Below are positions 1-61,653 of a stretch of DNA of 61,653 nt, in pieces. The translations under genes and the position numbers were made by a program. This stretch comes from a bacterium (GTDB lineage Bacteria > Patescibacteriota > Minisyncoccia > Phycocordibacterales > UBA2100), in NCBI GenBank assembly GCA_030674455.1, contig JAUSGQ010000035.1, positions 1 to 61,653 on the forward strand, given 5' to 3'. The notes below the pieces were generated by a model, which was not told the origin of the DNA, searched no databases, and was given only the letters and a program-made list of their open reading frames with translations. How positions within the stretch are numbered: position 1 is the first letter of the stretch; each line of letters begins with the position of its first letter.

Positions 1-1135
1 AGTAGGCCTGTAAGCCGCAGTTGGAAAGAATGGAAGCGCGAAGCGGGGCCGAAAGCTGGGCGAGATTTTGGTGCGCCAAAATAAGCGACAGCTTATACTT
101 GCGCGCCTCGGCGAGTATCTCCGTGAAGCTCTCGGTGGCGAAATTCTGAAACTCGTCTATGTAGAGATAGAACGGCACACGCTTGGAAGCTGGTATATCG
201 GTGCGGGAAAAAGCCGCCATTTGAATTTTCGCCAAGAGAAGCGCGCCCAATAAGTCCGCATTGCCTTTCAAGTGTCCGCGATCTAACTTCACTAAAAGTA
301 TTTTCTTATCGTCCATCACGTCGCGGAGATTGAAAGTGCTTTTAGGAGAAACGAACATTTGCCGCACGTTGTCGTCGGAGAGGAACGCATTAACTTTGTT
401 GAGAGTGGATTCTATCCACTCGTTGCGCGTATGCGGAGCAAGCGTATCAAAGCGTTCAAAATACTGGCGGCTGATGGGGTGTTTCACTTTCTCCAAAACA
501 AGCTTGCGGAAATTGAAGTCCGTTAGAAATAGCGGCACTTCGGCCAGCGTAAGATCGTTTTCAATGAGCGCGATAAGCGTATTTTTGAGCAAGTCCTCCA
601 TACGCGCGCCCCAAGAATCTTTCCAAATTTTCTTAAAGACCTCCACCAGCTCGCTCGCTACTCCCGCCGGAGATATGCCCTCCGTTTTTTCAAGCACATT
701 GAAACAAACTGTGTTGTCGGGGTCGGTCGGGTCAATCAGTATGACGCGCTTTCTCAAAAAATCCGGCTCGTCTTTTTTGAGCAGATACAGATAGCCCTTC
801 ACGTCTTCCGTCAGGTCGCCGTGCGCGTCTATGATCCCTAAGCCGTCGTCATTTTCAATATCCTGTTTCGCCAGCGACTCCAAAAACTTCGTCTTGCCTG
901 ACCCTGAAGCCCCGACGACGTAAAAGTGCGTTGAGCGATGTTCCTGCAAAACGCCTTTTAATACCCACTCCTCGTTCCCGTCGGCGTTTTCGGTCTGGGC
1001 GAAGCCCAGCGCCAATTCGTCGGGGTTAGGCACGCGCTGAATTATGACGGGCTCTTTCTTTTCGGGCTTGGGAGCAGGGGGCCGCTTCGGTTCAATTATT
1101 CCTACGCCCACCAGAAAATCATTCCACCACCCCAT
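1..1135 (-). CDS. VirD4/TraD-like conjugation ATPase, 3' end cut by window
   Basis: Predicted P-loop ATPase of the type IV coupling protein / TraM-recognition group, which moves DNA or substrates at the membrane. Read on the minus strand, the start ATG is at 1135 and the frame stays open to the window edge (about 378 residues, C-terminus missing). Walker A GASGSGKT is at residues 75-82, a Walker B-like YIDEFQNF lies near residue 325, and an ARKYKLSLILAHQ motif follows. No transmembrane segment is seen at the N-terminus. The start is 2 bp after the stop of the upstream gene, so the two are probably co-transcribed. It is a paralogue of the protein at 13609-15351 (shared ARMEDLLKNTLIAL-type stretch). 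Confidence 0.85.
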   Translation of the reverse strand, partial: MGWWNDFLVGVGIIEPKRPPAPKPEKKEPVIIQRVPNPDELALGFAQTENADGNEEWVLKGVLQEHRSTHFYVVGASGSGKTKFLESLAKQDIENDDGLGIIDAHGDLTEDVKGYLYLLKKDEPDFLRKRVILIDPTDPDNTVCFNVLEKTEGISPAGVASELVEVFKKIWKDSWGARMEDLLKNTLIALIENDLTLAEVPLFLTDFNFRKLVLEKVKHPISRQYFERFDTLAPHTRNEWIESTLNKVNAFLSDDNVRQMFVSPKSTFNLRDVMDDKKILLVKLDRGHLKGNADLLGALLLAKIQMAAFSRTDIPASKRVPFYLYIDEFQNFATESFTEILAEARKYKLSLILAHQNLAQLSAPLRASILSNCGLQAY

Positions 1136-1137
1136 AC

Positions 1138-1650
1138 TCAGACAATATTCAACATTCCCTTGGCCTGTGTATTTATCTTGGAGAAGTCCTGCTGGAGGTC
1201 GGTTGTAATTTGCTCTACCGAGCCGACGACGACACTATGGGCAATGCTCAGATAGGCCGAAATTATTTCTTTTTCAAAAATATTGCATATCGTCAGGTGT
1301 TCCTTTAAATTCGGCGCTAAGAGCCAGCGAGAAACAAGCAGATATGTACCGTAGTCGTGCGCGCCCACTACCGTTATATAAGGGCCGCCGATCATTTTCT
1401 CCTGATTGGTAAAATAAAAACATGGCCGCGAACCCTGCCCAGAGGTTTTAGTATCTCCAAAGAATCCGTCCACCTGCTCCCTCCCATACAGAAGGTTGGG
1501 AATTTCCTTCTCCTTCATTCGGCGTTCTATTTCTTCCCAAAGTTTTTCCGCTTTCCCTTTGGCTTCCGGCACAACTGCCTCCCAAGAACTAATAACCATA
1601 TTTGGCCCCATTCTGATGACACCTTCGGGGCGCGATGTGAAAAGTCCCAT
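1138..1650 (-). CDS. hypothetical protein of the conjugation-like module
   Basis: A 170-residue soluble protein that I do not recognise. It has a charged helical stretch around residues 30-50, then a mixed alpha/beta region with aromatic residues (GSRPCFYFTNQE, YGTYLLVSRWL), and no signal peptide or membrane segment. It sits between the replication-relaxation gene and the VirD4-like ATPase, 2 bp before the latter, which suggests a role in the same mobile module. CPR plasmid-like clusters often carry a small conserved unknown here; assignment to that group is inference. Confidence 0.6.
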   Translation of the reverse strand: MGLFTSRPEGVIRMGPNMVISSWEAVVPEAKGKAEKLWEEIERRMKEKEIPNLLYGREQVDGFFGDTKTSGQGSRPCFYFTNQEKMIGGPYITVVGAHDYGTYLLVSRWLLAPNLKEHLTICNIFEKEIISAYLSIAHSVVVGSVEQITTDLQQDFSKINTQAKGMLNIV

Positions 1651-1678
1651 ACAAAGTTATAAATAAGCTGATAATGGT

Positions 1679-2548
1679 CTAGTAAACTATTGCCTGCGGC
1701 TCGTCGTTTTTGGGCGACTGCCACACAGCCGTTAGCAGGGCTTCCGGCGTAGCCGTATTGTATCGTGTTTCCGAAAGGAACAGATACATAGGGCTACCTT
1801 TGCGGCTGTCGTCCGCGTCCTTGGCCACACGGCAAAGGTTCCTCGCCCGACCTTCGTTGGGCGTTATCGTTAGCACGCGGAAATTGGAAATGCCGATTGT
1901 GTTTTTGAAGCTCTCCTCGCGGTTGTGCCGCCAATACATTTTCAATTTAGATAAGAATCTCGGCTCGTTCTCCGTTGCTCGGTCAGCTTCTAAAAAACAC
2001 GGATACTTGGCCGCCGCCGTTTCCAACACGAAAAAAGCGTCCGGCACTAACGGGGGATTTCCGCCGCGCTGCGATAACACCTTTTTCAAATCATATCCCT
2101 GCACCCAACGAGTAAGCTCCACATCAGGACGTTTTTTCAACGCGAGCATAAGACACACGCGGAATTGTGAAATCATCTGCGAGTGGGCGATGAGCGGCAG
2201 AGTGTGTTCGTTCTCTCGCACGCGGCGCAATATCCCTTCGCGCTCCTCCGCGTTTTTCGCCAATGTCTCCGCGCCTTTGCGACCGAGAGAATAGATAATA
2301 TGAGAGGAGGTGAGGTTCGCGGTTTTCTGAATTGCGGGGCGATCAAGATAGCCGTGCTGATAAAGCAAGCTCAATCGCTGTTTGATATTGCGAACTCCGC
2401 CAGTATGAAGTGAAAGAAGTTGCTCCGTGTTCAAAAACCGGAACTCCCACACATCGCGGAGGAGCGCAATGTCGCGGGGCTGTAATCGGAGGGGGTCGGC
2501 CACCCCACCACGAGAGAACTTTTGAAGACGAGGGTTAGGCTCACTCAT
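1679..2548 (-). CDS. replication-relaxation family protein
   Basis: Predicted member of the replication-relaxation family (PF13814), DNA-binding proteins tied to plasmid replication or mobilisation. The N-terminal 100 residues have a winged-helix pattern (RDIALLRDVWEFRFLNTEQL, then a helix-turn-helix with VRNIKQRLSLLYQHGYLDR). A beta-rich nuclease-like half follows with LVPDAFFVLE and FLEADRATE, the typical PDxxF...ExDR arrangement. It leads the minus-strand module that continues with the unknown protein and the ATPase. The start ATG at 2548 has no clear Shine-Dalgarno site. Confidence 0.75.
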   Translation of the reverse strand: MSEPNPRLQKFSRGGVADPLRLQPRDIALLRDVWEFRFLNTEQLLSLHTGGVRNIKQRLSLLYQHGYLDRPAIQKTANLTSSHIIYSLGRKGAETLAKNAEEREGILRRVRENEHTLPLIAHSQMISQFRVCLMLALKKRPDVELTRWVQGYDLKKVLSQRGGNPPLVPDAFFVLETAAAKYPCFLEADRATENEPRFLSKLKMYWRHNREESFKNTIGISNFRVLTITPNEGRARNLCRVAKDADDSRKGSPMYLFLSETRYNTATPEALLTAVWQSPKNDEPQAIVY

Positions 2549-3024
2549 TACCCTAAATTATACGCTTATCCGACCCCCGTTTCCGAGGCCTTCTTCCTTC
2601 CCGTCCTATCCTTTTATCCAGTCAGAACCCCCCCCGACTTGAAAAAAGAAACAGCAGGACGGAAGGAGAAGGCCGAGCCACCAGACGCGGCCCCCGCGAC
2701 ATTTCACGGAGCGCGGCCCAGCAGGGCGCGCGGAGTGAAGTAGGACTGCTGGTTTGAGAGGAGGCAGGGGTGCAAACGCCAGTGTTGAAGCCAGAAACGG
2801 AGAGACGTACCCCATCACTCCGAGGGTAGCCGCATGATGGGGTGAATGATGGGGTAAACGTCAGCAATTTTTGGTAAAATAAGTGCGCGCAAAGGTATAC
2901 TTAAGCACATCGGAAATTGTGATATTCTGAACTTAGGCTGTGTCGATAAAGACTGCAAAAGAACCGGGAGAAAGAACGGTCCGAACCATATTTTAATTTT
3001 GGAGGAAGAAAATCTTTTAATCAT
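2549..3024. other. gene-free stretch with short tandem/inverted repeat
   Basis: No convincing gene in 476 bp between the mobile-type module and the next plus-strand gene. It holds ACCCCATCA (2809-2817) facing two tandem TGATGGGGT copies (2835-2843 and 2847-2855, 12-bp period), able to form a hairpin. The position beside a replication-relaxation gene makes an origin, transfer site or element border possible, but nothing proves it. A GGAGG at 3001-3005 is too far from the ATG at 3025 to be a normal ribosome site. Confidence 0.5.
2809..2855. repeat. tandem TGATGGGGT repeat with inverted partner
   Basis: ACCCCATCA at 2809-2817 is the reverse complement of TGATGGGGT at 2835-2843, which is repeated at 2847-2855. 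It could be an iteron-like binding site or a hairpin. Function unknown. Confidence 0.5.
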
Positions 3025-3675
3025 ATGAATCAAAAAGGATTTTCAAATACATTGATTATTATTTTAGCTCTCGTCGTAATTGGCGGTATTGCCAGTTATT
3101 TTGTTTTCAATAAGACTTTCAATAATCCCCCGTGTCAATCATCAGATTACTGTAAAGACAGTTCATTCGTTCCAAGTGGACATGGCCGCGTGCCCGGCTG
3201 TGTTAATGTTCTGTTTGCTGGAGGTACTCGAAGAGAACAGGTGAAATCGCTACTCCAACAATTAAAACTAAAAGAACCGGCGGCTTTGTCTGAAGATGCT
3301 AAACCGTTCGGCGCTTTTGTGCCGACGCTAGAAGTGATCGTACATGATTTTGAACAAACCGCAGCTCTTCTTAAAAAGGATTCTAACGTGGTTGATGTTC
3401 AACTTCTTTATCGTTCACTAAATCCTGAGTCAGCGGACTATGGTGATTATCATATCTACGTACTCTTTATTGATTCAATGACACCTAGTCGGGCACGTCG
3501 GTTACTTAGCGATACCTATAAATTGCAAGCGAACCCTGGTATCCCAGACGGTGTTCCACTCAGGCTAGAGGTTCCCCCATGGTCAGTAAACTCAACGGTA
3601 AGAGCTTTGTGGTCATCCTCGATTGTTCAATTTGTCTTACAGTGTCCTGTTCAGGGCCCAGCACGCGCTAATTGA
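3025..3675 (+). CDS. hypothetical membrane-anchored protein
   Basis: A 216-residue protein with a single hydrophobic N-terminal segment (about residues 9-29, preceded by NQKGFSN), resembling the pilin-like or signal-anchor starts frequent in CPR secreted proteins. The rest is predicted to be extracellular, with cysteine pairs near residues 37/43 and 59 and near the end (CPVQGPARAN). No catalytic motif is recognised. It stands alone between the mobile-type module and the corrinoid gene, with 100 bp or more on each side. Confidence 0.6.
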   Translation: MNQKGFSNTLIIILALVVIGGIASYFVFNKTFNNPPCQSSDYCKDSSFVPSGHGRVPGCVNVLFAGGTRREQVKSLLQQLKLKEPAALSEDAKPFGAFVPTLEVIVHDFEQTAALLKKDSNVVDVQLLYRSLNPESADYGDYHIYVLFIDSMTPSRARRLLSDTYKLQANPGIPDGVPLRLEVPPWSVNSTVRALWSSSIVQFVLQCPVQGPARAN

Positions 3676-3806
3676 TTTGAAAAGAGCTTTTTAAATTTAA
3701 AAGAACAAAGAGTATACTGCCAAAGAAAAATTGGAAATTGTTAAATCTTGCGGGGTGACGAGCCCCTACACAGGTGCAAACGGCTAGGAAGTGTATTATT
3801 GTAGGC

Positions 3807-4364
3807 ATGGCTTTCTACACAGGTAAGGGCGACAGCGGCACCACGAAACTTTTTGATTCTCCAAAGGGAAAGCGGGTCTCAAAATCCGCGCCGATTTTTG
3901 AGACCCTCGGAATGCTGGATGAATTAAATACGCTCACGGGTTGGTGCAGAGTTGCGGCGCCGAAGAAGCTCAAGGGAGGAGGGAAAACCGTTCTCGATAT
4001 TTTGCTTGACGTTCAGAATCATTTGTTTACTTTGCAGGCGGAAGTCGCCGGAGCACCGAAATCTGTTCCGCAAGAAAGTGTTGAATCTATGAACATGCTC
4101 ATCAACGAAATTGAGAAATCTTTGCCGGAAGTCAAAACGTTTCTTGTGCCAGGCGGGACGGAGTTCTCGGCTCGGCTCGATATCGCGCGTGCGGTTTCGC
4201 GTCGCGTCGAGCGCCGTCTCGTGCAGCTCCACGAATCAGAAGACCGCGCGATTTCCGATTCCAGCCGCGCATATGCCAACCGTCTCTCCTCGCTCTTTTA
4301 CGCATTAGTCCGGCTCGAAAATAATCGCGCGGGAGTTTCGGAACGGCCTCCGCAGTATCCATGA
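3807..4364 (+). CDS. pduO: PduO-type ATP:cob(I)alamin adenosyltransferase
   Basis: Transfers the adenosyl group of ATP to cob(I)alamin, making adenosylcobalamin. The N-terminal MAFYTGKGDSGTTKL is the family's ATP-binding YTGxGDxGxT motif. Later come the helical-bundle motifs LFTLQAEVAGAPK, FLVPGGTEFSARLDIARAVSRRVERR and YANRLSSLFYALVR, with the conserved ...RRxERR arginines. The 185-residue length from this start is normal; the frame extends upstream to 3774, but the motif argues for 3807. A strong hairpin follows the stop. CPR bacteria usually cannot make cobalamin, so it probably serves salvaged corrinoid. Confidence 0.9.
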   Translation: MAFYTGKGDSGTTKLFDSPKGKRVSKSAPIFETLGMLDELNTLTGWCRVAAPKKLKGGGKTVLDILLDVQNHLFTLQAEVAGAPKSVPQESVESMNMLINEIEKSLPEVKTFLVPGGTEFSARLDIARAVSRRVERRLVQLHESEDRAISDSSRAYANRLSSLFYALVRLENNRAGVSERPPQYP

Positions 4365-4397
4365 ACATCCTTACATACTTGAGAATGTAAGGATGTT
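4364..4397. terminator. hairpin terminator after corrinoid adenosyltransferase
   Basis: AACATCCTTACAT (4364-4376) and ATGTAAGGATGTT (4385-4397) form a perfect 13-bp stem with an 8-nt loop starting at the last base of the stop codon, followed by AT-rich sequence. It could terminate in either direction. Confidence 0.7.
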
Positions 4398-4424
4398 ATT
4401 AAAAATTAATTCAAAGGAAACATT

Positions 4425-5522
4425 ATGAGAAGATATCTGCCGAAAAATACACAGGAACTCATTAGGTGGTATGAGCGATACGTCTCACCCATCGCCCTCG
4501 TCGCGGGCTTTTTGGCGGATAACTACATTCTTCTGCGCCGCGTTGACCTTTGGACAAGCAATTTGCTTCTCTTTTTCTACCTTGCCGTCGCCGCGCTCTG
4601 CGTCGCGTTAAGCAATTTAATTGCGACAGGCCGACTGCAAAAACCTTTCTTGGTGAAAGCCGCTCCATTCATACCGGTTGTCGCGCAATTCGCCTTCGGC
4701 GGTCTTTTCAGCGGGTACGTAAGTTTGTACAGCAGAAGCGCTGCGTACTCCGCAAGTTGGATATTCGTCGTTCTTCTCGCGGCACTTTTACTTGGTAACG
4801 AGCGCTTCACGAGATTTTACGCACGGTTCACGTTTCAGACAGGCATTCTTTTTACCGTCTTGTTTTCGTTCCTCATTTTCTATCTGCCGGTCGTTCTTGG
4901 AAGCATCGGCCCGAGCATTTTTATCGCGAGCGGCATCTTGAGTTTGGGTATCATGACGTTGTTCATGAGACTGCTTGCGCATTTTATGCCGGAACATGTG
5001 CGGGCGCATCGCACGAAAATCGCACGCAGTATTGCAGTCATCTTCATCACATTCAACGTTCTCTATTTCTCTCACGCAATTCCTCCACTGCCCTTGGCGC
5101 TTAAATCAGCGGGCGTATATCACGACATAAAGAAAGAGGGCGATGCATATATCCTGCGCGCCGAGCCCGTTCCTTGGTATGAATCGTATCTTCGCTACAA
5201 CACTATCTATCACAAGACTGCGGATGAAACAGTGTTCGTATATTCCGCTGTATTTGCCCCCTCGAAATTCTCGACCACGATTCTTCACGAATGGGAGTAT
5301 TACGACGAGAACTCGAAGTCGTGGATTAAAACATCGACCTTCGGATTTCCCATCACGGGCGGACGAGACGGAGGATATCGCGGATTTTCACTCCGTGAAA
5401 GTATAAATGAGGGCAAATGGCGCGTGAATGTTAAAACCGGCAATGGGCTTATTATCGGACGTATTGCGTTTACGATTGAGGATGTTGATGTCCCTGTAAA
5501 GACCGTCGAAATTCGGAATTAA
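4425..5522 (+). CDS. polytopic membrane protein with C-terminal DUF2914
   Basis: A 365-residue protein with about seven hydrophobic segments in residues 15-225 and a C-terminal domain (about 230-360) matching the DUF2914 pattern: ILHEWEYYD, the FPITGGRDGGYRGFS stretch, GKWRVNVKTGNGLIIGRIAFTI. That domain is predicted to face outward as a beta-sandwich. Molecular function is unknown. It stands alone between the hairpin at 4364 and tRNA-His. Confidence 0.75.
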   Translation: MRRYLPKNTQELIRWYERYVSPIALVAGFLADNYILLRRVDLWTSNLLLFFYLAVAALCVALSNLIATGRLQKPFLVKAAPFIPVVAQFAFGGLFSGYVSLYSRSAAYSASWIFVVLLAALLLGNERFTRFYARFTFQTGILFTVLFSFLIFYLPVVLGSIGPSIFIASGILSLGIMTLFMRLLAHFMPEHVRAHRTKIARSIAVIFITFNVLYFSHAIPPLPLALKSAGVYHDIKKEGDAYILRAEPVPWYESYLRYNTIYHKTADETVFVYSAVFAPSKFSTTILHEWEYYDENSKSWIKTSTFGFPITGGRDGGYRGFSLRESINEGKWRVNVKTGNGLIIGRIAFTIEDVDVPVKTVEIRN

Positions 5523-5601
5523 ATATCACAGACATTTCAAAAAGCATTGCGATTTCTTGGTTCATGGTTATGATGCGTGGTGCTACGCGCGTGGGCTGTA
5601 T

Positions 5602-5677
5602 GGCGGCTGTGGTGTAACGGTTAACATTGGAGCTTGTGGAGCTCTCGATTCGGGTTCGATTCCCGACAGCCGCCCCA
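5602..5677 (+). tRNA. tRNA-His (GTG)
   Basis: A cloverleaf can be folded by eye: acceptor GCGGCTG (5603-5609) pairs with CAGCCGC (5667-5673), with the extra G-1 at 5602 opposite C73, the histidine identity pair. The anticodon stem GGAGC/GCTCT encloses the loop TTGTGGA with anticodon GTG. The T arm is TCGGG-TTCGATT-CCCGA, and CCA (5675-5677) is encoded. Confidence 0.95.
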
Positions 5678-5755
5678 AAATAATTAAGTGAATGTCCCGC
5701 GAAATCGACTGTTAGAATGTTTTTGCAATTGTGGGATTGGGGTTACACTTTGTGT

Positions 5756-6247
5756 ATGAAAGGACTCGGACAAAGACCGCGAATGAATCCACTGTATGAG
5801 AAGCATAGAACTGTGCAAGTGGAAAATAGGGTCATTCGCTCTATTGCAGAAGATTATGCTAAAAGGGAGGGGCGCACCAAACCAATAATAAGGGATCGCA
5901 AGCACGCGAGGAATCTACTAAGCCGTGCGAGAGAGAATACCAATAGAATAATTCAAGAGGAACTTGTAGATACGGAGTTCAAACGGGATCCAAAATTACG
6001 TAAGGCATGGAATGATGCCCTAAAAAAGTCGGTAAAGAAGGTCAAACAAGCTCAAGCGGGTGGTAAAAGTGAGCTGGAAGTAAACTATAAGTTGATTGAC
6101 GAAATAATTGATTACATGCAGCGTAATGGCGATTTGCACGATGCGTTTAAAAACAGGGGAGACTTGCTCAATAAATTTATCGAACATCTGCAAAAACAGG
6201 CACCCTCAATTACGGAAAAAGAACTTCAAGAGCTCATTCATATTTAG
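5756..6247 (+). CDS. hypothetical charged helical protein
   Basis: A 163-residue, strongly basic, mostly alpha-helical soluble protein with no recognised domain. Features are a lysine/arginine-rich first half (RPRMNPLYEKHRT, RDRKHARNLLSRARE), a Gly-poor helical middle and an amphipathic end. The start at 5756 is preferred over an in-frame ATG at 5717 because a -10-like TACACT (5744-5749) lies 6 nt upstream, which would exclude the earlier start. It ends 8 bp before the DUF2127 gene. Confidence 0.55.
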   Translation: MKGLGQRPRMNPLYEKHRTVQVENRVIRSIAEDYAKREGRTKPIIRDRKHARNLLSRARENTNRIIQEELVDTEFKRDPKLRKAWNDALKKSVKKVKQAQAGGKSELEVNYKLIDEIIDYMQRNGDLHDAFKNRGDLLNKFIEHLQKQAPSITEKELQELIHI

Positions 6248-6255
6248 GCATCTTT

Positions 6256-6801
6256 ATGACCGAAGAATCAAATGTCATGCAATCCGAAAATATTGCTGAA
6301 GTAAAGCATCACGCAGAAGTAGTGGAAAAGCGCGAGCATGCGATTTACGAGGTTTTTATCGGCGCCATAGTGATAAAGGGGGTGAATGCGACGCTCGAAA
6401 TTATCCTTGGCACGCTCCTATTGTTCACGGATGTTGTGGAAGACATCGTTTCTTTTCTAGTGCAGAAAGAGCTCATAGAGGACCCGAACAGCTTTGTCGC
6501 GACATACATTCAATCGCTTCTTTCGACAACGCCGCAGGCGCAATCATTCGGGGCGCTATACCTACTTAGTCACGGCATCGTGAAAGTATTTTTGATCATA
6601 GGACTTCTGCGGAACAAAGTATGGGCATACCCGGCGACGATGGCGGTGCTCACTCTCTTCATCGCGTATCAGCTCATTCGGTACCTTAATACGCATTCCA
6701 TTCTTCTTATTTTCCTTTCGATATTCGATGCGACGGTCATATGGCTCGTGTGGCACGAATACAAACGCCTTCAGCCGAAAGTTGTTGCAGGGAAATGCTG
6801 A
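6256..6801 (+). CDS. DUF2127 family membrane protein
   Basis: A 181-residue membrane protein with four likely transmembrane segments. It has the DUF2127 arrangement: a first helix with IGAIVIKGVNATLEIILG, then LYLLSHGIVKVFLIIGLLRNKVWAYP (the conserved SHGxxK...W.YP region), then two further helices. Family function is unknown. It follows the previous gene by 8 bp and precedes another small membrane protein by 13 bp. Confidence 0.8.
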   Translation: MTEESNVMQSENIAEVKHHAEVVEKREHAIYEVFIGAIVIKGVNATLEIILGTLLLFTDVVEDIVSFLVQKELIEDPNSFVATYIQSLLSTTPQAQSFGALYLLSHGIVKVFLIIGLLRNKVWAYPATMAVLTLFIAYQLIRYLNTHSILLIFLSIFDATVIWLVWHEYKRLQPKVVAGKC

Positions 6802-6807
6802 TATACT
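6802..6807 (+). promoter_or_regulatory. -10 box 7 nt before start codon
   Basis: TATACT at 6802-6807, followed by 7 nt and the ATG at 6815. The spacing fits a leaderless transcript. No good -35 is visible. Confidence 0.45.
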
Positions 6808-6814
6808 TATAGAC

Positions 6815-7021
6815 ATGTCGGAACAGGAAATAATACAGCGCCTTAATGCGCTCCAGCAAAAAATTGACGCCACATATATTTCCGCTGAAAAAACGCGCAA
6901 ATATTTTCTGACTGTTATTATTGTTTCGGTAATTGCATTTGTCTTGCCGCTAGTGGGTCTTTTCTTAGCAATTCCGTCATTTCTTTCGACGTACAGCGAC
7001 ATTAGCGGTCTGATCCAGTAG
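6815..7021 (+). CDS. small single-span membrane protein
   Basis: A 68-residue protein with a helical N-terminus (MSEQEIIQRLNALQQKIDA), one or two hydrophobic segments (about residues 30-52) and a short tail. The start is taken at 6815 because a TATACT box ends 7 nt upstream; the frame is open further upstream inside the DUF2127 gene, but that part has no coding character. Function unknown. Confidence 0.6.
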   Translation: MSEQEIIQRLNALQQKIDATYISAEKTRKYFLTVIIVSVIAFVLPLVGLFLAIPSFLSTYSDISGLIQ

Positions 7022-7130
7022 ACCGGGACTTCCCACACCTCTCGCCCTACGTTGCCAGTAAGAGGAAGTGATATAATTCGTCTAACATATTAATAGAGTA
7101 CTAACTGCGTGCCATTAACTTATAAAATAT

Positions 7131-7949
7131 ATGGAACAGCAATCTGTGCAGGAGATTATCAAGGCAACTCACAGGCCGCGCCAGGCGGCGGCTTGGGCTT
7201 TAGGGTTTTTGGCCCTTTTTTTGCTGGTTTCAACGATAACCGAGCTAAAGGGTTTGCGATACATAGGCAGCGGCGTTTCCGCGAGCAATACGATAAGTGT
7301 GAGCGGGGAAGGAGAAGTTTTTGCGGTTCCGGACACTGCAACATTTTCAGTAACAGTTCTTGAGAAAGCGAAAGAGGTGAAAGATGCGCAGGACGCTGCT
7401 ACCAAGAAAGTAAACGACATAATCGCATACCTAAAACAAGGCGGTATTGAGGAAAAAGATATCAAAACGACGGACTACAATATCAACCCCGATTATGAGT
7501 GGAAGCAGAGCGCATGTCCGCAGGGCGTCTTTTGCCCGCCGGGCAATCAGGTACTCGTTGGCTTTCAAGTTTCGCAGACACTTTCCGTGAAAGTACGCGA
7601 CACGAAGAAGGCCGGTGATTTGCTCTCGGGCGTGGGTTCGCGCGGAGCCACGCAAGTGAGCGGATTATCCTTTACGATAGACGATGAAGATGCGCTCAAA
7701 GCGCAGGCGCGCGATAAGGCGATAGCAGAGGCAAAGGAGAAGGCAAAAGCGCTTGCCAAATCTCTCGGCGTATCGCTTGTGCGCGTTGTCGGATTCAGCG
7801 AGAGCGGAGCAGGCGGCCCGATTTACTACGCGAAAGCTGCAATGTCGCTCGGACGCGGTGGCGCAGAGGATGCTTCTGTGGCTCCGGAAATTCCTGTGGG
7901 GGAAAATAAGATAGTCTCAAACGTTAACATTGTGTACGAGATTCGATAG
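7131..7949 (+). CDS. SIMPL domain (DUF541) protein
   Basis: A 272-residue envelope protein with one N-terminal membrane anchor (about residues 22-40) and a SIMPL/DUF541 domain. Seen are ISVSGEGEVFAVPDTATFSVTV, the repeated helix AATKKVNDIIAYLKQGGIEEKDIKTTDYNI split over the usual strand-helix pattern, and AIAEAKEKAKALAKSLGV near residue 205. The family forms periplasmic or surface assemblies of unsettled function. It is followed directly by the palindromic element at 7963-8050. Confidence 0.85.
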   Translation: MEQQSVQEIIKATHRPRQAAAWALGFLALFLLVSTITELKGLRYIGSGVSASNTISVSGEGEVFAVPDTATFSVTVLEKAKEVKDAQDAATKKVNDIIAYLKQGGIEEKDIKTTDYNINPDYEWKQSACPQGVFCPPGNQVLVGFQVSQTLSVKVRDTKKAGDLLSGVGSRGATQVSGLSFTIDDEDALKAQARDKAIAEAKEKAKALAKSLGVSLVRVVGFSESGAGGPIYYAKAAMSLGRGGAEDASVAPEIPVGENKIVSNVNIVYEIR

Positions 7950-7962
7950 GAGGGACGTTCAA

Positions 7963-8050
7963 AGACCGGATGTTTTTTAACGGCCTATCGGGTAATGATA
8001 GGCACCTGTAGACGGGACAAATCACTCAAACCGTTAAAAACACCCGGTCT
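7963..8050. repeat. cloverleaf-like palindromic element, copy A
   Basis: Outer arms at 7963-7983 and 8031-8050 are near-perfect inverted repeats (AGACCGG-R-TGTTTTT core). Inside are the hairpin CTATC..GATAG (7985-8000), the box CACCTGTAGACGG (8002-8014) and AATCACTCAAACCGT (8020-8034). The last box occurs identically at 16853-16867, and the other two occur there in inverted orientation. It lies just after a stop codon and may end transcription or be a small repeat element. Confidence 0.7.
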
Positions 8051-8138
8051 TCTCTCTGAGGTTAGTAAAATACCAATCGCACGGTTTGTTGCGTGATTTC
8101 TCATAACGCGTTAGGGTGAATCAGCAAAACAATATCCT

Positions 8139-9653
8139 ATGAAAAATCGGATTATCCCAGCTACGATGGCTACCCAGCATCCGGATAATGCTAACGGACC
8201 CTTTTGGGAAAAAGGCGACGGGTTCGTGAGCGTTTCGGAAGAGCCGGAAGAATGCGTGGTGTGCCTGCGCGATTTGGACGTTCAGGAATACATGTGGGAT
8301 TGGGAAGGCAAGTATGCCGATGAGGCGGTAATAGAGAAATTATTTTCTAATCATTACAAATACTTCAGAAAGAACCTCCTCGGCAAAGATAAGTTCCTCA
8401 CGTTCCGCCTTCCGAATGTTTGGAAAGAGAAGGGGTACAGCCTCATCCGCGCCCTCATGGTGATTCTTACCAGTGAAGATTTCGCGCACGACCTCGCTTT
8501 CAAATCCCGCCCTTTGTTTGAGGCAATTTTGCCCATGACGGAAAAGGCGGAGCAGCTCATGTACATCCAAAAATCTTTTCAAAAACTCGCGCGATTTAAG
8601 GCAAAAGTATTCAGCCACAGCACAAATAGCAATACAGATTACGTAGAAATCATCCCCCTCATAGAAGGCGTGGAAGATCAAATACATGTAAAGACCCTGC
8701 TTTCCAGATACATTGCTTTGCACGAGAAATTCTTTCACCGCAAACCGGCATATCTGCGGCCGTTTCTCGCCCGTTCAGACCCCGCGCTCAACAGCGGCTT
8801 TGTGCCGAATGTACTCGCAAACAAAATCGCTCTGTCGGATATATATGAATTTGGGAAAAAAAGCGGCGTACACATGCATCCAATTATTGGAGCTGGAAGC
8901 TTGATTTTCCGCGGCGGTGTAAGCCCGGCGCGAAGCGAGAAGTTCGTTCGTGAATATGGCGGCGTCCGCACCGTTACCGTTCAATCCGGTTTCAGATACG
9001 ACTACCCTCTTCATCAGGTTAAAAAGGCAATCAATTATTTTAATAAAGCTCTTCCAAAAAGTCGTGTCCAAAAAGTTGAGAAGAAGGACTACCCGGTGCT
9101 TCTAAAGATTATTGAGACTTTTTCTAAGGCATACCACTCAACGCTTGCCGAATTACTGGAAGATATGAACCCATTTTTCCAAGCGGTCCCGAAAAGAAGA
9201 GAGCGCCGCCAGCACGTCGGCTTTTTGGCATATCAGCGGCACATGGGAAAAAGTTCGCTTCCGCGCGCCATTAATTTTACGGCGGCCTGGTATTCTTTAG
9301 GCGTGCCGCCGGAATTCATCGGTTTGGGCAGAAGCCTTAAATCGTTAGATAAGAATGAAATTGAAATTCTGAAGAAATATTACATACATTTCAAAGATGA
9401 TGTGGAGGAGGCGGGAAGGTACATTAATCGCGAGAATATCAGGATGCTTGGGAAGACCAACGGCAAGTGGCAAGCAATTATGGAAGATATCGAATTAGCC
9501 GGGGAATTTTTGGGGGTCCGCTTCGGCCCAAAAAGCAACAAAGAAATGCTCCACCGAAGCCTTTCTTTTCAACTGCTCTTGCAGAGAAAGAATCGCGCGG
9601 AGATGAGCCGGCTCATTACCGAGACCGGCAAATTGCGGAGAAGCCTCGGTTGA
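8139..9653 (+). CDS. ppcA: archaeal-type phosphoenolpyruvate carboxylase
   Basis: Converts phosphoenolpyruvate and bicarbonate to oxaloacetate. The N-terminal IPATMATQHPDNA and the 504-residue length identify the short archaeal-type enzyme, roughly half the size of the bacterial one. Further family stretches are FRLPNVWKEKGYSL, FVPNVLANKIALSD, GAGSLIFRGGVSPA and VRTVTVQSGFRYDYP. It is complete and its start is unambiguous. It lies alone between the palindromic element and an ArsR-type regulator. In an organism without a full TCA cycle it would supply oxaloacetate, for example for aspartate; that is inference. Confidence 0.93.
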   Translation: MKNRIIPATMATQHPDNANGPFWEKGDGFVSVSEEPEECVVCLRDLDVQEYMWDWEGKYADEAVIEKLFSNHYKYFRKNLLGKDKFLTFRLPNVWKEKGYSLIRALMVILTSEDFAHDLAFKSRPLFEAILPMTEKAEQLMYIQKSFQKLARFKAKVFSHSTNSNTDYVEIIPLIEGVEDQIHVKTLLSRYIALHEKFFHRKPAYLRPFLARSDPALNSGFVPNVLANKIALSDIYEFGKKSGVHMHPIIGAGSLIFRGGVSPARSEKFVREYGGVRTVTVQSGFRYDYPLHQVKKAINYFNKALPKSRVQKVEKKDYPVLLKIIETFSKAYHSTLAELLEDMNPFFQAVPKRRERRQHVGFLAYQRHMGKSSLPRAINFTAAWYSLGVPPEFIGLGRSLKSLDKNEIEILKKYYIHFKDDVEEAGRYINRENIRMLGKTNGKWQAIMEDIELAGEFLGVRFGPKSNKEMLHRSLSFQLLLQRKNRAEMSRLITETGKLRRSLG

Positions 9654-9672
9654 TGCCGGTGCGTGCAATTCC

Positions 9673-9707
9673 TAAATTCTTGAGAATTTAAGAATAGATG
9701 GTACGAT
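9673..9707 (+). promoter_or_regulatory. promoter with overlapping palindromic operator
   Basis: TAAATTCT-TG-AGAATTTA (9673-9690) is a perfect 8-bp inverted repeat. It overlaps a -35 TTGAGA (9680-9685), 16 bp before a -10 TACGAT (9702-9707), itself 6 nt from the ATG at 9714. The core AAATTCTTGAGAAT recurs at 9964-9977. This is a likely autoregulatory site for the ArsR-type protein. Confidence 0.6.
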
Positions 9708-9713
9708 AGAAGC

Positions 9714-9986
9714 ATGACACTTAATCACACAAGACTCGAAAGAACGGTAAAGGGATTTGCTAACCATCGGCGCATTCAAATGCTCGATCTATTGCAAAAA
9801 ACACCCGAGCTTTCTGTTGATGAAATCGCAACAATACTCAAAATCAATTTTAAAACGGCATCAGAACACATTCGTCGACTTGCTATTTCGGGATTAGTGT
9901 TGAAACGGCATGCAGGGAACGAGGTGCGGCACAAGCTCACGGACAAAGCGGTAAGTATTCTCAAATTCTTGAGAATACTAGAATAG
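9714..9986 (+). CDS. ArsR-type winged-helix regulator
   Basis: A 90-residue DNA-binding protein with the ArsR winged-helix fold: ANHRRIQMLDLLQKTPELSVDEIATILKIN, recognition helix FKTASEHIRRLAISGLV, then a wing LKRHAGNEVRHKLTD. No cysteine cluster for metal sensing is present, so it is not a typical arsenic or metal sensor. A palindrome covers the promoter and its core is repeated at the gene's own 3' end, suggesting autoregulation and perhaps control of rsmI, which starts 2 bp downstream. Confidence 0.8.
   Translation: MTLNHTRLERTVKGFANHRRIQMLDLLQKTPELSVDEIATILKINFKTASEHIRRLAISGLVLKRHAGNEVRHKLTDKAVSILKFLRILE
9954..9979. promoter_or_regulatory. second operator-like palindrome at regulator 3' end
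   Basis: AGTATTCTC (9954-9962) and GAGAATACT (9971-9979) form a perfect 9-bp stem around AAATTCTT, repeating the 14-nt core of the upstream operator. It lies inside the last codons of the regulator, just before rsmI. Confidence 0.5.
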
Positions 9987-9988
9987 CT

Positions 9989-10711
9989 ATGAATAAGGGA
10001 TTAATAATAGAAGGCAGGCTTTCAATCGTTGCGACGCCAATAGGCAATTTGGAAGACATAACGCTGCGCGCCCTGCGCACTTTTAAGGAATGCGATGTGA
10101 TATATGCGGAGGACACGCGCGTGATATCTAAATTACTATCCCGATATGAGATAAAGAAACCGCTTCAGCGGCTTGACGCGGCCACTGAACTAAAAAAAGC
10201 GGAAGAAATACTTGCGAGAATGGAAGCAGGCGAGCATGTCGTGTTCGTATCAGACGCCGGAACTCCCGGAATCTCCGACCCCGGCGCACGTCTTGTTCGG
10301 CATATTCGCACGTCCGCCAAAGGCGGATCCGCCTCCGGCGGAAATGGCAGCGAAATAAAGATTGAGGCAATCCCCGGGCCTTCCGCTCTAACAACAGCGC
10401 TTTCTATCGCAGGAATAGATGCGACGGAGTTTACATTTTTAGGATTTTTACCACACAAAAAAGGCCGTCAAACGGCCATAAAAAGGATGGTCGCGAGCGA
10501 GATTCCCGTTGTACTCTACGAATCACCTCATCGGATATTGAAATTGATGAAAGAACTTTCGGCCGCCGCGCCCGAATGTCGAGTTACCGTCGCGCGCGAG
10601 CTGACTAAAATCTACGAAGAAATAATTGCTGGGACCCCGCAAGAACTAATTGAGCAGCTCGAATCAAAGAAATCCGCGCGAGGCGAATTTGTCGTGATAA
10701 TTAGTCAGTAG
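9989..10711 (+). CDS. rsmI: 16S rRNA (cytidine-1402-2'-O)-methyltransferase RsmI
   Basis: Methylates the ribose of C1402 in 16S rRNA using S-adenosylmethionine. Family motifs are clear: LSIVATPIGNLEDITLRAL, AEDTRV, VVFVSDAGTPGISDPGARLV, IPGPSALTTALSIAG, FLGFLPHKKGRQ, LYESPHRI and ARELTKIYEE. The length of 240 is normal apart from an insertion: residues around 108-118 read SAKGGSASGG and are encoded by the 30-bp palindromic repeat at 10313-10342, which also occurs in the gene at 12241. Short tandem AGTCAGT repeats follow the stop. Confidence 0.95.
   Translation: MNKGLIIEGRLSIVATPIGNLEDITLRALRTFKECDVIYAEDTRVISKLLSRYEIKKPLQRLDAATELKKAEEILARMEAGEHVVFVSDAGTPGISDPGARLVRHIRTSAKGGSASGGNGSEIKIEAIPGPSALTTALSIAGIDATEFTFLGFLPHKKGRQTAIKRMVASEIPVVLYESPHRILKLMKELSAAAPECRVTVARELTKIYEEIIAGTPQELIEQLESKKSARGEFVVIISQ
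10313..10342 (+). repeat. in-frame palindromic repeat inside rsmI
   Basis: A 30-nt unit starting TCCGCCAAAGGCGGA, followed by a second TCCGCC...GGCGGA palindrome, read as SAKGGSASGG. It matches 13006-13035 at 28 of 30 positions and is read there in the same frame. Confidence 0.7.
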
Positions 10712-10726
10712 TCAGTAGTCAGTAGC
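10700..10726. repeat. short AGTCAGT tandem repeat
   Basis: Three to four copies of TAGTCAG/AGTCAGT overlap the end of rsmI and its stop codon. Simple-sequence repeat between two converging genes; no function seen. Confidence 0.5.
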
Positions 10727-11781
10727 TAGGAGCTTGGAGCCAATGATTTGGCGTATGCATTGCAGATTCTTTTTATTAGACCCGGGCCTTCGAATATCAT
10801 TCCCGTCACGAGCTGAACAAGGTCGGCGCCCGCGCGGAATTTCACGAGCGCGTCTTCGGGAGAAAAGATACCCCCGACTCCGATTATGGTGAAGCGTTTG
10901 CCATAGGCGGCGCGCGTTTTGCGGATAAGTTCGTTGGAAAGTTCAAAGCATGATTTTCCGGAAAGGCCGCCGCGCCACTCTTTTGGCGCGTCTTCAGGGA
11001 AGTCAATAAGCGAATATTTCTTGTTCAAGTTGCCGATGATGACGCCGTTGTATCCGAATCTGTCAATAATATCCAGAAGTTTTTTAAAATCGTCCCACGA
11101 AAGATTGATGGGCATTTTAATATAGCGCGGTTTACGGCACGGAACTGTCGAAAGTTTCGTAAGCAGGCGCGTTAATAGTTCAGGCGTCGCGAATGTTTCT
11201 CCACCGAATGTGTTGGGGCATGAGATGTTGATTGTGTAGTAATCGCCGACATTCAACTCGTTCATTATTTTGAATGTCGCGTGATAGTCTGCGAGGCCCG
11301 CTTCAGCATCGCTCACGCGTTCATCGTTCGTCTGTGCGATAGAAATTCCCACGATAAATTTCTCACGGCTGTTTCTATTGGCGAGACGCTCGGCGATTTG
11401 CACCACACCTTGATTCTTCAGTCCTTTATAAACCACGAGGCTCTTATTGCGGATGAGGCGCGTGAGCTGTGGTTTGGGGTTGCCCTGGCATGGCCTGGCT
11501 GTTACAGAGCCGACCTCTTCTCCGCCAAAAGAAATACACGGAAGAATGCGCGTGAGTTCGCCGTTACAATCGAAGCCGGCAGACAAAAGCACGGGCCGCT
11601 CAAAATGCAGGCCGTCAATGGTTTTAGAAATATCAGGGCCCCGATAACCCCAAACACTTTTTATGAGCCAGCGCGCGGGCGCGAGCGAGCCGAAAATTTG
11701 GCCGAAAAAGACCATAAAATCATGCATAAATTCCGGATTAAACTGAAAGAAAATCGGCCTCAAGATTCTTTTGTAGAACAT
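10726..11781 (-). CDS. pyrD: dihydroorotate dehydrogenase, class 2-like
   Basis: Oxidises dihydroorotate to orotate in pyrimidine synthesis, with FMN. Class 2 features are the N-terminal amphipathic membrane helix (YKRILRPIFFQFNPEFMHDF), YKGLKNQG, IKMPINLSWDDF, GVGGIFSPEDAL and LVQLVTGMIFEGP. The catalytic-loop motif reads NISCPNTFGGE with Cys (about residue 188) where class 2 enzymes normally have Ser. Cys is typical of class 1. The start at 11781 is preferred because TATTAT (11791-11796) lies 9 nt upstream and MFYKRILRP matches family starts; the frame opens 17 codons earlier. Confidence 0.88.
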   Translation of the reverse strand: MFYKRILRPIFFQFNPEFMHDFMVFFGQIFGSLAPARWLIKSVWGYRGPDISKTIDGLHFERPVLLSAGFDCNGELTRILPCISFGGEEVGSVTARPCQGNPKPQLTRLIRNKSLVVYKGLKNQGVVQIAERLANRNSREKFIVGISIAQTNDERVSDAEAGLADYHATFKIMNELNVGDYYTINISCPNTFGGETFATPELLTRLLTKLSTVPCRKPRYIKMPINLSWDDFKKLLDIIDRFGYNGVIIGNLNKKYSLIDFPEDAPKEWRGGLSGKSCFELSNELIRKTRAAYGKRFTIIGVGGIFSPEDALVKFRAGADLVQLVTGMIFEGPGLIKRICNAYAKSLAPSS

Positions 11782-11790
11782 ACAATTCCC

Positions 11791-11796
11791 ATAATA
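11791..11796 (-). promoter_or_regulatory. -10 box before pyrD
   Basis: TATTAT on the minus strand, 9 nt before the ATG at 11781; supports that start and a leaderless mRNA. Confidence 0.4.
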
Positions 11797-11985
11797 CCAG
11801 CAATTCTCTATCGAGTCTGTGGATTTAAACATGATTTGGAACTACTCAAGAACCTCAAGAGACAGAGTAAACCGAGCTTTCCGTCTTTGCGAGCGGAGCG
11901 AAACAATCCAGGTTCTACGCCTCTAACCCTAGATTGCTTCGGCAAAGCCTCGCAAAGACAATTCAGATGTTGCGTGAGTCCTAAT

Positions 11986-12012
11986 GATACTAAATACAAG
12001 ATACTGTATACT
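11986..12012 (+). promoter_or_regulatory. promoter/operator, copy 1 of a shared 27-nt motif
   Basis: GATAC-N3-ATACAAGATAC-N-GTATACT ending in a TATACT -10 box 8 nt before the ATG at 12021. It is 23 of 27 identical to 13576-13602, upstream of the VirD4-like gene. This suggests a common regulator or shared promoter type. Confidence 0.55.
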
Positions 12013-12020
12013 GTGGCGGT

Positions 12021-12254
12021 ATGACCCTAGACACACTCGTCATGCTCGCCGGTGCTTTTGTCGCCACGCTTCCTTTCTTAGGCTTCCCGAACAGCTGGGA
12101 TAAGGCGCTCTTTCTCCTTGCGGGCATCTTTGTCATTTCACTTGGCATAATTGTGCGGAGGAGGGAGGCGCATTCGGCAAATCCGGGACAAAAGAATAAC
12201 GAAGGAGCGTTTGCAGATACTAATCCGTTTTCAACACCGCATGAAAATGCGTAA
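12021..12254 (+). CDS. small two-span membrane protein
   Basis: A 77-residue protein with two hydrophobic segments (about 4-20 and 28-44) separated by a short loop, then RRREAH and a polar tail. No family recognised. Its last 14 bp overlap the start of the DUF4015 gene, so the two are translated from one message. The promoter motif at 11986 lies just upstream. Confidence 0.6.
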   Translation: MTLDTLVMLAGAFVATLPFLGFPNSWDKALFLLAGIFVISLGIIVRRREAHSANPGQKNNEGAFADTNPFSTPHENA

Positions 12255-13533
12255 GTACGCCGGCAGATACGCGCTCTTTTTTAGCGCTTTTGCCATCGCG
12301 GCGATTTTGATTATTTGGGGAGCAGACATAGTGAAAGCGAGCGGAATCAAGTTCCCTGGGCGGTCACTCACATTCGCACGCGCCACAACGACAGCACCTT
12401 CCATTCCGGAAAAGCCGAAAGTGGCGCATATCGAGACGCCGAGTTCAGTGCGTGCGATTTATATGACGCAATGCGTTGTGGGAACCCCCAGCATGAGAGA
12501 TGACCTTGTAAAACTGATAGACGCAACACCATTAAATTCCGTCGTGATAGATATCAAAGATTACGCGGGCAAACTTGCCTTTACTCCGGAAGACCCGTCG
12601 CTTCGAGATTCCGTTTCAGATGCGTGCGGTGCGCGGGACATGAAAGAGTTCATTAGTAAACTGCACCAGAAGAATATTTACGTCATCGGACGCATTACCG
12701 TTTTCCAAGACCCGTATTACACAAAGTTGCATCCGGAGCTTGCAGTAAAAAGACTTTCCAACAAAGAAGCGAACTGGAAAGACCACAAAGGCCTTTCATT
12801 TATCGATGTGAGCGCGAAACCGTACTGGGATTATATTGTAAAAATCTCGAAAGCTTCGTATGACATCGGTTTTGACGAACTGAATTTTGACTACATACGT
12901 TTTCCTTCCGATGGAAATATGAAAGACACCTTTTACACATGGAACCCAAAAATGGAAAAAAGCGAGGCGCTCGAAAGATTTTACATATACTTGAGCGAGC
13001 AATTATCCGCCAAAGGCGGACCCGCCTCCGTCGGAAAATCGGCTGAAGGTCAATGGACGCCCGTTATATCAGTTGACTTGTTCGGCATGGTGACGACGAA
13101 TTACGACGACCTGAATATCGGGCAGGTTCTCGAGCGCGCCATGCCGTATTTCGATTTTATCGACCCGATGGTCTATCCTTCCCATTACCCGACGGGATTC
13201 AACGGATACAAAAAAGTAAACGAGCATTCCTACGACATCGTTAATTTCTCTTTGCTACATGCGGTGGAGAGAACCGTAGCGACTTCAACGTCTATAAATG
13301 GTCTCGCATTTCAAAGGATTGGCACCACAACTCCGGCAATTTATGCAAAGCCGTCGTATCCCGCTTCAAAAATCAGGCCGTGGCTGCAGAGCTTTGATTA
13401 TCCCGTCACATACACGCCGGCCATGGTTTCCGCACAAATCAAGGCCAATACCGACGCAGGCCTTGACTCGTATCTTTTCTGGGACCCGGCTAATAAATAC
13501 AGGAGCTTGCGAGCAGTCTTGCAGGCGGAGTAG
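12241..13533 (+). CDS. secreted DUF4015 putative glycoside hydrolase
   Basis: A 430-residue protein with one N-terminal membrane anchor (about residues 10-30) and an extracellular TIM-barrel-type DUF4015 domain. Supporting stretches are VRAIYMTQC, LNSVVIDIKDYAGKLAF, IYVIGRITVFQDP, GFDELNFDYIRFPSDG, YFDFIDPMVYPSHY and RPWLQSFDY. The acidic residues of DIKD and NFDYIRFP are candidates for catalysis. It carries the in-frame palindromic repeat at 13006-13035 (SAKGGPASVG). Start by overlap at 12241 or two codons later at 12247; no Shine-Dalgarno site. Confidence 0.85.
   Translation: MKMRKYAGRYALFFSAFAIAAILIIWGADIVKASGIKFPGRSLTFARATTTAPSIPEKPKVAHIETPSSVRAIYMTQCVVGTPSMRDDLVKLIDATPLNSVVIDIKDYAGKLAFTPEDPSLRDSVSDACGARDMKEFISKLHQKNIYVIGRITVFQDPYYTKLHPELAVKRLSNKEANWKDHKGLSFIDVSAKPYWDYIVKISKASYDIGFDELNFDYIRFPSDGNMKDTFYTWNPKMEKSEALERFYIYLSEQLSAKGGPASVGKSAEGQWTPVISVDLFGMVTTNYDDLNIGQVLERAMPYFDFIDPMVYPSHYPTGFNGYKKVNEHSYDIVNFSLLHAVERTVATSTSINGLAFQRIGTTTPAIYAKPSYPASKIRPWLQSFDYPVTYTPAMVSAQIKANTDAGLDSYLFWDPANKYRSLRAVLQAE
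13006..13035 (+). repeat. in-frame palindromic repeat inside DUF4015 gene
   Basis: Second copy of the 30-nt unit seen in rsmI, two mismatches, same reading frame (SAKGGPASVG). It lies between a helix and the VDLFGM strand, likely a surface loop. Confidence 0.7.
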
Positions 13534-13575
13534 TTGCGATATAGATAGACAAGGCAAGGTTCGGTTTCCATACCA

Positions 13576-13602
13576 GATACCCTATACAAGATACGGTATA
13601 CT
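13576..13602 (+). promoter_or_regulatory. promoter/operator, copy 2 of a shared 27-nt motif
   Basis: Same layout as 11986-12012: GATAC-N3-ATACAAGATAC-N-GTATACT with a TATACT -10 box 6 nt before the ATG at 13609. Confidence 0.55.
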
Positions 13603-13608
13603 AATAAC

Positions 13609-15351
13609 ATGCACCCGGATGCGAACGACCCGGACCGCCGCATCACCTACTTTGCGGCCACTCATACGCGGGGAAAACGCGATATTTTTGGTATTCGCGG
13701 GGATGACCGCGGAAAACATATTTATGTCATCGGAAAAACCGGCATGGGCAAATCTACCATGTTGGAAAATATGGCGATTCAAGATATCCAGAACGGCGAG
13801 GGAATCGCGTTCATCGACCCTCACGGAGCGACAGCGGAAAAACTTCTCAATTTTGTTCCGCACAATCGTATAAAAGATGTCGTGTATTTCGCGCCATTTG
13901 ACACAGATAATCCTATAGGGTTCAACATCATGGAAGACGTCGGCTTCGACAAACGCCACCTTGTCGTTTCCGGTCTCATGGGAGCCTTGAAGCGCATCTG
14001 GGTAGACGCGTGGAGCGCGAGAATGGAATACATTTTGCAAAACACTCTGCTCGCGCTTTTGGAATATCCGGGCTCCACGCTATTGGACGTGAACCGCATG
14101 CTCACCAATAAAGCGTTCCGCGCCGACGTTGTGACGAAAATAACCGACCCGCTTGTGAAGTCATTTTGGACGGAAGAATTCGCGGCGTTCACCGATACGT
14201 ATACGCGCGAGGCGACGCCGGCAATTCAAAATAAAGTCGGCCAGTTCACCGCGAATCCACTCATCCGAAATATCGTCGGACAGCCAAAATCCACATTCGA
14301 CCTGCGAAAGATAATGGATGACAAGAAGATATTCATCGTGAACCTTTCCAAGGGAAGAATGGGAGAGACCAATGCGAGCCTTTTGGGAAGCATGCTCGTG
14401 GTGAAGATTTATCTCGCGGCGATGTCGCGCGCCGACGAGCCGCCTATCCGCATGGCGAAGTTGCCGCGATTTTATTTTTACGTGGACGAATTCCAGTCCA
14501 TGATGAACGAGGCGTTTGCCGACATTCTTTCTGAATCGCGCAAATATAAATTGGCGCTTACGCTCGCGAACCAATACATCGAACAGATGGAAGAAAATGT
14601 CCGCGATGCGGTTTTCGGCAACGTCGGCACCCTCATTGTATTTCGCGTCGGTCCTTTTGATGCGGATGTTTTGGAGACCGTATTTGACCCGACGTTTACA
14701 CCCGAAGATTTGGTGGGCCTCGGAATCGGGCAAATTTACCTCACTCTCATGATAGACGGAGTCGGCTCGCGGCCATTTTCTGCGGAGACAATTCCTCCGA
14801 TTGAGCCGCCGAGTATTTCGTACAGGGACGATGTCATCGAAAACTCTCGCGCGCAGTACTCACGACCGCGCGCGGAGGTTGATGCGGCCGTGCAGAAACG
14901 CCAGACAGAATTCGTTCAGCCTCCGAAACAGAAAGCACCGCGTAAGGAATACGGAAATTCACAAAACAGAACATCAGGTAATAGCAATGATTTCCATCGT
15001 TCGGTAGGAGTCTCTAACCGTGCGCACCCACACCCGCCTGCCCCGAGAGTCAGCGAAGAGAAAATTGCAATTTCTCCCGCCCACGATAACAAAGAAGAAG
15101 TCAGAAAATCGGCTTTACGCGCGGCTCTGGAGAGGGCGCGCGAAAGCACATATTCTGCCAAGATGCATGATGTTCCCCAACAGACGCTGTCGCCGGCGGA
15201 AATCTTGCGCACGCGCATGTCTGCGGGCAAAACGCAGGACAGGCCGAAAGAAAAAGTTACTCAAGAAAACAGCAGAAGCGGAAAGTTGTCCGGCGAAGTG
15301 TCTAACGAAACTTTGCGCGAGGTTCTTCTCTCCGGAGACGAAGACAGATAA
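13609..15351 (+). CDS. VirD4/TraD-like ATPase with disordered tail
   Basis: A 580-residue P-loop ATPase of the type IV coupling/TraM-recognition group. Walker A GKTGMGKST is at residues 42-50, GIAFIDPHGATAEKLL follows, a Walker B-like YVDEFQSM is near residue 292, and ALTLANQYIEQM comes next. The last 170 or so residues are polar, rich in Pro, Arg, Ser and Gln, and probably disordered. It is a paralogue of the ATPase at 1-1135 but is not near replication-relaxation genes. The neighbours are envelope proteins, so a chromosomal secretion or pilus-related role is possible. The start is supported by a -10 box 6 nt upstream. Confidence 0.85.
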   Translation: MHPDANDPDRRITYFAATHTRGKRDIFGIRGDDRGKHIYVIGKTGMGKSTMLENMAIQDIQNGEGIAFIDPHGATAEKLLNFVPHNRIKDVVYFAPFDTDNPIGFNIMEDVGFDKRHLVVSGLMGALKRIWVDAWSARMEYILQNTLLALLEYPGSTLLDVNRMLTNKAFRADVVTKITDPLVKSFWTEEFAAFTDTYTREATPAIQNKVGQFTANPLIRNIVGQPKSTFDLRKIMDDKKIFIVNLSKGRMGETNASLLGSMLVVKIYLAAMSRADEPPIRMAKLPRFYFYVDEFQSMMNEAFADILSESRKYKLALTLANQYIEQMEENVRDAVFGNVGTLIVFRVGPFDADVLETVFDPTFTPEDLVGLGIGQIYLTLMIDGVGSRPFSAETIPPIEPPSISYRDDVIENSRAQYSRPRAEVDAAVQKRQTEFVQPPKQKAPRKEYGNSQNRTSGNSNDFHRSVGVSNRAHPHPPAPRVSEEKIAISPAHDNKEEVRKSALRAALERARESTYSAKMHDVPQQTLSPAEILRTRMSAGKTQDRPKEKVTQENSRSGKLSGEVSNETLREVLLSGDEDR

Positions 15352-15375
15352 GAAATTGAAAGTAATTGAAATTGT

Positions 15376-16824
15376 ATGACTGCTATCCAGATCATACCCT
15401 TCCAAAGACTTGTGGGAATGGCTGCAGCAGCTTCTCTTACCATCTTTCCGCTCGGAGTATATGCTGACGCGATTGGAAAGATTTCTTTTACAACAGATGC
15501 GCAGAGTATTGCAGTCGGAACGAGCTCGAGCCAAATAACGCTTGAAACAGAAGACGTTAATGGGGTTCCAGTGAAGGGTAATACCGTTTGCGTTCAGATT
15601 ACATCGTCTTCTCAAAGCGGCGAATTTTCCACGAACACGACATGGGGCACGGACTCAATACGTACTCTTTCGCTCACCATCGCCTCTAACCAATACCGGC
15701 GCAACTTTTATTATCGCGATGGGGCGGCCGGTTCCTATTCATTGAGCGCGAAAGCCGCGATTAAGCCCGGCGAGACATGCACCACATGGTCTCCGGACAC
15801 AGGAGTTCAATGGACAGCGACGCAAAATATTATAATTGGAAGCGTTTCCCCTCCTTTAAATGAAGAAAGTAGCACGCAGACAAACACACAGACTACGACA
15901 ACCACGACACCATCACCCGCAAGCGCACCGGTCTCATCCTATGTTGCGCCGCCGGAGCCGCAAATCTTTGCGGACGGGGGAGAGAATCGGACGGTAATCG
16001 TCGCGGCGGATACGGAATTTCTTGCACGCGCGTATAATCGGAATAAAGAAACTATCTCGGGCAACATTAGATTCTCATGGAACTTCGGCGACGGCTCAAC
16101 CGGCGAGGGTCAAAGCGTCCTGCATCATTTTGAATATCCGGGAAAGTACGCTGTGGTTTTAAACATTGCGGACAACCGCGACGCGGCATCGGACAGAATA
16201 ATTGTTACTGCAGAACCTGCGAAACTAGCCTTTAGCACATATCCGGACGGCAGCATCATGATTGAGAATCATGCCGGACGCGACCTCAATCTGTCGAGCT
16301 GGCTAGTGCGTTCCTTTGGGCGCGTATTTATGGTGCCGAAGGATTCTATTATTCTCGCGGGCGAAACTTTGCGCATAGGCGAAAAAACGCTTGGCTTCAG
16401 AAGCTCCGCTGAAACGGAATTAGACTATCCGAATGGCGTGCTGGCGCTTCGCGCGGGAACCGCAAATGAAGCTTCGGATTCCGTGAAGGCAAACGTAGCG
16501 GCGGCGTCCGCAGTCGCGAAACCTCGCTCCATCCCCGTTTCAGCAATAGTCGTTCAAGCAGAAAAAGAGCGCGTAGTTGCTTCCATAGCGTCGGATGTTT
16601 CAGATGTGACTCTTGCAATGGAAGAAATTGCTACTGACTCGGACGATGAATCAGGCAGAAGCGCGCAGACAGCATCAGTAGAAGAGCCAGGGTCTGGCGG
16701 AACGGGTGGATACATGTGGTGGCTCGGCGCTCTTGGCCTGGCTGTTGTCGGTACCGGCGCGGTTTTGGCTTCTCGCCGCGCGCTAAAAAAGGAATGGGAC
16801 ATCATTGAAGAAAAGGAGGGGTGA
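15376..16824 (+). CDS. surface protein with PKD and lamin-tail-like domains
   Basis: A 482-residue exported protein. A signal peptide occupies about residues 1-30 (LVGMAAAASLTIFPLGVYADA). An Ig-like domain spans about 32-155, a Thr/Ser-rich linker 160-190, and a PKD domain about 195-285 (FSWNFGDGSTGEGQ, HHFEYPGKYAVVL). A lamin-tail-like beta domain follows (about 286-360: IENHAGRDLNLSSWLV, ILAGETLRIG), then a polar linker and a C-terminal transmembrane helix about 447-466 with a basic end. Probably cell-surface anchored. It lies 24 bp after the VirD4-like gene. Confidence 0.8.
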   Translation: MTAIQIIPFQRLVGMAAAASLTIFPLGVYADAIGKISFTTDAQSIAVGTSSSQITLETEDVNGVPVKGNTVCVQITSSSQSGEFSTNTTWGTDSIRTLSLTIASNQYRRNFYYRDGAAGSYSLSAKAAIKPGETCTTWSPDTGVQWTATQNIIIGSVSPPLNEESSTQTNTQTTTTTTPSPASAPVSSYVAPPEPQIFADGGENRTVIVAADTEFLARAYNRNKETISGNIRFSWNFGDGSTGEGQSVLHHFEYPGKYAVVLNIADNRDAASDRIIVTAEPAKLAFSTYPDGSIMIENHAGRDLNLSSWLVRSFGRVFMVPKDSIILAGETLRIGEKTLGFRSSAETELDYPNGVLALRAGTANEASDSVKANVAAASAVAKPRSIPVSAIVVQAEKERVVASIASDVSDVTLAMEEIATDSDDESGRSAQTASVEEPGSGGTGGYMWWLGALGLAVVGTGAVLASRRALKKEWDIIEEKEG

Positions 16825-16921
16825 GGACAGCAGCACCTATTTTGGACGGCGGAATCACTCAAACCGTCTACAGGTGTCTATCATGAACGATAGACCCGTC
16901 CAAAATAGGTGTTACTGTCCT
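16824..16921. repeat. cloverleaf-like palindromic element, copy B
   Basis: Outer arms (16824-16849 and 16895-16921) pair over about 26 bp with two mismatches (core CACCTATTTTGGACGG). Inside lie AATCACTCAAACCGT (16853-16867), CTACAGGTG and a CTATC..GATAG hairpin. The first box is in the same orientation as in copy A (7963-8050) while the other two are inverted. The element begins at the stop codon of the PKD gene. Confidence 0.7.
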
Positions 16922-16990
16922 GCGTAAGAAGCTGGGGTAACATACTTCACGCGCCTCGACGAGTTTTTCTATTGGTGTAATGTATGGCTA

Positions 16991-17875
16991 ATGGCAAGCA
17001 TAAAAAAGACAGTAATTGTGACGGGCGGCGCAGGCCTCATTGGGCCTTCTTTGATAGAGCTTTTGCTCGAGAAATATAGGGTAGTTTCTCTGGACAGTTA
17101 CTTCATCGGCTCCGAGAGAAATCACATAGAAGGCGCTACATACATTAAGGGACATACCAAAGACATCGCAACGCTTCTCGCGAACGAAAAACCGTCGATA
17201 ATTTTTCATCTCGGAGAATACTCGCGCGTTGAGCAGAGTTTTAAGGACATAGAATTCGTGTGGGAATCGAATGTCGCGGGTACATTTCGAGTTCTTGAAT
17301 ACTGGAGAAAGCTCAATCAGGCGGGCAATGAATGCAAACTGGTGTACGCCGGCTCAAGCACAAAATTTGCGGACGGCGGATTGGGGCGCGACCAAAGCCC
17401 CTATGCGTGGATGAAAGCGAGCAATACCGAGCTCGTGAGCAATTACGGAGATTGGTTCGGCCTGCCATTCGCGATTACCTATTTCTACAACGGATATGGA
17501 CCGCGCGAACTTTCTGAAGGGCCATACGCGAGCGTGATGGGAATATTCAAAAAGAAATATGCCGCAGGGAAGCCAATTACCGTCGTTGCTCCCGGGACGC
17601 AGCGCCGCAATTTCACCCATGCAGATGACCTGGCGCGCGGGCTTTTTATGGTCGGAGAAAAGGGGCAGGGAGACGAATACGGTTTGGGAAGCCCCGAATC
17701 ATATTCTCTTCTTGAGATTGCACAGATGTTCGGCGGAACAATAGAAATGCTGCCGGAGCGAAAAGGTAATCGCATGGAATCGGTGATGGACACCTCGAGA
17801 GCGGAAAAAGAATTCGGCTGGAAGCCGGAACATACCGTTAAGGAATATATAGAATCGTTGAAGCATGCCCGGTAG
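16991..17875 (+). CDS. NAD-dependent sugar epimerase/dehydratase
   Basis: Extended short-chain dehydrogenase acting on a nucleotide sugar. The Rossmann motif TGGAGLIG is near residues 11-18, FHLGEYSRV follows, and the catalytic triad is seen as GSSTKF and YAWMKAS (Tyr and Lys). Substrate-binding region: RRNFTHADDLARGL. It is closest to the UDP-glucose 4-epimerase group but the substrate is unknown. Its stop codon TAG is part of the left arm of the inverted-repeat module at 17867-18001. First gene of the glycan region. Confidence 0.85.
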   Translation: MASIKKTVIVTGGAGLIGPSLIELLLEKYRVVSLDSYFIGSERNHIEGATYIKGHTKDIATLLANEKPSIIFHLGEYSRVEQSFKDIEFVWESNVAGTFRVLEYWRKLNQAGNECKLVYAGSSTKFADGGLGRDQSPYAWMKASNTELVSNYGDWFGLPFAITYFYNGYGPRELSEGPYASVMGIFKKKYAAGKPITVVAPGTQRRNFTHADDLARGLFMVGEKGQGDEYGLGSPESYSLLEIAQMFGGTIEMLPERKGNRMESVMDTSRAEKEFGWKPEHTVKEYIESLKHAR

Positions 17876-18001
17876 GACAATTTCAAATTGCCTTGTATGA
17901 ATATCTATCAGCGGATAATAATAAAGTGTTTTCAGAATGGTTTGCAAAACATCCCCTGTTCGACCTGCGGCAGAAATTATTTGAAATTGTACTAACCGGG
18001 C
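17867..18001 (+). repeat. inverted-repeat module, family 1, copy 1
   Basis: A 135-bp module: left arm GCCCGGTAGGACAATTTCAA (17867 onward) and right arm the reverse complement of GCCCGGTTAGTACAATTTC (ending 18001). The left arm supplies the TAG stop of the upstream gene and the right arm ends directly before the ATG at 18002. Related copies are at 43422-43551 and 44546-44680. The interior (about 90 bp) differs between copies. A possible promoter TTGTAT-N17-TAATAA lies inside, pointing downstream. Confidence 0.75.
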
Positions 18002-19234
18002 ATGACATACGAAAATAAAAAAAAGAGGATTTTAATCTTCTCTCTCACGTATCATCCATTCATTGGAGGAGCTGAACTTGCGATTAAAGAAATTACCGAC
18101 CGTATTCCCGCGAGCGAATACGAGTTCGACATGATAACTCTCCGATTCGACAAGAATTTACCGGAGATCGAGCGCATTGGGAACGTAACCGTGCACCGCA
18201 TCGGAATAACGACTGACTCGCCGCGCATATCCGACAGGAATATCCCTTTTGCGGCGAAGCTCGCGAAAATCCTTTTTCCGTTCTCGTCGTTCTTCAAAGC
18301 GCGCGCACTTCACAAAGAGCGCGCATACGATATGACGTGGGCGATGATGGCGAATTATGCCGCTTTCGGCGCGCTACTTTTTAAATACGCGAATCCGCAG
18401 ATTCCATATTTTCTTGAGCTTCAGGACGGCAACACGTTAGCGCAAGTAAAAGCGAGGCAGCCGATTTTGCGCTTATTATGGCCGTTTTATAGGAATATTT
18501 ACCTGAAAGCCGACATCATCAAGGCCATCTCGCATTTTATTGAAAAGCTGGCACGCGGAATCGGTTTTACAGGGCCGATTGTAGTAATCCCGAACGCGGT
18601 AGATGTCGCAAGGTTCTCTGCCGAAGTGCCGAAAGAAATGGAGGTGGAACTAAAATCAAAGTTCGGCAAGAAGTTAGGAGATGTCTTTTTGTTCACTGCC
18701 TCGCGGCTCGTTCTTTCCCGCGGAGTGGAGGACGTTATACGCGCGCTCGCGCATTTGCCGCAGAACGTAAAACTTCTGGTGGCGGGCTCCGGCGATGAGA
18801 AAGCGAAACTGGATAGTATCGCAAAAAAATCCGGAGTTCAAAGCAGAGTGATTTTTGCAGGTCAGGTTTCTCATTCGGAACTTCCCGCATATTACAAAAT
18901 ATCCGACATTTTTGTGCGTCCTTCCATCATCGAAGGGTTTGGAAGCTCGTTCGTGGAAGCATTTGCCGCGGGAATTCCCGTCGTAGCTACGCCCGTCGGG
19001 GGAATTAACGATTTTCTTTTTGATCCGGAGAGAAGTCCTGATAAGCCGGCAACCGGATTGTTTTGCGAAGTTAGGAATCCGGAATCAATTGCGCGCGCAG
19101 TCACTCGCTACATGAAAGAGCCGGTACTCGTCGCTGAAGTGGTGCAAAACGCGCGCACATTGGCGGAAAAAGATTATGATTGGGAAACCATCGCGAAAGA
19201 CGTAAAAACAAAGATATTTGACGCTCTAGTATGA
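18002..19234 (+). CDS. GT4-family glycosyltransferase
   Basis: A 410-residue GT-B enzyme of the GT4 type transferring a sugar from a nucleotide donor to a growing glycan at the inner membrane face. N-terminal LTYHPFIGGAELAIKEI is the usual acceptor-side loop. C-terminal motifs are FTASRLVLSRGVEDVI, LLVAGSGDEK and FVRPSIIEGFGSSFVEAFAAGIPVVAT split over the donor site (E-x7-E type). The start codon follows the inverted-repeat module with no gap. It overlaps the next glycosyltransferase by 4 bp (ATGA). Confidence 0.9.
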   Translation: MTYENKKKRILIFSLTYHPFIGGAELAIKEITDRIPASEYEFDMITLRFDKNLPEIERIGNVTVHRIGITTDSPRISDRNIPFAAKLAKILFPFSSFFKARALHKERAYDMTWAMMANYAAFGALLFKYANPQIPYFLELQDGNTLAQVKARQPILRLLWPFYRNIYLKADIIKAISHFIEKLARGIGFTGPIVVIPNAVDVARFSAEVPKEMEVELKSKFGKKLGDVFLFTASRLVLSRGVEDVIRALAHLPQNVKLLVAGSGDEKAKLDSIAKKSGVQSRVIFAGQVSHSELPAYYKISDIFVRPSIIEGFGSSFVEAFAAGIPVVATPVGGINDFLFDPERSPDKPATGLFCEVRNPESIARAVTRYMKEPVLVAEVVQNARTLAEKDYDWETIAKDVKTKIFDALV

Positions 19235-20373
19235 GAATTCTCATTGTCACTGGGATATTTGAGCCGGAAAGCGGAGGTCCGGCCGTTTACGCGCCGAACA
19301 TTGCGGGAAAACTTGTCGAAGCGGGGAATCAAGTTTCCGTGCTTACGTATTCTTCCAAACCCGGCGTAGATGCTGATACACGATATCCGTTCGCGCTCAC
19401 GCGGGTTGTCCGTGGAAATAAATTCCTAAATCGGTTCAGAATGTTCTTTGCCGTGCTTAGGCTCGCAAAAGATGCCGACCTTGTGTACATGCTCGATTGG
19501 TTCGCCGCGGGGTTTCCGGCGGCGCTCGCCGCGCGCTTGCGCGGCATTCCGTATGTCGTCCGCGTCGGAGGAGATTACTTGTGGGAGCAGAAATATCTTG
19601 AATCCGATGCCCCGCCTATTTCGCTTTCCGATTTTTATGAACGCGGCGTGTACAAGAGAATTTCGTACAAGCCGTTTTTCTGGATTATCCGCTCTGTATT
19701 AAATAATGCCGCAAAAGTTATCTTTAATTCCGATAAGCAGAAAGAGCTGTACCAGAAATTCTATGGGTTAAAGAGTGCTGTTACCATTTGCAATCCTGTT
19801 CCGCGCGTGGAAACGCAAGGAATCGTTCGTGGCGCTGTCACAAAAGAATTCGTTTACTGGGGCCGTTTTATCGTGATGAAAAATCTGGGAACATTGATTC
19901 GCGCGTTCGCAAAAGCGCGGATTCCCGAGGAATACAAGATTGCGCTCATCGGTGACGGCCCGCGCAAAGCGGAGATACTCTCGCTCATCGAAAAACTCGG
20001 CCTCTCGTCGCGCGTTCGCGTGGAACCCAGCATTCCGTTTTATGCTGCAATGGAGCGAATAAAGAATTGCCGAGCGTTTATTCTGCCGAGCTGGACTGAT
20101 ATTTCTCCCAATCAGGTATATGAGGCGCTTGCCATCGGACTTCCCGCAGTTGTCACAAAAGAAAATTATTTGAGCATCCGTAATCAACTGCCGGAGATGA
20201 TAGACCCTAATTCTATCGAGGACATTGGCTCGAAACTCGAAATGCTTGCGGATGACGCGAAGTATCAATCTTTCGCGGAGAAGTTTAGGACCATATCGTT
20301 CAAGAATACATGGGATGATGTAGCCCGAGAGCATCTTGCTGTTTTTGGCAGCGTGGTACATAAAAAGAATTAA
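19231..20373 (+). CDS. GT4-family glycosyltransferase
   Basis: A 380-residue GT-B enzyme. N-terminal MRILIVTGIFEPESGGPAVY is typical of GT4 (glycine-rich acceptor loop). Later come FVYWGRFIVMKNLGTLIRAF, ALIGDGPRKAEI, and ILPSWTDISPNQVYEALAIGLP, the donor-binding glutamate region. Overlaps the preceding and nearly abuts the following glycosyltransferase gene, so the three form one operon. Confidence 0.88.
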   Translation: MRILIVTGIFEPESGGPAVYAPNIAGKLVEAGNQVSVLTYSSKPGVDADTRYPFALTRVVRGNKFLNRFRMFFAVLRLAKDADLVYMLDWFAAGFPAALAARLRGIPYVVRVGGDYLWEQKYLESDAPPISLSDFYERGVYKRISYKPFFWIIRSVLNNAAKVIFNSDKQKELYQKFYGLKSAVTICNPVPRVETQGIVRGAVTKEFVYWGRFIVMKNLGTLIRAFAKARIPEEYKIALIGDGPRKAEILSLIEKLGLSSRVRVEPSIPFYAAMERIKNCRAFILPSWTDISPNQVYEALAIGLPAVVTKENYLSIRNQLPEMIDPNSIEDIGSKLEMLADDAKYQSFAEKFRTISFKNTWDDVAREHLAVFGSVVHKKN

Positions 20374-20374
20374 T

Positions 20375-21526
20375 ATGCGCGTGTTACAAATAGGAACAGA
20401 CAGGACAATATTTGATTCCAACAGCGCATCCGCTTCGCGTATGCGCGCATACGGAAAACGCTTCGGAGGGCTTGATATCATCGTTTTTTCGCTGATAAAG
20501 CACGGAGTTCAAGACACAAATTTGAGTGAACACGTGCGTGTGCACGCGACCAATTCCTTCTTTCGTTTTATGTACGTGTGGGGCGCGGTATGGCTTTCGT
20601 TCAAATTGCCGAAGCCGGATGTGGTTTCCGTTCAAGACCCTTTTGAGACCGGGATTGCGGGATGGCTCATAGCACGATTGCGAGGCTCGGCGCTTCACGT
20701 GCAGTTACACACCGATTTTCTTTCCCCGGAATTCTCTCGGCTCTCGCTCCTCAACAGGTTGCGTGTCCAGATTGCGGGATTTGTTTTACGGCGCGCGTCC
20801 CGCATCCGCGTTGTTTCTGAGCGAATCAAACGCTCACTCAAAACTAAAAACTATAAACTAAAAACTGAACCTACGGTGCTGCCGATTTTCGTCGATGTAG
20901 AGAAATATCGCAACGCTCAAGTTAGCCCCAAGCTTGCGGCGCACGAGCATTTATTCCGGACGAAGTTGCTCGTGGTCTCGCGGCTCGAACCCGAGAAGAA
21001 TGTAGGGCTCGCGATACACGCATTCGCCAAAGCCGCATTGGAAAATTCTTGCCTCATTATTATCGGCGAGGGCAGAGAGGGCGAGAAGCTTCACCAGATG
21101 GCTATCCAAAGGGGAGTATCAAAATGGGTGTTTTTCGAAGGGCAAACTGATCCCGCGCAATATTACAAAATTGCGGATTTATTGCTCGCGCCTTCGCGAT
21201 ACGAAGGGTACGGCATGGTCGTAGTCGAAGCGCTTGCAGCCGGCACGCCCGTCATTTCGACAGATGTCGGTGTCGCGCGAGAAGCAGGAGCGATTATCGC
21301 AGAAGAAGACGATTTCGCGAAAGCGATTACCAACTGGTTCGCGAATGGCTCGTCCACAGGCGAATCAGCAGATTTCGTGGCTAGGCCTGCCGCCACAACC
21401 GGCGGCTCGTCCACAGATGCCGCCACAACCGGCGGCCCGAAAGAAGGAAAGCTCCTGAACTACCCGTACAAGAATTTTGAGGAATACGTCAAGGCGTACT
21501 GTAAGGACATCGAATCCTCTACCTGA
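20375..21526 (+). CDS. GT4-family glycosyltransferase with repeat insertions
   Basis: A 383-residue GT-B enzyme: MRVLQIGTDRTIFDSNSAS at the start, LLVVSRLEPEKNVGLAIHAF, LIIIGEGREGEKL and LAPSRYEGYGMVVVEALAAG. Two stretches look inserted. KTKNYKLKT is encoded by an A-rich direct repeat at 20841-20866, and the region around residues 325-355 (GSST...AATTGGSSTDAATTGG) is encoded by the repeats at 21347-21436. Both keep the frame and lie outside core motifs. The start at 20375, 1 bp after the previous stop, matches family N-termini. Confidence 0.87.
   Translation: MRVLQIGTDRTIFDSNSASASRMRAYGKRFGGLDIIVFSLIKHGVQDTNLSEHVRVHATNSFFRFMYVWGAVWLSFKLPKPDVVSVQDPFETGIAGWLIARLRGSALHVQLHTDFLSPEFSRLSLLNRLRVQIAGFVLRRASRIRVVSERIKRSLKTKNYKLKTEPTVLPIFVDVEKYRNAQVSPKLAAHEHLFRTKLLVVSRLEPEKNVGLAIHAFAKAALENSCLIIIGEGREGEKLHQMAIQRGVSKWVFFEGQTDPAQYYKIADLLLAPSRYEGYGMVVVEALAAGTPVISTDVGVAREAGAIIAEEDDFAKAITNWFANGSSTGESADFVARPAATTGGSSTDAATTGGPKEGKLLNYPYKNFEEYVKAYCKDIESST
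21347..21436 (+). repeat. in-frame tandem palindromic repeat in glycosyltransferase
   Basis: GCCGCCACAACCGGCGGC occurs twice (21389-21406 and 21419-21436), 30 bp apart, and GGCTCGTCCACAG occurs at 21347-21359 and 21404-21416. Read in frame as AATTGG and GSST units. Confidence 0.7.
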
Positions 21527-21597
21527 AACATTTGCATGGGAAATACACAGGCCTATGCTTCTTAACGTATATTGGCACACATCAATATTTGTTTTCG

Positions 21598-21641
21598 ATA
21601 TCCTTAATACCTCACCATGGCGGATTGGTAAGTAAGGATAT
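21598..21641. promoter_or_regulatory. operator-like palindrome downstream of Cas2-like gene
   Basis: ATATCCTTA (21598-21606) and TAAGGATAT (21633-21641) enclose a CACCATGGCG core. It closely resembles the sequence over the gene's promoter (22239-22270). It may also serve as terminator for the minus-strand gene. Confidence 0.55.
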
Positions 21642-21657
21642 GGGCATGGGAGCGGAA

Positions 21658-22236
21658 TTACTTAAGTTTAAAATGGCGTTTAATCCACGCGTCATTTTCT
21701 ACACTTTCTACCACAGCATAAAGCACGTCTTTCCCTATACGCAGGTCTGCTTTAATGAGCACGACCAACTCCTCGCAATCATGTGGGAATATCCATACGC
21801 TGTCCTGCAATCGCAAGAATCCACACTCGCGCATAATTCCTCGCAAGCGGTCGCGCGTGGCTCTGCGGTATTGAGGCACATCAAACATAACGAGGCGGTA
21901 TCGTTTGTCCCAGTGGCGCGTTATATCTGATTGATTAGCGATTTTCATCTTGTTCAGCGCAAGCGTCTGCCGACCCTTTTCCGTGAGTTCGGCGCATCGG
22001 ACTCCGTTGCGCCTAACGAAGCGAAGAAGCCCCCTTTTTGCAAGCTGGCCAGATGCTGTCTTGACTTTATCTCCAAGTTTATATTTGTCGCCGAGCAGGC
22101 GGGGAAGCATCTGAAAAATGTTCGGAGCAATCATTGCAATGGCAAGAACTCCCGCAGTGCCGACTGTCGAAAGTACAGCTCCCTGAATATCCCTTCTCCT
22201 CCTCCTCATTCTTGCCTCCGATTCGACTTTTCCCAT
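21658..22236 (-). CDS. Cas2-like/PaaX-like regulator protein
   Basis: A 192-residue protein with a basic start (MRRRRRD), one hydrophobic segment (about residues 19-38), a winged-helix-like part (VKTASGQLAKRGLLRFV...LTEKGRQTL) and a C-terminal ferredoxin-like Cas2/PaaX-C domain (YRLVMFDVPQYRRATRDRLR, FLRLQDSVWIFPHD, VVESVENDAW). Such fusions are often named Cas2 in CPR genomes, but no CRISPR array or other cas gene is here. The start is supported by TATTAT 7 nt upstream. An alternative ATG at 22209 has GGAGG 5 nt before it. Two related palindromes flank the gene. Confidence 0.75.
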   Translation of the reverse strand: MGKVESEARMRRRRRDIQGAVLSTVGTAGVLAIAMIAPNIFQMLPRLLGDKYKLGDKVKTASGQLAKRGLLRFVRRNGVRCAELTEKGRQTLALNKMKIANQSDITRHWDKRYRLVMFDVPQYRRATRDRLRGIMRECGFLRLQDSVWIFPHDCEELVVLIKADLRIGKDVLYAVVESVENDAWIKRHFKLK

Positions 22237-22238
22237 GT

Positions 22239-22270
22239 CCTTAATAATACACCATAGCGAGGTGGTAAGG
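22239..22270 (-). promoter_or_regulatory. operator over the Cas2-like gene promoter
   Basis: CCTTAATAATACACCATAGC... to GGTAAGG: outer CCTTA/TAAGG and inner ACC/GGT inverted repeats cover the minus-strand -10 TATTAT (22244-22249). Same layout as 21598-21641, suggesting autoregulation. Confidence 0.5.
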
Positions 22271-22421
22271 ATATTTGTAATACGTATAGTATAATATGGG
22301 CAGAATAATGGGAGTGGAGCGTCAGGGTTCGAGATTTGGGCTGGAAAATTGGAGTTGAAAATGTTGTATTTTAGGTGTGGAAAACATAAACACATGGGAA
22401 AAGCGATGCAATAATGGCAGT

Positions 22422-25292
22422 ATGCTCTTTTCTTCCAAGGCTATTTCTGAATATTCGACTGTCATAATATTTTGTTTGTTATTGGCATCTGGTTTGTCTA
22501 TGATGCCGGGTATCGCAGGAGCGCAGGATATGGATGCTCCCCCATTGCCGCCAGCGACCTTTCGTGCGGAACATGACGGAATTTCTGTTTACAATGGCAA
22601 TTTTGGCGATGATGACCCTTTTTTGCCTCCCGAAATAACGACATACCGTTCTTCGCAACTTTCTGCAGTAGATGGCAGTTGGATTATTGAAACGTTTCCA
22701 TGGGAACACTATATCCCTCTTGAAAGAGGAGCGTTTCTTCTCGAACGTATAGATCCGGACACGAATGGATTTGAGGGAGGCACCGGTATACGCGGACAGA
22801 ATTACGACTTCGCTCATGCAAGTATTAATACTGCAACGACAACGAGTACAGTTGCTTTCTCGATTCCGTATCTCGGTTCATCCGGACTAGAATCAGGCCA
22901 GTATGCCATCTATCCGGTGGAATTGCCTCAAACAAAAGTAGTATATGACGGTCCCGCAGCGAACGAATCAGTATTTACCGACGAAGATTTGGAAAAAATC
23001 ATTGAGGAAGATCCTTGGTACAGCAATAATGTCAGAGCCGACATTACATACGGGTTTTCAGCAATATTTAATTACGTAAATGACGGTCCGCCTCCATGCA
23101 CGCAGGATTGTTTTTCCAACGTTCTTTTTCTTCCGGGGATTAAAGCGAGCCGTCTGTATAAGTCACGTCCGCCGGGTTGCGTGACCGATTGCGAAGACCA
23201 GCTTTGGGAGCCAAACGCCAACAGCGATGTCGAAGATTTGTTCTTGAATTCGGACGGTACGAGCATTCGCGATGACATCTACACGCGGGATATTATGGAC
23301 GAGCATACGTCGACGGGAAATGGCGACGTATACGGGACGTTTGCCGCATTTATGGGCAATGAGGTGAGCGCGGGAGTCATAAAGGATTGGGTGGCGATTC
23401 CCTATGATTGGCGGCTCGACCTTGAGTACGTGGTCGAAAACGGAACGTCGCTGGACGGAAATCTTTCATACATTGGTGCGGCGGCATCCTCCTACGCGGT
23501 GAACCAGGTTCTTCGTCTCGCAGAAAGCTCAAAGAGCGGGAAGGTGACAATCGTTGCCCACTCAAACGGCGGATTATTCGCAAAGCTTCTGGTTAACAAG
23601 CTCAAAGAAATGGGCAAGGAAAATCTTATCGACAAGATAGTATTTGTCGCCGTTCCACAGACGGGGACTCCGAAGGCAATCGGAACCCTGCTCCATGGTT
23701 ACGAGGAAGCAATTCTTTCGGGCATTATCACCAAAGCATCTACCGCGAGAATACTCGCAGGCAATACTCCAGAAGCATACAACCTGCTTCCTTCGGAGGA
23801 ATATTTCAACGGCGTAGTTACGCCGCCAGTTCTCTTTCCTTTCGAAACTGCGACAGCTCAGAATCTTCGCGCCGCCTATGGCGTTTCAATCGGGTCATAC
23901 GAAGCTCTCCACAGATTCCTGCTCGGGCTTGAAGGACGCCCGAAACCATCTGCAGACGAAACGAATCTTCCCGATGTACTGAATTATGACCTGCTGACTC
24001 GGGCCGAAGCATTACATGCGAAGCTCGATGTATGGACGCCACCCGATGGGGTGGCGCTCTATGAAGTGGCGGGAGTCGGACTTCTCACGCCGTCGGGAAT
24101 CAAATATGTCGACGATTGCCCGATTTTCTGTCCAATGAGAAGCCCGTATTTAGATTTTGAGCCAGAGAATGTGATTGAAGGGGATGGCACGGTGGTTGAT
24201 GCGAGCGCGCTTGCGGGAACTGGGACTAATTATTATTTCAATGTGGACAGATACAATGCCACTAACGGATCATTACCGTCGGTTCAGCACGCCTCTCTAA
24301 TGGGGGCTTCCGACATCACTTCATTTATTGCTCAAATTATTAAGAAGGAAATAGGTGATTCACTCCCCAGCACCATTACAACCACTAAACCGTATTTTGC
24401 CAACGCCAAACATCTCATCTATCGCGTTCACTCACCCGTTTCTCTAGACCTATACGACAGTTTGGGTAATCACACGGGCGTTGCTACGACGACTCTATCT
24501 GATGGGACGGTCGTGAGTTATGTCGAAAACAATATTCCAGGCTCCTACTACGATGAATTCGGGGAAGTGAAATATATCTTCTCTGATGGCTCGGAGCAGG
24601 TAAATATCGTACTCAATGGATTAGGTTCCGGCGTTGCAACGTTTGATATCAACGAAATGACGGGCAACACGTTCGTCGCTTCTACAACATTCGTCAATAT
24701 CGCTGTCATTCCGCAGACGCGAATTACTATGGGTATACAGGCGGGAGGAACTATTTCCGGAGCGTCAGCTCTTCAAGTTGATGAGGATGGAGACGGGACG
24801 GTGGACTCCGAGCTTCCTGCGGGAGGCACGGTAATGTATGACGATTTTGTCAAAGATGACACAGAAGAAGTTTTAGAGACGGTGGTTACTGCGCCGGCCC
24901 AACCTGCTCCATCAGGGGGCGGCAACGGGCCGATAGTAGTTGCGCCGAGCTTCACCCCAAGCATCTCGGTAGCCACGACCACCGTATTGCCCGAGATTGC
25001 CACGAGTACACCCATGCAGATTGTTGCGGCTGCCAGCACTACATCAGTTGCCACCACTACAGTTACTCAAGAATTCCAAGCAGGAACATCCTCAGTCAAA
25101 ATTGCTCGAACCATAGTTGCCCCGAAAGTCACACAGAAAAGAAACAGTGCGACAAGTACGAACAATGTTAGACTAGTCGCAGGCGCGGCGGCGAGTCTTC
25201 CCGCCCCCATTAACCCCCAAGGCGGGGAGAGGTGGTGGTCGAACATATATAAAATGGCGAGAAACATTATTCGCTTAATTATCGGTCTATGA
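22422..25292 (+). CDS. large secreted LCAT-like alpha/beta hydrolase
   Basis: A 956-residue exported protein. A signal peptide occupies about residues 1-33. An N-terminal beta-rich region of about 200 residues precedes an alpha/beta hydrolase domain of lecithin:cholesterol acyltransferase type: VLFLPGIKASRLY, DWVAIPYDWRLD, nucleophile Ser381 in VAHSNGG, VFVAVPQTGTPKAI, EGDGTVVDASAL and VQHASLMGASD (likely catalytic His). A beta-sandwich and a Thr/Ser/Ala-rich linker follow, then a short hydrophobic C-terminus. Probably a lipase or acyltransferase acting outside the cell. Start chosen for the signal peptide; GTG at 22377 is also in frame. Confidence 0.82.
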   Translation: MLFSSKAISEYSTVIIFCLLLASGLSMMPGIAGAQDMDAPPLPPATFRAEHDGISVYNGNFGDDDPFLPPEITTYRSSQLSAVDGSWIIETFPWEHYIPLERGAFLLERIDPDTNGFEGGTGIRGQNYDFAHASINTATTTSTVAFSIPYLGSSGLESGQYAIYPVELPQTKVVYDGPAANESVFTDEDLEKIIEEDPWYSNNVRADITYGFSAIFNYVNDGPPPCTQDCFSNVLFLPGIKASRLYKSRPPGCVTDCEDQLWEPNANSDVEDLFLNSDGTSIRDDIYTRDIMDEHTSTGNGDVYGTFAAFMGNEVSAGVIKDWVAIPYDWRLDLEYVVENGTSLDGNLSYIGAAASSYAVNQVLRLAESSKSGKVTIVAHSNGGLFAKLLVNKLKEMGKENLIDKIVFVAVPQTGTPKAIGTLLHGYEEAILSGIITKASTARILAGNTPEAYNLLPSEEYFNGVVTPPVLFPFETATAQNLRAAYGVSIGSYEALHRFLLGLEGRPKPSADETNLPDVLNYDLLTRAEALHAKLDVWTPPDGVALYEVAGVGLLTPSGIKYVDDCPIFCPMRSPYLDFEPENVIEGDGTVVDASALAGTGTNYYFNVDRYNATNGSLPSVQHASLMGASDITSFIAQIIKKEIGDSLPSTITTTKPYFANAKHLIYRVHSPVSLDLYDSLGNHTGVATTTLSDGTVVSYVENNIPGSYYDEFGEVKYIFSDGSEQVNIVLNGLGSGVATFDINEMTGNTFVASTTFVNIAVIPQTRITMGIQAGGTISGASALQVDEDGDGTVDSELPAGGTVMYDDFVKDDTEEVLETVVTAPAQPAPSGGGNGPIVVAPSFTPSISVATTTVLPEIATSTPMQIVAAASTTSVATTTVTQEFQAGTSSVKIARTIVAPKVTQKRNSATSTNNVRLVAGAAASLPAPINPQGGERWWSNIYKMARNIIRLIIGL

Positions 25293-25726
25293 TTTTTCTA
25301 AGAAATAATATTTGGAGAATTTTGCCACTGCTTGTTGCGGGAGCGGTCTGGACAATCGGTTATATATACATGCACCAGTTAGCGTTCGGTATTTGCGACA
25401 GTCCCTACACCGACAATGGATATTCTGGTTGTACCGACAGCACTTTCTATTCTATCGGTGAGCCTGCGATTGCCTATAGCCAATGGCTGATAGCATCTGC
25501 CATAATCACATTATTTGTACGACTCGAGACCTTAAAACGTTGGGGTATTTTTGCAATCGCGTATCTTATCGCGACAACCGTCGCGCTTGCGTTTACGCAA
25601 GTGTCGTCAGGCGGAATCGGATTTCAGGAACGATTGACCGTGGCGCATTTCTTCGGCATTCTTTTCCTCGCCATCACCATCCTCTGGGTCGTCATCCACG
25701 CCATCATCCTCCGGCGCAGGTCGTGA
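25289..25726 (+). CDS. polytopic membrane protein
   Basis: A 145-residue protein with four hydrophobic segments (about 8-28, 60-80, 88-108, 118-140) and a loop with cysteines (GICDSPYTDNGYSGCTD) between the first two. No family recognised. It overlaps the stop of the secreted hydrolase by 4 bp and is probably co-expressed with it. Confidence 0.65.
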   Translation: MIFLRNNIWRILPLLVAGAVWTIGYIYMHQLAFGICDSPYTDNGYSGCTDSTFYSIGEPAIAYSQWLIASAIITLFVRLETLKRWGIFAIAYLIATTVALAFTQVSSGGIGFQERLTVAHFFGILFLAITILWVVIHAIILRRRS

Positions 25727-25792
25727 GGAATTGGAGGACATAACCAAAGTTTAAATGAGAGTTCGAGTATCTATTTCCTGGTACTTTGCTAG

Positions 25793-26599
25793 TTACTCGT
25801 TAGGGCAATTATTTCCACGAGCCCATGTTTTGTAGAACGGGTCAAAATTGCTACACCGAACATCGGTAACGCATGATTTTTTTAGCGGGACAGATGTTAC
25901 TCCATCGCAGATGGTTACATCATGTAATTTTAATGCATATGTCGATAAGCAAATATTCTTAGACGAAGGGAAAAAAGCATTTCCGCATTCTTGAATTGCC
26001 GTCACTTTATTTTTTACGAAGAAAGGATTAAAACTTTCGCGAATTTCTGTCTCATGCTCAATCATGCCGTTAACCGCATAGCCCATACCTACACATAAGA
26101 TGGAAACTGCGATGAACATTGTCATGGTTAGCATCTTGAGAGATACGCGCTTCCAGAACATCTGCAGGCACATTGACCAGCTTAAAGCATACAAAAACGT
26201 TGCCGAACAAAAGAGGGAGATTAAGATTCCTAGACCTCCGAAATCCGAACAGCTCCACGCAAAGCAGGTATTCACATTGTATCCGACATATATTAGCAAC
26301 ACTGAAACTGGGAGGATAAAAAGTAGACCCATCCAAAAGGCATGCAAGCGTCTTTTATCCTGGAGCAGTGAGTAGACGGCCGATAGCAAGCTAATAATGA
26401 AACTTGCGTACATTGATAGTGTTGCCCACTTTTGGTAAGAGTCACTGCATGCTTTTACTGCGGCAGATCCTTTGTTTAGGCAGATTATCCGAGAGCCCTC
26501 GTCTGCCAGAAAAAGTAGGATCACAGACAATATGAACAATGAAAATGAAAGCAACACGAATTTCTTGGGAGACAGCACCCGTATTCGTAAGAAGTCCAT
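25793..26599 (-). CDS. polytopic membrane protein with cysteine-rich tail
   Basis: A 268-residue protein with about six transmembrane segments in the first 190 residues and an exported C-terminal part of about 80 residues with seven cysteines (QECGN, NICLST, TICDG, KSCVTDVRCSNF, NNCPNE), probably disulfide-bonded. No family recognised. In-frame ATGs at 26623 and 26608 are alternative starts; 26599 is preferred because TATAGT lies 10 nt upstream. It lies opposite to its neighbours. Confidence 0.55.
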   Translation of the reverse strand: MDFLRIRVLSPKKFVLLSFSLFILSVILLFLADEGSRIICLNKGSAAVKACSDSYQKWATLSMYASFIISLLSAVYSLLQDKRRLHAFWMGLLFILPVSVLLIYVGYNVNTCFAWSCSDFGGLGILISLFCSATFLYALSWSMCLQMFWKRVSLKMLTMTMFIAVSILCVGMGYAVNGMIEHETEIRESFNPFFVKNKVTAIQECGNAFFPSSKNICLSTYALKLHDVTICDGVTSVPLKKSCVTDVRCSNFDPFYKTWARGNNCPNE

Positions 26600-26712
26600 A
26601 GACACCATTACTATACTATCCATTATCTGATTTTTTGAGTGTTCATGTCAGCTTGATAATCATCGCCGCCAAATATATTTCTTTGCGACGAAGCAGCACG
26701 CCGTAATCCGTT

Positions 26713-26754
26713 TTTTCTTATGCTAGTGTTTTGCAAAACACTAGCATAAGAAAA
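26713..26754. terminator. 42-bp perfect palindrome, likely terminator
   Basis: 21-bp arms TTTTCTTATGCTAGTGTTTTG and its exact complement with no loop, T-rich on one side and A-rich on the other. Located between a minus-strand gene start and a plus-strand gene. Confidence 0.5.
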
Positions 26755-26851
26755 CTGTTACTGGATGGGCAGTTTTCGAGAGACCTCGCACAAGCCAAGG
26801 AGTTGCCTCAATCTTGCGCGTTCGGGAAAAAACGGCAATAATGCTGGAACT

Positions 26852-27751
26852 ATGGCTGAAAACAAAAGAAAGAGTCCCCTTATTGGGTTCGTCGGGCAGG
26901 GCTTTGTCGGCAAGAACTATGCCGATGATATGGAGCAGCGCGGCTACACGACTATTCGTTACGCGCTTGAAGAGCCGTATAATCGCAACAAAGAAAAGAT
27001 AAAAGAAGCGGAGATTGTTTTTGTTTGCGTTCCAACGCCGACAAAGCCCGGGGGATTCGACTCGAGCATCGTGGAGGCGGGCGTCGGGCTCGTGGGCAAA
27101 GGCAAAATCGCGGTCATTAAATCCACGCTGCTTCCCGGAACAACGGAACGAATTCAGAAAAAATATCCCGACCGCATCGTCTTGTGTAGTCCTGAATTCT
27201 TGAGCGTCGCAACGGCTGCATGGGATGCCGCACACCCGTTCTCAAATATCGTTGGTATGCCAAAGGACACGCCTAAGCATCGCGCCGCGGCGAAGAAAGT
27301 TCATGCAGTTCTACCGCAAGTCCCGTACGCGGTAACCACAAAGAGCGTGGAGGCGGAAATAATTAAATATTCGCACAACGCGAGCGGGTACGTGCAAGTG
27401 GTTCTGTTCAACTTCATGTATGACCTCGCGCAAAAAATGGGCGCGACATGGGACGTTATACAGAAGGCTATTGAGGCAGACCCGATGGTATCAAACCGCT
27501 ACGCGAGGCCCCTGCACAAGAGCGGACGAGGCGCCGGCGGTTTCTGTTTTATTAAAGATTTTGCCGCTCTGCGCGAACTCTATGAAAAGAATCTTCCGCA
27601 TGACAAGGCGGGAAATGCCGCATTGCGCGCAATTGAGCTTAAAAACATCGCTCTTTTGAAGCAGACCAACAAAGACCTCGACCTTCTCCAAGGTGTTTAT
27701 GGTCCCGGTGTTGTCAAACATCAAACGCGGAAAGCGAAGGCGCGCCGCTAG
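26852..27751 (+). CDS. UDP-glucose/GDP-mannose dehydrogenase-like protein, short
   Basis: A 299-residue NAD-dependent nucleotide-sugar dehydrogenase relative. Rossmann motif IGFVGQGFVG is near residue 11, then VFVCVPTPTKPGGFD, STLLPGTTE, PEFLSVATA (usually PEFLREG), EIIKYSHNA and the catalytic-cysteine motif GGFCFIKDFAAL (about Cys232). Full enzymes are about 430 residues; the C-terminal UDP-binding domain is absent. It may therefore act on another substrate or oxidation state. The start at 26852 fits the Rossmann strand; the frame opens earlier without coding character. Followed 3 bp later by a glycosyltransferase. Confidence 0.8.
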   Translation: MAENKRKSPLIGFVGQGFVGKNYADDMEQRGYTTIRYALEEPYNRNKEKIKEAEIVFVCVPTPTKPGGFDSSIVEAGVGLVGKGKIAVIKSTLLPGTTERIQKKYPDRIVLCSPEFLSVATAAWDAAHPFSNIVGMPKDTPKHRAAAKKVHAVLPQVPYAVTTKSVEAEIIKYSHNASGYVQVVLFNFMYDLAQKMGATWDVIQKAIEADPMVSNRYARPLHKSGRGAGGFCFIKDFAALRELYEKNLPHDKAGNAALRAIELKNIALLKQTNKDLDLLQGVYGPGVVKHQTRKAKARR

Positions 27752-27754
27752 AGC

Positions 27755-28822
27755 ATGTATAAAAATATGCGGCTCCTGATCGCGACACAGGCAGTCGACC
27801 TTGATGACCCTGTGCTGGGATTTTTCCATTCTTGGATTCGGGAACTGGCAAAAAGCGCTAAGTCGGTACACGTCATTTGTCTCAAAGAGGGGAGGCACTC
27901 TTTGCCCGCGAATGTTTTTGTCCACACCTTGGGCAAGTCTTCGTTCCAAGGACTACCCTTGGAATCCAAGGGTAGTCCTTGGAAAGCGCGAATTCAGTAC
28001 ATTTGGCGCTTCTATAAATACATCTGGATTTTGCGAAACGAATACGATTCCGTATTTGTTCACATGAATCAGGAATATGTTGTGCTCGGTGGAAAGTTCT
28101 GGTGGCTGTGGGGAAAGCGCGTCGTACTGTGGCGCAACCACAAAATGGGTTCGATATTTACTCACATAGCCGCGGTTCTTTCGCATAAAGTCTGCTTCAC
28201 GTCCCCCTCGGCATATGTGGCGCATTTCAAGAACGCCGTTCAGATGCCGATTGGAATAGACATGGACTTGTTCAAGCCGAAAGGGAACGCTGACCCGAAT
28301 TCAATATTATTTCTCGGGCGTCTTGATGCCGTGAAGAAGCCAGAGATGTTATTGCAGGCACTCGACATTCTTGCAAAGCAGAAAATTACATTCAAGGCCG
28401 ACATTATCGGCGACCCGACTGCGGGCCGTGAAGGATTCGCACAGGAATTAAAGAAACGATTTTCATCAGTAGCGGGCGTTACATTCAAATCAGCCATTCG
28501 CAACGATGAGGCCGCAGCGGCATATGCGAGACATACGATATACGTCAACCTCACGCCTTCGGGCAGTTTTGATAAAACTATCGGGGAAGCGATGGCAAGC
28601 GGATGCATTACTGTTGTGGGCAACGACGCGGTGCGCTGCGAGGTGCCCAGCGAACTTTTCGTAGATGTGAACTCGGCGGATTCAGTCGCGCGCGGAATTA
28701 AGTTCGCACTTGGGATGGATGCGGTCGGGCGCGAGGCGTTGTCTATCAAATTGCGTTCATATATTCGGGAAAATCATTCTCTTGCGCTTCTCGCATCGCG
28801 GCTAAAGACGCTCTTTACATAA
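27755..28822 (+). CDS. GT4-family glycosyltransferase with internal palindrome
   Basis: A 355-residue GT-B enzyme: MRLLIATQAVDLDDPVLGFF at the start, SILFLGRLDAVKKPEMLL, ADIIGDPTAGREG, YVNLTPSGSFDKTIGEAMAS with the donor-site glutamate, then a VPSELFVDVNSADSVARGI tail. Residues about 64-77 (SFQGLPLESKGSPW) are encoded by a perfect 41-bp palindrome (27944-27984), which looks like an in-frame insertion. Start at 27755 or 27770. In operon with the dehydrogenase upstream and a deacetylase 4 bp downstream. Confidence 0.87.
   Translation: MYKNMRLLIATQAVDLDDPVLGFFHSWIRELAKSAKSVHVICLKEGRHSLPANVFVHTLGKSSFQGLPLESKGSPWKARIQYIWRFYKYIWILRNEYDSVFVHMNQEYVVLGGKFWWLWGKRVVLWRNHKMGSIFTHIAAVLSHKVCFTSPSAYVAHFKNAVQMPIGIDMDLFKPKGNADPNSILFLGRLDAVKKPEMLLQALDILAKQKITFKADIIGDPTAGREGFAQELKKRFSSVAGVTFKSAIRNDEAAAAYARHTIYVNLTPSGSFDKTIGEAMASGCITVVGNDAVRCEVPSELFVDVNSADSVARGIKFALGMDAVGREALSIKLRSYIRENHSLALLASRLKTLFT
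27944..27984 (+). repeat. 41-bp perfect palindrome inside a coding region
   Basis: Twenty-base arms (TTCCAAGGACTACCCTTGGA and its complement) around a single A, within the glycosyltransferase at 27755. Too long and exact for chance; it keeps the reading frame. Confidence 0.8.
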
Positions 28823-28826
28823 TATT

Positions 28827-29597
28827 ATGTCCATCTTAAAAAAAGTACTGGTATCGATTTTAGCCTTATTCCCAGCCAAACTCTCGGCACTTTCTATTCT
28901 CATGTATCACTCTGTATCGGATTCGGGTGCATTTTTTGCGGTGTCTCCCAAGAAATTCGAACAACAGATGAAATATACCCGCGACTCCGGATTCAATGTT
29001 ATCTTCGCGTCGGAAATAGATGAGCGCATGCGAGCGGGTAAACTGGCGCGCACTGTGTGCGTAACGTTTGACGACGGCTATGAAGATGTTTACCTGAACG
29101 CATATCCGATACTCAAAGCGCTCGGCATCAAAGCGACAGTTTTTCTCATTACGAATGAGATCGGCGGCACGTACACGAATAGCGAAGGGAAAACATTCCC
29201 GCTCCTTAAGCGCGAACAAATTGCACAGATGCGCGCGAGCGGTTTCATTGAATTCATGCCACACGGACATACGCACAAGAAGCTCCACCAGCTCACCGAA
29301 TCAGAACAGGAGAAGGAAATTATTTTGTCCAAAGGAGTTATCAGAGAACTTACAGGAGAAGAGCCGCGCGTATTTGCGTACCCAAGAGGGCGAACCACTC
29401 CCGCGATTGCGGAAATGCTGAAACGTTTTGGATTCGAGATTGCGCTTGGAGTGGTTCCCGGGTTAGTAAAAAGCGGATCAGATACGTATAATGTGCCGAG
29501 AAATGCAGTAGACAACCATGTCGGCTTCCAAGAATTTAAGCTTAAACTTTCTGATCGCGTAGAGTGGTACAACGCGATAGCCCGGCTTTTCCGATGA
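28827..29597 (+). CDS. polysaccharide deacetylase (NodB domain)
   Basis: A 256-residue carbohydrate esterase family 4 protein removing N- or O-acetyl groups from a polysaccharide. An N-terminal hydrophobic segment (about 4-20) may anchor it. Motif 1 TFDDGYED (about residue 80) has the catalytic base and metal Asp, motif 2 is HGHTHKKL (about 147), motif 3 FAYPRGRT, and motif 4 the ALGVVPG region. Located between two glycosyltransferases with gaps of 4 bp on each side. Confidence 0.88.
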   Translation: MSILKKVLVSILALFPAKLSALSILMYHSVSDSGAFFAVSPKKFEQQMKYTRDSGFNVIFASEIDERMRAGKLARTVCVTFDDGYEDVYLNAYPILKALGIKATVFLITNEIGGTYTNSEGKTFPLLKREQIAQMRASGFIEFMPHGHTHKKLHQLTESEQEKEIILSKGVIRELTGEEPRVFAYPRGRTTPAIAEMLKRFGFEIALGVVPGLVKSGSDTYNVPRNAVDNHVGFQEFKLKLSDRVEWYNAIARLFR

Positions 29598-29601
29598 GAT
29601 T

Positions 29602-30738
29602 ATGCGTGTACTTTATTTAGCTCCAATAAGATTGCCGACAGAAAAAGCGCACGGCATCCAGATTATGGAAACCTGCGCGGCTTTAACGCGGGCCGGTGCC
29701 GATGTTGAATTGGTAATTCCGAATCGCGAGACGCATATTAAAGAAAATGCTTTTGATTATTATTCAATCAAAGAAAGATTTCCGATAACAAGACTTCGTG
29801 TTCCCGATACGGTATCTTATGGGCGATTCGGATTTCTTTTTTACGCGGTGATTTTTGCGATTCGTGCGGCGCTGTACGCGCATCGCGCCAAGACGGATTT
29901 TGTGTACACGCGAGACCCGACCACTCTCTCGGTGTGCGCCATGCTCGGAGTCGGCCCTTTGGCGTGGGAGGTTCACACCGCGCACCCGGGTGTGCCGAAA
30001 TTTATTACTCGCCGTGTGAGCGCTCTCATTCCGATTACGCGCGGACTTGCCGATTGGTACAAGTCGCGCGGCGCGCCTGCTGGCGACATACATGTCGCGC
30101 CCGATGCGGTAGACCTCTCGATTTTCAAAGCGATAAAAGACCGTCAAAAGGAACGCTTGGCTTTGCGCGCGCGGCTCGGCGTTCCGGCGGGGGCGAAAAT
30201 AGCGCTCTATATCGGGAGTTTCGGGCTATACGCGTGGAAAGGTGTTGATATCGCGCGAAAAGCGGCAGAATACGCCCCCGATGTCATATGGCTTTTTGTT
30301 GGAGGAACCGAAAAGGAATGTGCGGAACTCACCCGTGGCGCGCCCACGCAGGTAAAGACTTTGCCGAGAGCGCGCCGGGAGGAAATAGCGGGGCTTCTAT
30401 GTGCTGCGGATGTACTTTTGCTTCCCAATAAAAGCGGAGACACTGCTTCCGAGCGCGATACATCTCCGATGAAACTTTTTGAATATATGGCAAGCGGGGT
30501 ACCGATAGTTTCTTCTGACGTGCCGAGCCTACGAGAAGTGTTGAATGAGCGCAATGCATTTCTGGTGCGACCGAACGATCCGAAAGCACTTGCAGAAAAA
30601 GTGCGCCATGTACTTGCATCGGGGCAAGAGGCGGGGCGCCGCGCGGGTGAAGCGCGCGCGGACGTCGAAGCGTACACGTGGGACAAGAGGGCAGAGGGCA
30701 TGTTGAATTTCTTGAAACTGCACGTTAAAACGATTTGA
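29602..30738 (+). CDS. GT4-family glycosyltransferase
   Basis: A 378-residue GT-B enzyme. MRVLYLAPIRLPTEKAHGIQ at the start, IALYIGSFGLYAWKGVDIAR, WLFVGGTEKE, VLLLPNKSGDTASERDTSPMK and LFEYMASGVPIVSSDVPSLRE with the donor-site glutamate. In the operon running from 26852 to 31543, ending one base before the FkbM-type methyltransferase. Confidence 0.88.
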   Translation: MRVLYLAPIRLPTEKAHGIQIMETCAALTRAGADVELVIPNRETHIKENAFDYYSIKERFPITRLRVPDTVSYGRFGFLFYAVIFAIRAALYAHRAKTDFVYTRDPTTLSVCAMLGVGPLAWEVHTAHPGVPKFITRRVSALIPITRGLADWYKSRGAPAGDIHVAPDAVDLSIFKAIKDRQKERLALRARLGVPAGAKIALYIGSFGLYAWKGVDIARKAAEYAPDVIWLFVGGTEKECAELTRGAPTQVKTLPRARREEIAGLLCAADVLLLPNKSGDTASERDTSPMKLFEYMASGVPIVSSDVPSLREVLNERNAFLVRPNDPKALAEKVRHVLASGQEAGRRAGEARADVEAYTWDKRAEGMLNFLKLHVKTI

Positions 30739-30739
30739 T

Positions 30740-31543
30740 ATGGGATATTTCAATAGGTTAAGAGAACTTTTCTTCGCGATGCGCACGATTTCTACTGTTT
30801 ACGGGCGCGGTTCGCGAGCGCTCCTGTGGTTTAGGATGATGATGACTGTCATGCAGCCGCGTCTTCCGAAATCAATACGCAGAGCGCAACGGCTAGGCCT
30901 CGTTTTCGAGGGAACGCCATTCAGCGTCTGGATGTTGGACCGCACAAGCCTTGCCGCATTTGAAGAAGTGTTCATTCATGGAGAATATTTCGTGCCGGAT
31001 ATTCCCGCGCCTCGCATTGTCGTAGACGCGGGGGCGAACATCGGAGTCGCGAGCGTGTATTTTTGCCTACGGTATTCAGGCGCGCGAATTTACACCATAG
31101 AACCTAATCCTGAAGTATTAGATACATTGCGGAAAAATCTATCCGTCTTTCCTAACGCTTCGGTACATCAGTGCGCTCTCTCTGATGCTGATGGAACAAT
31201 AGATTTTCACATTCATCCGACGAGCAGTATCGCGTCCTCGCTTCAATCTCGCGTTTCCGGAGAGAGAATCGTGGCTGTACCCACCAAAAAACTCGATACA
31301 TTTATGAAAGAACAGAATATATCTGAAATTGACCTGCTCAAGTTTGACATTGAGGGTGCGGAAGGTCGCTTCCTGGGAGCGATAAAAAACAGGCAGGTTG
31401 TGCGAACGTATGTGGGAGAAATTCATCCCGATCTTATGCATGAATCGCTAGAAGAAATCCGGGCACTGTTTGCCGGATTCTCAGTTACGACCAATCCCGT
31501 TGGTTCAAAGCGGTTCTTGATTACGGCCGAGAGGAGTTCCTGA
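30740..31543 (+). CDS. FkbM family methyltransferase
   Basis: A 267-residue class I SAM-dependent methyltransferase, FkbM type, usually an O-methyltransferase of sugars or polyketides. SAM motif VVDAGANIGVASVYF (about residue 95), YTIEPNPEVLDTLRKNL, FHIHPTSSIASS, VPTKKLDTFMKE, and IDLLKFDIEGAEGRFL are the family signatures. Last gene of the operon; its 3' end overlaps the convergent Gfo/Idh gene by 23 bp. Confidence 0.88.
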   Translation: MGYFNRLRELFFAMRTISTVYGRGSRALLWFRMMMTVMQPRLPKSIRRAQRLGLVFEGTPFSVWMLDRTSLAAFEEVFIHGEYFVPDIPAPRIVVDAGANIGVASVYFCLRYSGARIYTIEPNPEVLDTLRKNLSVFPNASVHQCALSDADGTIDFHIHPTSSIASSLQSRVSGERIVAVPTKKLDTFMKEQNISEIDLLKFDIEGAEGRFLGAIKNRQVVRTYVGEIHPDLMHESLEEIRALFAGFSVTTNPVGSKRFLITAERSS

Positions 31544-32477
31544 TTTTTTGTATCAGCTCCTGCACACGCAACCCGTCCGCAAAAGACGGTTCCATTTGTT
31601 CCTTCCGCGTACATGCGACAACGAATTTCTTGGCTAACTTACGCACTATTTTCACTCTCTCGTCTTCCTGTTTTCGTCCGTTATCTTTCTTTATTTTTAC
31701 AGTCTTTTCTCCTTTTTCGTTTTGTATTTTAACGGCGAAATTATCGACTATCGCGTTCTTGTTTTCAAGCGTGATAATTCCTCTTTCGCAGACGAACATT
31801 AGACGATGCCGGATTATTCCTGGAGTATTGCACGACACATGCACGTCTCCGGTCGCCCCGTTTTGGAATTTCACGAGCATGTCAAGGCCGACTTCTCCGC
31901 CGTTCAAACTTTTTGGCGAGTGTGTAAATAACGTTTTTGTCTCGCGAATCTTGCCGGCGAAGTTCTCCAAATAATAAAGTCCGTGAGAGAAATAAAAGGA
32001 GAGCGCTCCGCCGCCGTCTTTAACGCTCGTCTTCCACGTTCTACGGCCGTAGCGAATGTCACCGCTCATCCAGTTCCAATTCACCGAGATATGCTTCAAG
32101 GCTCCGGACGTGTTTTTATCCAGAAGTTCTTTCACTTTTTTCCACTCAGCGATTTCCGGGAATATAAAGTCGATTCCAGTAATGACCTTTTTCTTCTTTG
32201 CGAGCGCATAAAGTTCCCGCGCCTGCTTGAGATTTGCTGCGAGCGGTTTTTCCGCAAAAACATGCAGCCCTTTTTTAATCGCGGCTTTGGCGATGATGTA
32301 TTGCGCCTGCGGAGGGACTGCAATTGCAATTGCGTCAATACTCTCGTTTTCCAAGAACGCGCGCCACTCATTTCTCCCCTCGCATACGCCAATAACCTTG
32401 CAGCCGCTTACGGACTCAAAAGCGGGCTTGAGGCCAATTACCCCAAAACCAGAGCCGATAATGCCGACCCTAAGCAT
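31521..32477 (-). CDS. Gfo/Idh/MocA family oxidoreductase
   Basis: A 318-residue NAD(P)-dependent sugar oxidoreductase. Rossmann motif VGIIGSGFGVIGL is at the start, AIAVPPQAQYIIAKAAIKKG and VFAEKPLAANLKQA (the EKP motif with catalytic Lys) follow, then a C-terminal alpha/beta domain. It overlaps the 3,4-ketoisomerase gene by 8 bp and ends the rfbA-rfbB-ketoisomerase operon, so it may reduce the 3-keto sugar made there. The start at 32477 matches family N-termini; upstream in-frame ATGs lack coding character. Confidence 0.85.
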   Translation of the reverse strand: MLRVGIIGSGFGVIGLKPAFESVSGCKVIGVCEGRNEWRAFLENESIDAIAIAVPPQAQYIIAKAAIKKGLHVFAEKPLAANLKQARELYALAKKKKVITGIDFIFPEIAEWKKVKELLDKNTSGALKHISVNWNWMSGDIRYGRRTWKTSVKDGGGALSFYFSHGLYYLENFAGKIRETKTLFTHSPKSLNGGEVGLDMLVKFQNGATGDVHVSCNTPGIIRHRLMFVCERGIITLENKNAIVDNFAVKIQNEKGEKTVKIKKDNGRKQEDERVKIVRKLAKKFVVACTRKEQMEPSFADGLRVQELIQKIRNSSRP

Positions 32478-32895
32478 GTCGTTTTTTGTTGATGTATCCG
32501 AGAAATTCTTCATAGGAGCGAATGTAATCTCTCTCATCGTACAGTGTACTCGCAATCACCATGAGCACGGTTCCTTTTTTAAAGTCTTGCATCGTGTGCC
32601 ATACATAGGGAGGCAGGAGGACGCCAACATTCGGTTTATTAAGAGCCACTTTCATTCTTTCTTTTCCGTTGTCCAGCGCGATTGTGCAACCTCCAGCGAG
32701 AGCGACAAGAACATGTTCCGTTTTGTGATGGGTGTGGCCACCGCGCCTGCTTGTGGGACTCGTATTCGTTACAATGAAGACGCGTTTAATAGGAAAAGGT
32801 ATTGCCATGGCGCCAGTTCCCGCCTGCATCACCGTCAAGGCGCCATTACTATCGGCTTTTGTTGGAAAATTAATGAGTTCGTAGAGCGCATTCAT
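32470..32895 (-). CDS. dTDP-4-keto-6-deoxyhexose 3,4-ketoisomerase (FdtA/QdtA type)
   Basis: A 141-residue cupin that moves the keto group of dTDP-4-keto-6-deoxyglucose from C4 to C3. Family motifs: IKRVFIVTNTSPTSRRGGH followed by THHKTEHVLVALAGG (metal-free cupin His pair), GVLLPPYVWHTMQDF and LYDERDYIRSYEEFL. Length and context (12 bp after rfbB, overlapping an oxidoreductase) agree. Whether it makes the gluco or galacto product cannot be told from sequence by eye. Confidence 0.85.
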   Translation of the reverse strand: MNALYELINFPTKADSNGALTVMQAGTGAMAIPFPIKRVFIVTNTSPTSRRGGHTHHKTEHVLVALAGGCTIALDNGKERMKVALNKPNVGVLLPPYVWHTMQDFKKGTVLMVIASTLYDERDYIRSYEEFLGYINKKRHA

Positions 32896-32907
32896 ATACT
32901 CGTGATA

Positions 32908-33873
32908 TCAACCCGTTCTTTTTTTGAAATGAACCACGGTCCTTTTTATACCTTTGTCGAAAGAAACGCGGGGCTTCCATCCCAACTCGTTCTCGAGTTT
33001 CTGGCTCGAAAGAGCATATCTGAAATCGTGTCCCGGACGATCGGCCACATGCTCGATTTCCTTTTCGGTCTTTTTAAGGAGATGGAGCAACTTCTTTGTT
33101 ATTTCAAAGTTGGTATATTCCTCCCTGCTTCCGATATTGTATATTTCTCCCGCTTTTCCTTTTCGGAAAACAAGGTCTGTTGCTTTCACGTTATCCTCCA
33201 CATACAGCCAACTTCTGATATTTCCCCCCTTCGCGTATAGAGGGACTTTTTTCCCTTCAAGAAGGAAGGTGATGAATTTTGGTATGAGTTTTGTGGCGTC
33301 TTGCCCGGGACCGTAATTGTTTGAGCTTCGCGTTATCACTCCCTGCAGATTGTAGGTGTGTATGTAGGAAAGCAGAAGTAGTTCTGCGCTTGCTTTTGAA
33401 GCGCTGTATGGATTGCGTGGATTGTAGAGAGAGTCCTCGGTAAACGGCGGGGCGTACGCAGTCAGGTCCCCGTAAATTTCGTCGGTGGAAACGAGGTGGA
33501 ATCGGGAAAGTTTGTAGTCCAGCGCAAGCTGAAGAAGGTTATTAGTTCCTTCAACATTTGTTTTTATACAAATGCTTGGATTTTTGATGCTCTGGTCTAC
33601 ATGCGTTTCGGCTGCAAAGTGGATGAGATGCGTCGGCCTGTATTTGTTAAAAATATCGGTCATGGAGGCTACGTCGCAGATATCGGATTTCTCGAAAGCG
33701 TAATTCTTTCTATTCTCTACGGATACATTGCGCAAGTCGGCGGCGTAGGTTAGCGCATCGACATTTATAAAAAGCTCACGCGGATATTTCGTTACCGCGT
33801 AGTTGAGGTAATTACTGCCGATGAACCCCGCACCGCCGGTGACAATTGTCCTTCTATCGAACTTACTTTTCAT
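32908..33873 (-). CDS. rfbB: dTDP-glucose 4,6-dehydratase
   Basis: A 321-residue extended SDR enzyme making dTDP-4-keto-6-deoxyglucose. TGGAGFIGSNYLNY near residue 13, HFAAETHVDQSI, the catalytic STDEIYGDL (Thr/Asp/Glu), YSASKASAELLL (Tyr/Lys), TRSSNNYGPGQ and RSWLYVEDN are all present. Overlaps rfbA by 11 bp. Confidence 0.95.
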   Translation of the reverse strand: MKSKFDRRTIVTGGAGFIGSNYLNYAVTKYPRELFINVDALTYAADLRNVSVENRKNYAFEKSDICDVASMTDIFNKYRPTHLIHFAAETHVDQSIKNPSICIKTNVEGTNNLLQLALDYKLSRFHLVSTDEIYGDLTAYAPPFTEDSLYNPRNPYSASKASAELLLLSYIHTYNLQGVITRSSNNYGPGQDATKLIPKFITFLLEGKKVPLYAKGGNIRSWLYVEDNVKATDLVFRKGKAGEIYNIGSREEYTNFEITKKLLHLLKKTEKEIEHVADRPGHDFRYALSSQKLENELGWKPRVSFDKGIKRTVVHFKKRTG

Positions 33874-34606
33874 GGGATAAGCGTTTTTTCATAAACAGGG
33901 AAGCCTTGTGCAAGGCGTCTATGTTGCCGATATCAAACCATTCCTTCTTGAGCATGTGCGCGCGCAAAGTACCTTCTTCGAGATACAGGGAATTTACTGA
34001 AGTAATCTCATATTCCCCCCGCGCGCTTGGCGGGATTTTCCTGATTTTCTCAAACACCGTGTTGTCGTACACATATAGGCCGGTGACAGCCAAATTACTT
34101 TTTGGTTTCAGCGGCTTTTCCTCCAGCGAGAGAATGCTGCCTTTATTATTGACCTCCGCGATGCCAAAATGCTTTGGGTCCGGCACTTTCTTCAAGAACA
34201 CAGTTGAACCTTTCTTAAACGACTTAATGGCGGGAGTTATGTCGTCCAAAAATATGTTGTCGCCCAAAAATAGTACGCAATTGTCTTTGCCTACATAGTC
34301 TTCTGCGATAAAGAGGCCGTAGGCGATGCCGTTCGGTTCGTTTTGTATGCCGTATACGATTTGGATCTGTTTCGCGTGGGTCGATTTTGGGACGAAATGC
34401 TGCCCTGAGCCGAGCAATCTCACAAACGAATCAATATGGTGAGGGGAGGTGACTATCATTATCTTTGTTATGCCGGCATCGACCAGCTTTTCTATCGCGT
34501 AGTAAATGACCGGCTTGTTGAACACCGGCAATAAGTGCTTGTTTGTAACTAGCGTAAGCGGATGCAGTCTGGTGCCCGAACCGCCCGCTAGAATAACAGC
34601 TTTCAT
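33863..34606 (-). CDS. rfbA: glucose-1-phosphate thymidylyltransferase, short form
   Basis: Makes dTDP-glucose from dTTP and glucose-1-phosphate. MKAVILAGGSGTRLHPLT is the nucleotide-binding start, then LLPVFNKPVIYYAIE, LFLGDNIFLDD (metal Asp), LEEKPLKPKSNLAVTGLYVYD and GEYEITSVNSLYL. At 247 residues it is the shorter archaeal-like form lacking the C-terminal extension. Its ATG lies inside the right arm of the inverted-repeat module at 34605-34729. First gene of a four-gene minus-strand operon. Confidence 0.92.
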   Translation of the reverse strand: MKAVILAGGSGTRLHPLTLVTNKHLLPVFNKPVIYYAIEKLVDAGITKIMIVTSPHHIDSFVRLLGSGQHFVPKSTHAKQIQIVYGIQNEPNGIAYGLFIAEDYVGKDNCVLFLGDNIFLDDITPAIKSFKKGSTVFLKKVPDPKHFGIAEVNNKGSILSLEEKPLKPKSNLAVTGLYVYDNTVFEKIRKIPPSARGEYEITSVNSLYLEEGTLRAHMLKKEWFDIGNIDALHKASLFMKKRLSHEK

Positions 34607-34729
34607 CCCGTTAGAGGCAGTCCGCCCACCGGCGGACCGTACCTGATTTATTGCTGATAATCGACCACACTGATTCTCTGCACAGATGTTCCATATGTAT
34701 AATTTGTCTTCCGCATCCTCTAACGGGAT
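34605..34729. repeat. inverted-repeat module, family 2, copy 1
   Basis: A 125-bp module with perfect 13-bp arms ATCCCGTTAGAGG (34605-34617) and CCTCTAACGGGAT (34717-34729). The rfbA start codon overlaps one arm (ACGGG-ATG). Inside, a second inverted repeat GTCCGCC/GGCGGAC lies next to that arm, and a TATAAT (34698-34703) points toward the plus-strand gene at 34773. A copy with the same arms is at 61435-61638. Confidence 0.75.
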
Positions 34730-34772
34730 TCATCCCAGCCATACTATACTCGCCGTGTTATAGTGTCCAATC

Positions 34773-35516
34773 ATGTCGGCAGAAGGCAAGAAATCTGTAT
34801 GTGTGATCCTTGCCTATAATTGCGCCAATCTGCTAGAGAATACCTACAAACGCATTCCCGCTGGCTCGGTAGACAGAATAATTCTCGTTGACGACGCATC
34901 AACGGACAATACGCTTGAAATCGCAAAGAAACTCGGTATTGAATGCTATACCCACCAGCATCTCGGGTATGGAGGCAACGTAAAATATTCCATCAAGAAA
35001 GGGATAGAACTAGGCGCCGAATATATCGTCGATTTGCACGGAGACGGTCAGTACGATCCGGCCGCAATTCCATCCGCCCTTGCGAAAGCAAAAGAAGGAT
35101 ATGACCTAGTCTTGGGCTCTAGGTTTTTTGATATAAAACAGCCTTTGCGCGACGGAATGCCTCTGAGCCGCTATCTTGCGAATATCGGCTTAAGCGCGAT
35201 TGAACGTTTTGTTCTCAAACTGCCGGTATCGGAGTTTCATACTGGATTTAGAGTTTATACAAAGACGCTCGCAGACACGGTCGCACTGGAAAACACGTCC
35301 AACAATTTCCTTTTTGGTTTCGAAATTATAGCGCAGACCGGATTCTGCGGGCTCAAGATAGGAGAGATACCCATTCGCTGCGATTACAAATCGGAACATA
35401 CGTCGATATCAATTCCCCAATCCACGGTATACGCATTTCAAACGTTCAAAACCTTGGCACTCTACCTGCTGGCGCGGCTTGGATTCAAAATAAAGTTATT
35501 CAAATGTGGAAAATAG
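34773..35516 (+). CDS. GT2-family glycosyltransferase (polyprenyl-phosphate type)
   Basis: A 247-residue GT-A enzyme like dolichol-phosphate mannosyltransferase. CVILAYNCANLLENTYKRI, IILVDDASTDNTLEIAKKLG, IVDLHGDGQYDPAAIP (metal-binding D-x-D type) and LVLGSRFFDIK are seen; FHTGFRVYTK and FLFGFEIIAQ come later. The C-terminus is weakly hydrophobic. It probably loads a sugar onto undecaprenyl phosphate for the GtrA partner 12 bp downstream and a GT-C enzyme. Confidence 0.88.
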   Translation: MSAEGKKSVCVILAYNCANLLENTYKRIPAGSVDRIILVDDASTDNTLEIAKKLGIECYTHQHLGYGGNVKYSIKKGIELGAEYIVDLHGDGQYDPAAIPSALAKAKEGYDLVLGSRFFDIKQPLRDGMPLSRYLANIGLSAIERFVLKLPVSEFHTGFRVYTKTLADTVALENTSNNFLFGFEIIAQTGFCGLKIGEIPIRCDYKSEHTSISIPQSTVYAFQTFKTLALYLLARLGFKIKLFKCGK

Positions 35517-35528
35517 ACATTAACGAGC

Positions 35529-35951
35529 ATGATAAAGAAACTGCTTGAATTGGTACAAAGGCATCAGCAGATATTTAAATTCCTGATAGCGGGCGGGTTC
35601 GCATTTGCCGTGAACATCGTCGTGCTGTATGTACTCACGGACATTTTCGACATTTACTATCTGGTTTCCACAGTGGTGGCGTTCCTCATTTCATTCTTGG
35701 TCAGCTTCGTTCTCCAAAAGTTCTGGACATTTCAAGATGCATCTAAGGACAACTTACATCTTCAGCTCCCTCTGTATTTAAGTATGCAAGTCGCGAATCT
35801 GGGACTCAATGCGTCCCTCATGTATGCGTTCGTGGAATATCTCCATCTCTGGTACATCCTTTCTCAAGTTATTATTTCTCTCGTTCTTGCGGTCATTGCT
35901 TTTATTATAAACAAAAAGTACATCTTCAAACCTCAAGACATCCCCGCTTAA
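35529..35951 (+). CDS. GtrA family membrane protein
   Basis: A 140-residue protein with four transmembrane segments of the GtrA type, thought to flip polyprenyl-linked sugars. FLIAGGFAFAVNIVVLYVLTD, FLISFLVSFVLQKFWTFQDA (the conserved FxxxKxWTF motif) and the final INKKYIFKPQ are diagnostic. Paired with the GT2 gene; stop codon overlaps that of the convergent GT-C-like gene by 4 bp. Confidence 0.9.
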   Translation: MIKKLLELVQRHQQIFKFLIAGGFAFAVNIVVLYVLTDIFDIYYLVSTVVAFLISFLVSFVLQKFWTFQDASKDNLHLQLPLYLSMQVANLGLNASLMYAFVEYLHLWYILSQVIISLVLAVIAFIINKKYIFKPQDIPA

Positions 35952-37627
35952 CGGATCTTGCGCACGATATAGGAATTGCCGAGTTGCTTAGATGAGAAAA
36001 AGTCCGGGAGAGCGTTTGTGTCTTGGGGGGCCACGAAGCAAGCTTCCATGTGAATTTGAAAACATGTTCCCGCTCTAATCTCATCCGCTGTGCACGGGTT
36101 CGCGCAGTTGCGCTTAATCATCCATATCGAATGTGTGCCGGCAAAACGCTCGATGTAGGCGGCATCTTCTTCATCAGAATATGTAATGAAAGCAAGAGGT
36201 TTGAATACAGGGTCTTTTGGCAGAATATCGCGATTTTCCAATAGAAACTTGAACCTGCCCATATCGCTTCTCGTTTCACCCAATAGCGGCAGTGATTCAT
36301 AGTTAACCGGCAGAGTCAGTCGTTTCGCCGTGTGGTCGGCGATAAAAACGTTAGCGGGCGAATTATATTTCTCCATAATCGTTGCCAGCAATACAGTTTC
36401 CGAAGAAGGCCGCCAGAATAGTTGTATAGCGTGGACGCCTATGGCAAAAAATAATACGCCAGAGAGTACGAGCGCGCCCCTCACCGCCTTCGGACTAAGC
36501 TCGCTGAGAAGAATTGCTGCGGAGAAACTGCAGGCAATCGTAAGAATAATCGCGTATCGCGCGCCGGCGTCAAGACCGATGCCCGCATGAAAAATAAGGT
36601 ATGTCAGAACCGGATGCAGGCATGCGATTGCAATCCACAGGCGTTTACGCGAATCCGCAAGAATCGATTTGCAATAATATATCAAGAAAAGCAGCACAAT
36701 CGCTGCGGCAATGTAGAGCAACGAAAGCGGCTGTGTGGTAACGGTAAAGATAAGCGGCTTCGTGAGGCGCGCGAACCAATCAATGGCGCCCTCGGCCGTT
36801 CTCGATGTCGTTTCTTTTAATTGAGCAGATATCGTATATGCCCGCCATACGAATGATATCTGGGTAGCGGAGAATAAGACAATCAGATACCAATACTTCA
36901 AGCAGTAACTCCACAGGTCGCGAAAACTGACATGCCGAAGCAGAATCGCGTAAAGCGCGAGTAGCGCGATAGAAAATACTCCGAACCAGCTTTGGAAGAA
37001 GGTAAGCACGCCACTCCAGACGAAAAGCACTATGTAATATTTTTTGTCTATGAACGGGCGCCCCAGGCGTGCGAGATAATATTCCTGTGCGATAAAAATG
37101 GCGCTCATCGCGGAAACAAAGATGATGTAGAACACCCACATCTTCGCAGTGTGCAGAAATTCAATCACCAGAACATTGCTCAAAAGCAAAAAAAGAAAAA
37201 GTATCAGCGTGAGAGCAAGCTCGCGCGGAATTTCTCTCTTCTTGAAATAAAAGAAGAAGAAAAGGATAGTTGCAAGAGCAGAGATTCCATTAACCAGCCG
37301 AAGTATATGCAGCAGTTCTCCGGTATTCTGCGCTACCCAAAGCTTTGCCGCCATTATTGAAAAGTCCGAAGCTGCGACTACCGCGCCCAAAACAGGCAGC
37401 ATCACGAGCGTGTCAATGTACGTTTGCGGACCGCCGTAATAGGCGCCCGATGGAGTAAACTCCCAGCCAGGGATAGTGTGTTTCTCTATGGAGAACAGGG
37501 AAGTGCTTAAAAAATAGCTTTCGTCTCCGATAATATCCGGATTATTTCCGAACGGATTCGGGTTCAAAATAGCGAACGAGAGAAATATGAAAAGGCCGAT
37601 CAGGACTATCTTCTTTACTGCAGTCAT
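35948..37627 (-). CDS. polytopic GT-C-like glycosyltransferase
   Basis: A 559-residue membrane protein with about 11-12 transmembrane segments and a soluble C-terminal domain of about 130 residues containing four or five cysteines (RNCANPCTADEIRAGTCFQ). The first extracytoplasmic loop carries NPDIIGDESYF, resembling the catalytic Asp-Glu of GT39/ArnT-like enzymes that use polyprenyl-phosphate sugars. Convergent with the GT2/GtrA pair that could supply that donor. TATACT sits 6 nt before its start. Exact family is uncertain. Confidence 0.7.
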   Translation of the reverse strand: MTAVKKIVLIGLFIFLSFAILNPNPFGNNPDIIGDESYFLSTSLFSIEKHTIPGWEFTPSGAYYGGPQTYIDTLVMLPVLGAVVAASDFSIMAAKLWVAQNTGELLHILRLVNGISALATILFFFFYFKKREIPRELALTLILFLFLLLSNVLVIEFLHTAKMWVFYIIFVSAMSAIFIAQEYYLARLGRPFIDKKYYIVLFVWSGVLTFFQSWFGVFSIALLALYAILLRHVSFRDLWSYCLKYWYLIVLFSATQISFVWRAYTISAQLKETTSRTAEGAIDWFARLTKPLIFTVTTQPLSLLYIAAAIVLLFLIYYCKSILADSRKRLWIAIACLHPVLTYLIFHAGIGLDAGARYAIILTIACSFSAAILLSELSPKAVRGALVLSGVLFFAIGVHAIQLFWRPSSETVLLATIMEKYNSPANVFIADHTAKRLTLPVNYESLPLLGETRSDMGRFKFLLENRDILPKDPVFKPLAFITYSDEEDAAYIERFAGTHSIWMIKRNCANPCTADEIRAGTCFQIHMEACFVAPQDTNALPDFFSSKQLGNSYIVRKIR

Positions 37628-37633
37628 TGGTGC

Positions 37634-37639
37634 AGTATA
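37634..37639 (-). promoter_or_regulatory. -10 box 6 nt before GT-C-like gene
   Basis: TATACT on the minus strand, 6 nt from the ATG at 37627; leaderless arrangement. Confidence 0.5.
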
Positions 37640-37669
37640 TAACGCAGAATACAGTTGAGTCGAAAGCTT

Positions 37670-37820
37670 ATCTGTCGAGGATAGTGAGGGGAATGAAAGA
37701 GTACGCTCTTTTATGCCCGAGCGGCGCAGACAGCAAAGATGGGGTATCTTTCATCTGTCGAGGATAGTGAGGGGAATGAAAGAGTACGCTCTTTTATGCC
37801 CGAGCGGCGCAGACAGCAAA
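37670..37820. repeat. perfect 68-nt direct repeat, possibly structured RNA
   Basis: Two identical 68-nt units (37670-37737 and 37753-37820) separated by 15 nt. Each begins CTGTC and ends GACAG and contains a perfect hairpin AAAGAG-TACG-CTCTTT and a GCC/GGC hairpin, so each unit could fold into a closed multi-branch structure. They lie between divergently oriented genes. Could be tandem regulatory RNA elements or a recent duplication. Function unknown. Confidence 0.75.
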
Positions 37821-37878
37821 AGTTATCTAACTTTTCCCCATTCTTCAACTATCGGGTACAATGACCGAAATAGCAGCT

Positions 37879-38535
37879 ATGGACCGTGTAAAAATCCCAA
37901 TTTTGAGCGCAATTTCTGGGGCGTTATCCGGTAAGACCATTGGCAGGGTGTATTTTAACGAAGCGGTTCGCGGGGTAGTCCCTGGGCTTTCCGGGCGCGT
38001 TCTTGACCTTGCAGGAGGCAAAAGCCCCAGTTACTTACCGCTTCTGCCGAATTCGATTGAGCTTGTGCGAACGGATATAACAGCTTCCCCCGGCGTCACG
38101 AAAGTGGATATCAACGAGCCGCTTCCATTTCCCGACAAATCATTTGATGCTGTCTTTCTATTTAATGCGCTTTATGCAACAGAAGACCCTTCTAGGCTTG
38201 CAGGAGAAATCCATCGCGTCCTGAAACCCGGAGGTTCCTGGTATCTCGCGTCTCCTTTTGTTGCAAATGAGATGCCCGAGCCGCACGACTATCTCCGCTT
38301 TACCGCCGAGGGGTTGGAGCGGCTTTGTCATAGTGCAGGATTTTCTTCAGTGGAAATTGTGAGACTGGGGGAGCGTGCAACTGCCGCCACACAGCTTCTG
38401 CACCCGTTTTTTCTTTTTAATGTTATTAGGGCACTCGTATATTCTCTGGCGCTTCTTTTCGACATGCTTATTCCCAGCTCTGTTAAAACGACACACCCAT
38501 CGCCCATCGGTTATTTTGTACGTGCAACGAAATGA
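37879..38535 (+). CDS. class I SAM-dependent methyltransferase
   Basis: A 218-residue methyltransferase. RVLDLAGGKSPSYLP is the SAM motif I, PFPDKSFDAVFLFNALYATEDP the motif around the metal-free active site, and EIHRVLKPGGSWYLASPF motif III. An amphipathic helix follows before a C-terminal hydrophobic stretch. Typical of sugar or lipid methylation in glycan loci. An in-frame ATG at 37861 overlaps a TACAAT -10-like box, so 37879 is preferred. Confidence 0.82.
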   Translation: MDRVKIPILSAISGALSGKTIGRVYFNEAVRGVVPGLSGRVLDLAGGKSPSYLPLLPNSIELVRTDITASPGVTKVDINEPLPFPDKSFDAVFLFNALYATEDPSRLAGEIHRVLKPGGSWYLASPFVANEMPEPHDYLRFTAEGLERLCHSAGFSSVEIVRLGERATAATQLLHPFFLFNVIRALVYSLALLFDMLIPSSVKTTHPSPIGYFVRATK

Positions 38536-38544
38536 ATACACATC

Positions 38545-38685
38545 ATGAGCAAGAGTGTTATTGAATCCGCAAAATCATATATAAGCGAGCGAGCAACCGC
38601 TGCACATGAACAGCTCTCTTCGAAGTTTTGGGCAATGATAAGCTCTTTGGAAGACAGGTCTACGTCGTCTCCATCTCAAATATGA
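38545..38685 (+). CDS. doubtful 46-residue ORF, perhaps a gene remnant
   Basis: MSKSVIESAKSYISERATAA opens a 46-codon frame with plausible amino-acid use that runs into the 3' end of the convergent glycosyltransferase. It starts 9 bp after the methyltransferase stop. It could be the remaining N-terminus of a deleted gene. No family match recognised. Confidence 0.2.
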   Translation: MSKSVIESAKSYISERATAAHEQLSSKFWAMISSLEDRSTSSPSQI

Positions 38686-39832
38686 GAGGATGTTTCACCC
38701 CGGCAAGTTCCTTGTACAAAGCAATTGTGTTGTCCAGTGTCCTTGTCATCGTAAAGAATTGAGCGCGCGCGAAACCGCGTTTGATGAGGGTTGCCCGCAC
38801 GGGCGCTTTACAGACAAGCGCGAGTGCCTCCGCAATCGCATTGGTGTCTAACGGATTGACAATGATAGCGGCGTTACCTACTACCTCTGGAAGCGATGTC
38901 ACAGAGGACGCGATAACTGGTGTGCCACATGCCATAGCTTCAATTAAAGGGACTCCGAAGCCCTCATTAATTGATACGAAAGCAAGAGCGGCTGCTCCTC
39001 GGTAGAGTGCCGGAAGATTTTCTGTCGGTATATAGCCGAGAAAATGGATATCTGCGCTGAAGGGTGACAGCGGAAGCGCTCCAAATGTTTTCTCGTATTT
39101 TGTTTTGACGCTGCCGCCCAAGGCCAAAATCTCTTTACTTTTTGGATTGCGTTCTCGGTACTTCACGTATGCAGATACAAGATTCCCAACATTTTTGTGT
39201 AATTCGGGGCGGCCGAGAAAGAGAAAGTACGTATGAGCTTTTATATGGTATTGATTGAGTATGCGAGATACTGTCTCATCACTTGGTAGGGATTCATATA
39301 CTGGGTCAAGGCCGTTATAGATGGTGCGGACTTTTTCAGGGGGCATGCGATAGGCATATATGATTTCTTTGTTTGCATATTCAGAAACGGCAATCATCGT
39401 ATCAACATATTTCTGGAACCAGGTAAGCGTGTAGTTGAATACGCGGCGAGAGAACGTCCATGTGCCCCCCTGAACGAGAACGTCGCCACCACCGTGCGCC
39501 ATGACGAGGGTGCGTCGAGCCGGAAACAGCCAAAAGAACGGGAATATCCGTGGCTTAAGCCAATGCACGACGTCAAACCTCTCTTTGGTTGTCAGGCAAA
39601 ATCGTATGAACGACACAAAGCGCGTGGCGTATGGCAGTGGAATCTGGTGGAGCAATATCTCGCGGGCTTTTTTGTAGAGCGGTTCTTCCGGCATGGGCTT
39701 TGAATGGATAAGCGTGAGCTCTATCTCATTTTCCGTAACGAGCCGCTCAATGAGGCGGCGAAAAAAAAGCGTGCGCTCCGGCCGCAGGTCAAAATCATCT
39801 GCCATGATGGCCACGCGAATTTTCTTTTGCAT
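38660..39832 (-). CDS. GT4-family glycosyltransferase
   Basis: A 390-residue GT-B enzyme of the mannosyltransferase-like GT4 group. [20 protein letters not shown] near the start, [46 protein letters not shown], and [20 protein letters not shown] with [15 protein letters not shown] are diagnostic. TATACT (39841-39846) lies 8 nt before the start. Confidence 0.88.
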
Positions 39833-39840
39833 CGAGTTGC

Positions 39841-39846
39841 AGTATA
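39841..39846 (-). promoter_or_regulatory. -10 box 8 nt before glycosyltransferase
   Basis: TATACT on the minus strand, 8 nt from the ATG at 39832. Confidence 0.5.
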
Positions 39847-39884
39847 CGGGCTTAAAGGAAAATTTCCATATACTCGAAAAGCTC

Positions 39885-40667
39885 TCACGTAACCTCTCCC
39901 TTCACCTCGTGGAAATCAAGACCTACTTCCTCGGCGATTTTCTTCTTGCAGGCAACACGAACCTTACTCAGTTCCCGAAGGTCAAGAGTGCGGCGCCCCA
40001 TTTCTTCCAGACCGAATTCATCCTCTCGCCCTTGGCGTATCGCAGATTCTATATCCCATACGTGGCCGTTAATCTCTTTCATTTCTTCAACCCACGCATC
40101 CTTGACGTCAATGCCTTCATTGCGGTAGCTATCAAGCACCTTTCGATAGAATGTGTATTCTTTTTTGATAAAAGCGCGGTTATTGTCGTGATGCAACCGC
40201 TCAAGCTTGAGCATGGCGATGGTGACTCTATCAATAGCTTCAGGGAGCGGCAGTTTGAGACTGGTGTCGGAGGCGCTGGATTCAATCGGCACCTCGTAGA
40301 AATCAATCTTTACCTCACCGGCGATTTGACCCTTAATGATATTTCTTTCATTGTTCTTGTCGCGGAGTTGCACGGCAAGACGCCCGACATCTTCAAGCGT
40401 CAGCTTGTTTTTTCTCGCCTCCCGTATGGCGGCCTCCACATCCCATAGCGCGGCGTTAGTCTCTTTCATGCGCGTAATCCATTCGTCCTTGATGACGAGA
40501 CCGTCATCTCGGTAGCTGTCCAACACTTTCCGATAGAAATCGTATTCCTTCTCGGCGATGATGCGGGATTGTTCGTCGGTCAGCCGTTCCCGCTTGAGCA
40601 TGAGGATAGTAATTCTATCGATAGCTTCAAGGAGAGGGACTTTGAGGTTGGTGTTTACGTAGCGCAT
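39885..40667 (-). CDS. tandem-duplicated DUF6165-like protein
   Basis: A 260-residue soluble, helical protein made of two homologous halves (about 1-125 and 136-255). Each half carries LLEAIDRITILMLKRERL / LPEAIDRVTIAMLKLERL, then YDFYRKVLDSYRD / YTFYRKVLDSYRN, then a LWDVEAAIREAR / VWDIESAIRQGR helix and a final E..IDFYEV / E.GLDFHEV. The first motif recalls the GELIDKITILEIK pattern of DUF6165, usually single-copy in polysaccharide loci. Function unknown. A leaderless-type TATACT precedes it by 6 nt. Confidence 0.7.
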   Translation of the reverse strand: MRYVNTNLKVPLLEAIDRITILMLKRERLTDEQSRIIAEKEYDFYRKVLDSYRDDGLVIKDEWITRMKETNAALWDVEAAIREARKNKLTLEDVGRLAVQLRDKNNERNIIKGQIAGEVKIDFYEVPIESSASDTSLKLPLPEAIDRVTIAMLKLERLHHDNNRAFIKKEYTFYRKVLDSYRNEGIDVKDAWVEEMKEINGHVWDIESAIRQGREDEFGLEEMGRRTLDLRELSKVRVACKKKIAEEVGLDFHEVKGEVT

Positions 40668-40673
40668 CGGATG

Positions 40674-40679
40674 AGTATA
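40674..40679 (-). promoter_or_regulatory. -10 box 6 nt before DUF6165-like gene
   Basis: TATACT on the minus strand, 6 nt from the ATG at 40667. Confidence 0.5.
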
Positions 40680-40728
40680 TCAGGCCGCTTCCTGCTGTGC
40701 GCGAAAGGAGGTCTTTTTTTGAGTGAGT

Positions 40729-40734
40729 TATAAT
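40729..40734 (+). promoter_or_regulatory. -10 box 7 nt before EamA gene
   Basis: Consensus TATAAT, 7 nt before the ATG at 40742; no clear -35. AAAGGAGG (40704-40711) upstream of it cannot act as ribosome site for this start. Confidence 0.5.
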
Positions 40735-40741
40735 TATCGCT

Positions 40742-41623
40742 ATGCCACTTCTTGTTGCGGTTTTATATAATCTTGCGTTGCCCTACTGGGACACGCTTAG
40801 GAAAAATCTTGCGCAAAAGGGAGTCTCATCGCTGACGATTCTTCACGCACCCAATCTCATCGGCCACCCCATAGGGATAGCGGTTCTATTCGCGCTCGGA
40901 CTTTTTGCGATGCCATCCGACCCCACCTTTTTCTTATTTTGGTTCGGAATGATAGTGATTGCGTCCGTGGCGCAAACTTTCAACATCTGGGGATTGCTTG
41001 AGACGAAATTTTTTGGCGTACAAGTCCTCAATAGCTTGGGATTTCTCGTCAACAGTATCGCGGCGGTGATCCTTGTTGGAGAACATCTGAACTCTATTCA
41101 ACTCATAGCAATCGCACTCGCTACTATCGGAGTGGTTTGTTTTGCTTGGCCGCAACGCATGGCGCCCGGTACCTTCAAGTGGGACAGAGGCGTCATGTTC
41201 GTCATCCTGTATCTCGTACTTTCTGGGTTCTCGGCGGCACTCTATAAGCTCGCCACATTTCACACGCCCGATTACAACACGTTTCTTACGGGCCGTTTTG
41301 TTGGCGACCTAATCGGATGGACGATTGTCTGGGTCATCGGTCTTACTTTAATCAGCCATCGCAGTCCTGCCGCAGAATTAGTTCGCTGTGTGAGCAATCC
41401 TTCGGGGCAGAAAATGATAGCGGGTATTATTCTCTCAACGTTGGTAAGTTCGTGGCTGATATACACGTTGCCGCTCTCAACGGTCGCAATGCTCGGGACT
41501 CTCACGATTCCGAGCGCGTATTTGTACGGACGCTTCAAATATAATGACAAGGTAACAACGCGAATGTGGGCAGGAACTGCTCTTATTGTTCCGGCGGTGC
41601 TACTTTTTATTTATTTCCGATAG
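40742..41623 (+). CDS. EamA/DMT-family transporter
   Basis: A 293-residue membrane protein with about ten transmembrane segments in two repeated halves, as in the drug/metabolite transporter superfamily. AAVILVGEHLNSIQLIAIALATIGVV, split around the conserved E, is the EamA signature, and the second half ends with MLGTLTIPSAYLYGRF. Substrate unknown; in glycan loci such proteins can move lipid-linked sugars. Its 3' end overlaps the convergent kinase gene by 24 bp. Confidence 0.78.
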   Translation: MPLLVAVLYNLALPYWDTLRKNLAQKGVSSLTILHAPNLIGHPIGIAVLFALGLFAMPSDPTFFLFWFGMIVIASVAQTFNIWGLLETKFFGVQVLNSLGFLVNSIAAVILVGEHLNSIQLIAIALATIGVVCFAWPQRMAPGTFKWDRGVMFVILYLVLSGFSAALYKLATFHTPDYNTFLTGRFVGDLIGWTIVWVIGLTLISHRSPAAELVRCVSNPSGQKMIAGIILSTLVSSWLIYTLPLSTVAMLGTLTIPSAYLYGRFKYNDKVTTRMWAGTALIVPAVLLFIYFR

Positions 41624-42370
41624 TGTCGGTTTATGTATGACGGAGACGCCGCGTTGCTGGACGACCTGCGTAGTGCAAATATTCGCAAACCGGATGGCAT
41701 CTTCAATATTGCCAGTCTCTGCATACCGCACCAAGAGAGCGGCGAAGAAGCTGTCTCCTGCACCTGAAGAATCTTTTGTTTCTATTCTTTCTACGGGGTA
41801 CATCTTTCCTTTAAAATTGGCGCCATGCTCGCCTTTGGTGCAGATTATTTTCCTCGCGATATCCTTCGCGATTGGCCACGAGCGGTCGTACTCGTAGGCG
41901 TTTATTTTAATGAATTTTGCGCGCCGCAGGAAGGCACCAACGGGCTTTTTCGTATCTACGAAGACGCAATCGTGATGCTCGCAAATATACTGCATGTCCT
42001 CTTTGGTCAAGAATCCTTTGTTGTAATCCGATATCGCGATGATATCGTATTTCTTTAAAGGGAGCTGGCGCACATTTATACGCTTCATGGTGTGGTCCGC
42101 ATCCACTCTGAAAAAGCCCTGGTTGGTTCTGTGGTGCATGTAGCGTATTTTGGTGACCTTGCGCCAATTTGTGTTTGTCACAATGTCGCACAACTTGTAA
42201 AGCGCCTTCACGTTGCGCTCCACGTTCTTCGCCATGCCTGGGTTCTCTGTCTCTTCAACTATTTCCAGGATTGGCACAGGAATATCCGGCGCTAGTCGAA
42301 GGCTGTTGCAATACACGAATATGTCGTAGCAACTCTCACCGACGACGAGTATTTTTTTATGGTTTTTCAT
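41600..42370 (-). CDS. PfkB-family sugar kinase, HldA-like
   Basis: A 256-residue ribokinase-fold enzyme. SLRLAPDIPVPILEI matches the RfaE/HldA N-terminal substrate region, VVGESCYDIFVY is the first strand, ISDYNKGFLTKEDM follows, and DSSGAGDSFFAALLVRYAE holds the catalytic Asp and anion hole. Likely phosphorylates heptose-7-phosphate at C1, matching gmhA, gmhB and the HldC-like gene nearby. Shorter than full HldA (about 315). Overlaps the E1-beta gene by 4 bp. Confidence 0.78.
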   Translation of the reverse strand: MKNHKKILVVGESCYDIFVYCNSLRLAPDIPVPILEIVEETENPGMAKNVERNVKALYKLCDIVTNTNWRKVTKIRYMHHRTNQGFFRVDADHTMKRINVRQLPLKKYDIIAISDYNKGFLTKEDMQYICEHHDCVFVDTKKPVGAFLRRAKFIKINAYEYDRSWPIAKDIARKIICTKGEHGANFKGKMYPVERIETKDSSGAGDSFFAALLVRYAETGNIEDAIRFANICTTQVVQQRGVSVIHKPTLSEINKK

Positions 42371-43404
42371 GAAAGTGTGATTGAGGGCGCCAGATGCAAC
42401 TCTTCAAACGTCAGCACGTGCTTAATATCAGGTTTCTTCATGGCTCGCAAGACAGCGTTCGCGATGTCCACTTTTGTCGGATAGTAGCTCTCGGTCAGCG
42501 CGGTGGAGGTCGGGCAGGGGACTGCGGGAGTGCAAAGAGCAACCGGCTTGTTTTTAAGCGGCATGACTTTTGCTACAGCCGCGATAATTTCAGAACCGAT
42601 TGAAAACGCGGCTGGCGCCGTATCCACACATAGGAGGCGTCCAGTCTTTGCCACTGACTTAGCGATAGTTTCGTTGTCAACGGGATTAATGCTCACAACA
42701 TCAATCAGTTCTATGCCCGCGGATTTTCCGACCAGGTCATATGCTTCAAGCGCAGATACCAGCCCATCGCCGTATGCAACCACTGTTATATCAGCCCCCT
42801 TTTTCAGCACTTTTGCCTTATCAAGCGGCTCCTCCCACATTTCTGCAGGCACGTCTTGTTTTACCTTGTAGAGCCAGCGCGACTCTAGAATAATTACGGG
42901 ATTGTTATCGCGAACTGCCGAGATGAGGAGCCCCTTTGCCATTCGCGGTGTTGACGGTATGACGACCTTAAGCCCCGGGGTTCCTCCGAACAGGCCGTAT
43001 AGCGATTGCGTATGCTGCGGCCCGTTGCCCCATTGCCGACCGACAGCGATGCGTAATGTAATCGGCACGGGGTTTCCCCCACCGAACATGTAATTCCATT
43101 TTGCAGCTTGAGTGAGGATTGGGTCCATCGCTAGCAAACTGAACTCGACTCGCCCATGGTGCACGATAGGCCGTAGACCGCTAAATGCCGCGCCGACCGC
43201 CATTCCGGTGAATGCATTTTCTGACACGGGGACGTCCAGCACTCTTTTTGGATATTTCATCGCAAGACCGGAGGTTGTTCCGTCTGCTGCACCGTCTTTA
43301 TATGAGACGCCGAGTCCAACAACGAAGACCGACGAGTCTTTTTCTAAGAGTTGGTCGGTTGCTTCTCGGACCGCATCTGTATATTTAAGTATTCTTTCAG
43401 ACAT
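42367..43404 (-). CDS. TPP-dependent 2-oxoacid dehydrogenase E1 beta-like subunit
   Basis: A 345-residue protein of the pyruvate dehydrogenase E1-beta/transketolase C-terminal type. VSENAFTGMAVGAAFSGLRP includes the catalytic Glu that activates TPP, NGPQHTQSLYGLF carries the active-site His131, and PSTPRMAKGLLISAVRDNNP and IELIDVVSINPVD are family stretches. No E2 or E3 gene is nearby; neighbours are sugar enzymes. The start at 43404 matches family N-termini. The family 1 module at 43422-43551 separates it from the alpha subunit. Confidence 0.87.
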   Translation of the reverse strand: MSERILKYTDAVREATDQLLEKDSSVFVVGLGVSYKDGAADGTTSGLAMKYPKRVLDVPVSENAFTGMAVGAAFSGLRPIVHHGRVEFSLLAMDPILTQAAKWNYMFGGGNPVPITLRIAVGRQWGNGPQHTQSLYGLFGGTPGLKVVIPSTPRMAKGLLISAVRDNNPVIILESRWLYKVKQDVPAEMWEEPLDKAKVLKKGADITVVAYGDGLVSALEAYDLVGKSAGIELIDVVSINPVDNETIAKSVAKTGRLLCVDTAPAAFSIGSEIIAAVAKVMPLKNKPVALCTPAVPCPTSTALTESYYPTKVDIANAVLRAMKKPDIKHVLTFEELHLAPSITLS

Positions 43405-43421
43405 ACAATGAATCAGGCAAA

Positions 43422-43551
43422 CCCGGTTAGTACAATTTCGAATAATTCTTGCGGCTGCTGGTTCGAACAAAAACTGGTCGTTCGCATCAGCACGCTTGTG
43501 TTTTCAGTGTATGTGTTCATATCAGAGTAATTCGAAATTGTCCTACCGGGC
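43422..43551 (-). repeat. inverted-repeat module, family 1, copy 2
   Basis: About 130 bp. Read on the minus strand it begins GCCCGGTAGGACAATTTCGA and ends GAAATTGTACTAACCGGG, matching copy 1 in arms and orientation relative to transcription. Its left arm supplies the TAG stop of the E1-alpha gene; the E1-beta ATG follows the right arm after 17 nt. Confidence 0.75.
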
Positions 43552-44544
43552 AAACACGTTAGTATAAAGTGTTTCCGGTTTCGGATACGGAGCCGCAAAC
43601 GCAAAAGCGATGCTTTCATCGGCGTATCTGATTTTCTCGCTTTCGATCGATGCGAGTTTCTTCTCGGACACGCCTGCACGCCGAAGTTCCGATCGAAGTC
43701 TTTTAATCGAATCTTGCTGCAATCGTTTTTCCAGCACATCCTCTTTTCGGCTGCTTTCGTCGAAGATCGGAGCGCTATGCGCCATGTGGCGGTGCGTGAA
43801 GCACTCCAACACCCCCGGACCGTTGCCCTTTCGCAAATACGCGACCATTTTTCCGGCTTTTACGCGGACGTCGCGATAATTCTTTCCGTCTGCCTTAATA
43901 TATTTTGCGCCAAATCCTCTAACGATTTTGGCAACGTTATGTCCCTCGGCTCGCCTGTCTTTGAGCGGAGAATTGACTGAATATAAATTATTCTCCACGA
44001 CTATAAGAAGCGGAAGCTTGAAAAGCCCGGCAAGGTTAATGGTTTCGTAGATAACGCCTTCTTCAAAAGCGCCGTCTCCCAAGAACGCAACAGTGACACT
44101 TTTTCTCTTATTGTATTTTTGTTCAAAGGCTACCCCGCAAGATAATGGAACTACGCTTCCAAGAATAGGCGTTGAGCCGACAAAATTAACCGAGCGGTCA
44201 ACCATGTGCATTGACCCGCCCTTGCCTTTGGCGAGTCCGCCTTCTTTCCCGAGCAATTCGCATACCATGCGCTTGAGATCGCCTCCTTTTGCGAGATAGT
44301 GCCCGTGTGAGCGGTGATTGCCGAGCATCTTGTCCTTGAGTCCAATACTGTCTGCAACGCCGACCGCTACGGCCTCCTGCCCTATGTAGAAATGAACGAA
44401 GCTCATTATTTTGTTCTTCAAATACAGGGCGGCTATCTTTTCTTCCGCAACACGTATAAGAAACATTTTCTCGTATGCGCGCAGAAGAGCGCCGGTTGAT
44501 AGCGCCACGTCTTGCCTTTTATTCTTGCGCGATATTATTGCCAT
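43543..44544 (-). CDS. TPP-dependent 2-oxoacid dehydrogenase E1 alpha-like subunit
   Basis: A 333-residue partner of the E1-beta-like protein. IGQEAVAVGVADSIGLKD, NHRSHGHYLAKGGDLKRM, LAKGKGGSMHM, VGSTPILGS and the TPP motif GDG (156-158) to NN (185-186) are present; RHMAHSAPIFD follows. The phosphorylation-loop type sequence is normal in length. Expected chemistry is decarboxylation of a 2-oxoacid on TPP. Without E2 the acyl group could be passed to a sugar; that is inference. The gene ends inside the family 1 module. Confidence 0.88.
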   Translation of the reverse strand: MAIISRKNKRQDVALSTGALLRAYEKMFLIRVAEEKIAALYLKNKIMSFVHFYIGQEAVAVGVADSIGLKDKMLGNHRSHGHYLAKGGDLKRMVCELLGKEGGLAKGKGGSMHMVDRSVNFVGSTPILGSVVPLSCGVAFEQKYNKRKSVTVAFLGDGAFEEGVIYETINLAGLFKLPLLIVVENNLYSVNSPLKDRRAEGHNVAKIVRGFGAKYIKADGKNYRDVRVKAGKMVAYLRKGNGPGVLECFTHRHMAHSAPIFDESSRKEDVLEKRLQQDSIKRLRSELRRAGVSEKKLASIESEKIRYADESIAFAFAAPYPKPETLYTNVFAR

Positions 44545-44545
44545 A

Positions 44546-44680
44546 CCCGGTTAGTAGAATTTCGGCTTGCCGAAGGCGAAAGCTGAGAATAATAGACGAA
44601 GTATACACATCTGTACTGCGTGGTCGACCTTACCCATCTCAGGGGCGGCAAAAAACATAGCCGAAATTACACTACCGGGC
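44546..44680 (-). repeat. inverted-repeat module, family 1, copy 3
   Basis: 135 bp. On the minus strand it begins GCCCGGTAGTGTAATTTCGG and ends GAAATTCTACTAACCGGG-T, followed at once by the ATG of the E1-alpha gene (44544). The interior differs from copies 1 and 2 and contains a promoter-like TCGACC-N16-TATACT (44600-44627) directed toward that gene. The upstream dehydrogenase gene ends inside the left arm with TAA. Confidence 0.75.
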
Positions 44681-45713
44681 ATATATCTATCATGATTCTG
44701 TTTGCCTTACCGTCTCTCATGAGAGCGATGGCCTCGTTTATGTTTTCGAGCGATGTGCGGTGCGTGACGAAGTCGTCTGCCTTCAATTTGCCTGAACGAT
44801 ATAAATCAATATATCGCGGTATATCGCGCGCAGGTGAGAATTGTCCGCCCTGCGTTGCTTTGATCATTTTGCCCTCTCCGCCGAATAAGTGAAGCGCGTC
44901 CACCAGACCAACGCTCTCTCCAGGTTTAGGTTGGCCCACCATAATGTAGCGACCAGAACCAGCCAAGAGGGGAATGGTATCCTCAATACTCTTGCTATTC
45001 CCGGAGGTCTCCACAATAACATTGACCCCCTTGCTTCCGCATACCCTTTCAACAGCTTCTCGTACATTTTCTTTTGCACTGTTTATGAATATGTTTGCCC
45101 CGAGGGATAATGCGGCATCCTTTTTACGGTCGTGTATATCGACTGCGATTATCGGGTTTGCCTGCGCAAGAACTGCGGCCTTTATGAAACAAGCGCCTAG
45201 CCCGCCCAATCCTACTATCATGACACTTTCTCCGGGCTGTACCCGTGCTTCATTCTCTATGGTCGCGAGAGCGGTTGAGAGGCCGCATCCGAGCAATGCG
45301 CAGAAATCATTTGGAATATCCGCCGGCACTTTAGTAATCCGATTTTCCGACACGACAGAATATTCGCTGAATGTCGTTACCTTGCCGCTCGGCATCTTTT
45401 TCCCTTTATATGTATACGTGGGAAAGTCTGATTCAATACCGTCTCCCTTGCGCCAGTGCAACACTACTTTGTCGCCCTTTTGCACTTTTGTTACATCTGC
45501 GCCCACATCAGCGACTTCTCCGCATCCTTCGTGTCCGAGAAGGTGAGGCACGAATTTCCCATTGCCTTTGTTGCCGGCGATTTCTTGAAGCTGGGATCCG
45601 CATATTCCGCTTACGAGGATTTTTACCAGCACCTGACCGCGCCCTAGCGCTCCGAGTTCAACATCGGCAATGACGAGCGGAGCGTTGATTGTCTCTAATA
45701 TGGCGGCTTTCAT
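44667..45713 (-). CDS. zinc-type alcohol/polyol dehydrogenase (MDR family)
   Basis: A 348-residue medium-chain dehydrogenase. Catalytic-zinc region GICGSQLQEI, LLGHEGCGEV, and a nucleotide-binding VGLGGLGACFIKAAVLAQAN are seen. The four-cysteine structural-zinc loop expected near residues 90-115 is missing (HWRKGDGIESDF instead), as in some catalytic-zinc-only members. Substrate probably a sugar or sugar-nucleotide. Overlaps the SDR gene by 4 bp and ends inside the family 1 module. Confidence 0.85.
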   Translation of the reverse strand: MKAAILETINAPLVIADVELGALGRGQVLVKILVSGICGSQLQEIAGNKGNGKFVPHLLGHEGCGEVADVGADVTKVQKGDKVVLHWRKGDGIESDFPTYTYKGKKMPSGKVTTFSEYSVVSENRITKVPADIPNDFCALLGCGLSTALATIENEARVQPGESVMIVGLGGLGACFIKAAVLAQANPIIAVDIHDRKKDAALSLGANIFINSAKENVREAVERVCGSKGVNVIVETSGNSKSIEDTIPLLAGSGRYIMVGQPKPGESVGLVDALHLFGGEGKMIKATQGGQFSPARDIPRYIDLYRSGKLKADDFVTHRTSLENINEAIALMRDGKANRIMIDICPVV

Positions 45714-46471
45714 AGACGATTTCCGGTTTTTTGCACGTTCAATTCCCGCACGAAAAGACTTTCTGTTTTGCAGAGTCCAACGAGGAATTCCGCCAGCTCC
45801 GACGGGTCAATAAGCCCCGCCACATCCGCTCGGTGCGAGGACATGCCGGTCGCTATCGCGCCCGAATATACATCAATCATACGCACGCCCCGCTTCAGCC
45901 ATTCGTCTTTTACCGCTTCGGAGAAGCCGCGCAAACCGAACTTTGATGCAGAATACACCGCCTCATGATAATTGCCTTTAAGACCGGCGACAGAATTTAT
46001 GTTTATTATTGTGCCTCCGCCGCGCGCCGAGAAATATTCGTATGCGCTTGTGCACAGAGCGATGACGGAGGACAAATTGGTATGAATGACGTTCTGTATG
46101 TCGGATACTTCACTCATAGCATTGTGTCCCTGCAGTTCAGGATTTACGCCGGCATTGTTTATGAGCACATCAACATTCTGTTTAGCGAGTGCTGCCTTGA
46201 TTTCTTCCAAGCCCTCGGCACTTCGGATGTCGGCAATGACCCCGACGAACTTTGAGTCCCTCGATTTTTCTAAGGCGCTTTTTAATGTGGCGAGTTTTGC
46301 TTCATCTCTCGCATTAGCGACTAAGTTGTAACCGGCGCTCGCGAAAGCTTTTGCCAGGTGTGTTCCGAATCCTGAAGAGGCACCTGTTATCATTACAGTA
46401 TGTTTCGCATCTGTCCCTCGGTGCGGTGTTTTTCCGCCGTGAGCCTTGTTTTTTTCTTGCGGACTTGCCAT
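45710..46471 (-). CDS. short-chain dehydrogenase/reductase
   Basis: A 253-residue classical SDR. TGASSGFGTHLAKAF (cofactor motif), NNAGVNPELQ, ININSVAGLKG and YSASKFGLRGF (catalytic Tyr/Lys) are clear. About 20 polar residues precede the fold. The start at 46471 is preferred over the ATG three codons earlier because TATACT (46481-46486) abuts that codon. First gene of a five-gene operon with the dehydrogenase, E1 pair and kinase. Confidence 0.88.
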   Translation of the reverse strand: MASPQEKNKAHGGKTPHRGTDAKHTVMITGASSGFGTHLAKAFASAGYNLVANARDEAKLATLKSALEKSRDSKFVGVIADIRSAEGLEEIKAALAKQNVDVLINNAGVNPELQGHNAMSEVSDIQNVIHTNLSSVIALCTSAYEYFSARGGGTIININSVAGLKGNYHEAVYSASKFGLRGFSEAVKDEWLKRGVRMIDVYSGAIATGMSSHRADVAGLIDPSELAEFLVGLCKTESLFVRELNVQKTGNRL

Positions 46472-46480
46472 TTGCGTCAT

Positions 46481-46486
46481 AGTATA
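46481..46486 (-). promoter_or_regulatory. -10 box of the SDR/E1/kinase operon
   Basis: TATACT on the minus strand, 9 nt before the ATG at 46471. Confidence 0.5.
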
Positions 46487-46538
46487 GCAAGCATCGTGTT
46501 TTGTTAAGTTGTATGGAAATTTTCATCCGATTGGAGCT

Positions 46539-47438
46539 ATGAGAGTGCTCGTCACCGGCGGCACGGGATTCATCGGCTCAAATATTGTGATTGAGCTCAT
46601 TCGGCGCGGGCACGACGTTGTAATAACGGGTTCTGACGCCGAACAGAAGATTTCGGGTTTCACCGGCAAGTATCTACAGCCGGGCTTGGACGGCATAGAT
46701 TGGGGAGCGGTAGGAGTGTTTGATGCCGTATTTCACGAGGCCGCAATCAACGATACTCAATCGAAAGATACGCGAGAGATGATGCGTGCGAATGTGGGCG
46801 CGTCGATGTCCCTTTTTGAGTACGCGGTGAAAAATGGCTGCAAACATATTGTGTACGCCTCCTCGACCGCCGTCTATGGCGATGGGGCGACGCCTTACCG
46901 CGAGGACCAGAATCTGAAACCTCTCACCCCGTATGCGGAATCTAAAAAAATACTTGAAGAAAAAGCTGCTGCGTTCGGCGCCGAAAATCCGGACGTCGTC
47001 ATAGTCGGACTTCGCTACTGCAACGTTTACGGCCCCGGCGAATCGCACAAGGGCAAGCGCGCGAGCATGATTTACCAAATCGCACAGCAGATGAAAAAAG
47101 GGAACCCGCGGCTCTTTAGAGGAGGCGAGCAGAAGCGCGATTACATTTATGTGAAAGACGCCGTGCGAGCCAATATGCTCGCCCTTGAAGCGAAAGAGAA
47201 CATGGTGCTGAATTGCGGGTCGGGGACAGCGACACCGTTCAACGACCTCGTGCGCATTTTGAATGGCGCTCTCGGAACGGACAGGAAACCCGAATATTTT
47301 GAGAACCCGTTCGCTTCATCCTACCAAAATCACACCGAATGCGACATGTCGCTCGCGAAAGACAAACTCGGATTTGTTCCCGAATTCAATGTAGAGCGCG
47401 GTATCGCGGATTATTCCGCGAGCGGATTCCTGGCCTGA
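46539..47438 (+). CDS. NAD-dependent epimerase, HldD-like
   Basis: A 299-residue extended SDR enzyme. TGGTGFIGSNIVIELIRRG, FHEAAINDTQSKD, YASSTAVYGDG, YAESKKILEEKAAA (Tyr/Lys), RYCNVYGPGESHKGKRASMI, FRGGEQKRDYIYVKDAV and a C-terminal SSYQNHTECDMS align with ADP-glycero-manno-heptose 6-epimerase (RYFNVYGPREGHKG..., KRDFVYV). Likely epimerises the nucleotide heptose. Start at 46539 with a weak GGAG. Converges on the HldC-like gene, overlapping by 28 bp. Confidence 0.82.
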   Translation: MRVLVTGGTGFIGSNIVIELIRRGHDVVITGSDAEQKISGFTGKYLQPGLDGIDWGAVGVFDAVFHEAAINDTQSKDTREMMRANVGASMSLFEYAVKNGCKHIVYASSTAVYGDGATPYREDQNLKPLTPYAESKKILEEKAAAFGAENPDVVIVGLRYCNVYGPGESHKGKRASMIYQIAQQMKKGNPRLFRGGEQKRDYIYVKDAVRANMLALEAKENMVLNCGSGTATPFNDLVRILNGALGTDRKPEYFENPFASSYQNHTECDMSLAKDKLGFVPEFNVERGIADYSASGFLA

Positions 47439-48010
47439 AGCGCGCGCATGCGCGCAATTATAGCGGTAGTGGAATGTCCTTTGATGAGCGGTATCAGAAC
47501 TAGGCGCCCGCCTCCCGCCTCAACAACTTTTTTCTCTACAATCTGGCCGGCTGTTCGGTCTTGCCCTTTTGCGTGCACGTTCGGCTTGAGTTTTTTTATC
47601 CACGCGTCTGGGGTCGTTTCGTCAAATATGAATACGGCATCAACCGATTTTAGCGACGCAACCACTTCCGCGCGCTCACGCTCTGGAATTATTGGCCGAG
47701 AATTCCCTTTATTGCGCCGGACAGAATTGTCGGAATTAACACCAACGATGAGCATGTCTCCATAGCTTTTTGCAGTTTTCAGATTAAGCACATGTCCGAT
47801 GTGCAGAATGTCAAAACAGCCGTTTGTGGAGACGATTGTCAACCCTGATTTCTTGGCCATACGCGTTATTTTGAGGATTTCGGCAAATGAAAGCACCTTG
47901 CTATACGCGCCTTTCTTAGGCAGTGCTTTTGAGGTATTCTTCAGACGCGGCTTTGTCGCGATACTATGGACCCTAAAACTAGTCTTTTTTTGTCGGCGTT
48001 TCGTCGGCAT
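47411..48010 (-). CDS. heptose-1-phosphate nucleotidyltransferase, HldC/RfaE2-like
   Basis: A 199-residue cytidylyltransferase-fold enzyme adding a nucleotide to heptose-1-phosphate. VSTNGCFDILHIGHVLNLKTA has the HxGH motif, VGVNSDNSVRRNKGNSRPI and ERAEVVASLKSVDAVFIFDE follow, then KGHSTTAIIARM, the family's GxSTT end. About 35 basic residues precede the fold. The start at 48010 is supported by TATAAC 6 nt upstream. That places the start inside gmhA, which runs the other way. Confidence 0.85.
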   Translation of the reverse strand: MPTKRRQKKTSFRVHSIATKPRLKNTSKALPKKGAYSKVLSFAEILKITRMAKKSGLTIVSTNGCFDILHIGHVLNLKTAKSYGDMLIVGVNSDNSVRRNKGNSRPIIPERERAEVVASLKSVDAVFIFDETTPDAWIKKLKPNVHAKGQDRTAGQIVEKKVVEAGGGRLVLIPLIKGHSTTAIIARMRALQARNPLAE

Positions 48011-48541
48011 AGCGATGTTATAGAAGAGAGTATGCGGCACATTTTGCCGGATGTCGAACGCGGTGCCACGATACTCGTTGCCGCATTGCGGCGCGGCAAG
48101 AAGGTGCTTATCTGCGGCAACGGTGGCTCGGCGGCCGATAGCCAGCACTTCGCGGCAGAGCTCGTCGGAAGATATAAGGATGATCGCCCTCCGCTTCCGG
48201 CGCTCGCGCTCACGACCGATTCGTCCGCGCTAACCGCCATCGGCAATGATTACGGCTTTGAGGATATTTTTAAACGGCAAGTCGCAGCACTTGGGAAAAG
48301 CGGCGATGTCCTTGTCGTGTTTTCCACGAGCGGTGCGTCAAAGAATGTGCTTGCCGCAATCTCGGAGGCGCGATTGAGAAAAATCAAAGTGATCGCACTT
48401 ACCGGAACACGGGGGAGTGGTTTGCGCCGCCGCGCGGACGCAGTCATTGTTGTGCCGACCAAAGAAACGGCACGCATTCAGGAGGTTCATCAGCTTGTAT
48501 ACCACTCGTGGTGCGAATACATAGATGCGACGCATGTCTAA
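47966..48541 (+). CDS. gmhA: sedoheptulose-7-phosphate isomerase
   Basis: First step of nucleotide-heptose synthesis. SIS-domain enzyme of 191 residues: VLICGNGGSAADSQHFAAELVGRY, DSSALTAIGNDYGFEDIF, VVFSTSGASKNVLAAI, IALTGTRGSGL and RIQEVHQLVYHSWCEYID with the conserved QExH metal-site region. The first 45 bp overlap the divergent HldC-like gene. Stop overlaps the gmhB start (ATGTCTAA). Confidence 0.92.
   Translation: MDPKTSLFLSAFRRHSDVIEESMRHILPDVERGATILVAALRRGKKVLICGNGGSAADSQHFAAELVGRYKDDRPPLPALALTTDSSALTAIGNDYGFEDIFKRQVAALGKSGDVLVVFSTSGASKNVLAAISEARLRKIKVIALTGTRGSGLRRRADAVIVVPTKETARIQEVHQLVYHSWCEYIDATHV
48017..48022 (-). promoter_or_regulatory. -10 box of HldC-like gene inside gmhA
   Basis: TATAAC on the minus strand, 6 nt before the ATG at 48010 and inside the gmhA coding region. 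Confidence 0.4.
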
Positions 48542-49109
48542 AAGATCTACCGCTATAGCAGCTGTTTTTCTTGATCGCGACGGAGTCATAAATGAAGAAG
48601 TGGAGTACCTAAGCGATTCTTCAAAACTGCGTCTGGTGCCTGGTTCTGCGCGCGCGATACGCCTCTTAAACGAACGCGCAATACCCGTTATTGTTGTTAC
48701 CAATCAGTCTGGTGTTGCACGCGGGTATTACCCGGAATCGCGGATTGCACACTTGCATCACGCGCTTGATGAAAGTTTGAAGGATGAGGGAGCGCATATC
48801 GACCGGTTTTACTATTGCCCGCATCATCCGGAAGGACTGGGAAAATATCGCATTGACTGCGAGTGCCGTAAACCGAAACCGGGACTCCTTCACGAAGCCG
48901 CGAAAGATTTCAGCCTAAATCTCAAAAATTGCATCATCATCGGCGATAAGGCGAGCGATATTGGCGCAGGCATTGCGGCCGGATGCCGGACGATTTTGGT
49001 AATGACCGGATACGGGAAAAAAGAATTGGCATCTTGGAATCAGCCATTCCAGCCAGGCCACGTTGCGGAAGATTTGCAAGGGTCAGTCGAATGGCTGCTT
49101 CGCGACTGA
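48534..49109 (+). CDS. gmhB: D-glycero-D-manno-heptose-1,7-bisphosphate phosphatase
   Basis: A 191-residue HAD phosphatase of the heptose pathway. VFLDRDGVINEEVEYL has the DxD nucleophile/acid pair, VVTNQSGVARGYY motif II, CPHHPEGLGKYRIDCECRKP the zinc loop (two Cys plus His set), and IIGDKASDIGAG motif III/IV. Start at 48534 overlaps the gmhA stop, so translation is coupled. Confidence 0.92.
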   Translation: MSKRSTAIAAVFLDRDGVINEEVEYLSDSSKLRLVPGSARAIRLLNERAIPVIVVTNQSGVARGYYPESRIAHLHHALDESLKDEGAHIDRFYYCPHHPEGLGKYRIDCECRKPKPGLLHEAAKDFSLNLKNCIIIGDKASDIGAGIAAGCRTILVMTGYGKKELASWNQPFQPGHVAEDLQGSVEWLLRD

Positions 49110-49150
49110 GCCATATGATTTTTTGGATGCTCTGAATAGCCTACTATTTT

Positions 49151-50767
49151 TTACCGGACTTTCGTGTTGGTGACGCTAAGCACGATCTGAAGCTTTTCCG
49201 CCGCGGCGAGGCGAAGCTGGTCAGTACTTCTGAAGAGCTCTGTGTATTTCAGATACAGCCAATCCGTGACACGCGGATCGTCCTTGCGCCCCGCGGTGAC
49301 GGTAATCGCGGCAGTCGATGTTGCCGTAAACCCCCGGTCATCTTTGCCCGCGCCGTGATACTCGCGCGTGCCAGTTAACAGCTCAAAATATCCGTCGTAT
49401 TCCTGACGCGAGATAGTGCGGTTGTTCCAGTTGAGACCCTTCATTTCGTCATCAAAGACAAAGAACGTGTCTCGTGGCGCATCTCTGATTATGGCAGGCA
49501 ATTCATGCAGAATCGCCTGCTGTTTGTACCAGTCCATATCAAGGAGGAAGAAGTTGTACCAGATAAAGGCAATGCAGAGAGAAAGAAGCGCAATATGAGC
49601 GCCTTTCTGCATGTTTTTGCGAATGAGGACAACAACGGCGCCATATATGAATAATGCACTGCCAAGCGGAAACAACAGGGAATGTCTGAGTCCGAATCCA
49701 TAACCGTAAATATGTGGCGGTTTTCCGACCGCGACATACGGAAAAAGCGCAAGGAAACAGAGCGCCACACCCGCGATAAGGATCGCAGCACTTTTTGATA
49801 TACAGATCCTCCCGAAATTGAAATCAGAATCGGCCTCCGTGTCATGTAGAAGGGCGCGGTATCTGCGGAATAGGAAAAAAACCAGGACGGCAGCGATAAT
49901 GAGTCCGACCGCAAAATATTTACGCTCGAGAAGGACGATAGAATGTGCAAATGGCCAGAGTATACCGGTGTACATACCGCCCCAGTAGCCACTGATGAAG
50001 CTTGAAATTGTTGATAGTAACGTCGCCCCTTCCCGGAAAATAATCGGTTCGTTATACCCAATGCGGTCGCCGAACGGTTTGAAATACATGAGTTTAATTG
50101 CAAGGAACGCGACAGGGAGAATCAACAGATAAAAATAACGCTTGAGCCACGCGAATACTGTTGTTCGGGCGAATTTATGCACGTGTTGTTGCGCGAAAAG
50201 GTACATATGCAATGCAAGGAACGAAAAAAAGAAAACCGGGAATGAATTGACGAGAAACGACAAGACAAATAATATACAGGCGCCTATTTCGCGTACGGCA
50301 CGTTGGAATCCTCGTCTGGATATGTCAAGCGAGAGAGAACACGCGATTAGGAATAAAAGATTAGCCAGAGAGTAATACGCGAGGAACAATTCAAATCGTA
50401 CAAAAAACGTTGGGATGATGAGGTAATATAAGACGAGAAGTATTGCTGCTGCATCATTCCACTTGAGGTACCGCCGTAGTATGTGCAGAAGTACCAGGCC
50501 GGATATAAGCCACGACGCAAATATGATTATCCGAGTCGCCAATAACGGATCAGGAAAAAGCATGGTAAAGCGAATCAGTGCGTAGTAGTGATACAGTCGT
50601 TGCGGATCAATGTCCGAGAGATACAGCCAATTGAAGTCAGGTCGAACAAACTGGTTTAACAATCTCCACCCATCCCAATAATCGCCGCGCAACAAAAGCA
50701 TCGGACCCCATGCGATCGTGTAGAGTGTGGTGAGAAGAATCGCCGGTTTTTCAAGAAATCTTTGCAT
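49151..50767 (-). CDS. polytopic membrane protein, GT-C-like
   Basis: A 538-residue protein with about 11 transmembrane segments and a C-terminal soluble domain of about 110 residues. The first outer loop holds RGDYWDGWRLLNQF, an acidic motif in the position where GT-C enzymes carry catalytic Asp residues. No closer family recognised; O-antigen ligase or polymerase are alternatives. Isolated by opposite-strand neighbours; AAGG just before the ATG may be a weak ribosome site. Confidence 0.6.
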   Translation of the reverse strand: MQRFLEKPAILLTTLYTIAWGPMLLLRGDYWDGWRLLNQFVRPDFNWLYLSDIDPQRLYHYYALIRFTMLFPDPLLATRIIIFASWLISGLVLLHILRRYLKWNDAAAILLVLYYLIIPTFFVRFELFLAYYSLANLLFLIACSLSLDISRRGFQRAVREIGACILFVLSFLVNSFPVFFFSFLALHMYLFAQQHVHKFARTTVFAWLKRYFYLLILPVAFLAIKLMYFKPFGDRIGYNEPIIFREGATLLSTISSFISGYWGGMYTGILWPFAHSIVLLERKYFAVGLIIAAVLVFFLFRRYRALLHDTEADSDFNFGRICISKSAAILIAGVALCFLALFPYVAVGKPPHIYGYGFGLRHSLLFPLGSALFIYGAVVVLIRKNMQKGAHIALLSLCIAFIWYNFFLLDMDWYKQQAILHELPAIIRDAPRDTFFVFDDEMKGLNWNNRTISRQEYDGYFELLTGTREYHGAGKDDRGFTATSTAAITVTAGRKDDPRVTDWLYLKYTELFRSTDQLRLAAAEKLQIVLSVTNTKVR

Positions 50768-50893
50768 ACCTTGTCAAACGCTACTTTCGGAAACAGTATA
50801 TATTGACCGAACCTTCTTTCATAATGTCGTTGCCAAAGCATGGGCTACTCTCTATAATGCGCATTTCTACGTATAAATCCCGTTAAAGACCGC

Positions 50894-52120
50894 ATGACTA
50901 CATTAGCTACCGATAACACACGACTGCGAGATGTCTCTAACAGGGTGAAGCGAACTGGCAAACTCAAAGTGGCGATTGTGGTCAATGATCTCTTGCGGGG
51001 AGGGGCGCAGAGGATAATTCTAGATATCGTGCGCAACGCGCCGTCTCATTTCGAGTTTGTGGTTATTGCAATGAAAGCGGACGATGTTTTTACAGAACAT
51101 GCAACCTCAACTCTACGCAAGGATGTCGAAGAAGCCGGGGCTCGAGTTTTCAACATTTCACATACGCGGCGCTTCAAGCTCGGCGATGTATGGAAGCTTC
51201 GCGCGCTTTTGCGAAGCGAGCGTCCCGACATAGTGCATACGTTCCTTCCTCACGCGGGAACTCTGGGTCGTATTGCTGCGCGCATGGCCGGAGTCCGTGC
51301 AATTGTTACCACACAGTGCAATGTCCGCGTCGCGTATGATTTCTGGCGCTATTGGATCGATCGGTTAACGCTTATTCTGGCGCATGCATGGACGGGATCG
51401 ACGGAAGGAATTGAACTCGAATATGGAGGATCAATCGCGTACTTTAGCAATGCAGAGTGGAGACGTGGGCGCCGTCATTTCACTATCCCTTCCGGCGCGG
51501 ACTTAAATGCGATTACGGCATCGCGAGCGCACCTCGATCGCGAAAAGAAGCGAAAAGAACTTGGCCTGCCCGCGGATGGAGTGATGATTCTTATGACGGC
51601 GCGTCTCATCAGGTGGAAGGGGCACACCGATCTCGTGCGGGCGCTCGTTCATCTGCCGCCTTCTGTGCACGTTTTTTGCGCCGGATGGGGTCCGCTTCAC
51701 GAGGAATTATTACGGCTCGCACAAGATCTTGGTGTTTCTAATCGCTATCATCTTCTCGGATCGCGTCAAGATACTCACGAGCTCCTTGGAGCCACCGATG
51801 TCTACGTCCAAGTCCACAGTACGGCTTCTGACGGCCGAATATGGATGGGACCGAATATCTCGCAGACGGAGGCTTGTGCTGCAGGCGTACCATCGGTCTC
51901 CACGCGCGTCCCGCTCATAGAATATTTGATAGAAGATGGCATCACGGGGAAACTTGCGGAGCCTAATAATCCGCGGAGCCTTGCGGCTGCGATTACGTGG
52001 GTCATAGACCATCCGAAAGAGGCTCGTACTATGGCGAAGGCCGCTCAAGAGCGCGTGCGCGAACGCTACACTGTGGAGCATATGGTGAGTCAGTATGCGG
52101 ACATGTATCTTTCTTTGTAG
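50894..52120 (+). CDS. GT4-family glycosyltransferase
   Basis: A 408-residue GT-B enzyme. KVAIVVNDLLRGGAQRIILD near residue 25 is the GGAQ acceptor loop, then VHTFLPHAGTLGRIAARMAG, ILMTARLIRWKGHTDLVRAL, HVFCAGWGPLHEELLRLA, VYVQVHSTASDGRIWMGPNI and SQTEACAAGVPSVST with the donor-site glutamate. A TATAAT lies about 32 nt before the ATG, so this gene has a leader. Precedes the carbamoyltransferase by 46 bp. Confidence 0.88.
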   Translation: MTTLATDNTRLRDVSNRVKRTGKLKVAIVVNDLLRGGAQRIILDIVRNAPSHFEFVVIAMKADDVFTEHATSTLRKDVEEAGARVFNISHTRRFKLGDVWKLRALLRSERPDIVHTFLPHAGTLGRIAARMAGVRAIVTTQCNVRVAYDFWRYWIDRLTLILAHAWTGSTEGIELEYGGSIAYFSNAEWRRGRRHFTIPSGADLNAITASRAHLDREKKRKELGLPADGVMILMTARLIRWKGHTDLVRALVHLPPSVHVFCAGWGPLHEELLRLAQDLGVSNRYHLLGSRQDTHELLGATDVYVQVHSTASDGRIWMGPNISQTEACAAGVPSVSTRVPLIEYLIEDGITGKLAEPNNPRSLAAAITWVIDHPKEARTMAKAAQERVRERYTVEHMVSQYADMYLSL

Positions 52121-52166
52121 CGGAATAGTATTATGACCGCGCCGTAAGGATTTTTGCGCAACAGAT

Positions 52167-53981
52167 ATGAAAGTACTTGGAATAAAAATGACGGGACACG
52201 ATACGGGTGCGGCCCTTATAGCGGATGACAGAGTGGTCGCTATATCCGAGGAGCGTCTCAATCGCATTAAATACAGCCCGCATCTGTTCCCGAAACTTTC
52301 CATTGACTATTGCTTGAAGGCGCTCAATATTTCTCCAGAGGAGCTTGACCTTGTCGTCTACGATCCGGCTGGCACTGAAGATATAGACATACCAGATTAC
52401 ACTGTGGAGGATGTGCACATGAAATTGGGCAGCCGCTTCGCGAAAGTCCGTCTTGAGTATGTCAACCATCACGCCGCGCACGCGGCGACGGCCTTCTTCT
52501 GTTCCCCGTTCCGCGAATCCGCAGTGCTTGTTTATGACGGCTCCGGTGAAGTATTTAAAACCCATTTTGGGGTTACCGCTGCCGAAACAGAATCGTTTTA
52601 TCACGGTTTGAACGCGGAACTTACGCTCATAAATAAGACGCTTCATGCACGCTCAGGGCCCGGGCGCTATCCATACACAGTAGGTATCGGCAGGCTCTAT
52701 GCACTGCTCTCCATGGGTTATTTGTCGTTCGGCCGCTATAACGAAGGAAAGATGATGGGCTTGGCCGCGTACGGGGACGACTCGTTTCTCAAGCAGTTTC
52801 CATATGAGCGCTGGGTCGGGGGTAGGGCAGGGCAACTCGTTTGTAATGGTTCGCTCGTCATACCGCGGAGCGGACTCGCGTCCCGTACAAGTCGTGCAGA
52901 TTTAATTCGCCTGCCAAGACGCATTGCAAGTGCGTTGTATGTTCGCGCAGGTCGCGCCATTGAGAGGTTTGCCATGTTTCTTATTAGAAAAAACGGACGT
53001 CTTTTTATAGCTCCTAACATATTTGAGCCGATTGTCATGCCGCGGCCTGCACGGGACCCTAAACGAGATTCGCTCCCCGACGACTATTTCAGCTCGGTCG
53101 CGTTTGCCGGGCAGAAAATATTTGAACGTTTCGCGCTGGACACTGCCAAACGCCTGCGCGGTGCGACGGGAAGCGATAATCTGTGCGTGGCTGGCGGATG
53201 CGGGCTCAATATTGACGCGAACCTGAGTTTTCTTAAAGACGCGGGATTCAAGAATCTATTTGTTCAGCCGGCTTCGTCGGATTCCGGCATACCGCTGGGC
53301 GCGGCGCTTCATGGATACCATGTTATTTTGAAGCGCCCTCGCGAGTGGGAAATGAAGAGCGCTTCTCTTGGGCGAGCGTATTCGGAAAGCGAGATAAAAT
53401 CTGCGATTTCTGAATTCGAAAGCAAGATAATCGCGCGGAAATCTAGTCGCGTGTGCGAAGAGGCAGCGAAGTTTCTTGCCGATGGGAAAATAATAGGATG
53501 GTTCCATGGAGGTTCGGAATATGGCCCGCGCGCTCTCGGAAATCGGTCAATCCTTTCCGACGCGCGCTCACCCGAAGCAAAGGATATTCTTAACGAGCGG
53601 GTGAAACATCGGGAATTGTGGCGGCCTTTCGCCGCTTCCGTACTTGAGGAGAAAATGGGTGAATTGTTCGACCCAGCTATTCCAAGTCCGTTTATGCTGC
53701 TTACATCCCGCGTTCGCGAAGACAAGCAAGCGGTCATTCCATCCCTCGTACACAAAGACGGCACTTGCCGCACTCAATCCGTGACGCCCCAGTCAAATAA
53801 AAAATATTATGAACTCATCAAAGCATACGACGCGATTACGGGCGTTCCCGCTATTCTGAACACATCGTTCAATCTCGGCGGCGAGCCGATTATTGAGTCG
53901 CCGCACGACGCGCTTGACACATTTACGCGGACCAGCATGGACTACCTAATTCTCGAAGATTATATCATTACGAAACGATAG
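52167..53981 (+). CDS. NodU/CmcH-type carbamoyltransferase
   Basis: A 604-residue enzyme expected to carbamoylate a sugar hydroxyl using carbamoyl phosphate and ATP. The N-terminal Kae1-like domain has LGIKMTGHDTGAALI, EERLNRIKYS, NHHAAHAATAFFCSPFRES and VYDGSGEVFK. CVAGGCGLNIDANL and FVQPASSDSGIPLGAAL complete it. The C-terminal domain has WFHGGSEYGPRALGNRSILS, RELWRPFAASVL and ILNTSFNLGGEPI. Probably decorates the glycan made by this locus. Confidence 0.92.
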   Translation: MKVLGIKMTGHDTGAALIADDRVVAISEERLNRIKYSPHLFPKLSIDYCLKALNISPEELDLVVYDPAGTEDIDIPDYTVEDVHMKLGSRFAKVRLEYVNHHAAHAATAFFCSPFRESAVLVYDGSGEVFKTHFGVTAAETESFYHGLNAELTLINKTLHARSGPGRYPYTVGIGRLYALLSMGYLSFGRYNEGKMMGLAAYGDDSFLKQFPYERWVGGRAGQLVCNGSLVIPRSGLASRTSRADLIRLPRRIASALYVRAGRAIERFAMFLIRKNGRLFIAPNIFEPIVMPRPARDPKRDSLPDDYFSSVAFAGQKIFERFALDTAKRLRGATGSDNLCVAGGCGLNIDANLSFLKDAGFKNLFVQPASSDSGIPLGAALHGYHVILKRPREWEMKSASLGRAYSESEIKSAISEFESKIIARKSSRVCEEAAKFLADGKIIGWFHGGSEYGPRALGNRSILSDARSPEAKDILNERVKHRELWRPFAASVLEEKMGELFDPAIPSPFMLLTSRVREDKQAVIPSLVHKDGTCRTQSVTPQSNKKYYELIKAYDAITGVPAILNTSFNLGGEPIIESPHDALDTFTRTSMDYLILEDYIITKR

Positions 53982-54037
53982 AATTCTTCGGTGCAACTCA
54001 CTTATCTTTTCCTGCATTAACGGAGGACGAAAGTCAA

Positions 54038-55264
54038 TCAGTGGACCATCTCTTTTATGAATTTCGTTACGGTCTCTGTCACGTAGCGTATATGTTCATC
54101 GCGAAGGCCATGATGACAGCCGATTAATAGACTGCGCTCCAATACCATGTCCGCATTCGTCAGTTTGCCGTGGATTCTAAACGGCGTTTCTTTATACGCC
54201 GGGTGACGGGCGATGTTGCCAGCGAAGAGAACGCGGGTTTGGATTTTATGCTCCTCAAGGTAGCGCATGAAATTGACCCGCTTAATTGGCGATTCCCTCC
54301 GTAGTGTAATTGGATATGCCAGCCATCGCACGTCGGAATCGGGCAGTTCGCGAGGAAGCGCGAAATGTTCAGGATATGTCTTGAAAAAAGCATTGAGCGC
54401 CAAGAAATTCTTCCTGCGTATACGCGCGAATTCCGGCAATCGCTCGAGTTGTACAAGGCCGAATGCCGCCTGAAGGTCAATTGGCTTAAGGTTGTATCCT
54501 ATCCGATTGAATACGAACTTTCCGTCATGCGCGATTCCCTGAAGCGAGAAAGAGAAGCGCTTATCGGTAGATTCATCAAATGCTTCTGGCAGTGCCCGTC
54601 CCCAATCGCGCCGCATCTTTGCATCGTCGGCGAATTCTTTATTTTTGCACATGAGCATGCCGCCTCCGCCAGCCGCAGTGATTATGTGCGAAGCGTAAAA
54701 ACTTGTGGTAGAAGCATCCGCGTACGCGCCAGTTGGTTTGCCATCTATGCAGGCACCTATTGTATCGCAACTGTCCTCAATAAGTTTAAGTTTGTGCTTG
54801 TCGGCTATAGCACGCAGGCGTTTCATGTCATTCAGATTGCCGACGAGATGCGGAATCATGAGTACCTTCGTTTTCTTTGTGATTGCCTTTTCCAACTTGT
54901 CGATGTCTATGTTGAATGTATCCGCTTCGATATCTACTAATACTGGAATCAGACCGCATTGGAGAAGTGGATTTACTGTCGTAGCAAACGTGCAAGCCGG
55001 AGTTATTACTTCCGAACCTCTTGGAATCTGAAGTGTGTCAATCGCGAGCAAGTTTGCCGATGACCCGGAATTTACGAACAGTCCGAATTTTTGCCCGAAT
55101 ACTTTTGCAACCGCGACCTCAAAACGGCGCGTATATTCACCCGGCCCGAGCCAATCTGAATTCAAAGATTCGAGAACGGCGGCGATTTCGCGCTTGCCGT
55201 AAACCGCTCGGCTGTACCAGACCCAATCCTTACCCGGAATAAATGACGATTTTGTTTCTGCCAT
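54038..55264 (-). CDS. DegT-family PLP protein, sugar 3-dehydrase (RfbH/ColD-like)
   Basis: A 408-residue fold-type I PLP protein of the DegT/DnrJ/EryC1 family. SGSSANLLAIDTL, EVITPACTFATTVNPLLQCG and IEDSCDTIG are normal. At the internal-aldimine position the motif reads SFYASHIITAAGGGG, with His193 in place of Lys, as in the 3-deoxygenating enzymes RfbH/DdhC and ColD. RDWGRA...KRFSFSL...IGYNLKPIDLQAAFGLVQL is RfbH-like, but the iron-sulfur cysteines found after RDWGR in RfbH are absent. Likely removes the C3 hydroxyl of a 4-keto-6-deoxyhexose. TATAAT lies 7 nt upstream. Confidence 0.82.
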   Translation of the reverse strand: MAETKSSFIPGKDWVWYSRAVYGKREIAAVLESLNSDWLGPGEYTRRFEVAVAKVFGQKFGLFVNSGSSANLLAIDTLQIPRGSEVITPACTFATTVNPLLQCGLIPVLVDIEADTFNIDIDKLEKAITKKTKVLMIPHLVGNLNDMKRLRAIADKHKLKLIEDSCDTIGACIDGKPTGAYADASTTSFYASHIITAAGGGGMLMCKNKEFADDAKMRRDWGRALPEAFDESTDKRFSFSLQGIAHDGKFVFNRIGYNLKPIDLQAAFGLVQLERLPEFARIRRKNFLALNAFFKTYPEHFALPRELPDSDVRWLAYPITLRRESPIKRVNFMRYLEEHKIQTRVLFAGNIARHPAYKETPFRIHGKLTNADMVLERSLLIGCHHGLRDEHIRYVTETVTKFIKEMVH

Positions 55265-55271
55265 GGGTCAG

Positions 55272-55277
55272 ATTATA
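55272..55277 (-). promoter_or_regulatory. -10 box 7 nt before DegT-family gene
   Basis: TATAAT on the minus strand, 7 nt before the ATG at 55264; leaderless arrangement. Confidence 0.5.
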
Positions 55278-55318
55278 ACCTAAAAAATGACTGTTTGTCG
55301 CGCGGCAAACGTGAAGCA

Positions 55319-56488
55319 TCAGGCACTTTTCTTGTTTGCGAGGGACTCAAGGTTTTCAACGAATTGCCGTGATACAACGTCCGCGTCAAAAACGCGCACG
55401 CGCTCTACAGCTCTTTTCGCGTACGCATTGCGTTCATTGGGATTGTTGAAGAAAAACAGAATGCATTTCACGAGGCCCGCGATGTCTTCTTTTGGGAACG
55501 TCATACCGGCATCTCCCGCGACCCACGCAGGGGCGGTATTCTCGGTCGAGATTATTGGTAGACCGCAACCAAGCGCGTCCGCTACTACTCTTGAGAATGG
55601 GTCAGGCCAGCGGGAAGGATGGACGAATACATGCGCGTTTTTGTAGAAGCCGAGCAGTTCTTCTCGGCTTTTCCATCCGTGCAGGAAGACTCGTTCGGTG
55701 AGGCCGTTATCTCGGATAAAATCTTTCAATCGTTCCTCCTCGTTTCCGCGTCCGATTATGTGTATGTGAATGGCATTCGGCAATTGGAGAGCCGCTTTGA
55801 CAATCAGGTCGGGTCCCTTATCCGCTATTAAGCGCCCAGCGAATATCACACGGAACGATTTTGTGTCATTGCCGAACGGCGTAGGCGCTTCTTTGTTCGT
55901 TACTCGCTCTATTGGAGCGGGAAGGACAATGGATGAACGCGCCCTGTATCCGAATCGCTCAAAACATTCTTTTATAGTTGGCGAGTCAAAGAAAAGAAGG
56001 TCAACGCTTCGCATGAGCGGGATGCCGATAAGCTTTTGCCACAGGTACCATTTGATTGTGTGGATGCGATGGCGCGCGCGACCAAATAGGCGTGTAAGAA
56101 TATTTCCTGAAAAGGGGGGGGGACTAGTGAAACCCATGCCAGGCGCGTAATTGTTAATGCTTGCTACTACCGGAGCCGTTCCTCCTCTTTGCTTGTATAT
56201 TCCTCCAGCCCACATCACAGTCGGCCCGTAGAGGTGGTGGATGTCGGCGTCCGCGTTCTCGCTCATCATCTTTGCAATGTGCCGCTGGAGTGCCAGAAAG
56301 CCGCCGCTGAAATTTTCCTCGCGCATCTCGCAAGGTTTTTGCGCGTAGTTGTTATCGTCGGAGGAAAAAGTAGTTAGTATTGGAATATGACCTTGCGTGA
56401 TAAGCGCGCGAATAAAAATCTCTAGCGAATGATGCGAGCCCCCGCCGGAAACCGTGTTGTATCTCAACGTGTAAATATAGACTCGCAT
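55319..56488 (-). CDS. GT4-family glycosyltransferase
   Basis: A 389-residue GT-B enzyme. YTLRYNTVSGGGSHHSLEIF near the start, RVIFAGRLIADKGPDLIVKA, HIHIIGRGNEEERLKDFI, FLHGWKSREELLGFYKNAHVF split across the usual region, and HPSRWPDPFSRVVADALGCG are diagnostic. The ATG at 56488 directly follows one arm of the family 3 inverted-repeat module. Confidence 0.88.
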   Translation of the reverse strand: MRVYIYTLRYNTVSGGGSHHSLEIFIRALITQGHIPILTTFSSDDNNYAQKPCEMREENFSGGFLALQRHIAKMMSENADADIHHLYGPTVMWAGGIYKQRGGTAPVVASINNYAPGMGFTSPPPFSGNILTRLFGRARHRIHTIKWYLWQKLIGIPLMRSVDLLFFDSPTIKECFERFGYRARSSIVLPAPIERVTNKEAPTPFGNDTKSFRVIFAGRLIADKGPDLIVKAALQLPNAIHIHIIGRGNEEERLKDFIRDNGLTERVFLHGWKSREELLGFYKNAHVFVHPSRWPDPFSRVVADALGCGLPIISTENTAPAWVAGDAGMTFPKEDIAGLVKCILFFFNNPNERNAYAKRAVERVRVFDADVVSRQFVENLESLANKKSA

Positions 56489-56623
56489 ACCCGCACACTA
56501 AGTGTGCCTTAATTTTATGCCGAGGCAATTCCAGATGCACCAAAGCTTTTCTCCCATTATTGCAAGGTCATGCATAGCGACTGGGTTCATAATAAGAGGC
56601 GAAGGCATACTTAGTGTGCGGGT
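56489..56623. repeat. inverted-repeat module, family 3
   Basis: 135 bp with 22-bp arms: ACCCGCACACTAAGTGTGCC (from 56489) and the matching GGCATACTTAGTGTGCGGGT (to 56623), one mismatch. Each arm is itself partly palindromic (CACACTAAGTGTG). The minus-strand glycosyltransferase ATG follows the arm with no gap. Confidence 0.75.
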
Positions 56624-56760
56624 GGGTGGGTTTAGCGTTCATAAATCCACGGCATCTCTGATAGGATTCGGCATGACAACATGGCTTGAATACTTGATTA
56701 TAGGGATGAAAGAAGCTAGTATCACACTGTACTGTTGCCCCCGAGTCCCCTCAATGTAGC

Positions 56761-58506
56761 ATGCCCTCACATCCTAACAAATTCACGAATGTGGTACGTC
56801 TCCTCATATCAGCGTTTGGGTCGTATTACAAGCATCTCATCGTAATCCTAGTTCTCGGCTTTTTTGCGAGCCTTCTTGAAGGGCTTGGAATCAGCGCGGT
56901 AATCCCGCTTTTTTCATTCGTGACCGGAGGCGGAGGATTTACGGCCGACACGGTCACGCAAGTATTTTCAACAATCTTTGGGTTCTTCGGATTACCCTAC
57001 ACCTTCCGATACTTGCTCTTTTTCGTAGGCGTTTTGTTTGTCGTAAGAATTGTATCGCTGTTCGCGATTCAGAATGTAACCGCCCGCATTGTACTTGGAT
57101 ATGAGCGCGACACGCGCAAGCGCATGTTTAATGCGACGGTACAGAGCCGCTGGCCGTTTCTGTCAATGCAAAAAGTCGGGCATTTAGACCAGCTTCTCAT
57201 AACTAATACAGCCATCACCGCCGGTTTTTTCGGAATATTTTCTACGGCTATCCTCATTATCACGAAAACGATTGCGTACATCGTTATTGCACTAAACATT
57301 TCGCATATCATCGCGCTCTTGAGCATTGCTGTTGGTGCCGTGCTTTTTTTCGTACTTCAGCCTCTTTTCCGCATAAACAAAAGATCTTCAACAGAAGCCG
57401 AACGGCTGAATCGTTCACTCGCGCATTTTGTAAGCCAGCACATTTTGGGAATGAAATCTGTAAAATCAGCCGGCGTGGAACCCCCCGTGTCTCTTGAGGC
57501 CTTGTCATATTTTGACAATATACGAAAAATGCATGTGAATATCGTGACGATACGAGGATTTTTGGAAATGGGCATCCAATTTGCCGGACTCGCGTTTGTC
57601 GCCGGCGTGTTTACGTACATGTACAGAATGCCGGGGTTCAACTTCGCGTCGTTTGCTGTCATCGTATACGCGGTGAATCAGATTTTTACACAGATACAAA
57701 CGGCGCAAATTCAACTTCACGCGCTTTCCGAGATGCTCCCGTATCTCTCGCGGGTGCGCGCGTACCAGAACGATGCTGAAGCGAATGCCGAACCTATGGG
57801 AGGCACTGATTCTGCCGCCATCGCGGAAGGAATAGAGTTCCGGAATGTCTCGTTCTCGTATCCCAAACGGGGGGAGGTTTTGGGCGATGTGTCCTTCTCT
57901 GTAAAGCAGGGACAGATTGCCGTAATTGTGGGTCCGTCAGGCGTTGGCAAATCCACTATCGCAGATTTATTATTGCGTCTCATAGAGCCGACCTCCGGTA
58001 CCGTCCTTGTGGACAACAAAGATGTTCGCACGGTCTCTGTTGTGAAGTGGCGCAAAACTCTGGGTTACATACCGCAGGACCCTTTTCTTCTTAATGATTC
58101 AATCCGCAACAACATCGCTTTTTACAATCCATCAATGACGGACGATATGATTAGCGATGCCGCGAAGCGTGCGAATATCAACGAATTCATAGAATCGTTA
58201 CCAGAAAAATATGACACGCATATAGGTGATCGTGGCGTTCTTGTCTCCGGCGGTCAGAGGCAGAGAATTGTCTTGGCACGGCTCCTCGCGCGGAATCCGA
58301 AAGTTCTGATACTGGATGAAGCAACAAGCGCCTTGGACCCAGAATCCGAGCGCGCCATCATTCGATCAATCGAAAATCTGCGAGGGAAAGTTACCGTTTT
58401 CATCATCGCGCATGGCGGGGAGATGCATGCCTCGGCTGATATCACGATCAAGCTTTCAAATGAGCGTGTTGCCTCAGTAACAGAGACCTCTTCTGTACGT
58501 GGATAA
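56761..58506 (+). CDS. ABC transporter, fused permease and ATPase (MsbA-like)
   Basis: A 581-residue exporter half-transporter. Six transmembrane segments lie in residues 15-320. The ATPase domain has Walker A GPSGVGKST (about 392-400), Q-loop YIPQDPFLLNDS, signature LVSGGQRQRIVLARLL (about 493), Walker B VLILDEATSALD and an H-loop IIAHGG. Homodimer expected; in this context it probably flips lipid-linked glycan. Followed 2 bp later by a capsule-type glycosyltransferase. Confidence 0.92.
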   Translation: MPSHPNKFTNVVRLLISAFGSYYKHLIVILVLGFFASLLEGLGISAVIPLFSFVTGGGGFTADTVTQVFSTIFGFFGLPYTFRYLLFFVGVLFVVRIVSLFAIQNVTARIVLGYERDTRKRMFNATVQSRWPFLSMQKVGHLDQLLITNTAITAGFFGIFSTAILIITKTIAYIVIALNISHIIALLSIAVGAVLFFVLQPLFRINKRSSTEAERLNRSLAHFVSQHILGMKSVKSAGVEPPVSLEALSYFDNIRKMHVNIVTIRGFLEMGIQFAGLAFVAGVFTYMYRMPGFNFASFAVIVYAVNQIFTQIQTAQIQLHALSEMLPYLSRVRAYQNDAEANAEPMGGTDSAAIAEGIEFRNVSFSYPKRGEVLGDVSFSVKQGQIAVIVGPSGVGKSTIADLLLRLIEPTSGTVLVDNKDVRTVSVVKWRKTLGYIPQDPFLLNDSIRNNIAFYNPSMTDDMISDAAKRANINEFIESLPEKYDTHIGDRGVLVSGGQRQRIVLARLLARNPKVLILDEATSALDPESERAIIRSIENLRGKVTVFIIAHGGEMHASADITIKLSNERVASVTETSSVRG

Positions 58507-58508
58507 CT

Positions 58509-59930
58509 ATGCGGCTCTTCCTAATCAATTTGGGGGGTAAGCGGCGCCGCCAGATAGATGCGGCGCGAGAACTGCAAAAGAAACACACAATACAGTATTG
58601 GACCCGTAATGACACTCATTTCCTAATGGACGAAAGCGAGTTCCCCGGCACGGTCTTTCACGTGTATCGAGATGCACTGCAAGGCATACCTGCAAAAAAT
58701 ATTGATGCCGCCAGTTTTGAACCGTGGAGTGCCGAGGATATCGCAGAATACGCTGAAACAGAATGTGAGTTTATAACCATGGCCGATAAGTGGTATCCGG
58801 ATTGGTCTGTCAACCGGCGTAAGGATTTGTATTACGACATGCTCCGATATTGGGGAGGAGTGCTGGATAAGTTCAGGCCCGACTGCATCATTCTGCTCGG
58901 GGTTCCGCACGAAATGTTTACCTTTGTGTTGTATCGGATAGCCAAGCATCGTGGAATACGAACAATCATCCTTGATAACACTGTATTGGATACTGACCGC
59001 TACGTCTTGATAGATGACTACACGGTCGGAAATACAACTCTCGCGAAGGCGAGAGAAAGCGATCGGCTCGTTACCATTGATGATCTATCGCCTGACATGC
59101 GCGACTATTATCTGCGGCGTTCACAATCCGAGAACCCGCTTCCTCCGTATATGCAAGAATTTAAGAAAGACCATACTCTGTGGCAAAGTGTGCGCCGCTT
59201 CATCCGCGTATCTATTGCATTCGTAAAAGACGGTACAATCGTCGAGCGTGGAGTATTGAAATTGCTAAAGATGTTTAAATCGAGTCTCAAGGACGAGCAT
59301 CATTCGAACGAGCGTCTGGCAGATTTCGGAAAACCGTATGTATATTTCCCGCTCCAGTATCAACCAGAACTTACGACATCTCCTTTAGGCGGCGTGTACG
59401 TCGACCAGTTGCTCGCGATAAAAACGGTCGCCGCCGCGTTGCCGGAAGGATGGGAACTCTATGTGAAAGAGCACCCTGCTCAAATCGGTGTCCATGGAGG
59501 GAACACGACACCGGCCCGCTATACCGGCTTCTATAAATCTATTGCCGAGATTCCTCATACACGCCTCGTTCCTGTTGCTACAAATACATTTAAGCTGATG
59601 GATAATGCACAAACAACTTCTGCTCTGACAGGTACGGCGGCATGGGAGAGTGTCCTGCGTGGCAAACCCGCGGTAGTATTCGGGTACCCGTGGTTCATGA
59701 ATGCGCCGGGTATAATTCGGGTTGGGAGCGCGGAGGATTGCCGAAAGACATACGAGAAAATCGCACATGGATTTAAGCCGCAGGAAGCCGATACGCTTCG
59801 ATATTTGCAGGCTGTAGACGAAGTTAGCGTTAAGGAACATCTCTATACAAACGCTCCTGACAGGGAAGGAGAGGGGCTCGCAATGTACCGAGCGATAGAG
59901 GGTGCCCTCAACATAAAACCAAATAAATAA
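58509..59930 (+). CDS. capsule-type glycosyltransferase (KpsS/KpsC-like)
   Basis: A 473-residue soluble protein. The second half carries KPYVYFPLQYQPELTTSPLG, GWELYVKEHPAQ, LMDNAQTTSALTGTAAWESV and GKPAVVFGYPWF, the arrangement of capsule polysaccharide biosynthesis proteins (PF05159-like) and related surface-carbohydrate transferases. The first half has a Rossmann-like region with PDCIILLGVPHEMFTFVLY. Donor unknown. In operon with the ABC exporter (2-bp gap) and a methyltransferase (2-bp gap). Confidence 0.78.
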   Translation: MRLFLINLGGKRRRQIDAARELQKKHTIQYWTRNDTHFLMDESEFPGTVFHVYRDALQGIPAKNIDAASFEPWSAEDIAEYAETECEFITMADKWYPDWSVNRRKDLYYDMLRYWGGVLDKFRPDCIILLGVPHEMFTFVLYRIAKHRGIRTIILDNTVLDTDRYVLIDDYTVGNTTLAKARESDRLVTIDDLSPDMRDYYLRRSQSENPLPPYMQEFKKDHTLWQSVRRFIRVSIAFVKDGTIVERGVLKLLKMFKSSLKDEHHSNERLADFGKPYVYFPLQYQPELTTSPLGGVYVDQLLAIKTVAAALPEGWELYVKEHPAQIGVHGGNTTPARYTGFYKSIAEIPHTRLVPVATNTFKLMDNAQTTSALTGTAAWESVLRGKPAVVFGYPWFMNAPGIIRVGSAEDCRKTYEKIAHGFKPQEADTLRYLQAVDEVSVKEHLYTNAPDREGEGLAMYRAIEGALNIKPNK

Positions 59931-59932
59931 CC

Positions 59933-60655
59933 ATGACTAAAAAAAGCCCGCTCTCTCGGCGCGACATCCAGTCCTTTACGCAAGAAATCGGGAAGTACGG
60001 TCTTCCGCCGAGGAAAAAAGATTATTACGGAATAATTTATAGGATTCTCGAGAAAAATAACATAAAGTCAGTGTTGGATATTGGAACAGCATCTGGCGAT
60101 TTCTTGTATTTTATGCCGGAGACAATTAAAGGACTGGGAATAGATAAGAGCAAAGACTTGATTAAAATAGCAAAGGACACCCGCAAGAAAAAGAATCTTA
60201 AATTTGAATGCGCCGACATTCTTTCGGATAAATTTGATAAGAAATACGAATGCATAACCATACTCGGAACTCTGCTGACTTTTTTAGATTTTCGTCCAGC
60301 GCTTGAAGCTTGTTTTAATTTGCACCCGAAGCTTATCATTATCAATGATTTTTTTAATACAGATGGAATTGATATACAACTTGGCTTTCGGTATGCCAAC
60401 AAACCAAAAAACGCATATCAATTTGCCTACAATATTGTTTCGTTAGCCACAATGAAAAGTTTTCTTGAAGAAAAATCTGCGCAATTCTCGTTTGAGGAAT
60501 ATAAACTTAAGACAAGACTACATAGAGATGAGGCACATCCGATGTACAATTACCACGCTGAATTAAATGGGGAGACAATTATTACCAATGGTATGGGCTT
60601 AATCCTTCGGGGCTATAACTTAATAATAATTCCCAAAGGGAATTATGGAGTATAA
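59933..60655 (+). CDS. class I SAM-dependent methyltransferase
   Basis: A 240-residue methyltransferase: SVLDIGTASGDFLYFMPE is motif I, GLGIDKSKDLIKIAKDT motif II, KKYECITILGTLLTFLDFRP motif around the active site, and KLIIINDFF motif III. Lysine- and isoleucine-rich and visibly more AT-rich than the genes to its left, hinting at separate origin. Follows the capsule-type gene by 2 bp. Confidence 0.85.
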   Translation: MTKKSPLSRRDIQSFTQEIGKYGLPPRKKDYYGIIYRILEKNNIKSVLDIGTASGDFLYFMPETIKGLGIDKSKDLIKIAKDTRKKKNLKFECADILSDKFDKKYECITILGTLLTFLDFRPALEACFNLHPKLIIINDFFNTDGIDIQLGFRYANKPKNAYQFAYNIVSLATMKSFLEEKSAQFSFEEYKLKTRLHRDEAHPMYNYHAELNGETIITNGMGLILRGYNLIIIPKGNYGV

Positions 60656-60683
60656 TCAGACCATTAGTAAATAATTAAACTAT

Positions 60684-61370
60684 ATGGATTATCTAGAAAA
60701 GAATAAGGATTTTTGGGATAGTGGATGCCCTGCGGAGAATCCCGAAAGCCATGTATTCAGAACATACGGCCGTATTCTAAAACCCGAACTTGGTATTACA
60801 GGAGAAAAACATGAGAAACTTCTTGACTTTGCCTGCGGAGAAGGAGCTAACATGCTGTTCTTCAAGAAAAAAGGCCTCGATGTGTACGGGGTAGAGATTT
60901 CAGAATCTAATTTAAAGAAGTGCCGCGAAAAGATGTCCGACATCGCAGACCATTTTCAGATGATTGACCCCAAGCCGTCGAAAGGTGATATGTGGTATGG
61001 GGGGGGTTTTGATGTCGTCATAGGAAATCATGCTTTTTATTACTACAACGACACAGATCTGGAAATCCGATTAGAAACAATATATAACATGCTCAAACCT
61101 GGCGGGATAATTTACGCCACTATGATGGGTACGAAAATGACGCAGTTCTACGATAACTCTAAGGAAGTCGGGGATGGATTGAGCGTGGTGAACTTCAAGC
61201 ACTCGCGTTTTGAGATTAAGGATTACTATATGAACTTTATGGAGTCGGAGCAGGATTTATTACATCACTTCAAACTATTCAAGAAATTACATCTCGGCTG
61301 GTATGCGGATAAGTATAGAGAGGATGAGAAAGAAAATTTCCACTATAACTTTGTTGGGATAAAAGAATGA
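60684..61370 (+). CDS. class I SAM-dependent methyltransferase
   Basis: A 228-residue methyltransferase: KLLDFACGEGANMLFFKKKG motif I, YGVEISESNLKKCREKM motif II, GFDVVIGNHAFYYYNDTDLE, and MLKPGGIIYATMMGTKM motif III. Like its neighbour it is AT- and lysine-rich. Twenty-eight bp separate the two; both probably act on the glycan or its carrier. Substrate unknown. Confidence 0.85.
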   Translation: MDYLEKNKDFWDSGCPAENPESHVFRTYGRILKPELGITGEKHEKLLDFACGEGANMLFFKKKGLDVYGVEISESNLKKCREKMSDIADHFQMIDPKPSKGDMWYGGGFDVVIGNHAFYYYNDTDLEIRLETIYNMLKPGGIIYATMMGTKMTQFYDNSKEVGDGLSVVNFKHSRFEIKDYYMNFMESEQDLLHHFKLFKKLHLGWYADKYREDEKENFHYNFVGIKE

Positions 61371-61434
61371 TAAGTGTTGTGTGTGAGTGTGTGGCGCAGA
61401 CTTTATGTCCGTGATAGGATTTATTTTCATATGA

Positions 61435-61638
61435 ATCCCATTAGAAGCCATCTTTCGGGAGCAGATATAGGATCGAGGTAGTAAAACAGAAATCAACATT
61501 ACTTATGCAGAAAAAAGCCTGCCCGCCAAAGCCAGAGCGATGCAAGTTATACTTAAAATAAATGTTATGTATTTACTAACTAATCAAGTCAGTAACCATC
61601 GCAACTTTAGGCGATGGCAGGCGGGCTTCTAACGGGAT
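61435..61638 (+). repeat. inverted-repeat module, family 2, copy 2
   Basis: A 204-bp module with arms ATCCCATTAGAAGCC (61435-61449) and GGCTTCTAACGGGAT (61624-61638), one mismatch. The right arm contains the start codon of a gene running off the window (ACGGG-ATG). A second inverted repeat, AAGCCTGCCCGCC (61515-61527) against GGCAGGCGGGCTT (61616-61628), and a CCATCGC/GCGATGG hairpin lie inside. Confidence 0.7.
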
Positions 61639-61653
61639 GAATTACGACACGAC
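61637..61653 (+). CDS. start of a gene cut by the window edge
   Basis: ATG at 61637 opens a frame MNYDT that leaves the window. Called only because the same arm carries the start codon of rfbA in the other copy of this module; too short to identify. Confidence 0.3.

Follow-up and report, generated by a model that had tools for sequence, protein, structure and literature searches.

Related systems

Sugar-branching enzymes of E1 architecture have been described as the aKADH2 type, namely AviB1/AviB2 of avilamycin, Pau11/Pau12 of paulomycin, and KbDH-a/b of kibdelomycin biosynthesis (PMC4425429, PMC12247030). In vitro, KbDH-a/b joins pyruvate to ketones; genetic evidence implicates AviB1/B2 and Pau11/12 (PMC12247030, PMC4425429, PMC4753412). 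These two-subunit ThDP enzymes are encoded in sugar clusters and add a C2 unit to the sugar, which is often followed by ketoreduction. The known cases belong to specialised metabolites, with nucleotide- or glycan-bound ketosugars as acceptors. ThDP-dependent transfer of a C2 or longer unit to a ketosugar is also carried out by YerE and YerE-like enzymes for the surface polysaccharide sugars yersiniose and erwiniose, but YerE is a single chain from the AHAS-type decarboxylase superfamily, a different architecture from an E1 pair.

Acetoin dehydrogenase operons (acoA, acoB, acoC) combine E1-alpha, E1-beta, an SDR, and an MDR 2,3-butanediol dehydrogenase with an E2. The standard ADP-heptose pathway (GmhA, HldA, GmhB, HldC, and HldD, with GT9 transferases) has no place for an E1, MDR, or SDR. 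LPS clusters of T4-like cyanophages (T4-GC 304, 305, 307, and 308) carry, in S-SM2 and P-TIM68, an MDR, an E1-like protein, a kinase (KIN), a nucleotidyltransferase, an epimerase, and a HAD protein; the function of these genes was left open (Sullivan et al. 2010, PMC3037559). Literature searches on E1 genes in Parcubacteria, or in heptose and O-antigen clusters, turned up no description of the present operon.

The operon

The window, meaning the whole stretch of 61,653 nucleotides that was analysed, comes from a Parcubacteria-type bacterium and contains five tightly packed minus-strand genes, as the earlier note had described. SDR and MDR overlap by 4 bp, as do E1-beta and the kinase.

45710..46480, minus strand: SDR (short-chain dehydrogenase/reductase), operon gene 1; PF00106, 153.7 bits
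44667..45713, minus strand: MDR, zinc-type alcohol dehydrogenase; PF08240 and PF00107
43543..44544, minus strand: E1-alpha, ThDP/Mg-binding subunit; PF00676, 199.8 bits; TIGR03182, 288 bits
42367..43470, minus strand: E1-beta, TTG-start ORF; PF02779 (Transket_pyr), 90.9 bits; PF02780 (Transketolase_C), 81.1 bits; PRK09212, 249.7 bits
41600..42370, minus strand: KIN, short HldA-like PfkB kinase; PF00294, 54.3 bits; TIGR02198, 107.5 bits

Homologues place the true start of E1-beta at about 43404, near MSERILKYT. The catalytic motifs of the E1 pair are kept, GDG...VENN in E1-alpha as well as GPQHTQ, which bears out an earlier reading of the sequence. The top PDB relatives of the MDR are alcohol dehydrogenases of class III/liver type. 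The SDR groups with the SDR located 3' of E1-beta in four phage loci (L074, L076, L078, and L081), and the SDR of locus L045 falls in the same cluster. The kinase had been called HldA-like, and its relationship to HldA-type PfkB kinases holds. Full identity as HldA (heptose-7-phosphate kinase) was rejected for this short, divergent protein, as its TIGR02198 score is 107.5 bits where the cut-off is 345, and the alignment has a 26-residue deletion.

Directly adjoining the operon, an ADP-heptose-type gene set at 46509-49109 was observed that the earlier note had overlooked.

46509..47438, plus strand: HldD-like ADP-heptose 6-epimerase, divergent neighbour; TIGR02197, 238.9 bits (cut-off 274.6)
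47411..48148, minus strand: HldC-like heptose-1-P nucleotidyltransferase, domain at about 47440-47866; TIGR02199, 175.7 bits (cut-off 181.5)
47966..48541, plus strand: GmhA sedoheptulose-7-phosphate isomerase; TIGR00441, 198.5 bits (cut-off 209.45)
48525..49109, plus strand: GmhB heptose-1,7-bisphosphate 7-phosphatase; PRK08942, 175.7 bits (cut-off 178)

GmhA, GmhB, HldC, and HldD are thus all present, with scores just to moderately below the equivalog cut-offs, and together with the kinase the five enzyme kinds of the ADP-heptose pathway lie in or beside the operon. The window also holds glycosyltransferases and RmlA/RmlB (32908-34606), RmlB being about 9 kb away, and the MDR is a candidate oxidase for producing a ketosugar acceptor.

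Absence of E2 and E3

Whole-genome searches for E2 (PF00198), lipoyl/biotinyl (PF00364), and Pyr_redox_dim/E3 (PF02852) domains gave no match in this genome, which is 97.8% complete, while control genomes gave matches in the same searches. E2 was likewise found in none of 21 operon-carrying genomes checked, a set that was collected via the operon itself and in which two are rated 100% complete and most have no completeness rating. The E1 pair is therefore predicted from these domain searches to operate without E2/E3, in agreement with the claim of the earlier note. E2/E3 genes elsewhere in the genome, combined with no conserved link to sugar genes, had been named as what would speak against a sugar-modifying role; no such genes were found, and the sugar link is recurrent.

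The pair could instead be the E1 of a standard pyruvate, acetoin, or branched-chain dehydrogenase that happens to lie among sugar genes, either active although its E2 is missing or a relic. This explanation would match the profile names, which are those of PDH E1 subunits, and the nearest solved structures, which are PDH E1. Apart from the empty E2/lipoyl/E3 searches, it is opposed by scores below the curated cut-offs (288 versus 393.85 bits for E1-alpha with TIGR03182; 249.7 versus 321 for E1-beta with PRK09212), by a separate position in the tree, and by a changed pocket position and C-terminus, and a relic is at odds with reading frames that are intact across bacteria and phages. With the column statistics given below, this explanation was rejected as very improbable.

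E1 phylogeny and pocket residue

The window E1-beta belongs to a 40-member clade (support 100/100) from Parcubacteria, T4-like and other tailed phages, SAR86, Pelagibacter, and Mucilaginibacter, whereas E1s with a genuine E2 partner group in a clade of their own (support 100/99). The residue three positions ahead of the ThDP-stacking Phe is Arg in all 54 E1-betas that fall outside the E2-linked clade and in none of the 10 inside it, where this pocket position is Glu in 10/10 (0/54 in the others). In the window protein it is Arg107 within H-x-R-x-[DE]-F. A C-terminal tail of 21-43 aa occurs in 52/54 E1-betas outside the E2-linked clade and in none of the 10 within (0-6 aa); the tail of the window protein is FEELHLAPS.

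These features bear on the idea that the product is a small acyloin or diol of the acetoin/butanediol type, attached to the glycan as a substituent other than a sugar, with MDR and SDR reducing the acyloin. Acetoin operons do contain the same kinds of genes, E1-alpha, E1-beta, SDR, and the MDR 2,3-butanediol dehydrogenase. They include an E2, however, their E1-beta has neither the Arg motif nor the tail, and a free-diol pathway poorly explains the linkage to a kinase and nucleotidyltransferase. We regard it as improbable.

The Arg position presumably corresponds to F434 of E. coli transketolase, a match based on the spacing to the catalytic Glu. In docking, F434 lines the aldehyde-acceptor pocket (PMC5073344). 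This is a point in favour of the carboligase role proposed below, and also one of those in favour of a DXS- or transketolase-like E1 pair acting on an aldose or aldose phosphate to give a 1-deoxy-ketose or extended ketose, which the MDR would reduce and the kinase and nucleotidyltransferase activate. It would also suit the phage loci, where MDR, E1, KIN, and HldC occur without an adjoining GmhA, so that E1 could act before the kinase, and the MDR-linked KIN proteins, which form their own clade (support 100/98). The genome, however, already encodes a split transketolase (ORFs of 292 aa and 340 aa), which could supply sedoheptulose-7-P without any need of E1, and the characterised aKADH2 relatives take ketone acceptors (PMC12247030). 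Chain building of this kind thus seems rather unlikely, though less so than the dehydrogenase and acyloin explanations. E1-alpha scored 21.8 bits with PF00456 (Transketolase_N), under the cut-off of 22. A role for E1 as stand-in for a missing transketolase is weakened by the split enzyme.

Neighbourhood conservation

The most constant partner of E1 is the MDR, found within 9 kb in 34 of the 40 clade loci, and the order MDR, E1-alpha, E1-beta, kinase is repeated in more than 12 diverged loci, which argues that the association exceeds chance. Heptose-type genes lie near E1 in 30/40 loci, with at least two kinds in 24/40, compared with 0/5 loci of E2-type E1s, although such counts are inflated because glycan islands cluster many genes; at 10/40 loci no heptose-type gene was within reach. 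E1 adjoins a kinase and a SIS isomerase in Azospirillum oryzae as well. GmhA was detected in 9/21 operon genomes and 1/41 controls (Fisher p 1e-4), and strong GmhA matches (at least 180 bits) in 8/21 and 0/41, respectively.

In 14/40 loci, a gene designated c5 is found near E1. As c5 had no Pfam match, its structure was modelled (pLDDT 89) and compared with the PDB, where WaaF, TibC, GT9, and WaaC were the top matches. By this model, c5 is predicted to fold like ADP-heptose heptosyltransferases. The c5 profile found no GT9-like gene inside the window.

The association is not uniform. One operon genome rated 100% complete (G249) keeps MDR-E1 but lacks both GmhA and a convincing HldA-type kinase, so in some genomes the sugar may be something other than a heptose. 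Some cyanophages carry the kinase/nucleotidyltransferase/phosphatase/epimerase set without MDR-E1, and the two sets are therefore separable. The E1-like protein of S-SM2 and P-TIM68 is a single short chain that lacks the Transketolase_C domain, in contrast to the two subunits encoded in the window.

A yersiniose-like 3,6-dideoxy-4-C-branched hexose could alternatively be made with RmlA/RmlB and the protein at 54038, which the earlier note had rightly seen as 3-dehydrase-like: it scores 400.6 bits with RfbH (NF011936; cut-off 423), and His replaces the PLP Lys (SFYASHIIT). An RfbH-like gene with this His also stands next but one to E1 in a locus of the other E1 group (L021). Still, the window gene is distant from the operon and isolated, and among the clade loci the His-type enzyme occurs in just three (the window, L052, and L065), against 30/40 with heptose-type genes. 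A product built on this dehydrase, as formerly suggested, thus finds little favour, and we hold it about as improbable as the acyloin.

Proposed function

Since partner enzymes are missing and the pair recurs beside heptose genes, it probably adds a C2 piece to a sugar. Formation of a C-C bond on a sugar carbonyl, the activity proposed earlier, stays the most likely one on the sequence evidence, given the missing E2/E3 and the recurrent sugar-gene link. The parallel then drawn with YerE applies to ThDP carboligation onto a sugar carbonyl; aKADH2, which has E1 architecture where YerE is AHAS-type, is the closer one. E1 architecture is seen here in PF00676, PF02779, and PF02780 and in the structural relationship to PDH E1, and a sugar-biosynthesis setting in the heptose-type genes of most clade loci and in the glycosyltransferases and RmlA/RmlB of the window. 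The C2 role is likened to aKADH2 through published descriptions, and the locus differs from the known cases in its MDR and heptose-type genes and its occurrence in Parcubacteria and phages.

On balance, we lean towards E1-alpha/E1-beta being a free-standing ThDP carboligase of the aKADH2 type that attaches a C2 unit to a sugar of the heptose pathway. The pair would decarboxylate a donor, most likely pyruvate as inferred from KbDH-a/b, and transfer the resulting C2 acyl anion to a sugar carbonyl within an ADP-heptose-type pathway, not to a lipoyl-E2. The zinc MDR, with the SDR, may oxidise a hydroxyl to the carbonyl acceptor or reduce the acyloin product. KIN, the HldC-type nucleotidyltransferase, GmhA/GmhB, and the HldD-like epimerase would supply or activate the heptose-type sugar, which in many relatives a GT9/heptosyltransferase-fold enzyme may then transfer. 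We infer the donor, the acceptor, and the sequence of reactions, and likewise the product, a heptose that is either C2-branched or extended in its chain.

A more tentative possibility is that a dedicated pathway to such a heptose (a nonose) is common to Parcubacteria and to tailed phages, cultured cyanophages among them, with heptosyltransferase-like enzymes delivering the sugar to cell or virion surfaces and a single-chain carboligase lacking Transketolase_C serving in S-SM2 and P-TIM68.

Implications

If the proposed carboligase activity is true, E1-type ThDP C-C bond formation, for which most descriptions come from antibiotic biosynthesis (PMC12247030), would extend to the surface glycans of Parcubacteria and phages, with a link to the heptose pathway. 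Sugar carboligases could then be told apart from genes annotated as pyruvate dehydrogenase E1 by simple sequence criteria, namely the Arg ahead of the stacking Phe, the C-terminal tail, and the lack of an E2, and the cyanophage LPS genes of open function in Sullivan et al. 2010 (PMC3037559) would gain a concrete hypothesis.

Operon and missing partners

Gene calls, Pfam and NCBIfam confirmed the minus-strand operon of five genes that the earlier note had described around an E1 pair among sugar genes, and placed each gene in its family. The heptose-type genes adjoining it had gone unmentioned and matter most for the interpretation.

46480 to 41600, minus strand: SDR, MDR (zinc-type alcohol dehydrogenase), E1-alpha, E1-beta and PfkB kinase (KIN), with small gaps or 4-bp overlaps
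46509-49109, adjoining the operon: HldD-, HldC-, GmhA- and GmhB-like genes, just to moderately below equivalog cut-offs

The ORFs of HldC (47411-48148) and GmhA (47966-48541) are on opposite strands and overlap; since the HldC domain begins only at about 47866, the true HldC start probably lies within the listed ORF. Much of the remaining island consists of glycosyltransferases, RmlA/RmlB, a carbamoyltransferase and an RfbH-like protein. The carbamoyltransferase (52167-53981) is of the NodU type; in cyanophages P-SSM2, S-CAM1 and S-CAM3 a carbamoyltransferase adjoins the KIN-like kinase. The RfbH-like protein (54038-55264) is probably a real 3-dehydrase, since His replaces the PLP Lys (SFYASHIIT); similar proteins occur in L052, L065 and L021, in the last of these next but one to E1. 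The protein at 39885-40667 contains two internal repeats and matches DUF6165/DUF4254 weakly. Loci L037 and L038 have a related gene, c62, close to the operon, and c69, a short protein of phage L069, is a weak match.

The E1 pair had been thought to lack E2/E3 partners, and family searches of the whole source genome (1.25 Mb, 66 contigs, completeness rating 97.8%), positive in control genomes, detected no E2 catalytic domain, biotinyl/lipoyl domain or Pyr_redox_dim. E2 was found in none of the 21 operon-bearing genomes examined, three of which have a rating for completeness (97.8, 100 and 100%), the rest being without one. An ordinary split transketolase is present elsewhere in the genome.

A distinct E1-beta clade

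E1-beta relatives at E <= 1e-20 occurred in only 12 of 380 genomes in a sample of the phylum, and relatives were gathered from 84,980 species genomes and IMG/VR. Those with 50-71% identity come from Parcubacteria and phages, the nearest being from Parcubacteria-type genomes (Kaiserbacteria, Nomurabacteria, Taylorbacteria, Liptonbacteria); at about 30-42% are Pelagibacter, SAR86 and Mucilaginibacter. Forty of 64 E1-betas, including that of the window, form one clade (support 100/100). The same tree sets the E1s of acetoin and pyruvate dehydrogenases apart in a clade of 10 rows (100/99); no direction of change is claimed for it because it is midpoint-rooted.

In the alignment, an Arg three residues before the ThDP-stacking Phe is present in 54/54 E1-betas outside the E2-linked clade and 0/10 inside, and 52/54 have a tail of 21-43 residues beyond the end of the PDH fold (0-6 in the E2-linked group); because related sequences are counted here as if independent, Fisher values are only a rough guide. 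All 10 E2-linked sequences carry a Glu that the other 54 lack. The E1-beta C-terminus of Geobacillus PDH is close to the E2-binding site, and by analogy the tail may block E2. The Phe lies 26 residues from the catalytic Glu and from that spacing is expected to stack on ThDP. Arg107 lies 23 residues from catalytic Glu84, and we take it to correspond to F434 of E. coli transketolase (E411 + 23). Docking studies place F434 in the lining of the acceptor pocket (PMC5073344).

Link to heptose-type genes

MDR lies within 9 kb of E1 in 34/40 clade loci, in most cases as the gene immediately upstream of E1-alpha. Heptose-type genes (KIN, HldA, HldE, HldC, GmhA, HldD, GmhB or GT9-like c5) occur in 30/40, with two or more kinds in 24/40, and are absent from the five E2-type or PDH-like E1 loci. 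GmhA was found in 9/21 operon genomes vs 1/41 other genomes of the phylum (Fisher p about 1e-4). Outside the clade, Azospirillum oryzae groups a PfkB kinase, SIS isomerase, SDR, E1a and E1b, and Opitutaceae L056 groups GmhA, HldE, E1a, E1b and MDR.

The c5 protein recurs beside MDR-E1 genes in Parcubacteria and phages (L018, L043, L054, phage loci L069-L077). It carries a GLGDH motif and has no match in Pfam. The best PDB matches of its structure model (mean pLDDT 89) are heptosyltransferase WaaF, TibC, a GT9 enzyme and WaaC, with TM-scores of only 0.4-0.5, so the predicted resemblance to GT9/heptosyltransferases is at fold level only.

KIN aligns with HldA in motif order. It is a short protein carrying a 26-residue deletion, and GMA replaces GGA. 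Full HldA occupies its place in L040 and L052, and KIN therefore probably stands in for HldA, perhaps with a modified sugar as substrate. A search of operon-bearing genome G249 found MDR-E1 and no convincing HldA-type kinase or GmhA, so E1/MDR can function without the heptose set.

Phage versions

In L069 and L077 the operon is accompanied by genes for a T4-type DNA polymerase, UvsX and a clamp loader; L076 contains genes for virion structural and head-tail proteins. The cyanophages S-SM2 and P-TIM68, both cultured, encode MDR, a single-chain E1-like protein, KIN, an epimerase, a nucleotidyltransferase and a HAD protein.

L095:11302-12510: single-chain ThDP enzyme of S-SM2, between MDR and KIN
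L096:5853-6998: single-chain ThDP enzyme of P-TIM68, between MDR and KIN

These chains of about 380-400 aa combine E1-alpha-like and E1-beta-like pyrimidine domains without Transketolase_C, and retain the R-x-D-F motif. In P-SSM2, S-CAM1 and S-CAM3 the kinase set is present and MDR/E1 is absent. Phage KIN are nested among bacterial KIN in the kinase tree (98/93), consistent with exchange between phages and bacteria.

Proposed chemistry

The results support the earlier idea of an E2-free carboligase; its specific product, a branched or chain-extended deoxy sugar made with the 3-dehydrase-like protein at 54038, was not supported. In the most economical reading, E1 would form hydroxyethyl-ThDP which, finding no lipoyl acceptor, would add to a sugar carbonyl. 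MDR and SDR are natural candidates to produce the carbonyl and to reduce the acyloin, in either assignment. Phage sets without GmhA would favor an E1 step before the kinase and nucleotidyltransferase, and HldA-bearing relatives would allow one after.

Such addition to a carbonyl is known in aKADH2, sugar-branching ThDP enzymes of E1 architecture: in vitro, KbDH-a/b joined pyruvate to ketones, and genetic evidence implicates AviB1/B2 and Pau11/12 (PMC12247030, PMC4425429, PMC4753412). The aKADH2 enzymes reviewed come mainly from specialised metabolism, with viruses mentioned solely as unexplored (PMC12247030). The present system fits best as an aKADH2-like sugar carboligase that in Parcubacteria and phages is linked to heptose-type genes.
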